NCBI RefSeq assembly: GCF_003258595.1
Contig: NZ_QHHQ01000001.1
Span: forward strand, 1,426,001 to 1,490,000
DNA length: 64,000 nucleotides
Source of the DNA: Acuticoccus sediminis
Lineage (GTDB): Bacteria; Pseudomonadota; Alphaproteobacteria; Rhizobiales; Amorphaceae
Direction: 5' to 3'
This document shows, piece after piece, positions 1 to 64,000 of the stretch. Under the pieces are notes generated by a model, which was not told where the DNA came from, did no database searches, and saw only the letters and a program-made list of their open reading frames with translations. A program made the position numbers and the translations under genes. The first letter of the stretch is position 1. Each line of letters opens with the position of its first letter.

Positions 1-60
1 ATCTCCGGCTACTACTGCATCGAGGAGGCCTCGGTGCTGCGGGCCCTCGCGACCATCTAG
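1..60 (+). CDS. C-terminal fragment of an unknown protein
   Basis: The window opens inside an open frame that gives 19 residues and stops at the TAG at 58-60. The visible tail (ISGYYCIEEASVLRALATI) carries no motif I recognise. The gene starts before the window, so its product cannot be named. The next 360 bases hold no gene on the same strand, so this is probably the last gene of its unit. Confidence 0.45.
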   Translation: MSGYYCIEEASVLRALATI

Positions 61-420
61 CCGCGCGGCACGGCCCGGGAGGCTCCGGCGTGCCCGGGAT
101 CGGGCTTGGGGACGCCCCGACTGCCGGGCGGCCGACGAGACGCGGCCGACCGGTCCGGACAGGGCGGGCGCCCCGGATCCACACGTCGCGGAGACCCTTC
201 TGGAGGAGGATGGTGGTGAGTGTCGCCGTCGTGATCCCCCGGAGGATCTGGCGCGTGTCGGCGTCGGTCGTCATGCCGCTGTCCCTTGACCGTCGCCCGG
301 TGTCCCCGGCGACCGGTCGGCCTCGGTCGATCCATATCGCTCAGAAGCGGGGGAGGACGGGAGGCGGCTGCGGCGGTCCCGCCATCGCGACGGCGGGACA
401 GGCGGCTGCAAGCGGCGGGG
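61..420. other. Intergenic stretch without a recognisable gene
   Basis: Several frames stay open here only because of high GC content. Their translations are Arg/Pro/His-rich and resemble no protein, and none has a good ribosome binding site. The one clear structure is the inverted repeat at 376-399, listed separately. I see nothing else in it. Confidence 0.5.
376..399 (-). terminator. Hairpin downstream of the small membrane peptide gene
   Basis: GTCCCGCC (376-383) and GGCGGGAC (392-399) form a perfect 8-bp GC stem with an 8-base loop. It lies about 20 bases beyond the stop codon of the minus-strand peptide gene at 421-552. There is no T-tract, so termination is inferred from position and stem strength only. 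Confidence 0.4.
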
Positions 421-552
421 TTAGAAGGGGAAGGCGTTGATTCCGGCGGTGAGGCTTCCGACCACCAGCGCCAGCAGGATCAAATATTCGGGCAGCGAGG
501 ACTGGGTCTTTTCCGGCTGGGTCTGTTCGATGGGGTCGTGATCTTGCGGCAT
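421..552 (-). CDS. Small single-helix membrane peptide (43 aa)
   Basis: The ATG at 552 is chosen because GAGGAAG lies 5-7 bases upstream, a strong ribosome binding site; a longer frame reaching 603 lacks one. The peptide has an acidic, Gln-rich N-terminus (MPQDHDPIEQTQPEK) followed by one hydrophobic helix of about 20 residues and a short tail. The segment SLPEYLILLALVVG has the Glu-Tyr followed by a hydrophobic stretch seen in Flp/Fap pilins, but no TadV or Tad genes are nearby, and the Gly normally before the cleavage site is absent. Function unknown; a small inner-membrane protein is the safest reading. Confidence 0.6.
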   Translation of the reverse strand: MPQDHDPIEQTQPEKTQSSLPEYLILLALVVGSLTAGINAFPF

Positions 553-1052
553 TGATCTTCCTCTATTCGCCACAACAACGGCAACGCGCACAAATGGTTT
601 CACGCTCAGCGCAATAAATCGGTATACGTTGGAATGAGGGGTCCCATCCGTCCAAACCCCGATAATCGCGCACGAACCCTAGAGCTTTGCGCGCGCAGGG
701 GACAGATGAGTTCGTCCCTATACACGATCGGCGTCGTTGGGTGGTGAAGATCCCGTAAAGGGTTTCCGGCCGAATGGAACCTGTTTCTTTATCTCCGGGG
801 CGTCTCGCCTGTGGATACTTAAAAATGTTTCGGTTCGGAGATGTGCCGGTAGCACCTCCGCCGGCGCCGGGCCAGTCGCGAGCGTGGGGGAACCGCCCCG
901 CCGGCCCCATTCCGGGCGCCAGTGCGGCGTCTGGGTGACACATCTGCCGGTCCCGCGCTCTCCAGACGGCACGCCCTCACACCTTGCGAACCCGCAAGGC
1001 CTATGGTCAGGCTTCCAATCAAGCGAAAAAATGCTCGCCTGAGGAGCCTCCA
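553..1052. other. Divergent intergenic region upstream of the first Liv operon
   Basis: No credible gene was found in these 500 bases between the minus-strand peptide and the plus-strand binding-protein gene. It should hold promoters for both. A compact hairpin, CCTTGCG / CGCAAGG with a 4-base loop (982-999), sits about 55 bases before the transporter start codon and could be part of the leader. An AT-richer patch around 815-835 is the best place for the operon promoter, but no convincing -35/-10 pair was seen. Confidence 0.45.
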
Positions 1053-2240
1053 ATGAAGACCACACTCATGGCGCTGGCCAGCGCCGCCGCCCTTGCCGCC
1101 GCGTCGCCCGCCCTCGCCGACGACGCGAAGATCGGCATCCTTCTCGGTTTCACCGGCCCGCTGGAAAGCCTCTCGCCCGCCATGGCGCTGGGGGCCGAGC
1201 TGGCGATCGCCGAAGTTAACGAGTCGGGCAATTTCATGGACGGCGGGTCCGTCACGTCTGTCCGCGGCGACGACACCTGCATCGACGCCGGGGCCGCCAC
1301 CACGGCCGGCGAGCGTCTCGTGACCTCCGAAGGCGTCAACGGCATCATGGGCGCCATGTGCTCGGGTGTGACCGGCGCCGTGCTGCAGAACGTCGCGATC
1401 CCGAACGGGATGGTGATGATCTCGCCGTCGGCCACCTCGCCGGCGCTGACCTCGGTGGAGGACAACGGCCTCTTCTTCCGGACGGCCCCGTCCGACGCGC
1501 GCCAGGGCGTCATCGTCGCCGACATCCTCGCCGATCATGACGTGAAGAGCGCCGCGCTCACCTTCACCAACAACGACTACGGCAAGGGCCTCGCCGACTC
1601 GATCGCCGCCGCCGCCGAGGCGAAGGGCATCGAGATCACGATCAACGCCCCGCACGAGGACGGCAAGGGCGACTACTCGGCCGAGGTCGCCGCGCTCGCC
1701 TCCGCGGGCGGCGACATCCTGATCGTCGCCGGCTACCTCGACCAGGGCGGCCGCGGCATCATCCAGGCGTCGCTGGACTCCGGCGCGTTCGACACCTTCT
1801 TCCTGCCGGACGGCATGGTCGGCGACGCGCTCGTCGAGGCCATTGGCGACGACCTCGACGGCTCCTACGGCGTGCTGCCGGGCTCCGACTCCGAGGGCTC
1901 GCAGATCTTCGCCGGCCTCGCCGAGAAGGCCGGCAACGTCACCGGCGTCTACGCGCCCGAGTCCTACGACGCGGCCGCGCTGATGCTGATGGCCATGCAG
2001 AAGAGCGGCTCCACCGATCCGGCGACCTACAAGGACGCCATCATGGACGTCGCCAACGCGCCGGGTGAGAAGATCCTCCCGGGCGAGCTCGGCAAGGCGC
2101 TCAAGATCCTCGCCGACGGCGGCGACGTCGACTACGTCGGCGCCAGCGACGTCGAGCTGATCGAGGGCGGTGAGAGCGGCGGCTCCTTCCGCGAAATCGA
2201 GATCAAGGACGGTGCCATCGAGACGGTGCAGTATCGTTGA
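1053..2240 (+). CDS. Liv-type ABC transporter periplasmic substrate-binding protein
   Basis: This 395-residue protein is the periplasmic receptor of a branched-chain amino acid (HAAT) type ABC importer. A signal peptide runs from residue 1 to about 22 (MKTTLMALASAAALAAASPALA), followed by DDAKIGILLGFTGPL, the usual first strand of the type 1 periplasmic binding fold (Peripla_BP_6). Two Cys (in DDTC and GAMC) could form the disulfide common in this family. The ATG at 1053 is preferred over an upstream frame because GAGGAG lies 6 bases before it and the signal peptide starts there. It heads an operon with all other transporter parts. Substrate unknown: the family also carries amides, aromatic acids and urea. 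Confidence 0.9.
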   Translation: MKTTLMALASAAALAAASPALADDAKIGILLGFTGPLESLSPAMALGAELAIAEVNESGNFMDGGSVTSVRGDDTCIDAGAATTAGERLVTSEGVNGIMGAMCSGVTGAVLQNVAIPNGMVMISPSATSPALTSVEDNGLFFRTAPSDARQGVIVADILADHDVKSAALTFTNNDYGKGLADSIAAAAEAKGIEITINAPHEDGKGDYSAEVAALASAGGDILIVAGYLDQGGRGIIQASLDSGAFDTFFLPDGMVGDALVEAIGDDLDGSYGVLPGSDSEGSQIFAGLAEKAGNVTGVYAPESYDAAALMLMAMQKSGSTDPATYKDAIMDVANAPGEKILPGELGKALKILADGGDVDYVGASDVELIEGGESGGSFREIEIKDGAIETVQYR

Positions 2241-2284
2241 TCACCACCGCGACGCCGGCCGCTGAGACGGCCGGCTCCTCCACC

Positions 2285-3118
2285 ATGGCTCGCGGCGATC
2301 CGATGATCGCCGTGAGGGGCCTCGACAAGTGGTTCGGCGGGATCCACGCCGTCCGCGAGGTGTCGCTCGACATCGGCCGCAACACCATCACGGGACTGAT
2401 CGGCCCCAACGGCGCTGGCAAGTCGACCCTCTTCAACGTCATCGCGGGCCTCTTCGCGCCGACCGGCGGCACCGTCCACCTGGACGGCGAGGACGTGACG
2501 GGCCTCCCCCCGCACACGTTGTTCCGGCGCGGCCTCCTGCGCACGTTCCAGCTCGCCCAGGAGTTCCACTCCCTCCCGGTGCGCGAGAACCTCATGATGG
2601 TGCCGCCGCACCAGCCGGGCGAGAACCTCTTCAACGCCTGGTTCCGTCCCGGCGCCGTCGCCGCCCACGAGGCCGAGCTGCGCGACAAGGCCGACGAGGT
2701 GCTGGAGTTCCTCACCCTGTCCCACCTCGCCAACGAGCGCGCGGAGAACCTCTCCGGCGGCCAGAAGAAGCTGCTGGAGCTCGGCCGCACGATGATGGTC
2801 GACGCCAAGATCGTCTTCCTCGACGAGGTCGGCGCGGGCGTGAACCGGACGCTCCTCGGCACCATCGCCGAGGTGATCCAGCGCCTGCAGGCGGAGCGCG
2901 GCTACACCTTCTGCGTCATCGAGCACGACATGGACTTCATCGCCAGGCTCTGCGACCCGGTCATCGTGATGGCCGAGGGCGCGGTGCTGGCCCAGGGCAC
3001 CTCCGACGAGATCATGGCCAACGAGCACGTCATCGAGGCCTACCTCGGGACCGGCTCCAAGCACGCCCGGCCGAAGCAGGCGGGCGAGGGCGCGGCGCGC
3101 CCCGGGTCCCCGTCGTGA
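2285..3118 (+). CDS. Liv-type ABC transporter ATP-binding protein (LivG-like)
   Basis: This is one of two ATPases energising the importer, acting at the inner membrane with the LivF-like partner encoded 0.4 kb downstream. It shows Walker A GPNGAGKST, the signature LSGGQKK, a Walker B IVFLDE and the switch His in CVIEHD. After Walker B the sequence is DEVGAGVN instead of the usual DEPxAGLN; the catalytic Glu is kept. The frame is open from a TTG at 2237 that overlaps the previous stop. I chose the ATG at 2285; another ATG at 2303 (MIAVRGLDKWFGG) matches the usual family N-terminus, so the start is uncertain. The C-terminus has a basic extension of about 20 residues. Confidence 0.88.
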   Translation: MARGDPMIAVRGLDKWFGGIHAVREVSLDIGRNTITGLIGPNGAGKSTLFNVIAGLFAPTGGTVHLDGEDVTGLPPHTLFRRGLLRTFQLAQEFHSLPVRENLMMVPPHQPGENLFNAWFRPGAVAAHEAELRDKADEVLEFLTLSHLANERAENLSGGQKKLLELGRTMMVDAKIVFLDEVGAGVNRTLLGTIAEVIQRLQAERGYTFCVIEHDMDFIARLCDPVIVMAEGAVLAQGTSDEIMANEHVIEAYLGTGSKHARPKQAGEGAARPGSPS

Positions 3119-3136
3119 CGGCGCGGATGAACCGTG

Positions 3137-3460
3137 ATGTCGAGCCTCACCCGCTACCTCCTGATCGCCTTCGCCGCCATCCTGATCGCGGCGGCGCTGG
3201 TGCCGCTGATGGGGTACCGCCTGTTCGTCATCGCGCCGCGGCCGGGGATACCGGACGGGTTCGTCGCGATCGTTCGCGGGGCGGAGCTGACGCCGTTCGA
3301 TTCGCCCGAGGCGGTCTGCCAGCGCTGGGGCGCGCGGCCGGACAACGACTGCGTGACGCGCGCGATCACCGAGGTGAACAGGACCGGGCAGATCCTGATG
3401 CGGCTGCCCTACCACCCGGTCCTCGCTGCGCTGTCGGGCGTTCCGGCGGACGCGCGATGA
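3137..3460 (+). CDS. Small one-helix protein inside the Liv operon, unknown function
   Basis: The 107-residue product has one N-terminal hydrophobic segment (about residues 6-28, rich in Leu, Ala and Ile), then a soluble part with two Cys (in EAVC and DNDC) that could form a disulfide. A signal anchor with a periplasmic domain is likely. A GTG one codon upstream (3134) is an alternative start. The gene sits between the two ATPase genes of the transporter on the same strand, so it is probably cotranscribed with them, yet it is not a standard component of Liv systems. I do not recognise a family. Confidence 0.65.
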   Translation: MSSLTRYLLIAFAAILIAAALVPLMGYRLFVIAPRPGIPDGFVAIVRGAELTPFDSPEAVCQRWGARPDNDCVTRAITEVNRTGQILMRLPYHPVLAALSGVPADAR

Positions 3461-3518
3461 CCGGGGGCGGGACGCTGAACCACCTTCGGGCGATGAACCA
3501 TGGGGAGACCGTGAGCCG

Positions 3519-4223
3519 ATGAGCTTCCTCGTCGCCCGCGACATGCGCGGCGGTTACGGCGCCGAAGACATCCTGCAAGGCTGCACCGTGGAGGCCGACC
3601 GCGGCGAGATCGCGGTGATCGTCGGCCCCAACGGGGCGGGCAAGTCCACCGCGATGAAGGCGATCTTCGGCATGCTGCGCCTGCGTGCCGGGTCGATCAC
3701 CCTCGACGGCGCCGACCTCACCAGGATGAAGCCGACCGACCGCGTCAGGAACGGCATGAGCTTCGTGCCGCAAGTGAAGAACGTCTTCCCCTCCATGACG
3801 GTGGAGGAGAACCTCGAAATGGGCGCCTTCATCCGCCGGGACGACTTCTCCGGCACGATGGACGAGGTCTATTCGCTCTTCCCCGTGCTCGCCGAGAAGC
3901 GGCGCCAGCCGGCGGGCGAGCTCTCTGGCGGCCAGCGCCAGCAGGTCGCCGTCGGCCGCGCGCTGATGACCAAGCCCTCCCTCCTGATGCTGGACGAGCC
4001 CACCGCCGGCGTCTCCCCCATTGTCATGGACGAGCTGTTTGACCGCATCATCGACGTCGCCAGGACCGGGATCGCCATCCTGATGGTGGAGCAGAACGCC
4101 AAGCAGGCGCTGGAGATCGCCACCCGCGGCTACGTCCTCCAGCACGGCCGCAACGCGCACACCGACACCGGGGAGGCGCTCCTCGCCGACCCGGACGTGC
4201 GCCGCACCTTCCTCGGAGGCTGA
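3519..4223 (+). CDS. Liv-type ABC transporter ATP-binding protein (LivF-like)
   Basis: This is the second ATPase of the importer. It is 234 residues long, the normal LivF size. It has Walker A GPNGAGKST, the Q-loop region FVPQVKN, the signature LSGGQRQQ, Walker B LLMLDEP and switch His equivalent in MVEQNA, the Gln being typical of LivF. The ATG at 3519 has a GGGAGA site about 11 bases upstream. The gene is followed after 3 bases by the first permease gene, consistent with one transcript. Confidence 0.9.
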   Translation: MSFLVARDMRGGYGAEDILQGCTVEADRGEIAVIVGPNGAGKSTAMKAIFGMLRLRAGSITLDGADLTRMKPTDRVRNGMSFVPQVKNVFPSMTVEENLEMGAFIRRDDFSGTMDEVYSLFPVLAEKRRQPAGELSGGQRQQVAVGRALMTKPSLLMLDEPTAGVSPIVMDELFDRIIDVARTGIAILMVEQNAKQALEIATRGYVLQHGRNAHTDTGEALLADPDVRRTFLGG

Positions 4224-4226
4224 CCG

Positions 4227-5240
4227 ATGGAAGGCTTCCTCAACGCCATCGTCCTCCTCGCGAACTTCGCGCTCGTGCCGGGCCTCGCCTACGGCTCGCA
4301 GCTGGCGCTCGGGGCGCTCGGCGTCACGCTCATCTTCGCGGTGCTGCGCTTCTCCAACTTCGCCCACGGCGAGACGATGTCTATCGGCGCGATGGTGACG
4401 ATCTTCTTCACCTGGGCGCTGCAGTCCTGGGGCGTCTCCATCGACCCGCTGCCGACGGCGCTCCTCGCGCTCCCGGTGGGCATCGTCTTCACGGTGGCGC
4501 TGGTGCTGCTGACGGACCGGCTGGTGTACGCCTATTACCGCGAGAAGCGGTCGGAGCAGGTGATCTTCCTCATCGCCTCCGTCGGCGTGATGTTCGTGAC
4601 GGCGGGCCTCATCCGCTTCATCATCGGACCCAACGACCAGATCTTCACCGACGGCGCCCGCTTCGTCTTCTCCGTGCGGGACTTCCGCGACGCGACGGGT
4701 CTCGACGAGGGTCTGGCGCTGAAGACCACCCAGCTCGTCACGCTGGTGACGGCACTGGTCTGCGTGGTGGCGCTGTTCCTGTTCCTGCAGAAGACGCGCA
4801 CCGGCAAGTCCATGCGCGCCTACGCCGACAACGAGGACCTCGCCACCCTGTCGGGCATCGACGCGGGCCGCGTGGTGACCATCGCCTGGACGCTCTCGGC
4901 GACGCTCGCGGTGATCGCCGGCGTCCTCTACGGGCTCGACAAGAGCTACAAGCCCTTCGTCTTCCAGGAGCTGCTGCTGCCGATCTTCGCCGCGGCGATC
5001 GTCGGCGGACTAGGCTCGCCCGTGGGCGCCATCGTCGGCGGCTACGTCATCGCCTTCGCCGAGGTGCTGACCACCTACGCCTACAAGCGCTTCCTCGGCC
5101 ATCTCCTGCCGGACGACTGGCTGCCGGACGGCCTCGCCCAGCTCCTGGGCACCGAGTACAAGTTCGCCGTCGCGTTCGTGATCCTCGTGATCACGCTGCT
5201 CATCCGGCCGACGGGCCTGTTCAACAGGAGATCGGCATGA
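4227..5240 (+). CDS. Liv-type ABC transporter permease (LivH-like)
   Basis: This 337-residue integral membrane protein has about eight hydrophobic helices, as usual for the LivH family. The stretch NFAHGETMSIGAM near residue 45 matches the conserved LivH motif (NxAHGxxxxxGA). The coupling region near TGKSMRAYADNEDLATLSGID and the later GGLGSPVGAIVGG are also typical. It forms the membrane channel with the LivM-like protein. Its stop codon overlaps the start of the next gene (ATGA), so the two permeases are translationally coupled. Confidence 0.9.
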   Translation: MEGFLNAIVLLANFALVPGLAYGSQLALGALGVTLIFAVLRFSNFAHGETMSIGAMVTIFFTWALQSWGVSIDPLPTALLALPVGIVFTVALVLLTDRLVYAYYREKRSEQVIFLIASVGVMFVTAGLIRFIIGPNDQIFTDGARFVFSVRDFRDATGLDEGLALKTTQLVTLVTALVCVVALFLFLQKTRTGKSMRAYADNEDLATLSGIDAGRVVTIAWTLSATLAVIAGVLYGLDKSYKPFVFQELLLPIFAAAIVGGLGSPVGAIVGGYVIAFAEVLTTYAYKRFLGHLLPDDWLPDGLAQLLGTEYKFAVAFVILVITLLIRPTGLFNRRSA

Positions 5241-6556
5241 CCCGGAACAGTCGCGCCCGCACGGTGCTGCCGTTCGTGGTGTTCTTCGTGCTCGTTGCCA
5301 TGACGGGCTTCCTGCAGAGCTGGACCGTCGCGCTGACGATCATGAACATGTGCCTGGTCTCGGCGATCATGGCGCTCGGCGTGAACGTGCAGTGGGGCTA
5401 CGCCGGCCTCGTCAACTTCGGCGTCATGGGCTTCACCGCGCTCGGCGGCCTCGCGGTCGTCCTCGTCGCGGTGCCGACGGTGGACGAGGCGTGGGACCTC
5501 GGCGGGCCGGGCGTCCTCTTCGGCATCTTCATCCTCTGCGCGACGGCGGCGGTGACCCTCGCCGCCCGCACGCTGGTCACCGGGCGGGCCGCGCGGGCGC
5601 TCGTGACCACGGTGCTCGTCCTCGCCGGCCTCTGGGGCGCGACGACGGTGCTCGGCCCGTCGACGGCGGCGATCGAGGGCGTGAACCCCGCGCTGCAGGG
5701 TTTCCTCGGCGGCCTGGGGCTGCCGGTGCTCCTCGCGTGGGTCGTCGGTGGGCTGCTTGCCGCCGGCGCGGCGTTCGTGATCGGCAAGATCGCGCTGGGC
5801 CTGCGGGCCGACTACCTCGCCATCGCCACCCTCGGCGTCTCCGAGATCATCATCGCCGTCCTGATGAACGAGGACTGGCTCGCGCGCGGCGTGAAGAACG
5901 TCGTCGGCCTGCCGCGCCCGGTGCCCTACGAGGTGGACATGCGCACCACCGAGTGGTTCCGGGACCTCGCTTCGACGCTCGGCATGGCGCCGATCCCGCT
6001 CTCGTCGGTCGTCGTGAAGCTCGCATACGTCGGCCTCTTCGCCGTGGTTCTCGGGCTGATCCTCTGGCTCGCCGAACGCGCGCTCGCCTCGCCCTGGGGG
6101 CGGACGATGCGCGCGGTGCGTGACAACGAGGTGGCCGCGAACGCCATGGGCAAGGACGTCAAGCGGCTGCACCTCCTCGTGTTCATCGTCGGGTCGGGGA
6201 TCATCGGCATCGCCGGTGCGATGCTGACGACGCTCGACGGCCAGTTCACGCCCTCGACCTACCAGCCGCTGCGCTTCACCTTCCTCGTCTGGGTGATGGT
6301 GATCGTCGGCGGCGCGGGCAACAACTGGGGCGCGACCGTCGGTGCCTTCCTCGTGTGGTTCGCATGGGTGGAGGCCGAGCCCGTCGGCACGTGGCTCATC
6401 GACTGGACGACGATCGCCCTCGGCGAGGATTCCGAGATCCGCCGGCACCTCCTGCAGAACGCGGCCCAGATGCGCCACGTGGTGATGGGCGTCCTGCTCC
6501 TCGTCGTCCTGCGCTTCGCCCCGCGCGGCATCATCCCGGAAACGGACCGGACGTAG
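5237..6556 (+). CDS. Liv-type ABC transporter permease (LivM-like)
   Basis: This is the second membrane subunit, 439 residues with about ten hydrophobic segments. It shows LivM features: GYAGLVNFGVMGF near the N-terminus, the coupling-helix region GRTMRAVRDNEVAANAMG, and VMVIVGGAGNNWGATVGAF near the C-terminus. It is longer than many LivM proteins because of an inserted segment around residues 90-170 that is itself hydrophobic. The ATG overlaps the LivH stop and has AGGAGA 6 bases upstream. It is the last gene of the operon, followed by a GC hairpin. Confidence 0.9.
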   Translation: MTRNSRARTVLPFVVFFVLVAMTGFLQSWTVALTIMNMCLVSAIMALGVNVQWGYAGLVNFGVMGFTALGGLAVVLVAVPTVDEAWDLGGPGVLFGIFILCATAAVTLAARTLVTGRAARALVTTVLVLAGLWGATTVLGPSTAAIEGVNPALQGFLGGLGLPVLLAWVVGGLLAAGAAFVIGKIALGLRADYLAIATLGVSEIIIAVLMNEDWLARGVKNVVGLPRPVPYEVDMRTTEWFRDLASTLGMAPIPLSSVVVKLAYVGLFAVVLGLILWLAERALASPWGRTMRAVRDNEVAANAMGKDVKRLHLLVFIVGSGIIGIAGAMLTTLDGQFTPSTYQPLRFTFLVWVMVIVGGAGNNWGATVGAFLVWFAWVEAEPVGTWLIDWTTIALGEDSEIRRHLLQNAAQMRHVVMGVLLLVVLRFAPRGIIPETDRT

Positions 6557-6563
6557 CGGCGGA

Positions 6564-6603
6564 CCCGCCCCTCCCGGATCACGCGTGGAACCGGCGGGGC
6601 GGG
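6564..6603 (+). terminator. Candidate terminator of the first Liv operon
   Basis: CCCGCCCC (6564-6571) pairs perfectly with GGGGCGGG (6596-6603), and the intervening bases contain a further CCCGG/CCGG match. It starts 8 bases after the permease stop. No T-tract follows, so termination is inferred. Confidence 0.4.
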
Positions 6604-6680
6604 CCGGCCATTCGGACATCGTGTTATTGCGACGCGGGCGGGGCCTCCGGGTCCCGTCCGCGTTCGCGTTCCTGGACGGG

Positions 6681-7421
6681 ATGGGGGAAGCCGTGGCGCA
6701 GAATATCTACGACGACCCGGCTTTCTTCGCCGGATACAGTCAGCTCCCGCGGCAGGTCCACGGCCTCGACGGGGCGCCGGAGTGGCCGGCCCTTCGTGCC
6801 ATGCTGCCGGACGTCCGCGGCAAGCGCGTCGTCGACCTCGGCTGCGGCTTCGGCTGGGTGTCGCGCTACCTGCGGGGGGAGGGGGCGGCGTCCGTCCTCG
6901 GCATCGACCTGTCGCGGAACATGATCGCCCGGGCGCGGGCGACCACCGACGACCCTGCCATCGTCTACGAGGTGGCCGACCTCGAGACACTGATCCTTCG
7001 GGAGGCCACGTACGACCTCGCCTTCAGCGCGCTCGCGTTCCACTACATCGCGGACTTCGCCCGGCTCGCCGGCACGATCCATCGCGCCCTGAGCCCCGGC
7101 GGCGTGCTGGTCTTCACGATCGAGCACCCGATCTACATGGCGGCCGATCGCCCGGACTGGATCGCCGGCGCCGGCGGACGCCGGACGTGGCCGGTCAACG
7201 GGTACGCCCTCGAGGGCGTGCGGCGGACGGACTGGTTCGCGCCCGGCGTCGCGAAGCAACACCGGACCCTGGCGACGACCCTCAACACGCTGATCCGCGC
7301 AGGCTTCACCCTGACGGCGGTGGAGGAGTTCGCCCCGACCACGGAGCAGGTCGCAGCCGCTCCGGAACTCGCCGACGAGCTGGAGCGGCCGATGATGCTG
7401 ATGGTCTCGGCACGGCGCTGA
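6681..7421 (+). CDS. Class I SAM-dependent methyltransferase
   Basis: The protein has a Rossmann-type methyltransferase core. Motif I is VVDLGCGFGWVS (about residues 50-61 from this start), the acidic end of strand 2 is VLGIDLS, and YDLAFSALAFHYI is the motif IV region; it resembles UbiE/BioC-like Methyltransf_11 proteins. I use the ATG at 6681; a GTG at 6693 (MAQNIYDDPAFF) would give the N-terminus typical of close relatives, and the frame is open further upstream. The C-terminus has a substrate-domain-like part (VNGYALEGVRRTDWF). Substrate unknown. It is separated from the transporter operon by a hairpin and converges on ribA. Confidence 0.82.
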   Translation: MGEAVAQNIYDDPAFFAGYSQLPRQVHGLDGAPEWPALRAMLPDVRGKRVVDLGCGFGWVSRYLRGEGAASVLGIDLSRNMIARARATTDDPAIVYEVADLETLILREATYDLAFSALAFHYIADFARLAGTIHRALSPGGVLVFTIEHPIYMAADRPDWIAGAGGRRTWPVNGYALEGVRRTDWFAPGVAKQHRTLATTLNTLIRAGFTLTAVEEFAPTTEQVAAAPELADELERPMMLMVSARR

Positions 7422-7463
7422 CCGGCTCCGGCGGCCGGTCGCCCCGTCAGGGGGCTCGCCGCC

Positions 7464-8165
7464 TCAGCGGTCGTAGATGTAGCCGCGTGCGATCTTCTCG
7501 GCGAACTCCTCGGCCGCGCGGGCGGACATCGTCCCCTGGTGGAGGTCCTTCGTCGAGGCGATCTTGACGCCCTCGGCCTCGAGATCGGCGATCTTGCGCG
7601 GGTTGCCGGTCACGAGCTGCACCGACCCGATGCTGAGAGCCTTGATGAGCTTGCCGGCGATGTTGAACGAGCGCTCGTCGACGTCGTGGCCGAGGGCGAG
7701 GTTGGCCTCGTCGGACGTATGCCGCCGCTCCACCCGCTTGCCGTCCACGTAGCCGTACTGGAGCGCCAGGCACTCCAGCTTGGCGCGCATGCCGATCCCG
7801 CGCCCCTCCTGCCGCAGATAGATGAAGACGCCCTCGCGGTTCTCGGCCATCTCCTCCATCGCGACGCGCATCTGGCTGCCGCAGTCGCACATCGACGACC
7901 CGAACGCGTCGCCCAGCAGGCATTCGGAATGGATGCGCGTCAGCACCCCCTTTGCGCCGCGGAACTCCCGCTCCACGGCCGCGGCGAGGTCGTACTCCTC
8001 CAGCCAGTTCCGGCGGCTGTACAGGATCGCCAGATGCGGCGCGTCGCCCATCGACACGCCGAGCGGCTCGAACGCGACGCAAAGCGCGATCTGGCGGCGA
8101 ATCTCCACCGGCGTCACAGCGACGAGATTGAGCGCTGCGAATGACATGGATTCCGACAGAGGCAT
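7464..8165 (-). CDS. ribA: GTP cyclohydrolase II (RibA family)
   Basis: The family converts GTP to 2,5-diamino-6-ribosylamino-4-pyrimidinone 5-phosphate, formate and pyrophosphate, the first step of riboflavin synthesis. The zinc site is intact: C82, C93 and C95 in HSECLLGDAF...CDCG, with the family spacing C-x10-C-x-C. The loop YLRQEGRGIG is also conserved. The ATG at 8165 has GGGAG 11 bases upstream; an ATG at 8147 is possible. It lacks a RibB domain, and its neighbours are not the rib operon: a RibD reductase-domain protein, a PTPS-like protein and sugar/methyl transferases. That suggests a second copy serving a special pathway, although I cannot see the rest of the genome. Confidence 0.93.
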   Translation of the reverse strand: MPLSESMSFAALNLVAVTPVEIRRQIALCVAFEPLGVSMGDAPHLAILYSRRNWLEEYDLAAAVEREFRGAKGVLTRIHSECLLGDAFGSSMCDCGSQMRVAMEEMAENREGVFIYLRQEGRGIGMRAKLECLALQYGYVDGKRVERRHTSDEANLALGHDVDERSFNIAGKLIKALSIGSVQLVTGNPRKIADLEAEGVKIASTKDLHQGTMSARAAEEFAEKIARGYIYDR

Positions 8166-8383
8166 TCGGATCAAATCTCCCACCAGCACGCTGTTGCCAC
8201 CCTCATAATCGTTCGGACGGCGTGCGGTTTCGTGTTGGCCAGCACAATACGACCACGACGCGCCCTGCCAACAACTACGTGCTGTACTAGTTTGGGGTTG
8301 AATGACGGGCCCGACCAGCCCGGTGACCAACCGTCGCACGGAGCTCCAGCATGACGACCACGACCGGAGAGAAAGAGGCAACA

Positions 8384-8929
8384 ATGGAGCGCGGCTCGTA
8401 CTCCTCCGTCGCCAAAATATTCCACTGGCTTACGGTTCTGGCCGTCCTCTTCATGCTGGTGACGGGATTTACCATGACGTACCGGGGCAACCAGCTCGAT
8501 ATCTGGGACGCTCTGACGAACGGGCTCTATTCGAGTCATAAGCTTGTCGGGTTCACGATCTTGTGGCTGACGGCCCTGCGGCTGGTCAACCGCCTGATCC
8601 GCGGAATTCCGCCGATGCGGCCGCGCCTGCCGGTAGCGCAGCGCGTCGTCGCGGCGGCAACGCACTGGGCGCTCTACGCGCTCCTGATCGTCATGCCGCT
8701 CCTCGGCTGGACGGCGGTGTCGATGTTCCCGGCGCTGCAGATCTTCGACTGGTTCTCGCTGCCCGCGCTCACCGCGCCTGACAAGCAGGCCTACGAGGTC
8801 GTCGCCGGATGGCACGTGGTCGGCGCGTTTGTCCTGATCTTCTTCGCCGCGCTCCACATCGGCGCGGCCCTCTTCCACCTGGTCATCAAGCGCGACGGCG
8901 TCTTCATGCGCATGTGGCCCGGACGCTGA
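8384..8929 (+). CDS. Cytochrome b561 family membrane protein
   Basis: This 181-residue protein has four transmembrane helices and should bind two b-type hemes, moving electrons between quinol or small reductants and acceptors at the inner membrane. His14 (IFHW), His52 (SSHKLVG), His144 (AGWHVVG) and His158/His165 near the end are placed like the heme ligands of E. coli CybB. The ATG at 8384 has AAAGAGG 5 bases upstream; an ATG at 8351 in the same frame is an alternative. It starts divergently from ribA and ends 8 bases before the RibD-domain gene, so it is probably cotranscribed with it. Confidence 0.88.
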   Translation: MERGSYSSVAKIFHWLTVLAVLFMLVTGFTMTYRGNQLDIWDALTNGLYSSHKLVGFTILWLTALRLVNRLIRGIPPMRPRLPVAQRVVAAATHWALYALLIVMPLLGWTAVSMFPALQIFDWFSLPALTAPDKQAYEVVAGWHVVGAFVLIFFAALHIGAALFHLVIKRDGVFMRMWPGR

Positions 8930-8937
8930 CCGGCCGC

Positions 8938-9615
8938 ATGCGCATAATCGAAGCGCTGCGGGAGGCGGCGGCGGCCGGCGCCCCGCTCGTCGTGGCGCAG
9001 CTCGGCCAGTCCCTGGACGGACGCATCGCGACCCCGTCCGGCCACTCCCACTACATCAACGGGCCCGAGGCGATCACGTTGCTGCACCGCCTGCGCGCCG
9101 AGGTCGACGCGGTGCTGATCGGCGCCGGGACCGCGCGGGCTGACGACCCGCAACTGACCGTCCGGCACGTCGACGGGCCGAGCCCGGCCCGCGTCCTCAT
9201 CGACCGGCGCCGCTCGGCGGGGGCCCGGCTCAAGCTCCTCGCCGACGACGGCCGCCGGCGCATCGTTTTCGGCGCGCCGCTGGCCGACGACCCACCCGGA
9301 GTCGAGACGATCCCGGCCGACGCGCCGCTGGCGCCCGCCGCCGTGCTGGCGGCGCTCGCCGAGCGGGGACTGAATCGCGTGCTGGTGGAGGGCGGGGCGA
9401 CGACGGTGAGCCTGTTCATCGCGGCCGGGGCGATCGACCGCATCGCCGTCCTCGTCGCGCCGATGATCATCGGCTCGGGACCGACCGGTATCGCGCTGCC
9501 GCCCATCGACCGGCTCGACGGAGCGATCCGGCCGGTCGTCGCCACCGAGACGCTGCCCGGCGGCGACGTGCTGTTCGACTGCGACCTGAGGGGTGGTCAG
9601 AACGTCGCGAGATGA
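8938..9615 (+). CDS. RibD C-terminal domain (pyrimidine reductase) protein
   Basis: The 225-residue protein consists only of the dihydrofolate-reductase-like domain that in RibD reduces the ribosylamino to a ribitylamino pyrimidine with NADPH. Seen motifs are QSLDGRIATPSG, AEVDAVLIGAGTARADDPQL and the nucleotide-binding LVEGGATTVS. No deaminase domain precedes it. The ATG lies 8 bases after the cytochrome b561 gene. Its 3' end overlaps the convergent methyltransferase gene by 19 bases. With the neighbouring GTP cyclohydrolase II it could supply a reduced pyrimidine or pterin intermediate. It could instead be a generic dihydrofolate reductase family member. Confidence 0.85.
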   Translation: MRIIEALREAAAAGAPLVVAQLGQSLDGRIATPSGHSHYINGPEAITLLHRLRAEVDAVLIGAGTARADDPQLTVRHVDGPSPARVLIDRRRSAGARLKLLADDGRRRIVFGAPLADDPPGVETIPADAPLAPAAVLAALAERGLNRVLVEGGATTVSLFIAAGAIDRIAVLVAPMIIGSGPTGIALPPIDRLDGAIRPVVATETLPGGDVLFDCDLRGGQNVAR

Positions 9616-10376
9616 TCGCTGTGGCCGACGAAGATCGCGCTCGCGTCCCGCCGGGCCTCGCGCCACGCGCGGATCTCGCCGGCCCGATCGGGCATGATCT
9701 CCAGCGCCGTCTCCGCCCAGCCGTCCAGCTTGGCGTTCATGAGGTCGGCGTCGAGGGGCGCCGTGAGGGTCCAGGGGCTGTCGGCCACCTCGACCGTGGC
9801 GCCGACGGACTGCAGCGTATCGGTCAGGGCGCCGGCGGCGTCCGGGCCGAGCGCGCGGCCGAAGGACTTCATGCCGCGCTGGTGCGCATTGAAGGCGTCG
9901 ATCATCGCGCCGTCGAACGGATGCTCCGGCTCGACGCGCAGCCGCCCGTCAAAGGTCAGCATCGCCAGAAGCGGGATCCGGTGCCGCGCCAGCGCCTCCG
10001 CCAGCCGGTCCAGGAAGGCCTGCGAGGTGAGGTCGAAGAGGGCGGAGGCGGTGACCGCGTCGGGTGGCTCGGACCAGAGCGGATCGACCGTCAGGTCCGC
10101 GTGGTGGGTGGCGACCCGGAGTCCCTGGTAGTGCTGGAGGTTCTTCTGGGCGACCTGCAGCAGATCGGCGTCAGCGTCGACAAGGGTCCAGTCCTGCGGC
10201 GGGCGTATGTGCGGGAAGAGCTCGCGAACGGTGGCGCCGGTGCCGGAGCCGAGGTCGATCACCCGCAGCGGGCGGCGCAGCGTGTCGGTCAGCTTGGCGA
10301 AGTGCGTCACCAGCGGCGAACGGGCGCGCCGGTCCGCGCCGCTGCGCATGGCGAGCCATGCCGCGGAGAACGTCAT
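9597..10376 (-). CDS. Class I SAM-dependent methyltransferase of the pterin-like island
   Basis: The 259-residue product has motif I VIDLGSGTGATVREL near residue 38 and an acidic strand-2 end in WTLVDADADLLQ. The rest is specific to its own subfamily (WSEPPDAVTASALFDL) and I do not know its substrate. The ATG at 10376 overlaps the stop of the glycosyltransferase gene (ATGA), so the two are translationally coupled in a four-gene minus-strand operon. A modifying step on a pathway product is the likely role. Confidence 0.8.
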   Translation of the reverse strand: MTFSAAWLAMRSGADRRARSPLVTHFAKLTDTLRRPLRVIDLGSGTGATVRELFPHIRPPQDWTLVDADADLLQVAQKNLQHYQGLRVATHHADLTVDPLWSEPPDAVTASALFDLTSQAFLDRLAEALARHRIPLLAMLTFDGRLRVEPEHPFDGAMIDAFNAHQRGMKSFGRALGPDAAGALTDTLQSVGATVEVADSPWTLTAPLDADLMNAKLDGWAETALEIMPDRAGEIRAWREARRDASAIFVGHSDHLATF

Positions 10377-11416
10377 GCCGCGCCCACGGCGCCGGACAGG
10401 CAATCCGCGATCGCAGCGGCGGACATCTCCCAGGTGGCGGCGTCCTTCGCGGCGGCGCGCGCGCCGTCGGACAGCCGGGCGGCGAGGGTCTCGTCCGTCA
10501 GGACACGGCGCAGCGCGTCGGCGAGCGCGACGGGATCGTCGACGTCCACCAGCACCCCCGCCTCGGGCGGGACGACGGAGGGCACGGCGCCGCCACGCGT
10601 CGCGACGATCGGAAGTCCCGACGCCATCGCTTCGAGAAAGACCATACCAAATCCCTCATAGCGCGTGGCCAGCGTGAACAGGGTCGACCCGGCGTAGTGC
10701 TGGCGGATGTCGTCCTCGTGGAGGGCGCCGGTCAACGTCAGCCTGTCCGCCATGGGTGCGGCCATGGCCTCGATCCCGGCTGCCGTCTCGGGATCCCAGG
10801 CGTTCGAGCCGATAATGACCCCTTCCCAGGGAATGTCCATGATCCGGCTCAGGGCGTCGAGGAGAACGTCGTGGCCCTTGCGCGCGATGAGCGATCCGAC
10901 CGCGACGATCTTCGGCGGTGTCACGGGGGTCCGCGGCTGCTGCCAGCGCGGGTCGAGGCCGGGGACCGCGACGGTGATCGCCTCGCGCGGGACGGCGAAG
11001 TCGGACACCAGCGTGTCGGCCGTCGGCGGGCTCGTCACCACGACGCGGGTCGCGACGGTCAGCGCCGACCGCTCGGCGGCGCCATAGCGCGTGGCGTCCG
11101 CCTCGGAGAGGCCGGTCTCGAGCGCCAGCGGGTGATGCACCAGCGCGACGAGCGGCGCCTTGACCTGCCGCAGCGCGCTCGCGGGGAGGACCGAGTAGGC
11201 GAGGCCGTCCACCAGCAGCACGTCCGCGTCGGCGGCCCGAAGCGCGGCGATCGTCTCGTCGATGTCGGACGCGGAGGGGTCGGGGAAGCTCCCCGGCAGG
11301 ACGAGGTGGGTCACCTCGTGGCCGAGCGCCCGCAGCTCGGCCAGCATGCGGCGGTCGTAGCGGTAGCCTCCCGAGGGCGCGTCGATGTCGCCCGGGATGG
11401 CGAACGCGATGCGCAT
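10373..11416 (-). CDS. GT4-family glycosyltransferase
   Basis: This 347-residue GT-B fold enzyme transfers a sugar from an activated donor. The N-terminal domain starts MRIAFAIPGDIDAPSGGYRYDR, with the usual glycine-rich turn. The C-terminal donor domain has KIVAVGSLIARKGHD and the EX7E motif in YEGFGMVFLEAMASG (about residues 265-280). It begins one base after the PTPS-like gene and overlaps the methyltransferase gene. In this context it probably glycosylates a pyrimidine or pterin intermediate rather than a polysaccharide, but that is inference. Confidence 0.87.
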   Translation of the reverse strand: MRIAFAIPGDIDAPSGGYRYDRRMLAELRALGHEVTHLVLPGSFPDPSASDIDETIAALRAADADVLLVDGLAYSVLPASALRQVKAPLVALVHHPLALETGLSEADATRYGAAERSALTVATRVVVTSPPTADTLVSDFAVPREAITVAVPGLDPRWQQPRTPVTPPKIVAVGSLIARKGHDVLLDALSRIMDIPWEGVIIGSNAWDPETAAGIEAMAAPMADRLTLTGALHEDDIRQHYAGSTLFTLATRYEGFGMVFLEAMASGLPIVATRGGAVPSVVPPEAGVLVDVDDPVALADALRRVLTDETLAARLSDGARAAAKDAATWEMSAAAIADCLSGAVGAA

Positions 11417-11417
11417 C

Positions 11418-11816
11418 CTAGATTTTGGCCTCGTACCACGCCTTGGCGATGTGCGACTCGTTCAGCGTCACGCGGATCCGCGCGACGTTGCGCCCGTCGT
11501 CGCCGAGGGTGCCGTCCTTGGCCGCGGCGGCGAGGCGGTCGAAGATCCAGCGGCACAGGACCTCGGTCGTCGAGCGTGTGGACTTGAAGTCCGGCAGCTC
11601 GTCGAGGTTGGCGTAGTTGAGGGGCGCGAGCACCTCCTTCAGCGTCTCGGTCGCGAGGCCGATGTCGATCACGATGTCGTTCGGGCCGAGCGTCTCGGTG
11701 AAAAAGGTCGCGTCCACCACGAAGGTCGCGCCGTGCATGTTCTGCGCGGGGCCGAACGCCGGGCCCGGCAGGCTGTGGGCGATCATGATGTGATCGCGGA
11801 CTTCGAGGGCGTACAT
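11418..11816 (-). CDS. PTPS/QueD-like protein with altered active site
   Basis: The 132-residue protein is the length of a 6-pyruvoyl/6-carboxytetrahydropterin synthase. It keeps the fold landmarks: an early His in MIAHSLPG, an MHGATF segment where QueD has LHGHSF, VIDIG for VIDF, STTEVLCRWIFD for PTSEVLAKWIWD, and a late Glu in LNESH. Key residues are changed. The catalytic Cys four positions before the HGH motif is gone, the second His of HGH is Ala, and the Asp-His pair of LDHH reads LNYA. Only two of three zinc His remain, so ordinary PTPS or QueD chemistry is doubtful. It sits between the MDR and GT4 genes with gaps of 3 and 1 bases. Confidence 0.85.
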   Translation of the reverse strand: MYALEVRDHIMIAHSLPGPAFGPAQNMHGATFVVDATFFTETLGPNDIVIDIGLATETLKEVLAPLNYANLDELPDFKSTRSTTEVLCRWIFDRLAAAAKDGTLGDDGRNVARIRVTLNESHIAKAWYEAKI

Positions 11817-11819
11817 GGT

Positions 11820-12818
11820 CTACTCCGGGGCGTAGTCGAGCGTGATCGCGAGCGGTCCGTCATCCTGGAGCAGGCCGGGGAGGCGGTCGGGCGCGTCGGC
11901 GAATGCAATGCGGTGGGTCAGAAGCACGTCCAGCGCCGGGTCGTCCAGCAACCCCAGGGCGGTATCGAGCCGGCGGGCGTTCGACCACCGCGCCGCGCGG
12001 TTCGCCGGAACCTTGCCGACCTGCGACGAGACCAGCGACAACCGCCGCGAGTGGAAGGCGCCGCCGAGGGGGATCGCCGTCGTCCCTTCGCCGACCCAGC
12101 TCGCCTCGACGATGCGGCCCTCCAGGCCGACCGCGTCGATCGCCGCGGCGAGGGCCGCGCCGCTGCCGCTGGCGTTGATGGCGACGTCGACCTCGCCCGA
12201 CGCCGTCTCGGCGAAGGCCGCGCCCATCGCCTCCGCAAAGGGCCGCTTGGCGACGTCGCGGTCGATCACCGTGACCGTCGTCGCGGGGATGCGGGCGAGG
12301 AGACGTGCGACGAGGAGGCCCACCACGCCGGCACCAATGACGAGGATTTGATCCCCGGGAGCGGCCCCGCTGTCCCATACGACATTGAGCGCCGTCTCCA
12401 TATTTGCGCCCAATGTGGCGCGACGCGGTGGCACCGCGAGGGGCAACGGGATGGCCGAGGCTTGAGGGACCGTCAGATGGGTCTGGTGCGGATGGAGCAC
12501 GAAGACGCGCTCGCCGAGGCGTTCGGCCGGGCCGTCGACGATCTCGCCCACCAGCGCGTAGCCGTACTTCACCGGAAAGGGGAAGGCGCCCTCCTGGTTG
12601 GGGCAGCGCATGCGCTCGGCCTCCGATTCCGGCACCCGGCCCTCCAGAACGAGGCGCTCGGTGCCGCGGCTGACGGCCGAGTGCGTCGCGGCGACGCGCA
12701 CCTCGCCCGCCTCGAGCGGCGGGAGGGGGGCAGGCTGCAGCGCATAGCGACCGGGCGACTCGCACCACAGTGCTGTCGCATGTCGCACCATGCTGGACGT
12801 GGGGAATGATTTGTCCAT
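11820..12818 (-). CDS. MDR-family zinc-binding dehydrogenase, BchC-like
   Basis: This medium-chain dehydrogenase/reductase starts the minus-strand operon. The nucleotide-binding glycine motif is VIGAGVVGLLVA, and an acidic residue follows in VIDRDVAK. The N-terminal half (THSAVSRGTERLVLEGRVP, VKYGYALVGE, VFVLHPHQT) resembles the BchC-like branch of MDR enzymes rather than ordinary alcohol dehydrogenases. The classical structural zinc Cys cluster is absent. The ATG at 12818 has GGGG upstream; 12791 (MVRHATALWCE) is an alternative. It probably oxidises or reduces a pathway intermediate. Confidence 0.82.
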   Translation of the reverse strand: MDKSFPTSSMVRHATALWCESPGRYALQPAPLPPLEAGEVRVAATHSAVSRGTERLVLEGRVPESEAERMRCPNQEGAFPFPVKYGYALVGEIVDGPAERLGERVFVLHPHQTHLTVPQASAIPLPLAVPPRRATLGANMETALNVVWDSGAAPGDQILVIGAGVVGLLVARLLARIPATTVTVIDRDVAKRPFAEAMGAAFAETASGEVDVAINASGSGAALAAAIDAVGLEGRIVEASWVGEGTTAIPLGGAFHSRRLSLVSSQVGKVPANRAARWSNARRLDTALGLLDDPALDVLLTHRIAFADAPDRLPGLLQDDGPLAITLDYAPE

Positions 12819-12927
12819 ATCGCCCCGTCGATAGAACTGACCTGCCGGTGTTGTCGAGTGGCGTTTTCGGCCGCACATGCGGTTCAACCAGTAAGAGTGG
12901 CGCTAGAGGTAAAGGCCAATAGGACCG

Positions 12928-14733
12928 ATGGCTGAGATGACGACACCGACCACGGCCCCTGCGACCATTTCGCCGGCATCGGAGCTGCCGCGACGACTTG
13001 CCGGTCGCCGGATCATCTTTGCCGCGCTCAATATTGCGACGATCGCCGGTCTCGCCGGGGCGATGCTGGCGCTGCTCGCGGCCGACGGCGTCGGCACCGT
13101 CGAGGGGCTGATGTGGGGCGCGTACGTCCTGACCCTGCCGTGGCTGTCGATCGGCTTCTGGAACGCCGTCATCGGCACCGCCGTCATTGCGCGGGGGCCG
13201 CGCCCCGGCGATCCGCTGGCCCTCGATGACGCGGCCGGAACGCCCATCGTCACCCGCACCGCCATCGTCATGACCCTGCGCAACGAGGCGCCGGCGGAGG
13301 CGATCGGCCGGCTGCGGCTCATGCTGGACGACCTCGAAAGCTCCGGCGAGGCGGAGCACTTCGACATCCATGTCCTGTCGGACACGAACGACCCGGCGAT
13401 CGCCGCCGCCGAGGCGGACGAGATGGCCCACTGGCGCCACGGCGCAACCCGCCCCGACCGCATCCACTATCGCCGCCGCACCGACAATCGCGGCTTCAAG
13501 GCGGGCAACATCGAGGACTTCTGCGACGCGCACGCCGGCGACTACGACTTCTTCCTGACCCTCGACGCGGACAGCTTCCTGTCCGCCCGGGTGGTGCTGC
13601 GCCTGGTGCGAACGATGCAGGCCGCACCGCACCTCGGCGTCCTCCAGACCCTCGCCATCGGCACGCCGTCGACGTCGGTCTTCACCCGTACCTTCCAGTT
13701 CGGCATGCGCCACGGCATGCGCGCCTACACCGCCGGCTCGGTCTGGTGGACGGGCGACTGCGGTCCGTACTGGGGCCACAACGCGCTGATCCGCATGGCG
13801 CCCTTCCATGCCCACTGCCGCCTGCCCGAGCTTCCCGGCGACGGCCCGCTCGGCGGTCACGTGATGAGCCACGACCAGGTCGAGGCGGTGCTGATGCGCC
13901 GCGCCGGCTACCACGTCCGCGTCATCGCCGAGGAGAGCGAGAGCTGGGAGGAGAACCCGCCCACGCTGCCGGACTTCATCGGCCGCGAGCTGCGCTGGTG
14001 CCAGGGCAATTTCCAGTACTTTCAGCTTCTCGGCATGCCCGGCCTGAAGCCCGTGAGCCGCGTGCAGCTCGTGCTGGCGATCCTCATGTACGTCGGCGCG
14101 CCGGCGTGGATGGTGTTCATCCTGCTCGGCGCCGGCGCCGTGGCGGCCAACGGGGCGAGCGTGCCGATGGGGTGGGGGCTGGCGCTGGTCGGCGTCATCC
14201 TCTTCATGTGCTTCGCGCCGAAGATCATGGGGCTCCTCGGCGTTTTCGCCAGCCCGACGCAGTCGCGCCGTTACGGCGGGCGGTTCCGCGTGGCGCTTGG
14301 CGGCGCGTTCGAGCTGGTCGCGTCCACCCTGATGGCACCCGCGGTCGCCTTCGCCGTCGCGGTGTTCGCCTTCGGGCTGATGTTCGGCAAGCGGGTCGAG
14401 TGGCGGGCGCAGGCGCGGGCGGTCCGGCAGGTCACGTGGCGCGAGGCCTGGGCGAGCTTCCTGCCGCAGACCGTCTTCGGCATCGCCCTCCTGGCGCTGT
14501 TCGTGGTGGCGGCGCCGAACCTCATCTGGTTCGCGGCGCCGGTCGTCGCCGGGCTCGTCCTGGCGGTGCCGTTCGCGGTGCTGACGTCGGACCCCGGGCT
14601 GGGCCTCGCCATGACGCGCACCGGGGTCTGCGCCATCCCGGAGGAGGCCGTGGTGCCCGCCGCGCTGGTGCGGCTGCGGCAGATCAAGGTCTCGCAGGGC
14701 GGCGACCCGGGCGCGGTCAGCGCCACCGCGTGA
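12928..14733 (+). CDS. opgH: Glucans biosynthesis glucosyltransferase H (OpgH/MdoH)
   Basis: OpgH is the inner-membrane GT2 enzyme that polymerises beta-1,2 osmoregulated periplasmic glucan from UDP-glucose. The 601-residue protein has two N-terminal helices (about 28-50 and 62-88) and a catalytic domain with DADS (213-216), the RRTDNRGFKAGNI motif, GPYWGHNALIRM, SHDQ with the putative base D316 and ELRWCQGN for the QxxRW region. Several C-terminal helices follow. It is shorter than E. coli OpgH (about 850) and lacks the long N- and C-terminal extensions. No opgG lies in the window. It is divergent from the MDR gene. Confidence 0.85.
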   Translation: MAEMTTPTTAPATISPASELPRRLAGRRIIFAALNIATIAGLAGAMLALLAADGVGTVEGLMWGAYVLTLPWLSIGFWNAVIGTAVIARGPRPGDPLALDDAAGTPIVTRTAIVMTLRNEAPAEAIGRLRLMLDDLESSGEAEHFDIHVLSDTNDPAIAAAEADEMAHWRHGATRPDRIHYRRRTDNRGFKAGNIEDFCDAHAGDYDFFLTLDADSFLSARVVLRLVRTMQAAPHLGVLQTLAIGTPSTSVFTRTFQFGMRHGMRAYTAGSVWWTGDCGPYWGHNALIRMAPFHAHCRLPELPGDGPLGGHVMSHDQVEAVLMRRAGYHVRVIAEESESWEENPPTLPDFIGRELRWCQGNFQYFQLLGMPGLKPVSRVQLVLAILMYVGAPAWMVFILLGAGAVAANGASVPMGWGLALVGVILFMCFAPKIMGLLGVFASPTQSRRYGGRFRVALGGAFELVASTLMAPAVAFAVAVFAFGLMFGKRVEWRAQARAVRQVTWREAWASFLPQTVFGIALLALFVVAAPNLIWFAAPVVAGLVLAVPFAVLTSDPGLGLAMTRTGVCAIPEEAVVPAALVRLRQIKVSQGGDPGAVSATA

Positions 14734-14814
14734 CCGGGCGACGGTTCGGCCGGGACCGAACCTTCGGCGCCTCGTCACCGACTATCGGTGGTCTCGCCAA
14801 CGGGAGAGACCGCC

Positions 14815-15123
14815 ATGCTGACATGCGTGATCCGCTACCATATCGACCCGACGAAGCGGGACGCGTTCCACCGCTACGGCGCGGCCTGGGCCGAGGCGAT
14901 CCCGCGCTGCGGCGCCGACCTCGTCGGCTACTTCGCGCCGCACGAGGGCTCGACGACGCTGGCCTACGGCATCTACCACATCGAGAGCCTCGCCGCCTAC
15001 GAGGCCTATCGCGCCCGCCTCGCCGCAGATCCGGTCGGCCGGAGCAACTACGAGTTCGCCCGGGCGGAGAGGTTCATCCTGCGTGAGGACCGCACCTTCC
15101 TGAAGCGGGCGGTGGCACCTTGA
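14815..15123 (+). CDS. NIPSNAP-family protein
   Basis: The 102-residue protein has a single ferredoxin-like alpha/beta unit of the NIPSNAP type: an opening strand MLTCVIRYHIDP, then KRDAFHRYGAAWAE, TLAYGIYHIESLAAYEAYRARL and a closing strand ending in LKRA. Proteins of this fold bind small molecules or act in dimers; the role of this one is unknown. The ATG at 14815 is preferred over an upstream frame because GGGAGA lies 7 bases before it. Confidence 0.8.
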   Translation: MLTCVIRYHIDPTKRDAFHRYGAAWAEAIPRCGADLVGYFAPHEGSTTLAYGIYHIESLAAYEAYRARLAADPVGRSNYEFARAERFILREDRTFLKRAVAP

Positions 15124-15205
15124 GGCACCGCCAATGCTGCACGATAGCGCTTGATGTTCCATAAATGTTCTGACTATCCTGCCCGCCAACGACAAGGGGT
15201 GGAAC

Positions 15206-15586
15206 ATGGCGCACAGAAGCCGGCTCGGGGCGATCGTGGTGGACTGCAGGACCGAGGATCTCAGCGAGGCGCTCGCCTTCTGGACCGCCGCGCTCGGCGC
15301 GCCGGGGACCATCGATCCGGACGGCAAGTACGCGGTCCTCGAGGGAGGGGACGGCCTGCCCAAGCTGCTGCTGCAGGCGGTCGACCACGACAGCCGCGTC
15401 CACCTCGACATCGAGACGGACGACATCCCGGCAGAGGTGGCGCGCATCACCGCGCTCGGCGGCAGGCCCGTGGCCGAGTTCCCGCGCTGGACGGTGATGG
15501 AGGCGCCGACCGGGCACCGCTTCTGCGTCGTCCGCCCGCAGCGCGACGGGCTGGAGGAGGACGGCACCCTCTGGAACGCGGACTGA
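15206..15586 (+). CDS. VOC / glyoxalase-like domain protein
   Basis: The 126-residue protein is one vicinal oxygen chelate module. It starts LGAIVVDCRTEDLSEALAFWTAALG, the usual strand-helix opening, and ends in FPRWTVMEAPTGHRFCVV, which carries the glyoxalase-like PxGxxF pattern. His71 in RVHLDIE and other polar residues could bind metal, but the substrate cannot be read. AGGGG stands 6 bases before the ATG. It converges on the protease-like gene with a 6-base gap. Confidence 0.8.
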   Translation: MAHRSRLGAIVVDCRTEDLSEALAFWTAALGAPGTIDPDGKYAVLEGGDGLPKLLLQAVDHDSRVHLDIETDDIPAEVARITALGGRPVAEFPRWTVMEAPTGHRFCVVRPQRDGLEEDGTLWNAD

Positions 15587-15592
15587 CCGCCC

Positions 15593-17422
15593 TCAGGGGC
15601 AGGCGCCGTCGACCCAGTCCATCGCCGCCGCGATGTCGGTGAGGGGGAAGGCGTAGTGCCAGGCGATGCCCTCGGCGGTGGTGGCGTCAATGGTCAGCGT
15701 CTCTCCCGTGCGCATCGCGGCGGCGAGCGCCTGCGACTCGCCCGGATCGGCGACGAAGGCATGGACCCCGCGCGAGGTCATCGCGAACGTGCGGGCGTCG
15801 ACGGTGGCGGTGACCGGCACGTCGGCCTTGAGGTCGATGCCGAGGGTGAAGGTCGGTACCTGGCGGGTGCCGGTGCTCGCACGGTTGGTGACGAAGAACC
15901 AGACGCCGCCGTGCGGCGCCCAAACCGGCCGCTTCCGCTCCGGGGCGGCGAGCGTGTAGCAGGTGTCGCCGACGGTGGCGTCGGTGATCTTGTAGGTGTT
16001 CCACCCGTTGAAGGCGCCGGTCGCCGCGGTCTCCGACCCTCCCGGGACGGCGTCCGGAGAGCTTTCGGCCGCGGCGGCGGGTGTCGCGGTCGCCTGCGCC
16101 GCGGCAAGGTCGGTCACGCCGGCTTCGGCGACGGATGCCACCTGCAGCCCCGACGCCTCGCCGTCGGCCGCGGTGATCGCGATCGTGTCCGGCGCCGCCG
16201 CGTCAGAGGACGCCTCGCTGGCCTCCGCGACCTGACCCAGCGCCGGGTCGCGGCCGGAGGACTGCGAGCCGCCTGGCGCGGAAAGGGCGACCGCCGCCTC
16301 CGTGGCGGCCGCTTCGGTACCGGCCGCCGCAATGTCCTGCGCCGCGGTGACCGGCCCGGTATCGTCGGGCGAGGGCGCGGCGGCCTCCCCGGCGCGCTGG
16401 AGCTCCGCGATGCGCGCCTCGGCGAGGGCGGCGTACTCGGTGTCCCTGTACTGTGCCGCGAAAAACTCAAGCACGCGCACGGACGTCGAGGAGCTGAGGC
16501 TCTCCCAGGTCTTGGCTGCGAGCGTGTCGCGCTGGTTCCCGCCCGGAGAAGCCGCGGCGACCGGCGCGGCGGTGGCGGCATCCTCGCGCGGCCTGGCGCC
16601 GGCCGACAGCAGGGTCGTCAGTGTCGGCGACGCGGCGACGATCGCGGCCAGCGAACGGCCGGTGCCGCCATCCTCGACCGCCTCGGTGTGGAGGCCGACC
16701 ATCATGCGCGTCGTCAGGTCGAACAGCGGGGCGCCCGACGAGCCTGCGGCGGTGGCGCAGGTGTGCCGCAATGTCCCGTCGCCGGCGGGCGTGTCGGCAA
16801 GGCCGCAGCCGTCGAGCGTGACCGACTGTTCGGCGCCCGCGGGATAATGGACCGCGAACAGCGGCGGGCGGTCCTCGAGCCGTTCCGGGTGGAGCGGCAC
16901 CGTCCCCCAGTCCTCGCCGACGTTGCCGTGGACGCGCAGGATCGCGTAGTCGAGCACCTCGCTCGTCTCCAGCGCCGGCAGCTCGACATGGTAGGACGCG
17001 ACGCCGCTGCGTTCGCCGGGGGTGAGGTAGCCCATCCACAAAAGCCCCGCGAGGGCATCCGCGGCGCACTGACGGCTCGTCAGGACGAGGTCGGTGGCGA
17101 CGACGCTCGCGGTGCAGTAGGCGATCCCGCCCGCCTCACGCTGGACCGCCAGGCGGCCGACGGCGCGGGCGGTGATCCTGAGCACGTCGCGCTCGTGGAG
17201 CTTGCGGACGGGCGTGATGCTGTCCGATCCTGCCGGCGCGGCGAACCCGCGCGGCGACGGGTCGAGGTCGTAGATCGTTCCGGACGAGTAGAGGGCGACC
17301 TGCGCCGCCGAAGGGTCGGGCGTCGCAAGGAAGATGGCGAGGAACGCGGACGCGGCAATGCCGGCGCGGGCGAGCCGAATGGCGGTGCGAACCCGAGCGG
17401 TGGCGGCGATCAGCGTATGCAT
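15593..17422 (-). CDS. Secreted trypsin-like pseudoprotease fused to an IalB-like domain
   Basis: This 609-residue exported protein has a signal peptide (residues 1 to about 40). A chymotrypsin-fold domain (about 75-275) follows, then a helix resembling tetratricopeptide-type segments (about 305-345) and an Ala/Ser/Glu-rich linker (about 346-475). The last 130 residues look like invasion-associated locus B (WNTYKI...CYTLAAP...VWFFVTNR). In the protease domain Asp158 (LDYAILR) and Ser229 (AGSSGAP) are present and C103/C119 could form the usual disulfide. The catalytic His motif AAHC reads SRQC, so Gln118 replaces His. It is therefore probably inactive and used for binding. GGAGG lies 8 bases before the ATG. 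Confidence 0.8.
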   Translation of the reverse strand: MHTLIAATARVRTAIRLARAGIAASAFLAIFLATPDPSAAQVALYSSGTIYDLDPSPRGFAAPAGSDSITPVRKLHERDVLRITARAVGRLAVQREAGGIAYCTASVVATDLVLTSRQCAADALAGLLWMGYLTPGERSGVASYHVELPALETSEVLDYAILRVHGNVGEDWGTVPLHPERLEDRPPLFAVHYPAGAEQSVTLDGCGLADTPAGDGTLRHTCATAAGSSGAPLFDLTTRMMVGLHTEAVEDGGTGRSLAAIVAASPTLTTLLSAGARPREDAATAAPVAAASPGGNQRDTLAAKTWESLSSSTSVRVLEFFAAQYRDTEYAALAEARIAELQRAGEAAAPSPDDTGPVTAAQDIAAAGTEAAATEAAVALSAPGGSQSSGRDPALGQVAEASEASSDAAAPDTIAITAADGEASGLQVASVAEAGVTDLAAAQATATPAAAAESSPDAVPGGSETAATGAFNGWNTYKITDATVGDTCYTLAAPERKRPVWAPHGGVWFFVTNRASTGTRQVPTFTLGIDLKADVPVTATVDARTFAMTSRGVHAFVADPGESQALAAAMRTGETLTIDATTAEGIAWHYAFPLTDIAAAMDWVDGACP

Positions 17423-17600
17423 CGATCCGGCCTCCGGTCCAACTTGTGGCGGTGCGTTTCATATGCCGGGCCCTGCCGCAGAGTGCTGTGACTGACGTCA
17501 CGAGGCCGCTGATATCTCAGGATCCGTGCAGTAAAGCTTGTGCGTCAACTCATGGGCGCGCCACCGCCAGATGAGAGTATCGATCCGAGCGGAGTACAAT

Positions 17601-18383
17601 ATGACCGAATTGCCAGACGGACTTGCGGCGTTTTCGCTCGTGGGCCGGACCGCGCTCGTCACCGGGTCGAGCCAGGGGATCGGCTACGCCCTCGCGGCCG
17701 GTCTCGCCGCTGCCGGCGCGCGGGTCGTCCTCAACGGGCGCGACGTCGAGCGCCTCGCCGCCGCCGCCGCGCGCCTCGCCGGGGCAGGCGCGGACGTCGC
17801 CACCGTCGCCTTCGACGCGACCGACCATGCCGCCGTGCGCGCGGCCGTCGACGAGATCGAGGCCGGGGGCCGCGCGATCGACATCCTCGTCAACAACGCC
17901 GGGATGCAGCACCGCGCCCCGCTCGAGGAGTTTCCCGCCGAGGCGTTCGAGCGGCTGATGGCGACGAACGTCACCAGCGTCTTCAACGTCGGGCAGGCGG
18001 TGGCGCGGCACATGATCGGCCGCGGCGCGGGCAAGATCATCAACATCGCCTCGGTGCAGACGGCGCTCGCGCGGCCGGGGATCGCGCCCTACACGGCCTC
18101 CAAGGGAGCGGTGGCGAACCTCACCAAGGGGATGGCGACGGACTGGGCGCGCCATGGCCTCAACATCAACGCCATCGCGCCCGGCTACTTCGACACGCCG
18201 CTCAACGCGGCTCTCGTCGCCGACGCGGCGTTCTCGGCGTGGCTCGCCGGCCGCACGCCGCAGGGGCGGTGGGGTCGCCTGCCGGAACTCGTCGGCGCAT
18301 GCGTCTTCCTCGCCTCGGACGCGGCGAGCTTCGTCAACGGCCACACGCTGTTCGTCGACGGCGGCATCACGGCGAGCCTCTGA
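17601..18383 (+). CDS. SDR-family oxidoreductase, gluconate 5-dehydrogenase-like
   Basis: The 260-residue classical short-chain dehydrogenase has the cofactor motif TGSSQGIG (21-28), NNAG (98-101), and the catalytic Ser151, Tyr164 and Lys168 (YTASK). The opening FSLVGRTALVTGSSQGIG and IAPGYFDTPLN resemble gluconate 5-dehydrogenases (IdnO/Gno), which interconvert gluconate and 5-ketogluconate with NADP. Arg47 after strand 2 supports NADP use. The ATG at 17601 has GGAG 6 bases upstream. It stands alone, so the substrate assignment is tentative. Confidence 0.85.
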   Translation: MTELPDGLAAFSLVGRTALVTGSSQGIGYALAAGLAAAGARVVLNGRDVERLAAAAARLAGAGADVATVAFDATDHAAVRAAVDEIEAGGRAIDILVNNAGMQHRAPLEEFPAEAFERLMATNVTSVFNVGQAVARHMIGRGAGKIINIASVQTALARPGIAPYTASKGAVANLTKGMATDWARHGLNINAIAPGYFDTPLNAALVADAAFSAWLAGRTPQGRWGRLPELVGACVFLASDAASFVNGHTLFVDGGITASL

Positions 18384-18411
18384 CGCCCTTCGGCGCCGCT
18401 CGCCGGCGGGA

Positions 18412-19266
18412 CTATTTGGTGGCAGACGACGGGCGCTCGATCACGACCAGCGGATCCGGGTTGCGCGCCCACTTCACGCCGCTCCACGTGACGGCCCGGA
18501 CCTCCATGCGCCCGTCGGCGATCTCGATCAGGTTGAAGGCGTTCGCCTCGCCGCGCGTGCGGGAGGAGAGGGCGGTTCCGGCCTGGATCACCGTCACGCG
18601 GTGCGCCGCCTCGCCGGCCTCGGCGACTACGGCCGAGGTCGCCGGCGCCGTCTCGAACGCGGCGGCGTAGGTGCGGTGGAGGTGGCCGGCGGTGACGAGG
18701 TCGACGCGCTCGTCCACGAACACCTTCAGCGCCTTCTTCGCCCGCTGCACGATCGCCTTCGGGCGCGTGGCGAGGTCCGCCCCCTCCTCCTCGAGGAAGG
18801 GGTGGTGGGCGACGATGATCCGGAAGGCGCCGTCGGGCGCCACGACGAAACGCTCGTCGAGGGTCCGGATCTGCCCGCGCGACAGGCTGCCGTGCGACCA
18901 GTCGAGCTTCAGGCGCATCCGCCGCGCCGTGTTCAGCCCCACCACCGCGACGTCCGGCCCGAACCAGGCCGGCTCGAGGTCCTCGGCGATGTAGTGGCGC
19001 CAGCGCCGCCACGGGTGCAGCAGGCGCTCGGGAATGTTCCAGGGGGTGACGTCGTGGTTGCCCGGCACCGCCAGCGTGGGCGCCTTCAGGCGGTCGATGA
19101 ACTCCCGGGCGCGTTCGAACTCGTCGTGGCGGGCGGCGAGGGTGAGGTCTCCGGAGAGAATCACGAGGTCGAGCTCGGCGACGTTGAGCTCGTGGATGAG
19201 GGTTTCCGTCGTGGCCGGGTCTTCCGATCCGAAATGGAGGTCAGAGACCTGGGCGATTGTCGTCAC
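18412..19266 (-). CDS. Metallophosphoesterase, CpdA-like
   Basis: The 284-residue calcineurin-type phosphoesterase has the complete metal motif set: SDLHFG, SGDLT, PGNHDV, AHHPF and TAGHLHRT. The layout is that of class III cyclic nucleotide phosphodiesterases (CpdA) but no specificity residue decides the substrate. The start is a GTG whose bases overlap the TGA of the lipid-kinase gene (GTGA), so the two are coupled and form a two-gene minus-strand operon. A link to lipid phosphate or nucleotide turnover is possible. Confidence 0.87.
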   Translation of the reverse strand: MTTIAQVSDLHFGSEDPATTETLIHELNVAELDLVILSGDLTLAARHDEFERAREFIDRLKAPTLAVPGNHDVTPWNIPERLLHPWRRWRHYIAEDLEPAWFGPDVAVVGLNTARRMRLKLDWSHGSLSRGQIRTLDERFVVAPDGAFRIIVAHHPFLEEEGADLATRPKAIVQRAKKALKVFVDERVDLVTAGHLHRTYAAAFETAPATSAVVAEAGEAAHRVTVIQAGTALSSRTRGEANAFNLIEIADGRMEVRAVTWSGVKWARNPDPLVVIERPSSATK

Positions 19267-20150
19267 GGCTCCTCCTTGGGGGCGAAGACTTTGATTTCCC
19301 CGCGGACGATCTCAACCGTGCAGGGTGAGGCGATCAGCGTGCTTTCGCCGTCCAGCATGGCATGCATGCGGCGGCGGGGGCCGGCGATGGTGGCGCCGGT
19401 GGCGACGACCTTGTCGACGTGCTCGTCGCTGGCGAGCTGGCCGAAGGCGCCGCGCACGAGGAGCCGGGCGACGTCCGCGCCGGTCTCGGGGTGGATCGCG
19501 AACACCGTCATCTGCCCGTTCGCGAAGGAGACGCGGCGCGGTCGTGGCAGCATCCAGTCGCCGATGGTTCCGACGAGGAGGGCGAAGGACGGCGCGGTGA
19601 GGACCTTCTCCCCGCCGTCGGTCGCGGCGTTCAGCGTCATCTTCGGATCGCGCGGCAGTGTCGTCAGCGCGTGCGCGGCGAGCCAGATGCGGTCGAGGAT
19701 GCGCATCCTGCCGCGGCGGGCCTCGCGGTGGACGCCGATGCGCACCGGCAGCCCGGTGAACAGCGTGTGCATGAAGACCCGGTCGCCGACGCGTCCGTAG
19801 TCGACGTCGCGCGTCACGCCGTCGGCGATGACCCTGGCGGCCGCCTCCGTGTCCTCCGGAATGCCGAAGTCGTAGGCGAGGAGGTTCATCGTGCCAGCCG
19901 GGAGGATCCCGATCGGCCGGCCACCGCGGTGAGCCTCGATCGCCGCGCGGATCGTGCCGTCGCCGCCGCTGACGACGATGATGTCAGCTTCGGCGTCGCG
20001 GCTCTGTTTCAGCTGCGCGGAGAGGTCGCCCCGCATGGGCGTGACGGTGATGCCGACGCGCTCCAGCGCGGCGACAGTGGTGTCGAGGGCGTCATGGTGT
20101 TCCAGGTGTCGCCCGGAGGAGGCGTTGAAAATCAAGGCTGCCGACGGCAT
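19263..20150 (-). CDS. Diacylglycerol kinase family protein
   Basis: The 295-residue protein belongs to the DAGK catalytic-domain family (YegS/DgkB-like), which phosphorylates diacylglycerol or related lipids. The N-terminal strand ALIFNASSG and the nucleotide loop SGGDGTIRAA are clear, and LPAGTMNLLAYDFG matches the conserved LPxGTxNxxA motif. The frame stays open upstream to 20423, but family alignment places the start at the ATG at 20150 (MPSAALIF). It is first in an operon with the phosphoesterase. It is divergent from the ycjX-like gene. Confidence 0.87.
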   Translation of the reverse strand: MPSAALIFNASSGRHLEHHDALDTTVAALERVGITVTPMRGDLSAQLKQSRDAEADIIVVSGGDGTIRAAIEAHRGGRPIGILPAGTMNLLAYDFGIPEDTEAAARVIADGVTRDVDYGRVGDRVFMHTLFTGLPVRIGVHREARRGRMRILDRIWLAAHALTTLPRDPKMTLNAATDGGEKVLTAPSFALLVGTIGDWMLPRPRRVSFANGQMTVFAIHPETGADVARLLVRGAFGQLASDEHVDKVVATGATIAGPRRRMHAMLDGESTLIASPCTVEIVRGEIKVFAPKEEP

Positions 20151-20295
20151 CGAGGTCTCGCGTTCCAGTCGTACCTGAACGCGGGAGCGTTCAGATTTGT
20201 TGCCACCGGCTGCAATTTCGTGAGCGCATGGCTGGGCCGGGTGTTCATAAACCGTTTCGCGATCTAATGGAGCCGGGGAGAACGAGGGGGCGAGC

Positions 20296-21741
20296 GTGCG
20301 CGAGCGTTGGCGGCGAATCGGTGGTGAGGCGATGACGGCGGCGGGGGCCGTCGGCGAGCGCCTGGGCGAGGCGTTCTCGCCCACACTGCGCCTCGGCGTC
20401 ACCGGGCTGTCGCGCTCGGGCAAGACGGTGTTTCTCGCCGCGCTGGTGCATAATCTGGTCCACGGCGGCCGCCTGCCGCTGTTCGCGCCCTATGCCGAGG
20501 GGCGGCTCTCCAGCGCCGGTCTCGCGCCGCAGCCGGACGACGAAGTGCCGCGCTTTCCCTACGAGGACCATGTGCGCGCGCTGGTGGACGAACGTGTGTG
20601 GCCGTCGTCGACACGCAAGATCGCGCAGCTGCGCGTGACGATCGAGTACGAGAGCGCGCGGGTGCTGACGCGCCGATTCGGCTCCGGACGGCTGCACCTC
20701 GACCTCGTCGACTATCCGGGCGAGTGGCTCCTCGACCTGCCGCTGATGCATCTCGACTATGCGGCCTGGTGTCGCGAGGCGATGGACGAGGCCGCCCGCC
20801 GCCCGGCCGACGCGGCACCCTTCACCACCGCGCTCCAGGGCGTCGACCCCTCCGCGCCCGCGAGCGAGGCGGTGGCGCAGGCCCTCGCGGAGGCCTTCAC
20901 GCGGTACCTGAAGGACGCGCGGGCCGACCCCAACGCGCTCGCCTCGCTGCCGCCCGGGCGCTTCCTGATGCCGGGTGACATGGAGGGGTCCCCCGCGCTC
21001 ACCTTCGCGCCGCTGCCGATCACCGCCAGCGAGGCCGCGCCGGGCTCGCTGCAGGCGATGATGGAGCGGCGCTACGAGTCCTACAAAACCCATGTCGTGC
21101 GGCCCTTCTTCAAGGACCACTTCGCCCGGCTCGACCGGCAGATCGTCCTCGTCGACGTGCTGGCGGCGCTCAACGGCGGGCCGCAGGCGCTCGACGAGCT
21201 GCGGCGGGCGCTGCGCGGCGTGCTGTCCTGCTTCCGCACCGGCAAGCTCTCCTTCCTCGGCGCGCTGGTGGACCGGCGCATCCAGAAGATCCTCTTCGTC
21301 GCCACCAAGGCCGACCACATCCACCACGCCGACCACGACCGCCTGGAGCGCATCCTGAAGCATCTGGTCGCGGAGGCGGTGCAGACGGCCGAGTTCTCCG
21401 GCGCGGAGGTGGACGTCGCCGCCATGGCCGCCGTCCGGGCGACGCGCGAGGCGAGCGTGACGCGCGGCGGCGAGACCTTCCTCACCATCGCCGGGACGCC
21501 CATGGAGGGCGAGCGCATCGGCGAGCGCGTGTTCGACGGGCGCAAGGAGGTGGGGCTCTTCCCCGGCGACCTGCCCGACGACCCGCGCGAGGTGTTCGAG
21601 ACGCCGCGGGACGAGTACGGTGTGACGACCTTGCGATTCCGGCCGGGCAGGATCGAGACGGCCGGCGAGGTGACGTTGTCGCTCCCGCACATCCGGCTCG
21701 ACCGGGTGCTCCAGTACCTCATCGGAGACCGCCTCCAATGA
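20296..21741 (+). CDS. YcjX-family GTPase-like protein
   Basis: The 481-residue protein matches the YcjX/DUF463 family: a P-loop GLSRSGKTVFLAAL near residue 37, LVDYPGEWLLDLPLM near 137, and LFVATKADHIHH near 333 as the guanine-specificity TKAD motif. YcjX stands with YcjF in the phage-shock neighbourhood of many proteobacteria, and its exact job is unsettled. Start is a GTG with GAGGGGG 5 bases upstream. Its stop overlaps the next start (ATGA). Confidence 0.87.
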   Translation: MRERWRRIGGEAMTAAGAVGERLGEAFSPTLRLGVTGLSRSGKTVFLAALVHNLVHGGRLPLFAPYAEGRLSSAGLAPQPDDEVPRFPYEDHVRALVDERVWPSSTRKIAQLRVTIEYESARVLTRRFGSGRLHLDLVDYPGEWLLDLPLMHLDYAAWCREAMDEAARRPADAAPFTTALQGVDPSAPASEAVAQALAEAFTRYLKDARADPNALASLPPGRFLMPGDMEGSPALTFAPLPITASEAAPGSLQAMMERRYESYKTHVVRPFFKDHFARLDRQIVLVDVLAALNGGPQALDELRRALRGVLSCFRTGKLSFLGALVDRRIQKILFVATKADHIHHADHDRLERILKHLVAEAVQTAEFSGAEVDVAAMAAVRATREASVTRGGETFLTIAGTPMEGERIGERVFDGRKEVGLFPGDLPDDPREVFETPRDEYGVTTLRFRPGRIETAGEVTLSLPHIRLDRVLQYLIGDRLQ

Positions 21742-22847
21742 ACAAGCGCCGCCCCATCGTGTTCGATATCGACGAGGTCGAGTTCGACGACGAGGCGTTC
21801 GAGCCGGAGGCGCCCGAGGTCGAGGCCTTCGAGCCGCTGCCCGAGCGGGAGGCGGAGCCCGAACCCGCGGCCGCCTCGCCGACGGGCGGCCGGCGGTCGG
21901 GCCGGCGGGGACGGCGGGAGGCGGACCCCATCAACGAGCCGGAGTCGCGCGCGGCCCCGGTCGTGACGCCGGCGCCGCTCAGGCGCAGGCGCCGCTGGAG
22001 CTGGCTGTCGGTCTTCACCGTCGGCATCTCCGGACTGGCCGCGCTGGCGCTGTCCATCTCGCTCTACGCCTTCGTCGAGGACCTCCTGGCGCGGATCCCG
22101 GCGCTCGGCTGGCTCGCCGCCGTCCTGACCGCGCTCGTCGTCGTCGGGCTGTTCGGCATGGTGCTGCGCGAGTGGCTGGCGATCCGGCACCTCAAGCAGA
22201 TCGAGAACCTGAGGCGCCGCGCCGACGAAGCGGTCGCCACCGACGACCCGGCCGACGCGCGCGACGTCCTGGCCGACCTCATCGACCTCTACGGCGACCG
22301 CCCTGCCACCGCCCGCGGACGCAAGGCGTTGAAGAGCCACATGCGCGAGGTGATCGACGGGCGCGACCTCATCGCACTGGGCGAGCGCGAGGTGCTGTCC
22401 CCGCTCGACCGGCAGGCGACGACGCAGATCGTCGCCTCGGCGCGGCGGGTGGCGGCGGTGACGGCCCTGTCGCCGCGCGCGCTGGTGGATATCGCCTACG
22501 TCGTCTTCGCGGCGCTGTCGCTGGTGCGGCAGATCGCGATGATCTACGGCGGGCGGCCGGGTACGCTCGGCTTCCTGCGCGTCCTGCGCCACGCCATCGC
22601 CCACCTCGCCGTGACCGGTGGGATGGCGGCGACCGACTCGCTGATCGGCGAAGTGATCGGCAAGGGGATCGCGGCCAAGCTCTCCGCCCGCCTCGGCGAG
22701 GGCATCGTCAACGGACTGATGACGGCGCGGCTGGGGCTGGCGGCACTCGACGTCCTGCGCCCGCTCCCCTTCCACGGCACGCGCCGCCCGCGCATCAACG
22801 ACGTCATGGCCGAGATCGCCAAGATCGCGCCGAAGGACGACAGGTAG
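21738..22847 (+). CDS. YcjF-family membrane protein (TIGR01620/DUF697)
   Basis: The 369-residue protein has an acidic and proline-rich cytoplasmic N-terminus (about 1-80), two hydrophobic helices (about 95-117 and 124-150), a helical middle part and a DUF697-like C-terminal region with Gly/Ala-rich hydrophobic segments. It is translationally coupled to the YcjX-family gene, the arrangement seen in E. coli. The pair likely acts together at the inner membrane, perhaps in envelope stress. No psp genes are in the window. Confidence 0.85.
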   Translation: MNKRRPIVFDIDEVEFDDEAFEPEAPEVEAFEPLPEREAEPEPAAASPTGGRRSGRRGRREADPINEPESRAAPVVTPAPLRRRRRWSWLSVFTVGISGLAALALSISLYAFVEDLLARIPALGWLAAVLTALVVVGLFGMVLREWLAIRHLKQIENLRRRADEAVATDDPADARDVLADLIDLYGDRPATARGRKALKSHMREVIDGRDLIALGEREVLSPLDRQATTQIVASARRVAAVTALSPRALVDIAYVVFAALSLVRQIAMIYGGRPGTLGFLRVLRHAIAHLAVTGGMAATDSLIGEVIGKGIAAKLSARLGEGIVNGLMTARLGLAALDVLRPLPFHGTRRPRINDVMAEIAKIAPKDDR

Positions 22848-22894
22848 CCGGGTCGGGCAACACGTGCCGCCTTTGGTTGAGAGATAATAATGTT

Positions 22895-22920
22895 ATCCTC
22901 GGGCGCAGTTTTCCGAGGAT
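22895..22920 (+). promoter_or_regulatory. Hairpin covering the ribosome binding site of the Rid-family gene
   Basis: ATCCTCGG (22895-22902) pairs perfectly with CCGAGGAT (22913-22920) around a 10-base loop. The right arm contains GAGGAT, the ribosome binding site lying 5 bases before the ATG at 22926. The structure could hide the site, or be a symmetric protein operator. It is followed directly by the gene, so it is not a terminator of the Rid gene. It could instead terminate the ycjF transcript. Confidence 0.4.
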
Positions 22921-22925
22921 CTGGC

Positions 22926-23327
22926 ATGAGATACGAACGCGAACTCATCTCGAACGGCAATCCGATGGAGGCGATCGTCGGGTTCAGCCGAGCCGTGCGC
23001 GTCGGCCCGTACATCGCGATCGGCGGGACGGCTCCCGTGGACGCGAGCGGCAGGACGGTGGGCGTCGGCGACGCGGCGGCGCAGGCGCGCCAATGCCTCG
23101 AAATCATCAAGGCCGCGCTGGAGCAGGCGGGATCCGGCCTGCAGGACGTCGTGCGGACCCGCGTCATCCTGACCAACATCGACGACTGGAAGGCCGTGAT
23201 CGACGTGCGCAAGGAATATTTCGCCGACGTGCGTCCGGTCGACACGATCATGGCGGTCGATCGCTTCGTGAACCCCGAGTGGCTGGTCGAATTCGAGGTT
23301 GACGCAGTCGTCGCCGATCGCACGTAG
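22926..23327 (+). CDS. Rid (YjgF/YER057c/UK114) family protein, non-canonical
   Basis: The 133-residue protein is a single Rid domain: GPYIAIGGTAPVDASG, QARQCLEIIKAALEQAGS, DVVRTRVILTNIDDW and a closing VEFEVDAVV. RidA imine deaminases need an Arg in a PxRS/T motif; here the motif reads PVDT, with Asp106 in its place. Deaminase activity is therefore unlikely, and it belongs with the Rid subgroups of unknown function. The ATG at 22926 has GAGGAT upstream, and an upstream frame to 22890 lacks a site. Confidence 0.85.
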   Translation: MRYERELISNGNPMEAIVGFSRAVRVGPYIAIGGTAPVDASGRTVGVGDAAAQARQCLEIIKAALEQAGSGLQDVVRTRVILTNIDDWKAVIDVRKEYFADVRPVDTIMAVDRFVNPEWLVEFEVDAVVADRT

Positions 23328-23412
23328 AAAGGGTGGCGGTGACGCGGCCGGATGCGGCTCGTCAGCGCCGGCCGCGATGCTATAACGGCCGTCGGCCCAA
23401 AGGAGTGTCGCG

Positions 23413-24597
23413 ATGTTCACGCCGTTGTTCGAAGGCCTGCGCAAGGAAGGCGTGCCCGTGTCCCTGCGCGAGTACCTGACGCTTCTGGAAGCGATGCAGG
23501 GCGGTCTCGCCGACGACGATATCGAGACGTTCTACTACCTCGCCCGCTCCACCCTGGTGAAGGACGAGACGAAGATCGACGCGTTCGACCGCGTCTTCGG
23601 CCGCGTCTTCCAGGGTCTGCAGTCGCTGTCGGAGGCGGCGGACGGCGTCGACGTCGCCGAGCTTCCCGAGGAGTGGCTGCGCGCGCTCGCCGACCGGGTC
23701 TTCACCGAGGAGGAGAAGGCCCAGATCGAGGCGCTCGGCGGCTTCGAGAAGCTGATGGAGACGCTGCGCCAGCGCCTCGAGGAGCAGAAGGGGCGCCACC
23801 AGGGCGGCAACAAGTGGATCGGGACCGGCGGCACCTCGCCGTTCGGCCACGGCGGCTACAATCCGGAGGGCGTGCGCATCGGCGGGCCCGGGCGCCACCG
23901 CCGCGCGGTGAAGGTCTGGGACAAGCGCGAGTTCCGCGACCTCGACGGCGACGTCGAGATCGGCACCCGCGCGATCCGCATCGCCCTGCGCAAGCTGAGG
24001 AAGCTCGCCCGCACCGGCGCGGCGGAGGAGCTCGACCTCCCCGAGACCATCGAGGCGACCGCGCGCGAGGGGTTCCTCGACGTCCGCACCCGGCGCGAGC
24101 GGCAGAACGCCATCCGCGTGCTCCTGCTGCTCGACATCGGCGGCTCGATGGACGACCACGTGAAGGTCTGCGAGGAGCTGTTCTCGGCAGCGAAGTCGGA
24201 ATTCAACTCGCTGACGCAGTTCTACTTTCACAATTGCGTTTATGAGGGGCTGTGGACCTCCAACGCGCGCCGCCGCACGGAGGTGACCTCGACGATCGAC
24301 ATCATCCGCCGCTTTCCGCCGGATACGCGGCTGATCTTCGTGGGCGACGCGGCGATGAGCCCGTACGAGATCGTCGCCCCCGGCGGCTCGGTGGAGCACT
24401 GGAACGCGGAGGCGGGGGCGATCTGGCTGCAGCGACTTCTCGGTCATTTTACCAAGGCTGCGTGGATCAACCCGGTCCGGGGTGATCTATGGAAATACAC
24501 GCAGTCGACCGAGCTGCTGATGGACATCATGGACGGGCGGATGTTCGAGCTCACGCTGTCCGGTCTCGACGCTGCCATCGACGCGCTGAGGCGGTAG
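23413..24597 (+). CDS. VWA-domain protein, CoxE-like partner of a MoxR ATPase
   Basis: The 394-residue protein has a helical N-terminal half with a Gly-rich stretch (about 130-160). A von Willebrand A domain begins at LLLLDIGGSMDD. The metal site reads D241-x-G243-x-S245 instead of the usual DxSxS, so one Ser ligand is Gly. Such proteins work with MoxR-type AAA ATPases in maturing or inserting metal centres or in stress adaptation. A MoxR gene lies 2 kb away on the opposite strand. AAAGGAG stands 8 bases before the ATG. Confidence 0.83.
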   Translation: MFTPLFEGLRKEGVPVSLREYLTLLEAMQGGLADDDIETFYYLARSTLVKDETKIDAFDRVFGRVFQGLQSLSEAADGVDVAELPEEWLRALADRVFTEEEKAQIEALGGFEKLMETLRQRLEEQKGRHQGGNKWIGTGGTSPFGHGGYNPEGVRIGGPGRHRRAVKVWDKREFRDLDGDVEIGTRAIRIALRKLRKLARTGAAEELDLPETIEATAREGFLDVRTRRERQNAIRVLLLLDIGGSMDDHVKVCEELFSAAKSEFNSLTQFYFHNCVYEGLWTSNARRRTEVTSTIDIIRRFPPDTRLIFVGDAAMSPYEIVAPGGSVEHWNAEAGAIWLQRLLGHFTKAAWINPVRGDLWKYTQSTELLMDIMDGRMFELTLSGLDAAIDALRR

Positions 24598-24612
24598 GGC
24601 CGCGGGACGACT

Positions 24613-26037
24613 ATGGACGCGAGAACTTCGGGCGAGACCACGGCCGCGCGGCAGAAGTCGCTGTCGGTCCTGCTGCGGGAGCTGGCCGGCTTCCCGTTGC
24701 CGCCCGAGCACGAGCGCCCGCACAGGCCGATCGCCGCCTCCCGGTTCATCCCGCTGTCGCGTCAGGCGGTGATGGCGCACCTCTGCCGCCACATCGAGGG
24801 CGAGAAGGACGGCGAGACCTTTGCGATGGCGGCGCTGCGGCTGGAGCGGCACCGCAACCACGACTACCGCCGCCTCGCCTCGGAGGTGCGCCGCGTCTAC
24901 CTGCCGTTCAGCCCGGACAACGACACCGTCAACGTCCTCCAGTTCGAGCCGGCGGTGCGCGAGGAGATGGAGGACCACCTCTCCGGCCTGACGCGGCACC
25001 TGCTCACCCGGGCGAACTATACCGCGCTCGAGATGGACGAGATCGACGCCATCCTCTCCGAGCAGTCGAGCTACTCGCTCCGCATCGAGGTGGACCTCGA
25101 CGAGTACGACCTGCTGCAGGTCTACGTGCGCGACGTCTACATGAAGCCGCATCACGTGCGCCGGCCGGAGACGGCCTACCTCAAGTCGTACACGTACAAC
25201 ATCCGCGCCTACCGGCGCCTCTTCATCCTCCTCAAGCTGAAGACCGACGAGGAGCGGGCGGCCGAGATCGCCGAGGTAGAGCGCGTCTCGCTGAAGACGG
25301 CGCGCAAGCGGGTGGCGAAGCGCCGCCGGCAGCTGCCGTCCGGGCTTTCGACGGACAACATCTACATCAAGGTCTTCAAGGACATGCCGGAGCATGACCT
25401 GCAGATCCTCTTCCCGCTGCGCCGCGTCCAGTTTCGCCCGTTCGACAAGCTGAAGTTCTATGCGACGGCCGGCAGCGGGACGATGTTCGGGATCGTCTCC
25501 ACCACCGGCAAGGTGTTCGCGGCGACGAACCCGATCGCGGCGGTGGGTGCGCTCGTCGGCTTCGGCGGCATCCTGGCGCGGCAGGTGGCGGGGTTCTTCA
25601 ACCAGCGCACGCGCTACCAGATGGAGCTTGCGCAGAAGCTCTTCTTCCACAACCTCGCCAACAACCGCGCCGCCCTCACTCTCCTCCTCGACCGCGCCGA
25701 GGAGGAGGACGTGAAAGAGGACCTCATCACGCTCTATTTCCTCGCCGGGGAGAGCGTCGACGAGAGCGAGCTTTCGGGTCACAAGCGGCGGATCGAGGCG
25801 GCGATCGAGGAGCAGTGCGGCGTCGGCGTGGACTTCGAGCTCGACGATGCGCTGCGCCGGCTGAAGCGCGACGGCATGGTGACAGTGCGAGGGACGACGC
25901 TGACTTTCGGCACCTTCGCCGACGCCGTCGCCCGTTACGACGCGCTCGCGGAGGAGCACGACGTCGACGACGCGCGCCACATCCAGGACCTGGAGACGTT
26001 CGACGTCTGCGAGTGCGCGGCCGCGAACGAGGCGTGA
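24613..26037 (+). CDS. DUF3754 / TMEM143-like protein
   Basis: The 474-residue protein matches the DUF3754 family, whose best known member is the mitochondrial protein TMEM143. The conserved core is IYIKVFKDMPEHDLQILFP near residue 255, followed by a hydrophobic Gly/Ala-rich pair of helices (about 285-330) and FFHNLANNRAAL. The helices suggest membrane association. It follows the VWA gene after 15 bases on the same strand, so the two are likely cotranscribed. Biochemical role unknown for the family. Confidence 0.78.
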   Translation: MDARTSGETTAARQKSLSVLLRELAGFPLPPEHERPHRPIAASRFIPLSRQAVMAHLCRHIEGEKDGETFAMAALRLERHRNHDYRRLASEVRRVYLPFSPDNDTVNVLQFEPAVREEMEDHLSGLTRHLLTRANYTALEMDEIDAILSEQSSYSLRIEVDLDEYDLLQVYVRDVYMKPHHVRRPETAYLKSYTYNIRAYRRLFILLKLKTDEERAAEIAEVERVSLKTARKRVAKRRRQLPSGLSTDNIYIKVFKDMPEHDLQILFPLRRVQFRPFDKLKFYATAGSGTMFGIVSTTGKVFAATNPIAAVGALVGFGGILARQVAGFFNQRTRYQMELAQKLFFHNLANNRAALTLLLDRAEEEDVKEDLITLYFLAGESVDESELSGHKRRIEAAIEEQCGVGVDFELDDALRRLKRDGMVTVRGTTLTFGTFADAVARYDALAEEHDVDDARHIQDLETFDVCECAAANEA

Positions 26038-26045
26038 GCCCGCGA

Positions 26046-26066
26046 CCGCCGCTCCCGGCGCGGCGG
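26046..26066. terminator. GC hairpin between convergent genes
   Basis: CCGCCGC (26046-26052) pairs with GCGGCGG (26060-26066) around a 7-base loop. It fills the 31-base gap between the convergent DUF3754 and SixA genes, so it could act in both directions. No T-tract. Confidence 0.35.
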
Positions 26067-26068
26067 CG

Positions 26069-26533
26069 TCAGGGGGTGATCAGGCCGTCGAAGCGGATGG
26101 TGTCGAGGCCGAAGCCGAGGGTGAAGACGGCCGCCGTCGACGTCGGGAAGCCGTGGGCGAGCGCGGCGCCGTCCTGTCCCGCGAATTCCAGCGCCAGCTC
26201 GTGGACGGTCGGGTTGTGGCCGATCACGAGGACGCGCTGGCCGGTCACCTTGCGCAGCGCGTCGCGCAGGTCCGTCACGTCCGCCTCGTAGAGCGAGCGG
26301 CGCAGGTGGACGATGCAGTCGCCGGTCACGTGCGGCATCACGGCCGACAGCGTGTCGCGCGTGCGGCGCGCGGCCGAGCACAGGATGGTGTCGGGCGTCA
26401 GGCCATGCTCGGCGAGCTGGCGGGCGGTGGAGTCCGCCTCGTTCCAGCCGCGCTCGACGAGCGAGCGGTCGAAGTCCAGCTTGTTCTCGCCGGCCTCGGC
26501 CTTCGCATGGCGCATGATGATGAAATAGCGCAT
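26069..26533 (-). CDS. SixA-type histidine phosphatase
   Basis: The 154-residue protein is a short histidine phosphatase. The catalytic motif is IMRHAKAE, with His9 as the phosphorylated residue (RHA in place of the common RHG, as usual in SixA). The second His is in LVIGHNPTVHEL. SixA of E. coli dephosphorylates phosphohistidine in signalling and PTS proteins; the target here is unknown. Its ATG overlaps the stop of the moxR gene (TGATG), which couples the two genes. Confidence 0.87.
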   Translation of the reverse strand: MRYFIIMRHAKAEAGENKLDFDRSLVERGWNEADSTARQLAEHGLTPDTILCSAARRTRDTLSAVMPHVTGDCIVHLRRSLYEADVTDLRDALRKVTGQRVLVIGHNPTVHELALEFAGQDGAALAHGFPTSTAAVFTLGFGLDTIRFDGLITP

Positions 26534-27375
26534 CAGCGACGCGCCCGGTCGAGGAAGGCGAGGCGCTCGAACAGGTGGACGTCCTGCTCGTTCTTGATCA
26601 GCGCGCCGTGCAGCGGCGGCAGGATGTTGCCGGACTTCTTCTCGGCGATCGCCTCGGGGTCGAGATCCTCCACGACGAGGAGCTTGATCCAGTCGAGCAG
26701 CTCGGACGTGGACGGGCGCTTCTTCAGGCCCGGCACCTCGCGCAGCGCGAAGAAGCTCTCCAGCGCGACGCGCAGCAGCTCCTTCTTGAGGTTCGGGAAG
26801 TGGACCTCGACGATGGCGGCGAGCGTCTCGGCGTCCGGGAACTTGATGTAGTGGAAGAAGCAGCGGCGCAGGAAGGCGTCCGGCAGTTCCTTCTCGTTGT
26901 TGGACGTGATGATGACGACCGGGCGGCGGACGGCGCTGATGTGCTCGCCGGTCTCCAGCACGTCGAATTCCATGCGATCGAGCTCGAGGAGCAGATCGTT
27001 CGGGAACTCGATGTCGGCCTTGTCGATTTCGTCGATGAGGAGCACGGGCCGCTGCTCGGCCACGAACGACTCCCAGAGTTTGCCGCGCCGGATGTAGTTC
27101 GAGATGTCCGACACGCGGGGGTCGCCGAGCTGACTGTCCCGAAGGCGGGCGACCGCATCGTACTCGTAGAGGCCTTCACGCGCTTTTGTGGTGGATTTGA
27201 TATGCCACTCGATCAGCGGTGCGCCGAGGGTCTTGGCGACCTCGTGGGCGAGCACGGACTTGCCCGTTCCGGGCTCGCCCTTGACGAGGAGCGGTCGCTC
27301 CAGGGCGATGGCCGCGTTGACGGCGACGGATAAATCCCTGGTCGCAACGTAGCTCGCCGAGCCTTCGAATCGCAT
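26533..27375 (-). CDS. MoxR-family AAA+ ATPase
   Basis: The 280-residue ATPase has Walker A GEPGTGKS (about 36-43), Walker B LLIDEIDKAD and sensor 1 TSNNEKELPDAFLRRC. This is the MoxR branch, which acts as a chaperone with a VWA-domain partner. The partner candidate is encoded convergently at 23.4 kb rather than in the same operon, with the DUF3754 and sixA genes between them. The start is the ATG at 27375. Its promoter must lie in the divergent region shared with dksA. Confidence 0.9.
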   Translation of the reverse strand: MRFEGSASYVATRDLSVAVNAAIALERPLLVKGEPGTGKSVLAHEVAKTLGAPLIEWHIKSTTKAREGLYEYDAVARLRDSQLGDPRVSDISNYIRRGKLWESFVAEQRPVLLIDEIDKADIEFPNDLLLELDRMEFDVLETGEHISAVRRPVVIITSNNEKELPDAFLRRCFFHYIKFPDAETLAAIVEVHFPNLKKELLRVALESFFALREVPGLKKRPSTSELLDWIKLLVVEDLDPEAIAEKKSGNILPPLHGALIKNEQDVHLFERLAFLDRARR

Positions 27376-27608
27376 GGCACCTCACACGGACTTGCGCAGT
27401 CGGGCCCGGACGGCGTCGTCCCAGGCGCCATGTTGCATGAGCCTTGCCTACAGCTCCGAAGTCAAGGCGAGGCAGGGCAATTTCCGGCTCGGCCGCCCCG
27501 CCGGAGGGATAAGGAGAGACTTGGTGTGAGTTGATTTTGACGATGATTGCAAGGGGGCAACACCAGAGGTTAACCGCGTAACGGTTTGTGATGCTTGCCC
27601 CTTCCGCC

Positions 27609-27636
27609 TTGCATTTGTTCCATAAGAGTGTATAGC
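27609..27636 (+). promoter_or_regulatory. Candidate sigma-70 promoter of dksA
   Basis: TTGCAT (27609-27614) and TATAGC (27631-27636) are separated by 16 bases and lie 30 bases before the GTG start of dksA. The match to a housekeeping promoter is fair; strength and start site are not known. Confidence 0.4.
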
Positions 27637-27665
27637 GACGGCGCAGTAGCGGGGGTGATACGCGC

Positions 27666-28094
27666 GTGGTTGAGACGGTCGAAGAACGGGTCAACGACGA
27701 TTATCGTCCGTCCGAGGACGAACCGTTCATGAATGAGCGGCAGAGGGAGTATTTTCGCAAGAAACTGTTGGACTGGCGGTCCGATATCTTGCGGGAAGCG
27801 AAGTTCACGTTGGAGCAGCTCGCCGAGCGCGAGCGCAATCATCCGGACCTGACGGATCGCGCAACGTCCGAAGCGGACCACGCGATCGAGCTTCGGGCCC
27901 GCGACCGGCAACGCAAGCTGATCGCCAAGATCGACGCGGCGCTCGCCCGGATCGAGGACGGCTCCTACGGGTACTGCGAGGAGTCGGGTGAACCCATCGG
28001 CCTTCGCCGGCTGGATGCCCGCCCCATCGCGACCCTCTCCATCGAAGCGCAGGAGCGGCACGAACGCCGCGAGCGCATCCACCGGGACGACTGA
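27666..28094 (+). CDS. dksA: RNA polymerase-binding transcription factor DksA
   Basis: DksA enters the secondary channel of RNA polymerase and, with ppGpp, shifts transcription during starvation. The 142-residue protein has the coiled-coil with the tip motif DLTDRA (Asp61, Asp64, Ala66), equivalent to the acidic tip of E. coli DksA, and the globular end YGYCEESGEPIGLRRLDARP. Only one of the four zinc Cys remains (Cys104), a form known in alphaproteobacteria and in redox-insensitive DksA paralogs. GTG start at 27666 with GGGG upstream. It is divergent from moxR. Confidence 0.92.
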   Translation: MVETVEERVNDDYRPSEDEPFMNERQREYFRKKLLDWRSDILREAKFTLEQLAERERNHPDLTDRATSEADHAIELRARDRQRKLIAKIDAALARIEDGSYGYCEESGEPIGLRRLDARPIATLSIEAQERHERRERIHRDD

Positions 28095-28181
28095 TCCCGG
28101 AGGACCGTCGATCCTCTGGATCGACACAGGCCGAAGGCGCGCCAACGCGCCTCGGCTCCACGAATCAGGCATAAGGACGGT

Positions 28182-30245
28182 ATGAACGCCATACCGCCTC
28201 GTTTGGTCGAAGATCCTGCCGACGCGCCCCGGCGCGCCGAGGGGAGCGCGATGTCGCAAGGTGGCCCGTCGTCCGGGAGCCGGGCCGGCGGCAGGGCGGC
28301 GCTCGAGACGAGCCTCGCCACGGCCGGCGCGTTCACGGCATTGTCCGGATCGGCCGCGAGCATCGCCTTCGGCGCTCCGTCCGCGCTTTCGGGTGTACTG
28401 GCGGCTCTCGCGATCGGCGCGGCGGGCTATTGCGCGTGGCGCCATATCCGCCCCGCCGTGCCTCAGTCGGTGGCCGGGCCCTCTCCGATTTCCTCAACGA
28501 GTCCAATGGCCGTCACCACAGTGACCGGCACGCTGGTCGCGTCCAACGCAGCCTTTGCCCAGATGATGGGCAGTCGCGGGCAGGAAGCGCACCCGGACGC
28601 CCTCGCCACCGGGCCGGCCGCGGCGCTGGCGCTCTTTTCGCTGCGTCGGCAGTCGATCGCCGAGGGGAGTGCCGAAGGGTTCGTTCCGCCTTCCACATTC
28701 GCGCGGCTCGACTGCCGCGACGGGCGCATCGTCCACGTCTTCGAGCCCGCCGGGACCGAGGCGGGCGGCGACCACCCGGGGCTCGAGGAGACGCTCGTCG
28801 CCATCGTCCCCGCGGCGGCGGTCGTGGTCGGCGTCGACGGGGCGATCCATGCGGCGAACGCCCGCTACCGCGCCCTCGTCGGGGAAGGCTCCAACCTCGC
28901 CGACGGCCTCGCGGCGGAGGACGGCGTCGTCGCCCGCCTCGTGCGGCAGGCCCACCAGCACCACACCAGCCGCGTCGATGCGACGCTGCGGCATACGCCC
29001 GGCCGGCGCATCCGCCTCTCGGCCAACCCGTTCCCGGGCTCCGACGACCGGGCGATGATCGTCCTCTCCGACGTCACCGACCAGTCCGAGCTCGAGGCGC
29101 AGATCGCGCAGAGCCAGAAGATGCAGGCGATCGGTCAGCTCGCCGGCGGCATCGCGCACGACTTCAACAACGTGCTGCAGGCGATCATCGGCTTTTCCGA
29201 CCTGCTGCTGCAGAGCCACCGGCCGTCGGACCCCGCGTTCCGCGACATCATGAACATCAAGCAGAGCGCGCAGCGGGCCGCGGGGCTGGTGAAGCAGCTC
29301 CTCGCCTTCTCGCGCCGCCAGACCCTGCGGCCGACGGTCCTCAACCTCAACGACGTGATCGCGGACCTGTCGATCATGCTCGACCGCCTGCTCGGCGAGA
29401 CGGTGCGTCTCGATGTCGCCTACGGGCGCGACCTCTGGCCGGTGCTCGCCGACCAGTCCCAGGTCGAACAGGTCGTCATCAACCTCGCCGTCAACGCCCG
29501 GGATGCGATGAAGGGCGGCGGGACGCTCACCATCCGCACCCGCAACGTGCCTGCCGGCGAGGTCGAGAGCGACGGCGCCGACGAGGTGCAGGTCGACGCG
29601 GTGCTGATCGAGATCGAGGACGTCGGCACCGGCATGCCGCAGGACATGCTGGACAAGATCTTCGAGCCGTTCTTCACCACCAAGGCGACCGGGGAGGGGA
29701 CCGGCCTCGGCCTGTCCACCGTCTACGGCATCGTCAAGCAGACCGGCGGCACGCTGTCGGTGAAGAGCGAGGTGGGGAAGGGGACGACGTTCCGGATCTA
29801 CCTGCCCCGCACCGAGGTCGAGCAGCGCCCGGCCGCGGTGTCGGACGGGGAGCGGGCCCCGGCGGCGAGCGGGGACCTCACCGGCTCGGCGACGCTCCTG
29901 CTGGTGGAGGACGAAGAAGCGATCCGCACCTTCGCCGCCCGCGCCCTCACCGCGAAGGGCTATCGCGTGCTGTCGGCCGAATCAGGCGTCGAAGCCGCGG
30001 AGATCTTCGCCGAGGAGGGCGATACGATCGACCTCGTGGTCACCGACGTGATCATGCCGGAGCTCGACGGGCCGGGCCTCGTGCGGAAGATCCGCGCCGA
30101 ACGGCCGGACCTCAAGGTGCTGTTCATGTCGGGCTATGCGGACGGTGCCTCGCTGGACGAACTCCCCGAGGCTCAGTTCCTGCCGAAGCCTTTTACGCTC
30201 AAGGCGTTGGCGGAAGCGGTCAAGCGCGAGCTGGGCCGGAGCTGA
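28182..30245 (+). CDS. cckA: Hybrid sensor kinase CckA
   Basis: CckA phosphorylates, through ChpT, the cell-cycle regulator CtrA. The 687-residue protein has a weakly hydrophobic N-terminal region (about 60-90), PAS-like segments (about 110-300), and a DHp domain with the phosphorylated His in [12 protein letters not shown]. The ATPase has [10 protein letters not shown] (N box), [14 protein letters not shown] and GEGTGLGLS, and a C-terminal receiver has its Asp in [11 protein letters not shown]. This order and the DHp sequence fit CckA well. The ATG at 28182 has AAGGA upstream; 28251 is an alternative. recA follows, with a CtrA box in its promoter. Confidence 0.88.
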
Positions 30246-30363
30246 GCCCCGCCCGCGTGCACCGATTGTTCCTGTGAGAATCGTGCCGGGGGGCTCTTCG
30301 CGAGGCTCCTGTCGCGCTAGGTTAATCATGCCAAAGCGATCGATGGCGCGATACACCGTATCG

Positions 30364-30379
30364 TTAACGCAATCTTAAC
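30364..30379 (+). promoter_or_regulatory. CtrA binding site upstream of recA
   Basis: TTAA (30364-30367), seven bases, TTAAC (30375-30379) is an exact match to the alphaproteobacterial CtrA box TTAA-N7-TTAAC. It is 90 bases before the recA start and 6 bases before a LexA box. Binding is predicted from the match only. Confidence 0.6.
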
Positions 30380-30384
30380 GTGTC

Positions 30385-30399
30385 GAACAGATTGCGAAC
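30385..30399 (+). promoter_or_regulatory. LexA (SOS) box of recA
   Basis: GAAC (30385-30388), seven bases, GAAC (30396-30399) matches exactly the alphaproteobacterial SOS box GAAC-N7-GAAC. It lies 69 bases before the recA start codon, where LexA repression of recA is expected. Confidence 0.8.
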
Positions 30400-30468
30400 G
30401 CCGTGGTTTTGTGAAACACTGAAATCCAGTCAAGGTGGGCCTTAAGAATGAAGCGCAAGGGATCAGCG

Positions 30469-31569
30469 ATGGCGCAATCAGATCTACGCCTGGTTGAGGG
30501 GTCGTCCGTGGACAAGACGAAGGCGCTGACGGCTGCGATCAGCCAGATCGAGCGCTCGTTCGGCAAGGGCTCGATCATGAAGCTCGGCGCCGGACAGACG
30601 ATCGAGGTGGAGACGGTGTCGACCGGCTCCCTCGGCCTCGACATCGCGCTCGGCATCGGCGGCCTGCCCAAGGGCCGCATCGTCGAGATCTACGGGCCGG
30701 AGTCGTCGGGCAAGACGACGCTGGCGCTCCACACCATCGCCGAGGCGCAGAAGAAGGGTGGCATCTGCGCCTTCATCGACGCCGAGCACGCACTCGATCC
30801 GATCTACGCCCGCAAGCTCGGCGTCCAGGTCGACGATCTCCTGATCTCCCAGCCGGACGCCGGCGAGCAGGCGCTCGAGATTGCCGACACGCTGGTCCGC
30901 TCCGCCGCGGTCGACGTGCTGGTGATCGACTCGGTCGCCGCGCTGACGCCGCGGGCCGAGCTAGAGGGCGAGATGGGCGACCAGCTCCCCGGCCTCCAGG
31001 CGCGCCTGATGTCGCAGGCCCTGCGCAAGCTGACGGGCTCGATCTCCCGCAGCCACACCATGGTCATCTTCATCAACCAGATCCGCATGAAGATCGGCGT
31101 GATGTTCGGCTCGCCCGAGACGACCACCGGCGGCAACGCGCTCAAGTTCTATTCGTCGGTGCGCCTCGACATCCGCCGCGTCGGCTCCATCAAGGACCGC
31201 GACGAGGTCGTGGGCAACCAGACCCGCGTGAAGGTGGTGAAGAACAAGCTCGCCCCGCCGTTCCGCGAGGTCGAGTTCGACATCATGTACGGCGAAGGCG
31301 TGTCCAAGCTCGGCGAGCTCCTCGACCTCGGCGTCAAGGCCGGCATCGTCGAGAAGTCGGGCGCGTGGTTCTCCTACGACAGCCAGCGGCTCGGCCAGGG
31401 GCGCGAGAACTCCAAGCAGTTCCTGCGCGACAACCCCGAGATCGCCAACGAGATCGAGCAGGCCGTGCGCCAGTCCGCCGGCATCATCGCCGACCGGATT
31501 GCCGGGAACCCCGAGCCGGACGGCGACGCCGACAGCCCGGACGAGGACGGCTACGACGCCGCCGAATAA
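30469..31569 (+). CDS. recA: Recombinase RecA
   Basis: RecA forms filaments on single-stranded DNA, exchanges strands and triggers LexA self-cleavage. The 366-residue protein is full length with Walker [10 protein letters not shown], Walker B LLVIDS-type [12 protein letters not shown], the L1 loop with [16 protein letters not shown], the L2 loop region [21 protein letters not shown] and an acidic C-terminal tail. The ATG at 30469 ([11 protein letters not shown]) is preferred to 30448 because AAGGGA lies before it and other alphaproteobacterial RecA proteins begin there. A LexA box and a CtrA box lie upstream, a strong hairpin downstream. Confidence 0.97.
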
Positions 31570-31574
31570 GCCCT

Positions 31575-31596
31575 GACGCCGGGGCTGCCCGGCGTC
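31575..31596 (+). terminator. Candidate recA terminator hairpin
   Basis: GACGCCGGG (31575-31583) pairs perfectly with CCCGGCGTC (31588-31596) around a 4-base loop, 5 bases after the recA stop. It lacks a T-tract. A second hairpin follows at 31643-31666. Confidence 0.5.
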
Positions 31597-32054
31597 TCGC
31601 CCCGCAGGGGCACCGCAGCGGCCTCACGGCCATGCCACGAAGGCGCGAGGGCGTTGCCCCTCGCGCTCCTTCGTCCCGCCCCCCACTCAGCTTGCAGATG
31701 GTCGGGTTTGCCGAACAGGCGGCCGCCGCGCGCTCGCCTATCAAATCCGATCCACGCAGGGCCGGCGGACGGCGGCCTCGATCAGGGGGCGCAGCGCGCC
31801 CGTCTTCGCCATTCTCACTGTGCTGCGCGTCGCTCCGTGCAGCGCATCGCCCCTGCCGCCCGCCCGAAGCCGCCTTCGGTCGCACGTCAATCGGGCGACC
31901 GTCGGGGTGGACCTTGGGTTTCGATCCGCGAGGGGCGGGCGACGGTGATCCGGCGTCCGGCACGTCAGCATGCGTGCCGCCAACGCGTGGCCCCCGGGGT
32001 GAGGCGCCGGGGACCGGATTTGCGGGGCAGACGGACGACGCCGTCCGGCGCGGG
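31597..32054. other. Gene-free stretch between recA and the CoA-transferase pair
   Basis: Both flanking genes end here, so this is a convergent gap of about 460 bases. GCGCGAGGG / CCCTCGCGC at 31643-31651 and 31658-31666 forms a 9-bp hairpin. The open frames in it translate to Arg/Pro-rich sequence without a recognisable domain or a good ribosome binding site. I see no RNA gene. Confidence 0.45.
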
Positions 32055-32810
32055 TCAGGCCGCGGCGGCTTCCATGTCGCTGCGGAGGCTGGCGGCGAAA
32101 TCGGGATAGGTCTCCGACAGCTCATCCAGCACGCGGGTCCGCAGCAGGTCGAGGATCGGCCTGGGGGGGCGCGGCGTCACCGCCGGCTCCGCGGCGTGGT
32201 CGAAGGCAAAGCCCGTCGCCGCGGTGATGTCGGCAAGGTCCGACCCCGGGTGCACCGAGCGCAGCGAGAACCGGCGCCGTCCCTTGTCGAAGTCGAAGAG
32301 ACCCTTGCCGGTCAGCAGCGCATGCGGCCCGCCCGGCCGGTAGACCCCGGGATCGCTGACCCCCGGCGCGGACACGAAGTCCACCTTCGGCACGAACACC
32401 CGCGGCGAGTGCTCCTCGCGGAAGAGGATCACGCGCGGCACCACGTAGTAGAGGTAGGCCGAGCCGAACGAGCCCGGCCAGCGCACGTCCACCTCCGGGT
32501 AGGTGCCCGCGCCGACGAGGTTGATGTTCGCCTCCCCGTCGATCTGCCCGCCGCCGAGGAAGAAGGCGTCGATCCGCCCCTGACCCGCGCAGTCGAACAG
32601 CTCCACCCCGCCGTTGGTGAAGAAGTTGTGCCGCACCGACCCCAGGATCGACAGCCGCACCGGCGGCCGGCCCGCGGCCTCGTTGAGCGCCCGGCGCAGC
32701 ATCGCGCCCGCCGCCGGAATCGGCGACGACGCCCCCACCGCGACGTGCCGCACCCCGTCGAGGAGCTCGGCGATCGTGGCGATCAGGATCTCGCGGTTCC
32801 CCCCGCTCAT
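32055..32810 (-). CDS. CoA-transferase beta subunit
   Basis: The 251-residue protein belongs to family I CoA-transferases and pairs with the alpha subunit encoded just upstream. Visible features are an opening helix [31 protein letters not shown] and [17 protein letters not shown], which matches the conserved region of IpdB/GctB-like subunits. The ATG at 32810 overlaps the alpha stop (ATGA); the same frame runs on to 34160 but that part is antisense to other genes. The usual catalytic Glu motif (SENG) is not evident, as in IpdAB-like hydrolases, so the reaction may not be a CoA transfer. Confidence 0.83.
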
Positions 32811-33622
32811 GCCGGCACCCGGCCGGCGAGGGCGTCGATGTAGTCGGCGAGCGCCTCCGGCGAGCGCGCGGCCCTGGCGTAGGCCTTCATCGCCTCGACG
32901 TCGGTCTCGTACTCGCCCCACAGGGTGCAGGGCGCCGCGCCGCGTGGCGCGACCCCGATGGCGTCGACGTAGAGCGCGGGTAGGGTACCCGCGGCGCTGG
33001 CCTCCGTCGCCATCAGGTCGCCGTCGACGATGCGCTCGACCGTCACGATCGTGCGCCGCGAGGCGTACGCCATGGTGGCGAGCTCGCGCCGGCGGCCGAT
33101 CTGCACGTTGCCGAAGCGGTCCGCCGCCGGAGCGTGGAACAGTGCGACATCCGGTGTGATCGCGGGGATGAGGACGACCGGATCGGGCGCGTCCGAGAAC
33201 GGGTTGTCGATCACCTTCCAGTCCGGCCGGTTGGCGAGGATGTCCGACCCGATGAGGCCCCGCATCGGCAGGAACGGCGCTCCCTTCTGGGAGGCGATCA
33301 GGCCGGAGTGGATCGCCGGGCACGTCGCGTCCATCACCCGGATCGTGCCGGACTTCACCGCGCGGTTGAAGGCCGGCGCGCCGCCCGCCTCGCCGAGGGT
33401 GAGGGCGCTGGTTTCCACCGTCGCCACGGCGCCGGCGCCGATCAGGATGTCGGCCTGGATCCCGGCCGTCGGCACGCACACGAGGTGAAGGTCCTTCGCC
33501 CCGCGCCGCAGCAGCGGCGGCACCATTGCCATGGAGACGCCCGCATATTCGGCCGGGATGGCGAGCTTCGCACCGTCCTCGATCAGCTCGGCGAGGCGCT
33601 CGAGCGGCATGTCGATCGTCAT
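32807..33622 (-). CDS. CoA-transferase alpha subunit
   Basis: The 271-residue partner of the beta subunit has a Gly-rich region, [25 protein letters not shown], resembling the conserved HAxxADxxGN motif of CoA-transferase alpha subunits. The upstream GxGxxG oxyanion-type loop is not obvious. GGGAG 7 bases before the ATG at 33622 fixes the start; the upstream frame overlaps the DUF4112 gene. The pair may act on an acyl-CoA from the degradation of aromatic or dicarboxylic acids; no catabolic neighbours are present, so the substrate is open. Confidence 0.83.
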
Positions 33623-33767
33623 CTGGGGCTCCCTGCTGCGGCTGCTTTTTATGCGCTTTGCGGCCGTTGTCCCGCGTTTGGTCCCGACGGGCAAGGGCGC
33701 AGAACGGCACACACAATTGGAACCTGTGGCGCCTCCGCAGAATTGAGTACGCGAAGGAGATTGCACA

Positions 33768-34193
33768 ATGGCACCGACCATTACGATGAGCCGTGGCCGT
33801 GATCGGACGTATTCTTCGTCGGCGCCCTCGACGGCCGAGCTGGACCGCCTGGCGAACCTTTTGGACAGCAAGTTCAGCGTCCTCGGTGTCCGCTTCGGCA
33901 TGGACGCCGTTTTGGGCCTGGTGCCGGGCATCGGCGACATGGCCGGTCTCGCCATCTCGGCCTACCTGATCGGCCAGGGCTACCGCCTCGGGGCCCGCAA
34001 GCGCACGCTGGCGCGCATGGCCGCCAATGTCGCCGGCGATTCGCTGATCGGCTCGATCCCGCTGCTGGGCACCGTCGCCGACGTCATGTGGAAGGCGAAC
34101 AACGCCAACATGCGCCTCCTGAAGCGCGATCTGGCGCGGCCCGGCGTCACCCGCCGACATCAGACCTGGCGCGCCCCCTCCGGCGCGCCCTGA
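33768..34193 (+). CDS. DUF4112 family protein
   Basis: The 141-residue protein has the DUF4112 pattern: LDRLANLLDSKFSVLGVRFGMDAVLGLVPGIGD, then a hydrophobic helix with the Gly-rich AGLAISAYLIGQGYRLG, and a second segment DSLIGSIPLLGTVADVMWKANNANMRLL. Two membrane-associated helices are likely. Function of the family is unknown. GAAGGAGA lies 7 bases before the ATG, a strong site. The gene is divergent from the CoA-transferase pair and converges on a small secreted-protein gene. Confidence 0.83.
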   Translation: MAPTITMSRGRDRTYSSSAPSTAELDRLANLLDSKFSVLGVRFGMDAVLGLVPGIGDMAGLAISAYLIGQGYRLGARKRTLARMAANVAGDSLIGSIPLLGTVADVMWKANNANMRLLKRDLARPGVTRRHQTWRAPSGAP

Positions 34194-34208
34194 CGCCCTG
34201 CCGGGAAG

Positions 34209-34466
34209 TCAGACGCCGGGCGGTGGCAGGTCCACCGCCGGCTCCTCGCCGCGCGGGGCGAAGAGGCAGCTCTCGACATCGTTGCCGACATCGAGGAGGC
34301 AGACCTCCAGCCCGTCGCCGTCGACCGTGGCCGTGATGCAGATCGTCGCCATGCGGTCCTCGGTGGCGAAGCAGAGCTCCTCCGGCGAGTCCGGTTGCGC
34401 CATCGCCGGAGGTGACGCGTCCGTGAGCGAGGCGAGGACGTAGGCGACCAGGCTAACCGCGCGCAT
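34209..34466 (-). CDS. Small secreted four-cysteine protein, unknown
   Basis: The 85-residue product has an N-terminal signal peptide (about 1-23, ending AMA) and a mature part with four Cys at 32, 43, 56 and 67, even in number and spaced for two disulfides. It is acidic and ends in a Pro-rich tail. No family recognised. It lies on the minus strand 57 bases after the SH3-domain gene, so it may be the third gene of one unit of small exported proteins. Confidence 0.55.
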   Translation of the reverse strand: MRAVSLVAYVLASLTDASPPAMAQPDSPEELCFATEDRMATICITATVDGDGLEVCLLDVGNDVESCLFAPRGEEPAVDLPPPGV

Positions 34467-34523
34467 GGGCGTCGTCCGGGAGGCGAGGACGCTGGGCGAC
34501 GCGGCCGATCCGCGCGCGGGCCG

Positions 34524-35258
34524 TCACCGGACGACGCCGTGGCGGACGGTGCCGCCGTTCGGGCCGACGCGGACCGAGCCGCAGCCGACGCCCTTGGCGC
34601 ACCCGCCGGCGGCCACCGCAGTTCGACCTCCCGGCCCTTCCACCACCCGCGCCCCGCCGCAGTGGCCGTTGCCGCATGATCCTGCCCGCGTGACCGAGCC
34701 GCCGTTGCTGCCGGTGACCTGCGTCGCGCCGCGGCACGCGCCGCCCGAGCATGACCCTGTCGCGGTGCGGTGGACGACCGTGGGAGGCGGCGGCGGGCCG
34801 GGATAGGCCCGGTAGTACGGCCGGTACACGGTCCAGCGGCCGTACCAGGGATAGGCCGTATAGTACGTGTCCCAGTAGGTCTTGGAGAAGCCGACGACCG
34901 TGATGCCGATGCGCGGCGCGGTCGCCGCCGTGACGGTGACCACCGAGGAATTGACCCTGGCCGTGATGTAGCCGGACGAGACCCAGCCGCGCGCGGTGCC
35001 GTAGCTGACGTCGCACCAGTCGAACGTGTTCACGCAGCCGTACGTGACGATGCTGGCGCCGACGGGGACCACGGTGATCACCGGGTAGCCCGTCGACGGG
35101 CCGGCCCGCATGTTGACATTGCCGGTCGCGACCGAGGGCGTCGCCGCCGAGGCCGGGCCGCTGATCGTCGCGAGCGACACCAGCAGCGCGAACAGCCAGA
35201 AGCCGGGGACGGAGCGGCGCAGCGAGGCGGCGCCTATATCTTCAGCACGGGTCCTCAT
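34524..35258 (-). CDS. Exported bacterial SH3-domain protein with Gly/Cys-rich tail
   Basis: The 244-residue protein has a signal peptide (about 1-39), a bacterial SH3 domain (about 43-103: GNVNMRAGPSTGYPVI, VTYGCV, WCDVSYG, GWVSSGYI), a Tyr/Pro-rich stretch and a C-terminal half made of Gly/Cys/Arg-rich repeats (CSGGAC, CGNGHC, CAKGVGC). SH3-type domains of this kind bind peptidoglycan, and the tail could bind surface polymers. Its ATG overlaps the stop of the next gene upstream (ATGA). Confidence 0.75.
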   Translation of the reverse strand: MRTRAEDIGAASLRRSVPGFWLFALLVSLATISGPASAATPSVATGNVNMRAGPSTGYPVITVVPVGASIVTYGCVNTFDWCDVSYGTARGWVSSGYITARVNSSVVTVTAATAPRIGITVVGFSKTYWDTYYTAYPWYGRWTVYRPYYRAYPGPPPPPTVVHRTATGSCSGGACRGATQVTGSNGGSVTRAGSCGNGHCGGARVVEGPGGRTAVAAGGCAKGVGCGSVRVGPNGGTVRHGVVR

Positions 35259-35530
35259 GGGTTCATCACCTTGGCCAGAGTGTCACGGCAGTCGGGCGAG
35301 ACGCTCTGCGCGTTCTCGCGCAGGCAGGCGGCGATCCGCCCGTCGCCGCGCTGGACGTTGGGGCAGAGCCGCTGCACGTCGGCCTTGCAGGCTGTCGCCA
35401 CCGCCCGCGCGTCGGCGCGCGATATCTGCGGGACCTGCTGCGCCAGGGCCGCGCCTGTCGCCACCAGCGTGACGGTGGCCGCGACGAGGGCGTGGCGGAG
35501 GACGGACGTCAGGGTGAAAGTGCGGTTCAT
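35255..35530 (-). CDS. Exported cysteine-rich repeat protein
   Basis: The 91-residue protein has a signal peptide (about 1-30) and one cysteine-rich repeat of the Golgi-apparatus-protein-1 type: Cys48, Cys56, Cys69, Cys81 in the pattern ACKADVQRLCPNVQRGDGRIAACL...DC. Such single-repeat exported proteins occur in alphaproteobacteria with no known role. It is translationally coupled to the SH3-domain gene, which suggests that the two act together in the envelope. Confidence 0.75.
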   Translation of the reverse strand: MNRTFTLTSVLRHALVAATVTLVATGAALAQQVPQISRADARAVATACKADVQRLCPNVQRGDGRIAACLRENAQSVSPDCRDTLAKVMNP

Positions 35531-35619
35531 CTCAGAAGTCTCCGATAGGTCGTGGCCCGCGCCTGGCGGGCGGGGCCGATCGCGCCCGGTGGGCGGATCG
35601 GCGGCCGGGAAGGAAGGGT

Positions 35620-35666
35620 GGGTCGGCGCGCCCGGCGTTCGGGCGCTTGGACAGGCGCGCCGACCC
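35620..35666. repeat. 13-bp perfect inverted repeat with nested alternative stem
   Basis: GGGTCGGCGCGCC (35620-35632) and GGCGCGCCGACCC (35654-35666) are perfect complements around 21 bases. GCGCCCG/CGGGCGC inside it forms a competing smaller hairpin, so two folds exclude each other. It lies 90 bases upstream of the cys-rich gene on the minus strand, in its possible leader. Confidence 0.5.
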
Positions 35667-36416
35667 GCGGGCCGAGTGGCGGTGCTCGGCCCGATGCGGT
35701 GCAGTCCGGGCGTCAGCGCCGGGAGAACCCGCGTCGACGTCGCGTCGGGGGATGGCAGAGGGGTGTCATGGTAGGTGTGCCTCCGTCTGTCGCCCGGCGT
35801 GTCGGACTTGATGAGGAGGAGACTGCGCCCGCAATGTCATCGCCCTTTGAAGCGGGCGAAACAGTCGGTCTCAAATTGTCGCCGTTGAATAACAGCCTGT
35901 AACAACTGTCCAATTCGGGACGGTCCAGTCGCGTTAGGGCAAAGATCACCGACACGGGCGCGGCGGCGCCGGTGGTCCCGGGCGCCGCGGAGCGGGAGCG
36001 ACGGGTTGGCGCCCGGGCCCGGCCGACCGGCGTACCGCGATCCTCGCCATTCCATGCCGACGCTGTCGCAGCATGGATTCGGCGATGCGCGAACGTTGGT
36101 GGCACGCGGCGGCCGGCACCTGCCATCCCCTCCGGGATGCTGTCGTCCCTCCGGCAGGGGTGCTCCGGTCCGGCAATGGCGCCCGGCCGGTGGGCGAGGA
36201 GCGGGCGTTTCGTGCTGGTGTCGAACGTCGCCGGGGAGGGGGCAGCCCGGACGGCGTCGGGGCGCACGTCGCCGTCTCGTGTCGTACGGGTAGCCGGAGG
36301 CTCCGCGCCTGGCGCCGATGCACGCCGGCTCGATCTCTTGGGGGCAGGGGGAGCGCGGCGGCGGTCGCCGGGCCGTCGGAGCGCCGGCGCCGCCGGGGTG
36401 TTCCCGGTCGGTGGGG

Positions 36417-36440
36417 GCCGCGCCGGGGTGCCGGCGCGGC
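36417..36440 (-). terminator. alaS terminator hairpin
   Basis: GCCGCGCCGG (36417-36426) pairs perfectly with CCGGCGCGGC (36431-36440), with a 4-base loop, 16 bases beyond the alaS stop on the minus strand. No T-tract follows. Confidence 0.5.
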
Positions 36441-36456
36441 GTTTCGGGATGTCGAG

Positions 36457-39105
36457 CTAGGCTGCGGCTTCCATGGCTGTCGCGATGGCGGCGATGGCCT
36501 CGTCCGCCTTGTCCGCGTCGGGACCGCCGGCCTGGGCCATGTCGCGGCGGCCGCCGCCGCCCTTGCCGCCCAAGGCGGCCGAGCCGACCCGCACCAGCTC
36601 CACCGCGTCGAAGCGCTCGGCGAGGTCCGGGGAAATCGTGACGACCACGGACGCCCGGCCTTCCTCGCGGCCGACGATCACCACGACCGCCGAGCCCGCC
36701 GCCTGGCGCGCCTCGTCGGCGAGACCCTTGAGGGCCTTGCCGGGGAGGCCGTCCACCACGCGGCCGACGAAGTTGACGCCGGCGATCTCGCGCGCGGCCT
36801 CGGCCTGAGCCGGGCCGGCGAGGGCGAGCTTCTTCTTCGCCTCCTCCAGCTCGCGCTCCAGTCGGCGGCGCTCCTCGACGAGGACCTCCACCCGGGCCGG
36901 AGCGTCGTCCGGAGCGACGCGCATCGCGCCGGCGACGGAGCGCAGTCGGTCGCGCGCGCCGGTGAGGTAGCGGCGCGCGGTCTCGCCGGTCAGCGCCTCG
37001 ATGCGCCTGACGCCGGAGGAGACGGCCGCCTCCTCGACGATGGTGATGAGGCCGATGTCGCCGGTGCGCGTCACATGGATGCCGCCGCACAGCTCCACCG
37101 AGAACCGGCGGTTGCCGTCGCGTCCCATGGAGACGACGCGGACCTCGTCGCCGTACTTCTCGCCGAAGAGGGCGCGGGCTCCGGACTCGATGGCGTCGTC
37201 CACGCCCATGACGCGCGTGTCGACCGCATCGTTCTCGCGCACGCGCTGGTTGGCGGCGCGCTCGACCGCGGCGATCTCCTCCTCGGTGATCGGCTTGGGC
37301 TGGGCGAAGTCGAAGCGCAGCCGCTCCGGCGCCACCAGCGAGCCCTTCTGCGCGACGTGGTCGCCCAGAACCCGGCGCAGGCACTCGTGCAGGATATGCG
37401 TCGCCGAGTGGTTGGCGCGGATCATGTCGCGCCGCTCGTCCTCCACCTGGAGGGTCAGCGCGTCGCCCACGGTCAGGGTGCCCGCCTCGAGCGTGCCGCG
37501 GTGCACGAAGAGGCCGTCGGCCACCTTCGTGGTGTCGGCGATGGCGAACCGCGTCTCCCCGGCCGTGGCGCTGCCGGTGTCGCCCACCTGGCCGCCCGAC
37601 TCGGCGTAGAACGGGGTCTGGTTGAAGACGATGCGGGCTTCCTGGCCGGCACCGACCGTCTGGACCTCGGCCCCGTCGACGACGATGGCGGCGACGGTCG
37701 CGTCGGCGCGGGTCGTGTCGTAGCCGAGGAACTCGGTGGCGCCGACGCGGTCGCGAACGCCGAACCAAACGCGCTCGTCCGCGGCGTCACCGGAGCCGGC
37801 CCAGTTCGCGCGCGCCTTGGCCTTCTGCTCGGCCATGGCGGACTCGAAGCCCTCCCGGTCGACCTTGATGCCGCGCGGGCGCAGGGCGTCCTCGGTGAGA
37901 TCGTAGGGGAAACCGTAGGTGTCGTAGAGCGTGAACGCGGTCTCGCCGGAGAACGAGGCGCCCTCGGTGAGCCCGGCCGACGCCTCCTCGAGGAGGGACA
38001 GGCCGCGCGTCAGGGTGCGGCCGAAGCGGACCTCCTCGGCCTCCGTGGTCTCGACGATGAGGCCCTCGGCGCGGGAGAGCTCGGGGTAGGCCTGGCCCAT
38101 CTCGCGCACCAGCGCGGGGACGAGGCGGTGCAGCACCGGCTTCGTCGCGCCCAGCATGTTCGCGTGGCGCATCGCCCGCCGCATGATGCGGCGAAGGACG
38201 TAGCCGCGCCCCTCGTTGGAGGGGAGCACGCCGTCCGCCATCAGGAAGCCGAGCGCGCGCAGGTGGTCCGCGATCACCTTGAAGGACGGGTTGAGCGTGC
38301 CGTCGGCGTTGCGCGCCCTGACGCCGAGCGCGTCCTCCGTCGCGCCGATCAGGGCGCGGAAGAGGTCGATCTCGTAGTTGTCATGGACGCCCTGCAGGAT
38401 GGTCGCGATGCGCTCCAGCCCCATGCCGGTGTCGATCGACGGGCGGGGCAGGTCGAGCCGCTTTTCGGGCAGCTGCTCGTACTGCATGAAGACGAGGTTC
38501 CAGATCTCGATGAACCGGTCGCCGTCCTCCTCCGGGGAGCCCGGAGGGCCGCCCCAGATGTGGTCGCCGTGGTCGTAGAAGATCTCCGAGCACGGGCCGC
38601 AGGGGCCGGTGTCGCCCATGCGCCAGAAGTTGTCGTCCGTCGCGATGCGGATGATTCGATCCTCGGGCAGGCCCGCGATCTTCCTCCACAGCTCGAACGC
38701 CTCGTCGTCCTCGGCGTAGACGGTCGTCAGCAGGCGGTCGGCGGGGAGGCCGAACTCCTTGGTGACCAAATTCCAGGCGAGCTCGATTGCGCGTTCCTTG
38801 AAATAATCGCCGAACGAGAAGTTGCCGAGCATTTCGAAGAACGTGTGGTGCCGCGCGGTGTAGCCGACATTCTCGAGGTCGTTGTGCTTGCCACCTGCGC
38901 GGACACACTTCTGTGACGTCACGGCACGCTGGTAGGGGCGGTGCTCGGCGCCGGTGAAGACGTTCTTGAACTGGACCATGCCCGCGTTGGTGAACAGCAG
39001 CGTTGGGTCGTTGCGCGGCACGAGCGGGGAGGAGGCGACGATCTCATGACCGTTGCTTCCGAAATAATCCAAAAATTTCGTGCGGATCTCGTTCACGCCG
39101 CTCAC
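36457..39105 (-). CDS. alaS: Alanyl-tRNA synthetase
   Basis: AlaS charges tRNA-Ala. The 882-residue protein is full length. It has class II motif 1 to 3 regions in the N-terminal third ([42 protein letters not shown]), the editing domain with NHSATHILH and zinc residues in [13 protein letters not shown], a coiled-coil, and a C-terminal domain. The start is a GTG at 39105 (SGVNEIR...) with GGAGGG 7 bases upstream; the 22 further codons to 39171 have no site. Its position 5 kb from recA recalls the recA-alaS linkage frequent in alphaproteobacteria, here separated by unrelated genes. Confidence 0.96.
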
Positions 39106-39319
39106 GAATGACCCTCCAGCGGTCAGCGCCGTCCGACCCTTTTCGGGAGCCGGGCGCGCGTTGGTTCTCAATCTCCCCCTGAGGTAGCGACAGTCCGTGC
39201 CGATGTCGACAGCGACAGTTGGGCGAGTGTGGCAGCCTCGCCCCTCAAACGCCCGATTTGCCTAAGACTTGGACTTGCGAAAGGCGTTTCCGCATGCATT
39301 GTAGCGGCAAGTGAAAAAG

Positions 39320-39337
39320 TGGATCACTCAAGATCCA
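39320..39337. promoter_or_regulatory. Symmetric operator-like sequence upstream of the second Liv operon
   Basis: TGGATC (39320-39325) and GATCCA (39332-39337) form a perfect inverted repeat with a 6-base spacer. It ends 12 bases before the small ORF that heads the operon. Its size and symmetry suit a dimeric repressor of the GntR or LacI kind, but no regulator gene is adjacent. Confidence 0.35.
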
Positions 39338-39349
39338 ATGGGAGGATAG

Positions 39350-39472
39350 GTGGCGTTCGAGCAACTCGATTGTCCACGCGGCAAGGACGGCGATGGCTGG
39401 TTGAGCCGGCTTAGTCTCGCGCGCGCGGGCGTTCCATCGGAGGACATCGCGGAGCGGGGCGAGGAACGTTGA
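39350..39472 (+). CDS. Short 40-codon ORF coupled to livG
   Basis: A GTG start at 39350 is preceded 4 bases upstream by GGGAGG, one of the best ribosome binding sites in the window, and an in-frame stop lies immediately before it. The frame runs 40 codons (MAFEQLDCPRGKDGDGWLSR...) and stops at a TGA that overlaps the TTG start of the livG-like gene. The peptide is hydrophilic with one Cys and no membrane segment. It could be a coupling leader or a small protein. No family recognised; a chance ORF cannot be excluded in GC-rich DNA. Confidence 0.45.
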   Translation: MAFEQLDCPRGKDGDGWLSRLSLARAGVPSEDIAERGEER

Positions 39473-40218
39473 GCGACATTGCGATTGAGACTGAGGGACT
39501 GACGAAGCAATTCGGCGGTTTCTATGCCGTGCAGGGTGTCAATCTCAAAGTTCGGCGCCATTCGATCCACGCGCTGATCGGCCCGAACGGGGCCGGGAAG
39601 AGCACCTGCTTCAACCTGATCACCAAGTTCCTGACGCCGAGCGCGGGCACGATCCGCCTCGAAGGCAAGGACATCACCCACGTCAAGCCGGCGGCGCTGG
39701 CGCGGCGGGGCATGGTACGCTCGTTCCAGATCTCGTCGGTGTTTCCGCACCTGACGTGCCGGGAGAACGTGCGCGTCGCCCTGCAGCGGCAGATGAAGAA
39801 CTCCTACCAGTTCTGGACGCCGGAAAGCGTTCTCAACGCGCTCAACGACGAGGTCGACGCGATCCTGCAATCGGTCGGCCTATTCGACATGCGCGACACG
39901 CTGGCTGTCGAGTTGTCCTATGGTCGTAAACGACTCCTTGAACTAGCCACCACGCTCGCGCTGAAGCCCGACGTGCTGCTGTTCGACGAGCCGATGGCGG
40001 GCATGTCCACCGGCGACATCCAGCGCGTCGTCGACCTCATCCGCACCGCCGCCGAGGGCCGCACCGTGCTCATGGTCGAGCACAACATGGGCGTGGTCGC
40101 GGACCTTTGTGACACCATCACCGTGCTGCAGCGCGGTCAGGTGCTCGCCGAGGGGTCCTACGAGGAGGTCTCGAAGAACCCCGAGGTGATCGCCGCCTAC
40201 ATGGGAGGCCATGCGTGA
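39469..40218 (+). CDS. Liv-type ABC transporter ATP-binding protein, second system (LivG-like)
   Basis: The 249-residue ATPase has Walker A GPNGAGKST, the LivG-type signature LSYGRKR, Walker B VLLFDEP and the switch His in MVEHNM. The start is a TTG at 39469 with GAGGAA upstream; it overlaps the stop of the preceding short ORF, supporting translational coupling. Its own stop overlaps the next start (GTGA). It works with the LivF-like, permease and binding proteins encoded directly downstream. Confidence 0.9.
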   Translation: MSDIAIETEGLTKQFGGFYAVQGVNLKVRRHSIHALIGPNGAGKSTCFNLITKFLTPSAGTIRLEGKDITHVKPAALARRGMVRSFQISSVFPHLTCRENVRVALQRQMKNSYQFWTPESVLNALNDEVDAILQSVGLFDMRDTLAVELSYGRKRLLELATTLALKPDVLLFDEPMAGMSTGDIQRVVDLIRTAAEGRTVLMVEHNMGVVADLCDTITVLQRGQVLAEGSYEEVSKNPEVIAAYMGGHA

Positions 40219-40919
40219 GCGAGCCGCTTCTGAAGGTCGCGGGCCTCAACGCCTGGTACGGCGAGAGTCACATCCTGCACGGCATGGACTTCGAGGTGCG
40301 CGCCGGCGAGGTCGTCACCCTCATCGGGCGCAACGGCGCGGGCAAGACCACCACCTTGCGCGCGGTGATGGGCCTGGTGAAGAACCGCACGGGCTCGGTC
40401 CGCCTCGAGGGCCACGAGACCGTGAAGATGCCGGCCGAGCAGGTGGCCCGCCTCGGCATCGCCATCTGTCCGGAGGAGCGCGGCATCTTCTCCTCGCTCA
40501 ACGTGACGGAGAACCTGACGCTCCCCCCCGTGATCGCCGAGGGCGGGATGTCGCTCGAGGAGATCTACGGCCTGTTCCCGATCCTCAAGGAGCGGGGCAA
40601 GAGCCAGGGCACCAAGCTCTCGGGCGGCGAGCAGCAGATGCTCGCCATCGCCCGCATCCTGCGCACCGGCGCCAAACTCCTGATGCTCGACGAGCCGACG
40701 GAGGGTCTTGCGCCGGTGATCGTCGAGCAGATCGGTCGCACGATCCAAGAACTTAGAAAAAGAGACTTCACCATTCTCTTGGTGGAACAAAACTTCCGGT
40801 TCGCCTCGTCGGTGGCCGATCGGCATTACGTCGTCGAACATGGTAACGTGATCGACGAGATCGCCAATGAGGCGATCGAACAGAACCGCGAGAAATTGAC
40901 CCAATACTTGGGCGTTTGA
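40215..40919 (+). CDS. Liv-type ABC transporter ATP-binding protein, second system (LivF-like)
   Basis: The 234-residue partner ATPase has Walker A GRNGAGKTT, signature LSGGEQQ, Walker B LLMLDEPTEGLAP and LVEQNF as the switch region. GTG start, coupled to livG. The LivG/LivF pair stands before the binding-protein gene here, unlike the first operon where the binding protein comes first. Confidence 0.91.
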   Translation: MSEPLLKVAGLNAWYGESHILHGMDFEVRAGEVVTLIGRNGAGKTTTLRAVMGLVKNRTGSVRLEGHETVKMPAEQVARLGIAICPEERGIFSSLNVTENLTLPPVIAEGGMSLEEIYGLFPILKERGKSQGTKLSGGEQQMLAIARILRTGAKLLMLDEPTEGLAPVIVEQIGRTIQELRKRDFTILLVEQNFRFASSVADRHYVVEHGNVIDEIANEAIEQNREKLTQYLGV

Positions 40920-40956
40920 CGGTTCGGCAAACGAATAATGAAAGGGAGAGAGTAAT

Positions 40957-42168
40957 ATGGGTCTGAAGAAGGTCCTTCTGGCAGGTGTCGCTGGTCTCGC
41001 CATGACCATGAGCGCCCACGCCCAGTATTCCAACGACGGCATCACGCTCGGCGTGCTCACCGACATGTCCGGCGTCTACGCCGACGTCGGCGGCCAGGGT
41101 TCGGTGGTCGCCGCGCAGATGGCGATCGAGGATTTTGGCGGCACCTTCAACGGCCAGCCGATCAAGCTTCTCTCCGCCGACCACCAGAACAAGGCCGATA
41201 TCGGCGCCAACATCGCCCGCCAGTGGGCCGATACCGACGGCGTCGACGCGATCTTCGACATTCTGAACTCCGCCGTGGGTCTCGCGGTGCAGCAGGTCGC
41301 GACCGAGAAGAACATCGTCTCGATGAACTCCGGCGCCGCCACTACCGCGCTCACCAACGAGCAGTGCTCGCCGAACGGCGTCCACTACGTCTACGACACC
41401 TACGCCCTCGCCACCGGCACGGGCGGCGCGATGGTGAAGGAAGGCGGCAAGAGCTGGTTCTTCATCACCGCCGACTACGCCTTCGGCCACGCCCTCGAGG
41501 CCGATACGTCGAACGCCGTGAAGGGCGCCGGCGGCGAGGTGCTCGGCTCGGTCCGCGCGCCGCTGTCCAACCAGGACTTCTCGTCCTTCCTGCTGCAGGC
41601 GCAGGCCTCCGGCGCGGACGTGATCGGCCTCGCCAACGCGGGCGGTGACACCGTCAATTCCATCAAGCAGGCGCAGGAGTTCGGCATCGTCGCGGCCGGG
41701 CAGAAGCTCGCGGGTCTGCTGATCTTCCTGACCGACATCCACGCGCTGGGCCTCGAGACCACCGCCGGCCTCACGATCACCACCGGCTGGTACTGGGACC
41801 TCAACGACGACACCCGCGCGTTCGCCAAGCGCTATTCGGAGAAGATGGGCGGCTCCATGCCGACCATGGTCCATGCCGGCGTCTACTCGTCGATCATGAA
41901 CTACCTGAAGGCGGCGGAAGAGGCCGGCACCGACGATGGCAAGAAGGTCGTCGAGCAGCTGCGCAAGATGGAGATCAACGACGTCTTCGCGCAGGGCGGC
42001 AAGATCCGCGAGGACGGCCTGCACTTCCACGACATGTACCTGGCCCAGATCAAGTCGCCCTCCGAGTCGAAGGGGCCGTGGGACTACTACAACATCGTGA
42101 CGAAGATCCCGGCTGCGGAGGCGTACCAGGCCCTCGAGGACGTGCGCTGCCCGCTGCTGAAGAAGTAA
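40957..42168 (+). CDS. Liv-type ABC transporter substrate-binding protein, second system
   Basis: The 403-residue periplasmic receptor has a signal peptide (1 to about 22, ending AHA) and a type 1 periplasmic binding fold starting ITLGVLTDMSGVYADVGG. Two Cys (NEQC near 130, DVRC near 397) may be bridged. It differs clearly from the receptor of the first operon (GPL there, MSG here; different loops), so the substrate is different. Relatives in this branch bind amino acids, aromatic acids and related compounds, so no substrate is claimed. AAAGGGAGAG lies before the ATG. Confidence 0.9.
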   Translation: MGLKKVLLAGVAGLAMTMSAHAQYSNDGITLGVLTDMSGVYADVGGQGSVVAAQMAIEDFGGTFNGQPIKLLSADHQNKADIGANIARQWADTDGVDAIFDILNSAVGLAVQQVATEKNIVSMNSGAATTALTNEQCSPNGVHYVYDTYALATGTGGAMVKEGGKSWFFITADYAFGHALEADTSNAVKGAGGEVLGSVRAPLSNQDFSSFLLQAQASGADVIGLANAGGDTVNSIKQAQEFGIVAAGQKLAGLLIFLTDIHALGLETTAGLTITTGWYWDLNDDTRAFAKRYSEKMGGSMPTMVHAGVYSSIMNYLKAAEEAGTDDGKKVVEQLRKMEINDVFAQGGKIREDGLHFHDMYLAQIKSPSESKGPWDYYNIVTKIPAAEAYQALEDVRCPLLKK

Positions 42169-42189
42169 TCCACCCGTCCGGTAACGAGA

Positions 42190-42214
42190 GCCGGCCCCAC
42201 GTCTCGGGGCCGGC
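42190..42214 (+). terminator. Intercistronic hairpin between binding-protein and permease genes
   Basis: GCCGGCCCC (42190-42198) pairs perfectly with GGGGCCGGC (42206-42214) around a 7-base loop. It lies 21 bases after the binding-protein stop and 21 bases before the permease start, with no T-tract. Such stems often protect or partly terminate upstream mRNA so that the receptor is made in excess. Confidence 0.5.
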
Positions 42215-42235
42215 GATCCCGCGAAAGGTTTCGTC

Positions 42236-43159
42236 GTGATCGAATTCCTTGGCGTCCCGCTGCCGCTGTTCATGGGCCAATTGCTCATCGGGCTCATCAA
42301 CGGGTCGTTCTATGCCGTCCTTTCGCTGGGGCTGGCTCTGATCTTCGGCCTCCTCAACATCGTGAACTTCGCGCATGGCGCGCTCTACATGGTGGGGGCC
42401 TTCGTCGCCTATCTGCTGCTGCAGTACATCGGCGTCGGCTACTGGCCGGCCCTGATCCTGGCGCCGATCATCGTGGCCGGCTTCGGCATGGTGATCGAAC
42501 GCTTCCTGCTGCGCCCGCTGCACGACCTCGACCACCTCTACGGCCTGCTGCTGACGTTCGGTCTGGCGCTGGTCCTCGAAGGCAGCTTCCGCCACTTCTA
42601 CGGCGTGTCGGGCCTGCCCTACAGCATTCCCGATTCCCTCTCCGGCGCGCAGCGCCTGATGCTGCCGTCCTGGATCACGGGCGGGGATCCGGCGTTCATG
42701 ATGGCGCTGCCGAACTACCGCGCCTGGGTCATCGTCGCCTCGCTGATCATCTGCACGGCGACCTACATCCTGATCGAGCGGACCAAGCTCGGCGCGCTGA
42801 TGCGCGCGGCCACCGAGAACCCGGACCTCGTGCGCGCCTTCGGCGTCAACGTGCCGATGCTCATCACGCTGACCTACGGCCTGGGCGTGGGGCTCGCGGC
42901 GTTCGCCGGCGTCCTCGCCGCGCCGATCTACTCGGTCAATCCCATCATGGGCTCGCACATCATCATCGTGGTGTTCGCCATCGTCGTCATCGGCGGCCTC
43001 GGCTCGATCGGCGGCGCCATCATCTCCGGCTTCATGCTGGGCGTGATCGAGGGCATCACCAAGGTCTTCTACCCGGAAGCGTCCAACGTCGTGATCTTCG
43101 TGGTGATGGCCATCGTCCTCATCGTTCGCCCCGCGGGCCTGTTCGGAAAGGGAGCGTGA
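42236..43159 (+). CDS. Liv-type ABC transporter permease, second system (LivH-like)
   Basis: The 307-residue membrane protein has about eight helices. NIVNFAHGALYMVGAF near residue 40 is the LivH signature, and GALMRAATENPDLVRAFGV is the coupling region for the ATPases. GTG start at 42236 with AAAGG 8 bases upstream. Its stop overlaps the next start (TGATG). Confidence 0.91.
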   Translation: MIEFLGVPLPLFMGQLLIGLINGSFYAVLSLGLALIFGLLNIVNFAHGALYMVGAFVAYLLLQYIGVGYWPALILAPIIVAGFGMVIERFLLRPLHDLDHLYGLLLTFGLALVLEGSFRHFYGVSGLPYSIPDSLSGAQRLMLPSWITGGDPAFMMALPNYRAWVIVASLIICTATYILIERTKLGALMRAATENPDLVRAFGVNVPMLITLTYGLGVGLAAFAGVLAAPIYSVNPIMGSHIIIVVFAIVVIGGLGSIGGAIISGFMLGVIEGITKVFYPEASNVVIFVVMAIVLIVRPAGLFGKGA

Positions 43160-44196
43160 TGGCCACGAACACTTCCAGCACTTGGCAGGGCTGGGCCAAG
43201 TTCGCCGTCGCTGTCGCGGTCCTCATCGCGCTGCCGCACGTCCTCTACCCGGTGTTCCTCGCCAAGGTGCTGTGCTTCGCGCTCTTCGCGGCGGCCTTCA
43301 ACCTGCTGCTGGGCTACGCCGGCCTCCTGTCCTTCGGCCACGCCGCCTTCTTCGGCTTCGCGGCCTACGTCTCGGCGCACACCGCGAAGGAGTGGGGCTT
43401 CACGCCGGAGCTCGCGATCATCGCCGGCACGCTGGTCGCGGCGGTCCTCGGCGTGCTGATGGGGCTGCTCGCCATCCGCCGCCAGGGCATCTACTTCGCG
43501 ATGGTCACGCTGGCGCTGGCGCAGATGGTCTTCTTCATCTGCGTGCAGGCACCGTTCACCCACGGTGAGGACGGCATCCAGGGCGTGCCGCGCGGGTACT
43601 TCCTCGGGCTCTTCAGCCTGGAGTCGAACTTCGCGATCTACTACTTCGTGCTCGCGGTCTTCCTGATCGGCGTCATCATCATCCACCGCACGGTCCACTC
43701 GCCGTTCGGGCAGGTGCTGAAGTCGATCCGCGAGAACGAGCCGCGGGCCATCTCACTCGGCTACGACGCGGACCGCTACAAGCTGCTCGCCTTCATCCTG
43801 TCGGCGACGCTCGCGGGAATGGCCGGCTCCACCAAGGTGCTCGTCTTCAAGCTCGCCTCGCTGACGGACGTCGCGTGGCAGATGTCCGGCGAGGTCGTGC
43901 TGATGACGATGCTCGGCGGCGTGGGCACGATGCTGGGACCGATCGTCGGCGCTTCCATCATCGTCACCATGCAGAACTATCTCGCCGAGATCGGGCAGCT
44001 CACGCTCATCATCCAGGGCCTGGTGTTCGTGTTCTGCGTGCTGCTGTTCCGCCGCGGCATCGTCGGCGAGATCAAGCACTGGTGGACCAGGTTGCGCGGC
44101 GGCAAGGACGAGCCGGCCCACCTCGGCCCGTCCGGCTCCACGGGCCTCTCCGACGGCGACGCGGAAGCCGCGCACGCTCAAGAGCGAGCCTCCTAG
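43159..44196 (+). CDS. Liv-type ABC transporter permease, second system (LivM-like)
   Basis: The 345-residue membrane protein has LivM landmarks: GYAGLLSFGHAAFFGFAAYV, GQVLKSIRENEPRAISLGYD and MTMLGGVGTMLGPIVGA. An ATG at 43159 is used; a GTG one codon earlier is possible. The C-terminal tail of about 35 residues is hydrophilic and Gly/Asp-rich. It is followed after 3 bases by the DenD-like gene, likely in the same operon. Confidence 0.91.
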   Translation: MATNTSSTWQGWAKFAVAVAVLIALPHVLYPVFLAKVLCFALFAAAFNLLLGYAGLLSFGHAAFFGFAAYVSAHTAKEWGFTPELAIIAGTLVAAVLGVLMGLLAIRRQGIYFAMVTLALAQMVFFICVQAPFTHGEDGIQGVPRGYFLGLFSLESNFAIYYFVLAVFLIGVIIIHRTVHSPFGQVLKSIRENEPRAISLGYDADRYKLLAFILSATLAGMAGSTKVLVFKLASLTDVAWQMSGEVVLMTMLGGVGTMLGPIVGASIIVTMQNYLAEIGQLTLIIQGLVFVFCVLLFRRGIVGEIKHWWTRLRGGKDEPAHLGPSGSTGLSDGDAEAAHAQERAS

Positions 44197-44199
44197 GCG

Positions 44200-45159
44200 A
44201 TGGCCCGCATCCTCATCACCGGTGCGGCCGGGTTCCTCGGCCGCACGGTGGTCGAGGCGCTGGTCCGGCACGGGGAGCTCGACGGCCCGGCGGGGTACGA
44301 GCCGGTCACCACCGTGACCCTCGTCGACCGCGTCCCGTCATCGCCGCCGGACACCCCGTTCGAGGTTCGCGTCACCGTCGCGAGCCTCACCGACACCGAC
44401 CTCGCGCCGCTCGTCGCGGAGGCGGACGTCATCATCCACCTCGCCGCCTCGCTGACCATCGCGTCGGAACGGGACGTGCCGGCGGGCTACGACCTCAACC
44501 TCCAGGTCCCGATCCGGATCCTGGAGGCGGCGCGCCTGAGCGGGCGCAATCCCCGGGTGATCTTCCCGTCGTCCATCGCCGTCTTCGGCGGGACGCTGCC
44601 GGACCGGGTGTCCGAGGCGACGGTCACGACGCCGCAGACGTCCTACGGCACCGCCAAGGCGATGGTCGAGCTGATGCTCTCCGACTATGCCCGCCACGGC
44701 TACGCCGACGGTCGGGCGATCCGCATCCCCATCGTGGTGACCCGGCCGGGGCTGCCGCATCCGGTCGTGTCGGACATCGTCAGCGAGGTCATCCGCGGGC
44801 CGATCGTCGGGCGCAAGGTCGTCTCGCCGCTCGACCCGGACATGCCGTTCCCGCTGGTGACGGTCGAGCGCGTGGCGCAGAACATCATCGCCCTGGCGGA
44901 GCGGCCGACGGCGTCCTTCGGGGCGAGCCGCGCGCTGCACCAGCCGGGCCTCAAGACGACCCCGCGCGAGATGGTGGACAGCCTGCGCCGCATCGTCGGC
45001 GAGAAGGCGGCGAGCCGCGTCTCGTTCCAGCCGGACCTCGCCGTGACGCGGGTCGTCGCGAGCTGGCCGAGCGATTTCACCTCCGACGTCGACCAGCCGC
45101 TCGCGGGCGACGAGGACGTCGACGGCATCGTGCACGCCGCCGTCGCCCGCTTCAGCTGA
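44200..45159 (+). CDS. DenD-like NAD-dependent dehydrogenase/epimerase
   Basis: The 319-residue extended SDR protein has the cofactor motif GAAGFLG near the N-terminus, SSIAVFGG with the catalytic Ser region, and SYGTAKAMVELMLSDY with the Tyr-Lys pair. The MVELML...DGRAIRIPIVVTRPG sequence resembles D-erythronate dehydrogenase (DenD), which oxidises C2 of D-erythronate with NAD. It follows the second transporter operon after 3 bases, so the imported compound could be a sugar-acid-like molecule handled by this enzyme. No other den genes are present. Confidence 0.8.
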   Translation: MARILITGAAGFLGRTVVEALVRHGELDGPAGYEPVTTVTLVDRVPSSPPDTPFEVRVTVASLTDTDLAPLVAEADVIIHLAASLTIASERDVPAGYDLNLQVPIRILEAARLSGRNPRVIFPSSIAVFGGTLPDRVSEATVTTPQTSYGTAKAMVELMLSDYARHGYADGRAIRIPIVVTRPGLPHPVVSDIVSEVIRGPIVGRKVVSPLDPDMPFPLVTVERVAQNIIALAERPTASFGASRALHQPGLKTTPREMVDSLRRIVGEKAASRVSFQPDLAVTRVVASWPSDFTSDVDQPLAGDEDVDGIVHAAVARFS

Positions 45160-45307
45160 GGGCGCAGCGGGGCGGGCGGGGAGCGCCCCTCCGTCGCGGT
45201 CACACATGGCGTCGGCCGGAAAGCTGGGGATCAGGCGCAACCACAGCGCGACCTTTCTTCCACCCGGGGGGCCGGATGCCGTAACCGTGGCGGTCGCGGA
45301 GGGTGCC

Positions 45308-46534
45308 GTGACGACGTTTCGGTTTTTGCATGCTGCGGATCTCCACCTCGGCAGCCCGTTCAGGGGCCTCGCCGTGCGCGACGAGGCCGTGGCCGGCCGC
45401 TTCGCCCAGGCGACGCGTACCGCGCTGACCCGCCTGATCGACGAGGCGCTGGCGGCGGAGGTCGCCTTCGCGGTGATCGCCGGCGACGTCTATGACGGGG
45501 CGTGGAAGGACAACAGCGTCGGGCTGTTCTTCAACCGCGAGATCTCGCGTCTCGCCCGGGCGGGGATTCCGAGCTACGTCCTGCGCGGCAATCACGACGC
45601 GGACAGCGTCGTCACCCAGACCATCGCACTGCCCGAGGCCGTCCATGCGTTCGAGACGCGCAAGGCATCGACCTTCGTGCTGCCGGACCTCGCCGTCGCG
45701 CTGCACGGCCAGGGGTTCGCATCGCGCGCCGCGGAGGAGAACCTCGTGCGCGCCTATCCCGCTCCGGTGGCGGGACATTTCAACATCGGCGTCCTGCATA
45801 CCTCGCTGACCGGCCACGCGGCCCACGCCACCTACGCGCCGTGCACCGTCGAGGACCTCAGGAGCCGCGGCTACGACTACTGGGCCCTCGGCCACGTCCA
45901 CGACTTCGCGGTGATGGCGGAGGACCCGATGGTGGTCTTCCCCGGCAACCTGCAGGGCCGCAGTGTGCGCGAGACCGGCGCGAAGGGGGCCGTCATCGTC
46001 ACGGTGGAGGACGGGCGCGTCGCCGGGTTCGAGCGCGTCATCGTCGACGACGCCCGCTGGGCGCTCGCCGAGGTCGACATCTCCGACTGCGCGGATCTTC
46101 CGGCGGCCCTGCGGCTCGTCGAGGAGCGCATCGCCGAGGAGGCGGCGGACCTCGGCGACCGAACCATGGCGCTGCGCGTGCGGCTGACGGGGCGGACCGG
46201 GCTGCGCTCGGCGATCCTCGCCGCGAAGGGGCAGTTGTCGGACGACATCCAGGCCGCCGCGCACCGGATCAACGCCGACGTCTGGCTGGAGCAGGTGAAG
46301 CTCGACCTCACCGCTCCGGAGACGGCGCCGGTGGATTTCGGCTTCGACCTCGCCGCCGCGCTGCGCGACCTCTCGGCCGACCCGGAGATGCGGGCGCGGG
46401 CCGAGGCGATCATCGGCGAGATCGCGACGCGTCTGCCGTCGGGGCGGGCCGCCGACGAGGCGCCGCTCGGCGAGGACACGGATGCGCTGATCGCCGAGGC
46501 GGTCGAGCTCGTCGCCGTCAGGGCGCGCGGCTGA
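45308..46534 (+). CDS. SbcD/Mre11-like exonuclease (YhaO family)
   Basis: The 408-residue protein is a metallophosphoesterase of the DNA repair nuclease kind: HAADLHLG, AGDVYDG, LRGNHD, VLHTSL and LGHVHDF supply the metal ligands. The C-terminal half is a capping region without known motifs. A GTG start at 45308 with GGAGG 6 bases upstream is chosen; the earlier frame (to 45206) has no site. It is coupled by TGATG to the large ATPase gene, as in B. subtilis yhaO-yhaN and in sbcDC. Confidence 0.87.
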   Translation: MTTFRFLHAADLHLGSPFRGLAVRDEAVAGRFAQATRTALTRLIDEALAAEVAFAVIAGDVYDGAWKDNSVGLFFNREISRLARAGIPSYVLRGNHDADSVVTQTIALPEAVHAFETRKASTFVLPDLAVALHGQGFASRAAEENLVRAYPAPVAGHFNIGVLHTSLTGHAAHATYAPCTVEDLRSRGYDYWALGHVHDFAVMAEDPMVVFPGNLQGRSVRETGAKGAVIVTVEDGRVAGFERVIVDDARWALAEVDISDCADLPAALRLVEERIAEEAADLGDRTMALRVRLTGRTGLRSAILAAKGQLSDDIQAAAHRINADVWLEQVKLDLTAPETAPVDFGFDLAAALRDLSADPEMRARAEAIIGEIATRLPSGRAADEAPLGEDTDALIAEAVELVAVRARG

Positions 46535-49500
46535 TGCGCTTCACCCGCCTCGACCTCATCCGTTACGCCGCCTACGAGAACAAGCGGCTGACGTTCGACC
46601 CGGGCGCGGCGCTCCACGTCGTCTACGGTCCGAACGAGGCCGGCAAGTCCTCGGCGCTCGCCGCGATCTCCGATCTCCTGTTCGGCTTCTCGCGCGCCAA
46701 GGACGCGCCGAAGGTCGACTTCCGGCACGAAGGCAAGAACCTGCGCCTCGGCGCCGCGCTGACGAGTGCCGCGGGCGAGGAGATCGCCTTCCGTCGCCGC
46801 CGCGGCAACAAGGCGACGCTGCTCGACGACACCGACGACGAGAAGGCGCTCAACGACGACGCCCTGGCGCCCTGGACCGGCGGCCTGACGCGCGAGATCT
46901 TCACCGCCTCCTTCGGTCTCAACTCCGACACGCTGCGCGCGGGGGCGGAGGACATGCTGCAGCCGGGCGGCGAGCTCGGCTCCATCGTGATGGCGGCGGC
47001 GTCGGGTCTGATCGGCCTGTCGGACCTTCGCGCGAGGCTCGATGCGGAGGCGGACGAACTCTACGCCAAACGCGCCTCGACCCGGGCGCTCAACAAGGCG
47101 GAGGAGCGGTTCAAGGTCGCACGCGAGGCGGAGCGGGGAGGGGAGCTGAAGTCGAGCCGCTGGCGCGAGCTCAACCAGTCCATCGACGCCGCGGAGGAGG
47201 CGCTCGCCGAGACGCGCCGGTCCCGCCAGTCCGTGCTGACGGAGGAGAAGCGGATCGAGGCCCTGCGCGCGCTGCGCGGCGTGGTCGCCGAGATCGACGG
47301 CGGCGCCGGGACGCTCGCCGCGTTCGGCGATCTCGACGCCGTCCCGCGCGGCCTGAGCGCGTCGCTCGCCGAACATCTCGCCGCGCTCGCCGAGGCGGAT
47401 CGCCGGCTGGCGGACGCGCGCACCGGCGCGGAAGCCGCGCGGCGGCACCACGAGGGGATCACCGTCGACGAGGCGATGCTGGCTCACGCGGCGGAGGTGC
47501 AGGCCGTCTTCAAGGACAGCGGCGCCTACGCCCAGCTTGCCGACGACCTGCCCACCGCCGCCGCGGACCGGGAGGCGGAGGCGGCGCGCATCGCCGACCG
47601 CGCGCGCCGCCTCGGCACCCCGCCCGACGCGGTCGCGAGCCGCCAGCCGACCGACGCGGCGCTGGAGCGGGCCGCGACGTCGGCCGCCGCGCTCCGCGCG
47701 CTCGATGCCCAGCGGGAGGAGACCGCCAAGGCGCTCGCGAGGGGCGAGGAGGCGCTGGCCGAGCTCGACCGCGACCGCTCCGCCGCCCATCTGGTGGACC
47801 CGCAGGCGGCCAAGGCGAACCTCGCCGCCCTGCAGCCCCGCCTCGACGCGCTGAAGGGGCGCGACAGGATCACCGCCCGGCTCCGCGCGCTCGAGCGCGA
47901 CGTCGATACCGGGGCGGCCGCGCTCTCTCCCGCCCCGAACCTCGCCGCGCCGGGGCTGGCGAGCCTGCCCGCCGTGCCCCGCCTTGCCGAGCAGGCCGAG
48001 TCGCTGCGCGAGATCGAGCGCGACGGCCGGGCCCGCCTGGAGCGGCTGCGCGAGCAGCAGGCCAAGTTGAAGGGGGTCGAGCGCCGCATCGCCGAGGCGG
48101 AGGCCGCCGGCCCCGTGCCGAGCGCCGAGACCGTGGCCGGCGCCCGCCGGGCCCGTGACGTCGCGCTGGCGGCCGTCGGCCGCGCCGCGACCGGCGAGGA
48201 GCCGCTCGGGCACGACGCCGCCGTCTCCGCGGTCGCCACCGCCGGGCGCCTCACCAGCGAGGCCGACGCCCTCGCCGACCAGGCGCTCGGCGAGGCCTCC
48301 CGGGTGAACCTCTACCTGACGCTGAAGTCCGAGGCCGCCGAGCTTGGCGACGACATCGAGCGGCGGGAGGCCGACCTTGCCGACCTTCGCGTCCAGCTCT
48401 CCGCCGAGAAGGAGGCCTGGCGCTCCCCCTTCACCGCGATCGGCCTGGAGCCGGGCCGGCCGGACGAGATGGTCGAGTGGCGCCGCCGGCTCGACGCCCT
48501 GCTGGAGGAACGCGCGGAGGCGCACGGCCTCGCCGACGAGCTGGCCGCGCTCGCCGAGGAGGAGAAGGCCACCGCCGGCGCCCTCGCCGCGATCGCCGGG
48601 TCCATCGGCTTCGCGCTGCCGCCGCTCCCGACCGACGCCCTCGCCGCCCGGCTGGCCGAGCGGATCGCCGAGCTGGGCGAGGCCTGGCTCGCCGGACAGC
48701 AGACGACGCGCCTTCGCGTCCACCACGAGACCGACATCGAGCGCCACACCGCACGCCTCGCCGGGATCGACGCCGAGCGCGCCGCCGAGGCCGACCGCCT
48801 CGCGCGCGCCGCGGTGGACCTCGGCCTCCCGGCGGACGCGACCGCCGCCGAGGTCGACGCCACCATCGCCCTCTGGCGCGAGCTGCCGGACCTCATCGAC
48901 CGGCGCGACACGGCCGAGCGCCGCCATGCCGCGCTCCTCGCCACCCGGGAGCGGTTCGAGAGCGCGGTCGGGCACCTCGTCGCCACGCTGGCACCCGACC
49001 TTGCCGACCTCCCGCCCGCCGCCGCCTGCGCCGAGCTCGCCGACCGCGCCGGCGCCGCCCGGTCCGCCAAGGAGCGCCGCGACGCCGCCGCCGAAGCCCT
49101 GCGCGCCGCCGATGAGGCGCTGGACGACCTCGCGGCCCAGTACGAGACCGCCGTGGCGGCGGCCGATGCCGCGTTCGCCGGACTTCCGGAGGGCGACCGC
49201 GCACGCCTCGTCGAGCGGCTCGGCGAGCGGGACCGCGCCGCGGCCGACCTTGCCGCCTGCCGCCGCCGCTTCGCCGAGATCGCGCCCGGCGAGGACGAGG
49301 CCACCGTGCGCGACGCGCTCGCCCGCCTCGACCCCGCCGCCGCCGACGCGCGCCGGGACGAGCTCGCCCGCGAAGCCGCCCGCCTCGGCGAGGAGGAGAA
49401 CGTCGCCTACGCCACCCTCAGGGAGCGCCAGCGCGAGCGCGACGCCCTCTCCGCCGGGCAGGGCGCCGAGGCGGCCGCCTTCGAGAAGAACGCCGCCGCC

Positions 49501-50001
49501 GCCGAGATGGAGGGGATCGCCCGCAACTGGGCCGTCCTGCGCATCGCCTCCCAGCTCCTCGCATCGGCGATCGAGCGGCAGCGCCAGCGCCATCACGCCC
49601 CGCTGATCGAGCGCGCCGGTGCCCTCTTCGCGACGCTTACCAACGGCGCCTACGGCGGCCTCGCCCAGCGCTTCGACGAGACCGACCGCATGCAGCTCTA
49701 CGCCCAGCGCGGCGAGGAGATCCTGGAACGCTCGGCGCTCTCGGACGGGACGCGCGACCAGCTCTTCCTCGCGCTGCGCCTCGCCATCGTCGAGGATTTC
49801 GCGAGCCGCAACGAGCCGGCGCCGTTCATCGGCGACGACATCTTCCAGACCTTCGACGACGACCGGACCGCGGCCGGCCTCGTCGCGCTGGCCGACGTCG
49901 GCGCCAGGGTGCAGCCGATCCTCTTCGCCCACCACCGCAGCGTGGTGGAGATCGCCCGCGACCGGCTCGGCGAACGCGTGGACGTGATCGAACTCGCCTG
50001 A
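46534..50001 (+). CDS. AAA/SMC-like ATPase (YhaN family, SbcC-like)
   Basis: The 1155-residue protein is an SMC/Rad50-type ATPase. The N-terminal half-site has Walker A GPNEAGKSS (32-40); about 850 residues of Ala/Glu/Arg-rich coiled-coil follow; the C-terminal half-site has the signature SDGTRDQLFLALRLA and Walker B PFIGDDIFQTFDDDR. No Rad50 CxxC zinc hook is obvious in the middle, which fits YhaN better than SbcC. With the YhaO-like nuclease it likely processes DNA ends. The long frame extending to 45502 is antisense noise; the ATG at 46534 is coupled to the nuclease stop. Confidence 0.88.
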   Translation: MRFTRLDLIRYAAYENKRLTFDPGAALHVVYGPNEAGKSSALAAISDLLFGFSRAKDAPKVDFRHEGKNLRLGAALTSAAGEEIAFRRRRGNKATLLDDTDDEKALNDDALAPWTGGLTREIFTASFGLNSDTLRAGAEDMLQPGGELGSIVMAAASGLIGLSDLRARLDAEADELYAKRASTRALNKAEERFKVAREAERGGELKSSRWRELNQSIDAAEEALAETRRSRQSVLTEEKRIEALRALRGVVAEIDGGAGTLAAFGDLDAVPRGLSASLAEHLAALAEADRRLADARTGAEAARRHHEGITVDEAMLAHAAEVQAVFKDSGAYAQLADDLPTAAADREAEAARIADRARRLGTPPDAVASRQPTDAALERAATSAAALRALDAQREETAKALARGEEALAELDRDRSAAHLVDPQAAKANLAALQPRLDALKGRDRITARLRALERDVDTGAAALSPAPNLAAPGLASLPAVPRLAEQAESLREIERDGRARLERLREQQAKLKGVERRIAEAEAAGPVPSAETVAGARRARDVALAAVGRAATGEEPLGHDAAVSAVATAGRLTSEADALADQALGEASRVNLYLTLKSEAAELGDDIERREADLADLRVQLSAEKEAWRSPFTAIGLEPGRPDEMVEWRRRLDALLEERAEAHGLADELAALAEEEKATAGALAAIAGSIGFALPPLPTDALAARLAERIAELGEAWLAGQQTTRLRVHHETDIERHTARLAGIDAERAAEADRLARAAVDLGLPADATAAEVDATIALWRELPDLIDRRDTAERRHAALLATRERFESAVGHLVATLAPDLADLPPAAACAELADRAGAARSAKERRDAAAEALRAADEALDDLAAQYETAVAAADAAFAGLPEGDRARLVERLGERDRAAADLAACRRRFAEIAPGEDEATVRDALARLDPAAADARRDELAREAARLGEEENVAYATLRERQRERDALSAGQGAEAAAFEKNAAAAEMEGIARNWAVLRIASQLLASAIERQRQRHHAPLIERAGALFATLTNGAYGGLAQRFDETDRMQLYAQRGEEILERSALSDGTRDQLFLALRLAIVEDFASRNEPAPFIGDDIFQTFDDDRTAAGLVALADVGARVQPILFAHHRSVVEIARDRLGERVDVIELA

Positions 50002-50067
50002 CCGGCTTCGCCTCCTCGCAAAGCGCGTGCTATAGCATCAGGCAAACAGCTCGGTGGGAGGGGCAAA

Positions 50068-51354
50068 ATGGAGGTTCTGGAGCGTCTGGTCGGTGACATC
50101 GCGCTGCCGAAGATGGTTCGCGTCCGCCAGAAATTCGCGGACGATCATATCGCCGACGTGGCCGGCGCGGTCCTTCAGGGCCTGAGGAAGCCCGAGATCG
50201 CCGGGCGCGTCACGCCGGGCATGTCGATCGCCATCGCGGTCGGCAGCCGCGGCCTCGCCGACCTCCCGATCCTCGTCGCCGCCACCGTAAAGGGCCTCAA
50301 GGAGGCCGGCGCGGAGCCGTTCATCGTCCCCGCCATGGGCAGTCACGGCGGCGCCACCGCCGAGGGGCAGGCCCTGCTCCTCAACGGCCTCGGCGTCACC
50401 GAGGAGGCCGTCGGCGCGCCGATCCGCTCCTCGATGGAGACGGTCTCGCTCGGCAAACTCCCCAACGGCCTGCCGGTCCTCATGGACAGGCACGCGATGG
50501 AGGCCGACGGGATCGTCGTCCTCAACCGCGTGAAGCCGCACACCTCGTTCTCCGCGCCGATCGAGAGCGGGCTCGCCAAGATGATCACCATCGGCCTCGG
50601 CAAGCAGGAAGGGGCGGCGAGCTGCCACGCCATGGGCTTCGGCTACATGGCCGACAACGTGGTCGACATGGCGAGGATCAAGCTCGACAAGTGCAGGATC
50701 CTCTTCGGCATCGCCACCGTCGAGAACAGCTACGACAGGATCTGCCGCGTCGAGGTCGTGCCCGCCGAGTCGATCCTCGACGAGGAGCCGGCCCTCCTGA
50801 AGGAAGCCAAGCAGCGGCTGCCGCGGATCATGTTCAACCCGCTCGACGTCCTCGTCGTCGACCGGATGGGCAAGGAATTCTCCGGCACCGGCATGGACCC
50901 GAACATCACCGGCCGTGCCTCCACCTCGCTGGTCCAGGGCTCGCTGACCACGGCCCGCATGGTGGTGCTCGACCTGACCGCCAAGGGCGGCGGCAACGCC
51001 ACCGGCATCGGCCTCGCCGACGTCACCACGCGCAAGCTCTTCAACAAGATCGACCTCGTCGCGACCTACGCCAACCACATCACCTCGACGGTGCTGTCGG
51101 GTGCCAAGATCCCGATGATCATGGAGACCGAGCGCCTCGCGATCATGGCGGCGGTCCGCACCTGCAACGCGCTCGACATGAGCAAGCTGCGGATGGTGCG
51201 CATCCCGAACACGCTGCACATCGGCGAGATCCAGATCTCCGAATCCCTCCTCGGCGAGGCGAAGGCGAACCCGGCCGTCGAGATCCTCGGGGAACCGGAG
51301 GCGATGACATTCGACGCGGCCGGGGAGCTCGCAGAGTTCGCGGCCGCGCACTGA
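50068..51354 (+). CDS. LarA-family nickel-pincer-nucleotide racemase/epimerase
   Basis: LarA-family enzymes racemise or epimerise 2-hydroxy acids through hydride transfer using the nickel-pincer nucleotide. In this 428-residue protein the active-site set is visible: His93 (MGSHGG), His158 (VKPHTSF), Lys171 (GLAKM, the likely cofactor attachment) and His187 (SCHAMG). These are spaced like His108, His174, Lys184 and His200 of Lactobacillus LarA with a 3-residue insertion. The rest diverges from lactate racemase, so the substrate is unknown. GGGAGGGG lies before the ATG. It starts an operon with larC, larE and larB, which make the cofactor. Confidence 0.85.
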   Translation: MEVLERLVGDIALPKMVRVRQKFADDHIADVAGAVLQGLRKPEIAGRVTPGMSIAIAVGSRGLADLPILVAATVKGLKEAGAEPFIVPAMGSHGGATAEGQALLLNGLGVTEEAVGAPIRSSMETVSLGKLPNGLPVLMDRHAMEADGIVVLNRVKPHTSFSAPIESGLAKMITIGLGKQEGAASCHAMGFGYMADNVVDMARIKLDKCRILFGIATVENSYDRICRVEVVPAESILDEEPALLKEAKQRLPRIMFNPLDVLVVDRMGKEFSGTGMDPNITGRASTSLVQGSLTTARMVVLDLTAKGGGNATGIGLADVTTRKLFNKIDLVATYANHITSTVLSGAKIPMIMETERLAIMAAVRTCNALDMSKLRMVRIPNTLHIGEIQISESLLGEAKANPAVEILGEPEAMTFDAAGELAEFAAAH

Positions 51355-51355
51355 G

Positions 51356-52501
51356 GTGACACCCTTCCACGTCCATCTGGATCCCGTCGGCGGCGTCGCC
51401 GGGGACATGTTCGTCGCCGCGATGCTGTCGGCCCGGCCGGAGCTCACCGAGCGCGTGATGGCCGACGTCCACGCGGTCCTGCCGCCCGATGCGGCGGCGA
51501 TGCTGACCGAGGGCTCGTCCGGCGCGCTGTCGGGCTACCGCTTCGGACTGGAGCGCACGAGCCTTGCCGACCGCCCCGTCAGCTACGGCGCCTTCCGCAC
51601 GATGATCGGCGATGCCAGGCTCGCGCAGGGCACCCGCCTCGCCGCGCTCGACATCATGGAGCGGCTCGGCTGGGCGGAGGCCGCGATCCACCGCGTCCCC
51701 CTCGACGACGTGCATTTCCACGAGATCGCCGACTGGGACACGCTGATGGACGTCGTCGCGGCGGGCTCGATCTCCGCCGCGCTCGCTGCGACCTGGAGCA
51801 TCGCGGCGTTGCCGCTGGGCGGCGGCCTTGTGCGGACGGCACACGGCCTGCTGCCAGTGCCGGCGCCCGCCACGACGATGATCCTCACCGGCTACGACTG
51901 GCGCGACGATGGGGTCCCAGGCGAGCGCGTCACGCCGACGGGCGCCGCGATCGTCGCACACCTCACGGCCGGCGCGGGCAGCGGGGCGCGCCGGGGCGGC
52001 CGGCTCGCGGCCATGGGCACCGGCCTCGGCACGCGCGAGCTGGAGGGCGTTCCCAACGTCCTGCGCGTTACGGTGTTCGAGACGGACGGCCCGCGCTCGG
52101 AGCGCACCGAGATGATGACCTTCGAGGTCGACGACATGACCGGCGAGGAGATCGCCACGGCCGCCGACCTCCTGCGCAAGGTGCAGGGCGTGCGCGACAT
52201 CGTCCTCGTCCCCGCGTTCGGAAAGAAGGGCAGGCCGGTGACGCGGGTGGAGCTTCAGGCCGACCCGGCTGCCGGCGATCGGGTCCGCGACGCGGTGTTC
52301 TCGCAGACCTCGACCCTCGGGGTGCGGCGCCAGGAGATGCGGCGCGACATCCTCCCGCGCGCCAAGGGGCTAGAGAAGGGGCAGTCGGTGAAGCATGCCG
52401 TACGGCCCGGCGGCGTCGTCACCACCAAGGTCGAGCAGGACGAGCTGACGGCGGAGACGCTCCAGGCCCGCCGCCGCGCCGCCCACGAGGCGGAACAGTG
52501 A
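51356..52501 (+). CDS. larC: Nickel insertion protein LarC
   Basis: LarC uses CTP to insert nickel into the pincer nucleotide. The 381-residue protein has HLDPVGGVAGDMFVAAML at the start, HFHEIADWDTLMDVVAA in the middle and MTFEVDDMTGEEIA in the C-terminal domain. In Lactobacillus the gene is split and needs a ribosomal frameshift; here both halves are one continuous frame. GTG start one base after the larA-like stop. Its own stop overlaps larE (GTGA). Confidence 0.9.
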   Translation: MTPFHVHLDPVGGVAGDMFVAAMLSARPELTERVMADVHAVLPPDAAAMLTEGSSGALSGYRFGLERTSLADRPVSYGAFRTMIGDARLAQGTRLAALDIMERLGWAEAAIHRVPLDDVHFHEIADWDTLMDVVAAGSISAALAATWSIAALPLGGGLVRTAHGLLPVPAPATTMILTGYDWRDDGVPGERVTPTGAAIVAHLTAGAGSGARRGGRLAAMGTGLGTRELEGVPNVLRVTVFETDGPRSERTEMMTFEVDDMTGEEIATAADLLRKVQGVRDIVLVPAFGKKGRPVTRVELQADPAAGDRVRDAVFSQTSTLGVRRQEMRRDILPRAKGLEKGQSVKHAVRPGGVVTTKVEQDELTAETLQARRRAAHEAEQ

Positions 52502-53340
52502 CGCTCGTCGACCGGGACCGCGGCGAGACGCCGGACGCGGCGTTCGACGTCGCCGGGGCGCTCGGCCGCCTCGACCGCGCCTTCGGCGGACACCAGTGGA
52601 CCATCGCGGTGTCCGGCGGTGTCGATTCGATGACGCTCGCGACCCTCGCCCACCGCCGCCTCGCTGTCCGTCCGCGGATGGTCCACGCCACCTCGCCGGC
52701 GGTCCCGTCGGAGGCGCGTGGACGCGTCGAGCGGCACGCGGGGGCCGAGGGGTGGTGGCTCGAGGTCATCGACGCCGGCGAGTTCGCCGACCCGGACTAC
52801 CGCGCCAATCCGGTCAACCGCTGCTATTTCTGCAAGTCCCGCCTCTACGGCTCGATCGATGCGGTGATCCGCGCGGCGGGCGGCGGCCTCGTCGCCTCGG
52901 GCACCAATCAGGACGACCTCGGCGACTTCCGGCCCGGCCTCGCCGCGGCCGAGGAGCGCGGGGTGCGCCACCCCTTCGTCGAAGCCGGGATCGGCAAGGC
53001 CGCGATCCGCGGGCTCGCCCACGCGCACGGGCTCGACTTCGCCGACCTGCCGGCCCAGCCGTGCCTGTCGAGCCGTGTCGAGACGGGGCTCGCGATCCAG
53101 CCCGCGGACCTCGCCTTCGTCGACGCGCTGGAACAGCGACTGCGCGGCGCGGCGCCCGACGGACGCGCGATCCGCGTGCGCCTGCGCCACGGCGGCGTCG
53201 CCGTGGAGACGGATTGCGGCGAGGCGCTCTGGGGCCGCCTGGGGGCGATCGCCGAAGCCGCCTGCGCCGGCGCGGGGCGGCCGTTCCTGGGCGTGGAACG
53301 CTACCGGATGGGATCCGCCTTCCTGAAGGGCCCGCTTTGA
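52498..53340 (+). CDS. larE: Sulfur transferase LarE
   Basis: LarE converts the carboxylates of the cofactor precursor, made by LarB, to thiocarboxylates. The 280-residue protein has the PP-loop SGGVDS (39-44). Three Cys are visible: Cys109 and Cys112 in NRCYFCK, and Cys189 in PCLSSR. The single-Cys form (Lactobacillus) sacrifices its own sulfur; forms with all three Cys bind a [4Fe-4S] cluster and can turn over. This one has the three-Cys layout. GTG start, coupled to larC. Confidence 0.92.
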   Translation: MTLVDRDRGETPDAAFDVAGALGRLDRAFGGHQWTIAVSGGVDSMTLATLAHRRLAVRPRMVHATSPAVPSEARGRVERHAGAEGWWLEVIDAGEFADPDYRANPVNRCYFCKSRLYGSIDAVIRAAGGGLVASGTNQDDLGDFRPGLAAAEERGVRHPFVEAGIGKAAIRGLAHAHGLDFADLPAQPCLSSRVETGLAIQPADLAFVDALEQRLRGAAPDGRAIRVRLRHGGVAVETDCGEALWGRLGAIAEAACAGAGRPFLGVERYRMGSAFLKGPL

Positions 53341-54014
53341 CCCTCTCGACCCGAACGCCGGGCGCCGTGATGGACTGGGACCGGGAGGCACGTACGGGGC
53401 TGCCCGAGGCCGTCTTCTGTGCCGGCAAGACCCCGGCGCAGATCGACGCCATCTTCGCGAGCGCCGTCGCCGGTGGCCACCGCCTCCTCATGACGCGGCT
53501 CGACGCCGGGCGCCACGCCGCCCTCGCCGGGGAAACGCGCGCCACACTCGACTACGACGCGCTCTCCGCGACCGCGATCCACGGCGGGGTGGCGCCCGCC
53601 CGGCCCGGGCGCATCGCGATCGTCACCGGCGGACTGGCGGACCTCCCCGCCGCCACCGAGGCCCTCAGGACCCTGGCGTTCTGCGGGATCGACGCCGAAC
53701 TCGTCGCCGACGTGGGCGTCGCCGGCCTCTGGCGGCTGCTCGAGCGCATCGAGGAGATCCGCGAGGCGGATGTCGTCATCGCCGTCGCCGGGATGGAAGG
53801 GGCGATCTTCTCCGTCCTCGCCGGCCTCGTCGCCGCACCCATCATCGCGCTTCCCGTCTCCGTCGGCACCGGCGTCAGCGCGGGCGGGCGGCTCGCGCTG
53901 GAATCGGCGCTCGGGAGCTGCGCCCCGGGGCTGGTCGCGGTCAACATCGACAACGGCTTCGGCGCCGCACAGGCCGCGATCCGGATGCTGGGGCGAACCG
54001 CCGCGGGGGTGTGA
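53337..54014 (+). CDS. larB: Pyridinium-3,5-biscarboxylic acid mononucleotide synthase LarB
   Basis: LarB carboxylates and hydrolyses nicotinic acid adenine dinucleotide, the first step of nickel-pincer synthesis. The 225-residue protein begins with the LarB-specific DWDREARTGLPEAVFCAGKT and continues with a PurE-like AIR-carboxylase domain (VTGGLADLPAATEALRTL, VIAVAGMEGAIFSVLAGLV, PVSVGTG). TTG start at 53337 with GAAGGG 6 bases upstream, overlapping the larE stop; an ATG at 53370 is an alternative. Last gene of the operon. Confidence 0.9.
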   Translation: MTLSTRTPGAVMDWDREARTGLPEAVFCAGKTPAQIDAIFASAVAGGHRLLMTRLDAGRHAALAGETRATLDYDALSATAIHGGVAPARPGRIAIVTGGLADLPAATEALRTLAFCGIDAELVADVGVAGLWRLLERIEEIREADVVIAVAGMEGAIFSVLAGLVAAPIIALPVSVGTGVSAGGRLALESALGSCAPGLVAVNIDNGFGAAQAAIRMLGRTAAGV

Positions 54015-54063
54015 CCGGGAAGCGCCGCGCGGGCTCCGGCTTCACCAGGAAACAGGGCGCGCC

Positions 54064-54210
54064 GCCTGTGTCCCGGAGCCACCCATCGCTGATTGAAGCC
54101 CTGCACCGGGCCGCGACGGGGTGCAAGGCACACTTCGTTCTTCGGCCTTGCACCCCGTCGCGCCCCGGCGCCTGCCGGGCTTCAGCGATGGCTGGCTCCG
54201 GGAAACAGGC
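54064..54210. repeat. Long imperfect inverted repeat in the larB-fghA gap
   Basis: Two arms of about 66 bases (54064-54129 and 54145-54210) are near-complementary around a 15-base loop. Perfect blocks include CCCGGAGCCA/..GGCTCCGGG at the outside and CGACGGGGTGCAAGGC with GCCTTGCACCCCGTCG at the loop. It lies in the 337-base gap between the convergent larB and fghA genes, which holds no gene. It could be a strong bidirectional terminator, a structured RNA or a miniature palindromic element; I saw no second copy in the window. Confidence 0.7.
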
Positions 54211-54279
54211 TGAGGCCGTGCCGTCAGGTGGCGGGGGGGACCGGGCCGTTGGTGCGCCGGGAAAAGATCAGGAAAGAAG

Positions 54280-54308
54280 AAGGGGAGCGCGTTTGCGGCG
54301 CTCCCCTT
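54280..54308 (-). terminator. Terminator of the adhC-fghA unit
   Basis: On the minus strand AAGGGGAGCGC pairs perfectly with GCGCTCCCCTT (11 bp, 7-base loop), followed by CTTTCC and further T-rich sequence. It is 43 bases after the fghA stop. The T-rich side is only on the minus-strand reading, so it serves fghA. Confidence 0.75.
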
Positions 54309-54351
54309 CGGGCCGTTCGTCCCGTGGTCTGGTAAGGCGGGTTCCGCGGCC

Positions 54352-55182
54352 TCAGGCGAGGCGCTCGGCGTGCCAGGCGATGTGCTCGGCCATGAACGTC
54401 GAGATGAAGTAGTAGGAGTGGTCGTAGCCCTGCTGCATGCGCAGGGTGAGGGCGATGCCGGCATCCTCGCACGCCTTGACGAGGAGTTCCGGGCGCAGCT
54501 CCGTGATGACGAAGCTGTCCGACTCGCCCTGGTCCACCAGGATCTCCGGTACGCGCGCGCCGTCCTCGATCAGCGCCACCGCGTCATGCCGGCGCCACGC
54601 CGCCGGATCCTCGCCGAGATACTCCGAGAACGCCTTTACGCCCCACGGGACCTGGCTCGGCGCGACGATCGGCGCGAAGGCCGAGACGCTGCGGTAGCGG
54701 TCCGGGTTGCGCAGCGCGACGGTCAGCGCGCCGTGCCCGCCCATCGAGTGGCCGAAGATCGACTGCCGGTCCGCGGCCACGTTGAAGTTGGCCCTGATGA
54801 GGGCCGGCAGCTCCTCCTCGACGTACGTCCGCATCCTGAAGTGCGGCGCCCAGGGGGCCTCGGTGGCGTCGACGTAGAAGCCGGCGCCCTGGCCGAGGTC
54901 GTACGCCTCGTCGTCGGCGACGTCCTCGCCGCGCGGGCTCGTGTCCGGGCAGACGACGACGATGCCGAGCTCGGCCGCCGCCTGGCGGTACTCGCCCTTT
55001 TCCATCACGTTGGCGTGGGTGCAGGTCAGGCCGGAGAGGTAGGTCAGCACCGGGCACGGGGTCTCGAGCGCCTGCGGCGGGACGAATACGCCGAGTGTCA
55101 TCGGCGTGCCCGTCGCCGAGGATGTGTGCCTGCAAACGAGCTGTTCGCCACCGAAGGCGGTCCAGCGCGATACGATCTCCAT
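54352..55182 (-). CDS. fghA: S-formylglutathione hydrolase
   Basis: FghA hydrolyses S-formylglutathione to formate and glutathione, step two of glutathione-dependent formaldehyde oxidation. The 276-residue alpha/beta hydrolase has the nucleophile in GHSMGGHGAL, the oxyanion region YLSGLTCTHANVMEKG, an Asp in VDQGESDSF and the catalytic His in GYDHSYYF. Length and motifs are standard for FghA/esterase D. It lies 79 bases after adhC on the same strand and ends before a clear terminator. Confidence 0.94.
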   Translation of the reverse strand: MEIVSRWTAFGGEQLVCRHTSSATGTPMTLGVFVPPQALETPCPVLTYLSGLTCTHANVMEKGEYRQAAAELGIVVVCPDTSPRGEDVADDEAYDLGQGAGFYVDATEAPWAPHFRMRTYVEEELPALIRANFNVAADRQSIFGHSMGGHGALTVALRNPDRYRSVSAFAPIVAPSQVPWGVKAFSEYLGEDPAAWRRHDAVALIEDGARVPEILVDQGESDSFVITELRPELLVKACEDAGIALTLRMQQGYDHSYYFISTFMAEHIAWHAERLA

Positions 55183-55261
55183 GAGTGCGCCCGTCGTTTC
55201 TTTCGCCGTTACGAGGTGGGGTGGGGGCCGTTTGCGGCCGGCGGTCCGGACCGGTCCGTCG

Positions 55262-56374
<1,113 letters not shown>

Positions 56375-56573
56375 AAGGGGTGCCTCTCGGTTGTCCGGGG
56401 CGCGACGTCGCGCCCGCGCGGGACACAAAGCAACTTCGCCGGATCGACGCAACCCTCTGTCTTCGTTAAGACTACGGTTGAATGATGCTGTCGTAGCCCT
56501 TTCGAATTGGCTCATGTTTGAATTGATGCTTGCGCTTGCCTTCGCTAGAAAACGTTATCGAACTATAGAGTGA

Positions 56574-57032
56574 ATGATGCTGGATCGCGGATTTGGGCTG
56601 GAGCTCGACAATCAGCTCTGCTTTGCGCTTTACGCGGCAACCAACGCCGTAACGCGGCTTTACCGGCCGCTGCTGGCGAAGGTCGGCATGACGTACCCGC
56701 AGTATCTGGTGATGCTCGTGCTGTGGCAGGACGGGCCGCGGCCGATCGGCAAGATCGCCGAGCGGCTGCGCCTCGGGCCGAGCGCGGTGGTTCCGCTGGT
56801 CGACCAGCTCCAGCGCGCCGGCTTCGTCCAGCGCCGCAAGGACAGCACCGACCGGCGCATGGTCTACATCGAGCTGACCGAGGCCGGCGCCGGGATCGAG
56901 CGGCAGGTGGCCGACGCCCGCGAGGTCGTCGTGTGCCGCCTCGGCATGAGCGAGTTCGAGATCGCCAAGCTCCGCAGCGAGCTCGTCGACCTCACCGCCC
57001 GCATCAACGCCGTGGACGCCGAGACCGCCTGA
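56574..57032 (+). CDS. ohrR: Organic hydroperoxide-sensing MarR-family regulator OhrR
   Basis: OhrR represses genes for peroxide detoxification until a Cys is oxidised. The 152-residue protein carries the OhrR hallmark LDNQLCFALYAATN with the sensing Cys16, a winged helix (IGKIAERLRLGPSAVVPLVDQLQRAGFV, RRKDSTDRRMVYI) and a second Cys at 121, which suggests the two-Cys type that forms an intersubunit disulfide. Two ATGs in tandem (56574, 56577) are possible starts. No ohr gene is adjacent; the divergent neighbour is adhC, whose promoter region it shares. Confidence 0.88.
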   Translation: MMLDRGFGLELDNQLCFALYAATNAVTRLYRPLLAKVGMTYPQYLVMLVLWQDGPRPIGKIAERLRLGPSAVVPLVDQLQRAGFVQRRKDSTDRRMVYIELTEAGAGIERQVADAREVVVCRLGMSEFEIAKLRSELVDLTARINAVDAETA

Positions 57033-57047
57033 CGGCGACGCCCGGCG

Positions 57048-57950
57048 TCAGGGCCAGCGCACCGTCGGTGGCATCGACGACAGGATCGACGCCACGTTTC
57101 CCCCCGTCTTCAGGCCGAACAGCGTCCCGCGGTCGTAGAGCAGGTTGAACTCGACGTAGCGGCCGCGGCGGACCTGCTGCTCCTGCCGGTCGGCCTCGGT
57201 CCACGGCTCGTTCATCGTGCGGCGCACGATTTCGGCGTAGACGTCCATGAAGGTGGTGCCGAGGTCCCTGACGAGGGCGAAGTCGGCGTCCCAGTCGCCG
57301 CTCGCCATGTAGTCGGTGAAGACGCCGCCGATGCCGCGCGCCTCCTTGCGGTGGGGCAGGTAGAAGTACTCGTCGCACCAGGCCTTGTCGCGCGCGTAGT
57401 CGCCGGTCGGGTGACGCGCGTAGCAGGCGCGGAACGCCTCGTGGAAGGCGAGCGAATCGGGGTGGTCCTGGCCGCGCCGGCGCTCCAGCATCGGCGTCAG
57501 GTCCGCGCCGCCGCCGAACCACTGCCGCGTGGTGACGACGTAGCGCGTGTTGATGTGGACCGTCGGCACGTGCGGGTTCTTCGGATGGGCGATGAGGGAG
57601 ATGCCGCTCGCCCAGAAGGTCGGATCCTCGGCCGCGCCGGGGATCTGGGCGCCGAAGTCGCCGGAGAAGCGGCCGTAGACCGTGGACGTGTGGACGCCGG
57701 CCTTCTCGAACAGGCGGCCGTAGAGCATCCCCATGACGCCGCCGCCGCCCTCCGTGCCGTCCGCGTCGGTGCGCCGCCAGGGCTCGCGCGTGAAGCGGCC
57801 CGCGGGCTCGTCGCCGCCGACCTCGTCCTCCAGCGTCTCGAACAGGGTGTGAATGTCGTCCCGGAGCGTTTCGAACCAGGTGCGGGCGGTGGACTGCCAG
57901 CGCGAGAGCGTCGCGCTGTCGGGCTTGGGTCCGCCCTTCGTTTCCGTCAT
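57048..57950 (-). CDS. hemF: Oxygen-dependent coproporphyrinogen III oxidase
   Basis: HemF decarboxylates coproporphyrinogen III to protoporphyrinogen IX using O2. The 300-residue protein has the family motifs [61 protein letters not shown] and [18 protein letters not shown]. Its ATG overlaps the stop of trmL (ATGA), so the two genes are coupled. It converges on ohrR. Confidence 0.96.
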
Positions 57951-58408
57951 CGTAGGCCTTTCGTGGTGATGGCGCCGGAGGAGAGATAGGCGGCCATGAG
58001 CGCGATGCCGACGGCGACCGCGAGGTTCAGGGACCGCGCCTGCGGCATCAGCGGGATCCGCACGCGGGCGCTGGCCGCGGCGTGCACCGTCTCCGGGACG
58101 CCAGCGCTCTCCCGACCGAAGAGAAGCGTATCGCTTTGATCGAACGCAAAGTCATGCAGCAAAGTTTCGGCGCCTGTCGTCAGCAGGACGATGCGGCCGG
58201 GCATTGCCGATTGGAATGCCTCGAAGGTCGTATGGTGCGTGAGGGGGACGGTTTGCGCATAATCGAGCCCGGCGCGACGCTGCGCGCGCTCGGACAGGTT
58301 GAACGCCGCGGGGCCCACGATATGGGCTTCGGCACCGAAGCAGGCGAGCGTCCGAAGGATGGCCGCAGTGTTCTGTGGGATCTCCGGCTGAAAAAGTGCG
58401 ACATTCAT
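57947..58408 (-). CDS. trmL: tRNA (cytidine(34)-2'-O)-methyltransferase TrmL
   Basis: TrmL methylates the ribose of the wobble base in tRNA-Leu isoacceptors. The 153-residue protein is a minimal SPOUT domain: it opens [20 protein letters not shown], has [12 protein letters not shown] and closes with the knot motif [20 protein letters not shown]. The ATG at 58408 is fixed by family alignment; the frame upstream is antisense to petA. It is first of a two-gene unit with hemF and divergent from petA. Confidence 0.93.
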
Positions 58409-58593
58409 GTCCCGAATCCGGTTTGGTTGAAGGATCGCACCATCGCGTTCTAATTTCAGGTGTTTCTGGAAAGACGAACCGTTTAGAACGGTTTGCGACG
58501 CCGTGTTGAAGTTGGACGGATCTAGACAGCGCTCGCGCAGGCATGCATGGCATTGCCCAATATGCGCGATCAAGAAGATGGGGGAAGAGGGTC

Positions 58594-59172
58594 GTGGCGA
58601 CCACGGAAACGAATGACGGGCACGGAGAGGCGCACGGTGAAACGCGGCGCGATTTCCTCTACATCGCGACGGGTGCCGTGGCCGCGGTCGGCGTCGGCGC
58701 GGTTGCATGGCCATTTATCGATCAGATGAATCCTGATGCGGCGTCCCTGGCGCTGGCTTCGGTCGAAGTGGATATCGGTGGCCTCGGCGAAGGCGAATCC
58801 ATGACCGTCATGTGGCGCGGCAAGCCGGTGTTCATCCGCCGCCGCACCCCGGTCGAGGTCGAGGAGGCCAAGGAGGTCCCGGTCTCCGATCTGCGCGACC
58901 AGGATGCGCGCAATCCCAACATCTCCGCCACCGAGGCGACGGACGCCAACCGTGCCGTGCAGGGCCGCGAGGACCTTCTCGTCATGATCGGCGTGTGCAC
59001 CCACCTCGGCTGCATTCCGCTCGGCCAGTCGGGCGACTACGGCGGCTGGTTCTGCCCGTGCCACGGGTCGCACTACGACACGGCCGGCCGGATCCGTCAG
59101 GGCCCGGCGCCGGAGAACCTGGCCATTCCGCCGTATAATTTCCCGGACGAAGCGACGCTCGTCGTCGGCTAA
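58594..59172 (+). CDS. petA: Ubiquinol-cytochrome c reductase Rieske iron-sulfur subunit
   Basis: This is the 2Fe-2S subunit of the bc1 complex, moving electrons from ubiquinol to cytochrome c1. The 192-residue protein has a Tat-type N-terminus [25 protein letters not shown] that stays as the membrane anchor, and cluster motifs CTHLGC and CPCHGS. I chose the GTG at 58594 because the Shine-Dalgarno-like GGGGAAGAGG precedes it; a start at 58543 would add 17 residues. It heads petABC, with 16 bases to petB. Confidence 0.95.
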
Positions 59173-59188
59173 GAAGAAGAGGACCGAC

Positions 59189-60514
59189 ATGGCCGGACAC
59201 GGACACGGGGATACGCCCGCCTTCGAACCAAAGAACAAAGTTGTGAAGTGGTTCGATTCCCGCCTGCCCATCTTCTCGCTGATGAATGAGCAGGCGATCG
59301 TCTTTCCGACGCCGAAGAACCTCAACTACATGTGGACCTTCGGCGCCATCCTGACCTTCATGCTCGTGACGATGATCGTCTCGGGCATCACGCTGGCGAT
59401 GCACTACGCGGCGAACACCGAGCTGGCGTTCGACCGCGTCGAAGACATCATGCGCAACGTGAACTTCGGCTGGCTGCTGCGGTATATTCACGCGGTCGGC
59501 GCGTCGATGTTCTTCTTCGCCGTCTACATGCACATCGCCCGCGGTCTCTACTACGGCTCCTACAAGGCCCCGCGCGAGGTCCTGTGGATGCTCGGCGTCA
59601 TCATCCTCATCCTGATGATGGCCACCGCCTTCATGGGCTACGTCCTCCCCTGGGGGCAGATGTCCGGCTGGGGCGCCACCGTGATCACCAACCTGTTCTC
59701 GGCGATCCCGCTGGTCGGTCCGTCGATCACACAGTGGCTCTGGGGCGGGTTCGCGGTCGACAACGCGACGCTCAACCGCTTCTTCGCGCTGCACTACCTG
59801 CTGCCGTTCGTGATCGCCGGCGTGGTGGTCCTGCACATCTGGGCGCTGCACGTCACGGGCAACAACAACCCGACCGGCGTTTCGGTGAAGTCCTCGAAGG
59901 ACACGGTGCCGTTCAGCCCGTACCTCACCATCAAGGACGGCTTCGCCATCGTCGTCTTCATGCTGCTGTACGCCTGGTTCGTGTTCTACGTGCCGAACTA
60001 CCTCGGCCACCCGGACAACTACATCCAGTTCAACCCGCTGGTGACGCCGGCGCACATCGTGCCCGAATGGTACCTGCTGCCGTTCTACGCCATGCTCCGC
60101 GCCATTCCGGACAAGCTCGGCGGCGTGATGGTGATGTTCGGCTCGCTGCTCATCCTGCTGGTGATCCCCTGGCTGGACACCTCGCGGGTGCGCTCGGCGC
60201 GCTACCGGCCGATGTTCAAGATCGCCTTCTGGCTCTTCGTCGTCACCTGCATCGCGCTGGGCTGGCTCGGCTCGCAGCCGGCCGAGGGGATCTACGTCAT
60301 CCTCGCCCGGTTCTTCACGTTCTACTACTTCGCCTTCTTCCTCATCCTGATGCCGGTCCTCGGCATCATCGAGACGCCGAAGCCGTTGCCGACCTCCATC
60401 GCCGACGACGTCCTGGCCAAGTCCAAGAAGAAGGGCCACACGCAGCCCGAACCTACCGCGGGGTCTGGGGGCGTGAGCCCCGAGGGTGCCACCGCTGCGC
60501 CGAAGAAGGATTGA
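59189..60514 (+). CDS. petB: Cytochrome b subunit of the bc1 complex
   Basis: The 441-residue membrane protein holds hemes bL and bH. Eight helices are seen, with the heme His pairs in [19 protein letters not shown] and in [25 protein letters not shown], the PEWY quinol motif ([17 protein letters not shown]), and [22 protein letters not shown]. It is a separate cytochrome b and not the fused b-c1 precursor found in Bradyrhizobium. AAGAGGA lies before the ATG. A 3-base gap to petC. Confidence 0.97.
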
Positions 60515-60517
60515 CCG

Positions 60518-61411
60518 ATGCTTGAGACGAGACCCACGCCGCTTGCCACGCTCGGCAAGCTCGTCGGCACCGCCGGGTTTTCGGTTGCCCTCCTGTGCGG
60601 GGCCGGCGCCCTGACGGCGAGCCTCACCACCTCCGCGACCGCCGCGGAGGAGGGGGGCCACCACGTCGAGAAGCAGGACTGGTCCTTCGCCGGCGTGTTC
60701 GGCCAGTTCGACCAGGCCCAGCTCCAGCGCGGCCTCAAGGTCTACCGCGAGGCCTGCGCCGGCTGCCACTCGATGCACCTCGTCCCGTTCCGGACCCTCG
60801 CCGACCCGCACGGGCCGAACCTCTCCGAGGGGGCCGCCGAGCAGATCGCGTCGGAGTACACGGTCGAGGACATCTCCAACGAGGACGGCCAGCCGTTCGA
60901 GCGTCCCGCGACGCTGACGGACCACTTCCCGTCGCCGTTCCCGAACGCGGCCGCCGCCGCGGCCGCCAACGGTGGCGCCGCCCCGCCGGACTTCTCGCTC
61001 ATCGCGAAGGCCCGCGCCGTTCACCGCGGCTTCCCCGGCTTCATCACGGACGCCTTCGCCGGCTACTCCGAGAGCGGGCCGGACTATATCTTCGCGCTGC
61101 TGCAGGGGTACACGGACCCGCCGGAGGGCGTGGAAGAGGTGCCGGGCAAGTACTACAACCCGATCTTCGTCAACGGCCAGTGGATCGCCATGCCGCCGCC
61201 GCTGGAGGATGGCCGGGTCGAGTACACCGACGGTTCGCCCGAGACCGTCGAGCAGTACTCCGCCGACATCGCCGCGTTCCTGATGTGGGCCGCCGAGCCG
61301 CACCTCGAGGAGCGCAAGCAGATCGGCTTCCGCGTGATGGTCTTCCTGCTGGTCTTCGCCGTGCTTCTCTACGCGACGAAGAAGAAGCTCTGGCGCAACG
61401 TCGAGCACTGA
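60518..61411 (+). CDS. petC: Cytochrome c1 subunit of the bc1 complex
   Basis: The 297-residue protein passes electrons to soluble cytochrome c. It has a signal peptide (about 1-43, cut near TAAEEGG), the heme motif CAGCH (80-84), the axial Met region QWIAMPPPL and one C-terminal anchor helix (about 268-288) that ends in a basic tail. Length is normal for alphaproteobacterial c1. It closes the operon before a strong intrinsic terminator. Confidence 0.96.
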   Translation: MLETRPTPLATLGKLVGTAGFSVALLCGAGALTASLTTSATAAEEGGHHVEKQDWSFAGVFGQFDQAQLQRGLKVYREACAGCHSMHLVPFRTLADPHGPNLSEGAAEQIASEYTVEDISNEDGQPFERPATLTDHFPSPFPNAAAAAAANGGAAPPDFSLIAKARAVHRGFPGFITDAFAGYSESGPDYIFALLQGYTDPPEGVEEVPGKYYNPIFVNGQWIAMPPPLEDGRVEYTDGSPETVEQYSADIAAFLMWAAEPHLEERKQIGFRVMVFLLVFAVLLYATKKKLWRNVEH

Positions 61412-61417
61412 TCCCGA

Positions 61418-61445
61418 GGGCCGGGCGGCGACGCCCGGCCCTTTT
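61418..61445 (+). terminator. Intrinsic terminator of petABC
   Basis: GGGCCGGGCG (61418-61427) pairs perfectly with CGCCCGGCCC (61432-61441) around the tetraloop GCGA, followed by TTTT (61442-61445). It starts 7 bases after the petC stop. The best rho-independent terminator in the window. Confidence 0.88.
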
Positions 61446-61669
61446 CATGTCGGCCGACCTTCGAGGCGGCGCGCGACCCGGGTCGCTGCGCCGCCTTTCT
61501 CATTCGTGACGCCGATGTCATCTTGGCGTCCGACCAATGGACTATGATCGCGGAGCGATTCGCCTCTCGTCGCGCCGGGACCGCGCGGGATCGCGGATCG
61601 GCCGCGCCGCCGCGGCCCACCCGTGACGCACCGGTCCGGGTCGTGACACGCCCCATCCACGGAGCGCCC

Positions 61670-63757
61670 ATGCAGACCACCCCCGGCCCCGAGACGGCCG
61701 CGCCCACTGCCGCAGAGGAAGCCCGCGCCGCGACCCGGCACGGCGTGCTCTTCCTGGTGGTCGGGCCGAGCGGGGTGGGCAAGGATTCGCTGATCGACGG
61801 CGCCCGCGCGCGCCTCCCGGGACGTCACTTCACATTCGCCAGACGCGTCGTGACGCGTCCCCGCGAGGCGGGCGGGGAGGACCACGAGCCGATGGCGTCC
61901 GCCGACTTCGAGGCCGCCGAGGCCGCGGGAGCGTTCGCCGTCACCTGGGGCGCCCACGGCCTGCGGTACGGGATCCGGCGGGAGGCGCTCGCCCCGCTCG
62001 CCGCCGGCCACAACGTCATCGTCAACGCGTCGCGCAAGGCGATCGCCGAGTTCGCGGCCCACGCCGCCCGCGTCGTCGTGGTCTCGATCACCGCCCCGCC
62101 GGAGGTGGTTCGCGCGCGCCTCGAGGCGCGCGGGCGTGAGGACGCTGCGGACGTCGCCGCCCGCCTCGGGCGCCGCGTGCCGATCGTCGGGGCGCCCAAC
62201 ATCGCCGTCATCGACAACGGCGGCGATCTGGAGGCCGGGGTCGCCCAGTTCGTTGCCGCCCTCATGGGCGCCGCCCGCCTGCCGCTCGTGCTGCGCCGCG
62301 CGGCGGTCACGCTGCCCGGCGGCCCGGCGGCCTTCGTGCACCGCGCCGCGCTGCCGCTCGCCTCGGCGCAGCTCATCGCGGGAGGCGCGGCCGAGATCAT
62401 CGCGGACCGGCCGTTGCGCGTGCGCCTCGCCGTCGCCGACGACGCAGGGCTCGTCGCACCGGACAGCATCGCGCTGCCGGCGGTGCTGTTCGACCGGCTC
62501 GGCCTTGCCGAGGGGAGCGAGGTGGTGCTGCGCCGCGCGGTGCCACCCGCCAGCCGCGACGCCCTGCGCCGCAAGGTCGCCGGCGAGATCCTCGGCGTCG
62601 CCGATATCGGCGACGTCGTGCGCGACATCGTCGGCGGCCGCTACAGCGACGCGGAGATCGCGGGCTTTCTGGTCGCGGCCGCGCGCCAGCTCACGGTGGA
62701 CGAGATCGCGGCGCTGACCGTCGCCCGGGCGGAACTGGTCGAGCGCATCGCCTGGGACCGCGAGCTGATCGTCGACAAGCACTCGATGGGCGGCGTGCCC
62801 GGCAATCCCATCTCGCTGATCGTGGTGCCGATCGTCGCGGCGCACGGGCTCCCCATCCCGAAGACGTCGTCGCGGGCGATCACGTCGGCGGCCGGGACGG
62901 CGGACATCATGGAATGCGCCGCGCGGGTGGACCTGACGGCGGCGGACCTCCACCGCGTCGTCACCACGACGGGCGGCGCCATCGCCTGGGCCGGCCGGAT
63001 CTGCCACAGCCCGCTCGACGATGTGATGAACGCGATCAACCGCCCGCTCGGCATCGCGTCCGCGGGCCTCGATGTCTCGTCGATCCTCTCCAAGAAGCTC
63101 GCCGTCGGCGCCACCCACGTCGCGATCGACATCCCCGTCGGCCCCGCCGCCAAGGTGAAGACGGAGGCGAGCGGCCGGATGCTGGCCAACCTCTTCGAGG
63201 AGGTCGGGCGCGCGGTCGGACTGACGGTGCGGGCGGCGGTGAGTGACGGTCTCAGCCCCGTCGGCCGAGGCGTCGGTCCGGCGCTGGAGCACGAGGATGC
63301 GCTGGCGGTCCTTACCGGCCGGCCGGACGCGCCGGAGGCGCTGCGCGACAAGGCGCTGTCGGTCGCGGCGATGATCCTCGCCTGGGATCCGGCCGTCGGG
63401 CCCGGACAGGCGGCGGCGACGGCCGAGCAGCTCCTCCGCTCCGGTGCCGCGCTGGAGGCGTTCCAGGCGATCGCCGCCGCGCAGGGCCGCTTCGGCCCCT
63501 GCCGGCCGGGTCCTTTCACGCGCCCGCTCCTCGCGGTGCGCTCCGGCCGCGTCGCGGGGATCGACGTCTTCGCCGTCGCGGGGCTGGCGCGGGCCGTCGG
63601 CGCGCCGTCCGACAAGGGGGCGGGCGTACGGCTCCACGTCGCGCCGGGAGACGACGTGAGCGAGGGGGACGTCCTCGCGGACGTCGTCGCATCGAGCCAG
63701 AACGGCATCGACGTCATCCGCCCCACCGCCAGCACCGAGGTCTTCTCGCTCGCCTGA
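61670..63757 (+). CDS. PhnN-type kinase fused to AMP/thymidine phosphorylase-family enzyme
   Basis: The 695-residue protein joins two enzymes. Residues about 24-200 match PhnN, ribose 1,5-bisphosphate phosphokinase, with the P-loop VVGPSGVGKDS and RRVVTRPREAGGEDHEPM. Residues about 203-695 match the long form of the nucleoside phosphorylase family: an N-terminal extension, then DKHSMGGVPGN and KTSSRAITSAAGTAD. That last motif is the form seen in archaeal AMP phosphorylase rather than in thymidine phosphorylase (SGRGLGHTGGT). AMP phosphorylase makes ribose 1,5-bisphosphate from AMP; PhnN turns it into PRPP. The ATG at 61670 has GGAG 6 bases upstream; the earlier frame is Arg-rich and unlikely. 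Confidence 0.85.
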   Translation: MQTTPGPETAAPTAAEEARAATRHGVLFLVVGPSGVGKDSLIDGARARLPGRHFTFARRVVTRPREAGGEDHEPMASADFEAAEAAGAFAVTWGAHGLRYGIRREALAPLAAGHNVIVNASRKAIAEFAAHAARVVVVSITAPPEVVRARLEARGREDAADVAARLGRRVPIVGAPNIAVIDNGGDLEAGVAQFVAALMGAARLPLVLRRAAVTLPGGPAAFVHRAALPLASAQLIAGGAAEIIADRPLRVRLAVADDAGLVAPDSIALPAVLFDRLGLAEGSEVVLRRAVPPASRDALRRKVAGEILGVADIGDVVRDIVGGRYSDAEIAGFLVAAARQLTVDEIAALTVARAELVERIAWDRELIVDKHSMGGVPGNPISLIVVPIVAAHGLPIPKTSSRAITSAAGTADIMECAARVDLTAADLHRVVTTTGGAIAWAGRICHSPLDDVMNAINRPLGIASAGLDVSSILSKKLAVGATHVAIDIPVGPAAKVKTEASGRMLANLFEEVGRAVGLTVRAAVSDGLSPVGRGVGPALEHEDALAVLTGRPDAPEALRDKALSVAAMILAWDPAVGPGQAAATAEQLLRSGAALEAFQAIAAAQGRFGPCRPGPFTRPLLAVRSGRVAGIDVFAVAGLARAVGAPSDKGAGVRLHVAPGDDVSEGDVLADVVASSQNGIDVIRPTASTEVFSLA

Positions 63758-63783
63758 GGCGGGGCGCGGCCGCGCGTGCGGCG

Positions 63784-64000
63784 TCAGCCGCCCGTCATCG
63801 CCACGATCATGAACGAGACGACGAGGTCGACCACGACCAGCGCCACAGCGACCTCCACCGTCACGCCGAGCGCGATGCGCAGGATCAGGTAGTGGTAGCG
63901 CACCGCCACCATCAGCGAGACGATCGTCGCGATGATCGCGAGCTGGCCGCCGAGGAACCCGGCGCCCTGCAGCAGGATCGGGATCGTCACGATGATCCAG
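63784..64000 (-). CDS. C-terminal part of a hydrophobic membrane protein
   Basis: The frame is open through the window end on the minus strand, so the N-terminus is missing. The visible 71 residues form about three hydrophobic segments (IIVTIPILLQGAGFLGG..., ALGVTVEVAVALVVVDLVVSF) and end in MIVAMTGG. No family is certain. A small internal GTG at 63990 could also be a real start of a 68-residue protein. It converges on the PhnN fusion gene. Confidence 0.5.
   Translation of the reverse strand, partial: WIIVTIPILLQGAGFLGGQLAIIATIVSLMVAVRYHYLILRIALGVTVEVAVALVVVDLVVSFMIVAMTGG

Follow-up and report, generated by a model that had tools for sequence, protein, structure and literature searches.

The window, a 64,000-nucleotide stretch of Acuticoccus sediminis DNA, carries at 7464-12818 all six gene families of the original prediction, each of which was found in its predicted place by Pfam profile search and the gene list. 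A GTP cyclohydrolase II (GCH II) paralogue, RibA, lies on the minus strand at 7464..8165, its start codon being uncertain (PF00925, 118 bits; alignment to PDB 2bz0), and a stand-alone RibD_C reductase on the plus strand at 8938..9615 (PF01872, 125 bits; residue column table). The other four follow one another on the minus strand in the order BchC-like MDR dehydrogenase (11820..12818; alignment and TIGR01202, 48 bits, below cut-off), PTPS-like T-fold protein (11418..11816; PF01242, 81 bits, with PDB search and alignment), GT4 glycosyltransferase (10373..11416; PF13692, 106.5 bits, with PDB search), and class I SAM-dependent methyltransferase (9597..10376; PF13649, Methyltransf_25, 38.8 bits). 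The spacings are 3 bases, 1 base, and then a 4-base overlap, which bears out the tightly packed operon proposed for these genes. There is no ribB, ribE, ribH, or deaminase among the Pfam matches in the cluster; the absence of ribB, ribE, and a deaminase domain had been claimed correctly.

Two further genes had been overlooked. A cytochrome b561 family membrane protein (8351..8929, plus strand; PF01292, 97.6 bits) is encoded immediately 5' of the RibD gene on the same strand, and an OpgH/MdoH-like membrane glycosyltransferase (GT2; 12928..14733, plus strand; NCBIfam MdoH models) is divergent from the MDR operon, 109 bases from the MDR start. While the six families stand, their extent was therefore not the whole cluster, which with these two genes covers approximately 7464-14733 on both strands and is not one operon. 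The methyltransferase upstream, at 6585-7421, was rejected as a member, having a partial match only, at 1 of 80 loci.

The T-fold protein retains two zinc histidines, H13 and H27, and has Ala29 in place of the third (HGH to HGA), an alanine that is invariant in 28 aligned T-fold sequences. The Cys-Asp-His catalytic residues of QueD/PTPS are replaced by Ala23, Asn66, and Tyr67. Across the 28 sequences Tyr67 and E119 are invariant and Ala23 is nearly so, while the catalytic Asp position is variable, being Asp in one case (L098). The first catalytic residue of QueD is Cys, and we take the Ala seen in the aligned solved chains to be a mutation. E119 may be the counterpart of the pterin-anchoring C-terminal Glu of QueD/PTPS, the alignment to the QueD chains ending before it. 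The description of this protein as degenerate thus holds for its catalytic residues and one zinc ligand, and a QueD/queuosine function was rejected, since it scores 43.6 against the QueD cut-off of 89.25 and the catalytic residues are absent. A solved relative found in the PDB search is SCO6650 of S. coelicolor (PDB 3d7j; E 5.1e-40 over residues 1-130), with which it has the motifs VRDHIMIAHS and HGATF in common, and in this match the cluster resembles the SCO6650/SCO6655 type. SCO6650 itself reportedly has neither zinc nor the catalytic triad and fails to carry out the PTPS reaction.

The cluster RibA scores 118 bits against the GCH II Pfam model (cut-off 23.3) and 132.9 bits against the NCBIfam equivalog TIGR00505, below the cut-off of 205.85. 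All three zinc cysteines are present, as the residue table confirms. Of the 62 rows aligned, 61 have the three, and the one left is a gapped fragment. At the position of the canonical tyrosine, which we take to be the catalytic Tyr105 of E. coli, the alignment to PDB 2bz0 and the residue table give Leu; the 62 rows have Tyr in 50, Leu in 9, Met in 2, and the gapped fragment in 1. The S. coelicolor GCH II, SCO6655, is said to have Met here and to release a formylated pyrimidine. A 9-residue insertion relative to E. coli further distinguishes the window RibA from the SCO6650/SCO6655 type. In the case of RibD, Pfam detects RibD_C alone, without a deaminase domain, so the predicted stand-alone reductase is upheld. 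In 88 of 90 aligned rows Gln replaces the lysine that bacterial RibD has just before the SLDG motif. The archaeal-type reductases that were aligned have Asn at this position, and the riboflavin RibD of the same genome has Lys there, together with both deaminase and reductase domains. For RibA and RibD, the families and zinc cysteines had been read correctly, but the altered residues of both had been missed.

The MDR protein is barely above the ADH_zinc_N cut-off (32.3 against 31.8 bits), and in its alignment the usual zinc-ligand motifs are missing. At 48.2 bits it is far under the TIGR01202 (BchC) cut-off of 291.25, and a true BchC or bacteriochlorophyll role was rejected on that score.

Co-occurrence of the families in other genomes was borne out by gene-neighbourhood analysis. 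The searches for the T-fold protein, MDR, and Gln-type RibD scored only the top 10, 5, and 6 candidates of each genome. On this basis the T-fold protein and MDR are found in an identical 27 of 398 Pseudomonadota genomes. The Gln-type RibD scores at least 260 bits in 24 of these 27 genomes and in none of the others, where the next match has 164. Its gene is no more than about 4 kb from that of the T-fold protein in 23 genomes and about 62 kb away in the remaining one (G016). Among 26 unbiased loci, MDR is present at all 26, GT4 at 25, the methyltransferase at 24, and RibD at 22, but RibA is at only 11, which makes it a variable member; cytochrome b561 recurs at 7. One locus (L100) belongs to Methylosinus trichosporium OB3b. 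Extra RibA copies number five, four of them at the cluster and the fifth (G086) on another contig. The same gene order is found from alphaproteobacteria to Streptomyces, and the set is also on actinobacterial plasmids. Two Streptomyces plasmid loci (L096, L178) carry T-fold, MDR, GT4, methyltransferase, creatininase, and Met-type GCH II genes together; they differ from the window in having a CDP-alcohol transferase rather than the OpgH-like protein, Met-type rather than Leu-type GCH II, and a creatininase where the window has none. A related form is on haloarchaeal plasmids, where the HxH histidines of the T-fold proteins are retained but identity to the bacterial ones is only 26-29%, and the methyltransferase matches are weak. 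Archaeal GCH III adjoins MDR in two of the five haloarchaeal loci read (family confirmed for L184), and no RibD is annotated in these five, the gene tables of which are incomplete. The GTP-opening enzyme beside the one core is therefore interchangeable: Tyr-, Leu-, or Met-type GCH II, or archaeal GCH III.

The computations show which genes make up the set, that they are inherited together, that residues are altered, and that a riboflavin operon is present elsewhere in the genome. On these grounds the cluster probably encodes a dedicated pathway from GTP, by way of a pyrimidine that is either formylated or diamino, to a glycosylated and methylated pteridine distinct from vitamin B2. Branching would be at GTP, ahead of riboflavin. 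RibA would open GTP to AFRPP (formylated), DARoPP (the diamino pyrimidine), or both; in this genome the change of Tyr to Leu suggests AFRPP, for which a separate deformylase would then be needed. Judging from its residues, the Gln-type RibD may reduce a pyrimidine that has not been deaminated, so that the 2-amino group of a pterin would be retained. From their families, the T-fold protein, one zinc ligand short, would hold an intermediate resembling a pterin and may also serve to close its second ring, the BchC-like MDR would oxidize or reduce a side-chain hydroxyl, and GT4 and the methyltransferase would attach a sugar and a methyl group. The product is possibly exported or membrane-linked, as the membrane enzyme (OpgH-like here, CDP-alcohol phosphatidyltransferase elsewhere) and b561 may indicate; the glucan-type ABC exporter or flippase-like protein that some relatives add would suggest the same.

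A different reading builds on these membrane genes: the set would serve to make a membrane glycan or glycolipid, and the pteridine coming from RibA, RibD, and the T-fold protein would be no more than a cofactor for that glycan or a decoration of it. The cassette would comprise the OpgH-like protein or CDP-alcohol transferase, GT4, methyltransferases of the FkbM and class I kinds, the flippase-like protein, and the glucan-type ABC exporter. The 26 unbiased loci include CDP-alcohol phosphatidyltransferase at 12, an OpgH-like protein at 12 (four of these matches being weak, at 34-39%, away from MDR, and in CDP-alcohol loci), an LPG_synthase_TM-type protein at 11, and FkbM at 8. The slot before MDR is occupied by an OpgH-like gene at at least 72 of 128 loci, the thresholds of the slot rule missing L009 and L158 (OpgH-like) and L096 (CDP-alcohol transferase). 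The ABC transporter of L049 scores 847.7 where the cut-off for glucan ABC transporters is 733, an inositol monophosphatase gene is present in L068 and L181, and the solved chain nearest to GT4 by sequence in the PDB search is a D-inositol 3-phosphate glycosyltransferase, its nearest solved relatives including inositol-phosphate and phosphatidylinositol-mannoside glycosyltransferases. The OpgH-like protein itself resembles the OpgGH system of osmoregulated periplasmic glucan synthesis in passing two of nine NCBIfam MdoH models (NF003958, 522.9 over 419; NF003962, 486.3 over 328), the cut-offs of the seven others listed being unmet. It differs from that system in that no MdoG gene adjoins it; the two MdoG loci of the genome are elsewhere, one of them beside another OpgH-like gene, the product of which is 30-37% identical to the cluster OpgH proteins. 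The membrane genes, however, differ by lineage while MDR and the T-fold protein are constant, and a glycan cassette is considered unlikely. Quite unlikely is a bolder form of the pteridine pathway, common to bacteria and archaea, in which a glycosylated, methylated redox pteridine attached to membrane or glycan would be made from DARoPP or AFRPP and not from GTP cyclohydrolase I products, a rebuilt T-fold protein would close or hold the ring, and b561 would exchange electrons with the product.

The cluster might instead be an auxiliary riboflavin or flavin-secretion module with an additional route to DARoPP. It shares with the riboflavin pathway (GCH II and RibD; archaeal GCH III and ArfB) the first enzyme families and probably the early pyrimidines, but it is without RibB, RibE, RibH, and the deaminase, has Gln for Lys in RibD, and has in addition MDR, T-fold, GT4, and methyltransferase genes, for which we know of no role in riboflavin synthesis. 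The genome was found to carry another riboflavin set, consisting of a ribD-ribE-ribH operon apart from the cluster, in which RibD includes a deaminase domain, together with RibB and a second, canonical-looking RibA (L001). The families recur elsewhere and this genome has other ribA and ribD genes, so the contrary findings, a lone ribA and RibD-domain gene or neighbours that do not recur, are absent here. That the cluster is not the riboflavin pathway is supported in this genome, but in its simple version this does not extend to six same-order genomes (G047, G217, G200, G012, G297, G091), whose single high-scoring GCH II is the RibA of the cluster, which hence probably serves riboflavin too. 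The original prediction as a whole is partly borne out, in its co-occurrence and separate riboflavin genes, and is weakened at this point. Given the separate operon and the RibD residue change, a riboflavin bypass is rated low and seems very doubtful.

In favour of such a riboflavin module, PMC9478397 argues that riboflavin synthesis is modular, with a formamidase of the creatininase family in S. meliloti. The same paper gives AFRPP as the product of GCH III and shows that a creatininase-family protein (BrbF) deformylates it. Genes of this family, the likeness to BrbF being by family only, are at 17 of 128 cluster loci and one haloarchaeal locus. The 17 have Tyr-type RibA in 13, Met-type in 2, and no RibA in 2, so that the creatininase does not track the altered RibA; it was rejected as a strict partner, there being none in the stretches of the Leu-type loci. 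The window cluster differs in having no creatininase beside it, and the closest one that the genome has shows 31% identity to the creatininase of a cluster locus and lies some 22 kb from RibA. As for a chance neighbourhood of unrelated genes, GT4 and SAM methyltransferases are common families, but the identical 27 of 398 genomes for T-fold and MDR and the constant gene order from alphaproteobacteria to Streptomyces make its probability negligible.

The pterin glycosides of cyanobacteria and Chlorobium reportedly start from GTP cyclohydrolase I products, whereas the dedicated pathway favoured here would start from GCH II or GCH III. Glycosylated pterin end products like the one proposed have precedents in cyanobacteria and Chlorobium, with a pteridine glycosyltransferase (PMC5683033; PMC13259868). 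No description of the cluster was found in a full-text literature search limited to open-licence papers.

If the dedicated pathway is right, metabolic maps lack a conserved compound whose genes occur in 27 of the 398 Pseudomonadota genomes sampled (approximately 7%) as well as on plasmids of actinobacteria, with a related form of the set in haloarchaea. Genes of the cluster that are labelled 6-carboxytetrahydropterin synthase, GTP cyclohydrolase II, and RibD would then be misannotated. A role would also be supplied for SCO6650, the structure of which is already solved and for which, to our knowledge, no function has been reported.

All six proteins of the original prediction, which placed at 7464-12818 an island for a glycosylated, methylated pyrimidine or pterin distinct from riboflavin, are present where it placed them. 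Its four-gene minus-strand operon is likewise there, encoding the MDR dehydrogenase, the PTPS-like T-fold protein, a GT4 glycosyltransferase and a SAM methyltransferase (MT), with gaps of 3 and 1 bases and an overlap of 4 bases. The RibD reductase gene is on the opposite strand, convergent with the methyltransferase gene and overlapping it by 19 bases, with a cytochrome b561 gene immediately 5' of it and RibA transcribed away from b561. Counting in an OpgH/MdoH-like membrane glycosyltransferase gene, divergent from the MDR at a spacing of 109 bases, the cluster extends over about 7464-14733. The genome is 7.76 Mb in 44 contigs, with the window on contig 1 (1426001-1490000).

The cluster is a genuine, conserved gene set. 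A contig scan gave 587 pattern matches, 556 of them encoding a relative of the T-fold protein. Around the best 80 of these 556 loci, some of which are short contigs, tblastn identified MDR at 78, MT at 74, GT4 at 72, OpgH-like at 62, RibD at 52, b561 at 38 and RibA at 37; the nearest relative among the named records in this set is Acuticoccus yangtzensis (T-fold protein 83%). Since the best 80 are skewed to close relatives, a separate draw of 398 Pseudomonadota genomes was searched, scoring per genome the best 10 (T-fold), 5 (MDR) and 6 (RibD) candidates. The T-fold protein is in 27 of the 398, A. sediminis included, and the MDR profile at E 1e-40 matches the same 27 and none besides. The RibD profile at E 1e-30 matches 244 of the 398, with 24 genomes at 260-314 bits and the next score at 164 bits; all 24 fall within the 27, which bears out the expected co-occurrence of these families in other genomes. 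This special RibD is within about 4 kb of the T-fold gene in 23 of the 24; in G016 some 62 kb separate the two. No RibD at this level was found in three of the 27 (G382, G392 and G086); in G086 the T-fold gene is about 2.5 kb from the contig end.

In the 26 loci fetched from these genomes, our own excluded, MDR is present in 26, GT4 in 25, MT in 24, RibD in 22, RibA in 11, a CDP-alcohol transferase in 12, an LPG_synthase_TM-type protein in 11, FkbM in 8, b561 in 7 and creatininase in 6. An OpgH-like gene is in 12 (8 adjoining the MDR, 4 weak and elsewhere), and the count for the T-fold gene is 25, as an overlapping methyltransferase match masked it in L144. Within the organism's own family, all 10 genomes searched have the T-fold gene. 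One locus of the contig scan, from a record titled Oceanobacillus, is arranged as in alphaproteobacteria and is possibly from a mislabelled genome.

The T-fold protein is also on 20 plasmid records. Among the 13 opened, two of them unannotated and read by tblastn (L177 and L178), the order MDR, T-fold, GT4, MT is kept in Streptomyces fungicidicus, Streptomyces globisporus, Microbacterium and the gammaproteobacterium Candidatus Thiodictyon. Two Streptomyces plasmids (L097 and L099) have the T-fold gene without other cluster members; BTAD regulator, sigma factor, cupin and MBL-fold genes are in its vicinity. The MDR search of plasmids matched 12 haloarchaeal records, of which five were read for gene order (L184-L188). 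The T-fold gene follows the MDR in L184, L187 and L188, its reading is interrupted and absent from the gene listing in L185, and none was recognised after the MDR in L186. GT4 is next in L185, L187 and L188, and the archaeal GTP cyclohydrolase III (GCH III) is immediately 5' of the MDR in L184 and L186. The haloarchaeal T-fold versions keep the HxH pair and have no Cys in that region.

Compared with QueD, the window T-fold protein has Ala for the third zinc His, and Ala, Asn and Tyr at the Cys, Asp and His places, the first of which we take to be Cys in QueD; the aligned QueD chains show Ala there. Across 28 aligned sequences Ala29, Tyr67 and the C-terminal Glu119 are invariant, Ala23 is nearly so, and the Asp place is variable (Asp in L098). 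Of the solved chains, SCO6650 (3d7j) is nearest to the window protein. As the window protein is the sole PTPS-family match in its genome, no QueD was found there by this search, and the organism may lack queuosine synthesis de novo. The MDR scores 48 bits against BchC (cut-off 291), with conserved SRGTE (SPGTE in haloarchaea) and YGY at what are presumably the Cys and His ligand places of zinc ADHs. Judged from its residues, it would be a zinc-free dehydrogenase, predicted to act on a side-chain hydroxyl.

The cluster RibD retains the reductase motifs, with Gln at the Lys position of riboflavin RibD (Gln 88, His 1, gap 1 in 90 rows that include the window and count some genomes twice). The genome's true riboflavin RibD has Lys there, and the aligned archaeal-type reductases Asn. 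The Gln for Lys, with Asn in the archaeal type, points to a non-deaminated substrate. Another RibD_C match in the genome (C2:1421102) has one internal TAG stop.

At the canonical tyrosine position of GTP cyclohydrolase II (GCH II), 62 aligned rows show Tyr 50, Leu 9, Met 2 and a gapped fragment. Of the Leu rows, one is the window itself and the other eight are loci from its own clade, with three genomes counted twice, and both Met rows are Streptomyces; the reaction of the Met-type SCO6655 of S. coelicolor reportedly ends at the formylated product. A published study states that GCH III yields the formylated product and shows removal of the formyl group by the creatininase-family BrbF (PMC9478397). 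Creatininase genes are present in 17 of 128 loci, and since 13 are with Tyr-type RibA, 2 with Met-type and 2 without RibA, a link to GTP opening that releases the formylated product is suggestive only. The genome has four GCH II matches: besides the window copy there are the canonical L001, which has Tyr, L004, which carries a GTP_CH_N domain, and a RibB fusion (C7:130361) in which the RibA part is without the zinc cysteines. Here, and likewise in G341 and four genomes from another class (G395, G308, G050 and G314), the RibA of the cluster is an additional copy. It is the sole high-scoring GCH II in six others, all from the order of A. sediminis, where remaining copies are at about 110 bits or less, so there it can be common to the cluster and riboflavin synthesis.

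Within 2.6 kb before the MDR, the 128 loci, in which some genomes are counted twice and thresholds miss a few, have an OpgH-like gene in 72, a CDP-alcohol transferase in 17, both in 0 and neither in 28; a contig edge is reached in 5, and in the other 6 no MDR is adjacent. The OpgH-like protein and the CDP-alcohol phosphatidyltransferase are unrelated membrane enzymes. L049 has an ABC transporter above the glucan exporter cut-off together with an OpgH-like gene. A membrane enzyme in this slot and the glucan-type transporter would suggest that the product is exported or membrane-attached. In this genome the core of the cluster can be separated from riboflavin. The most economical reading, which we consider somewhat probable, is that its predicted product is of the pteridine class.
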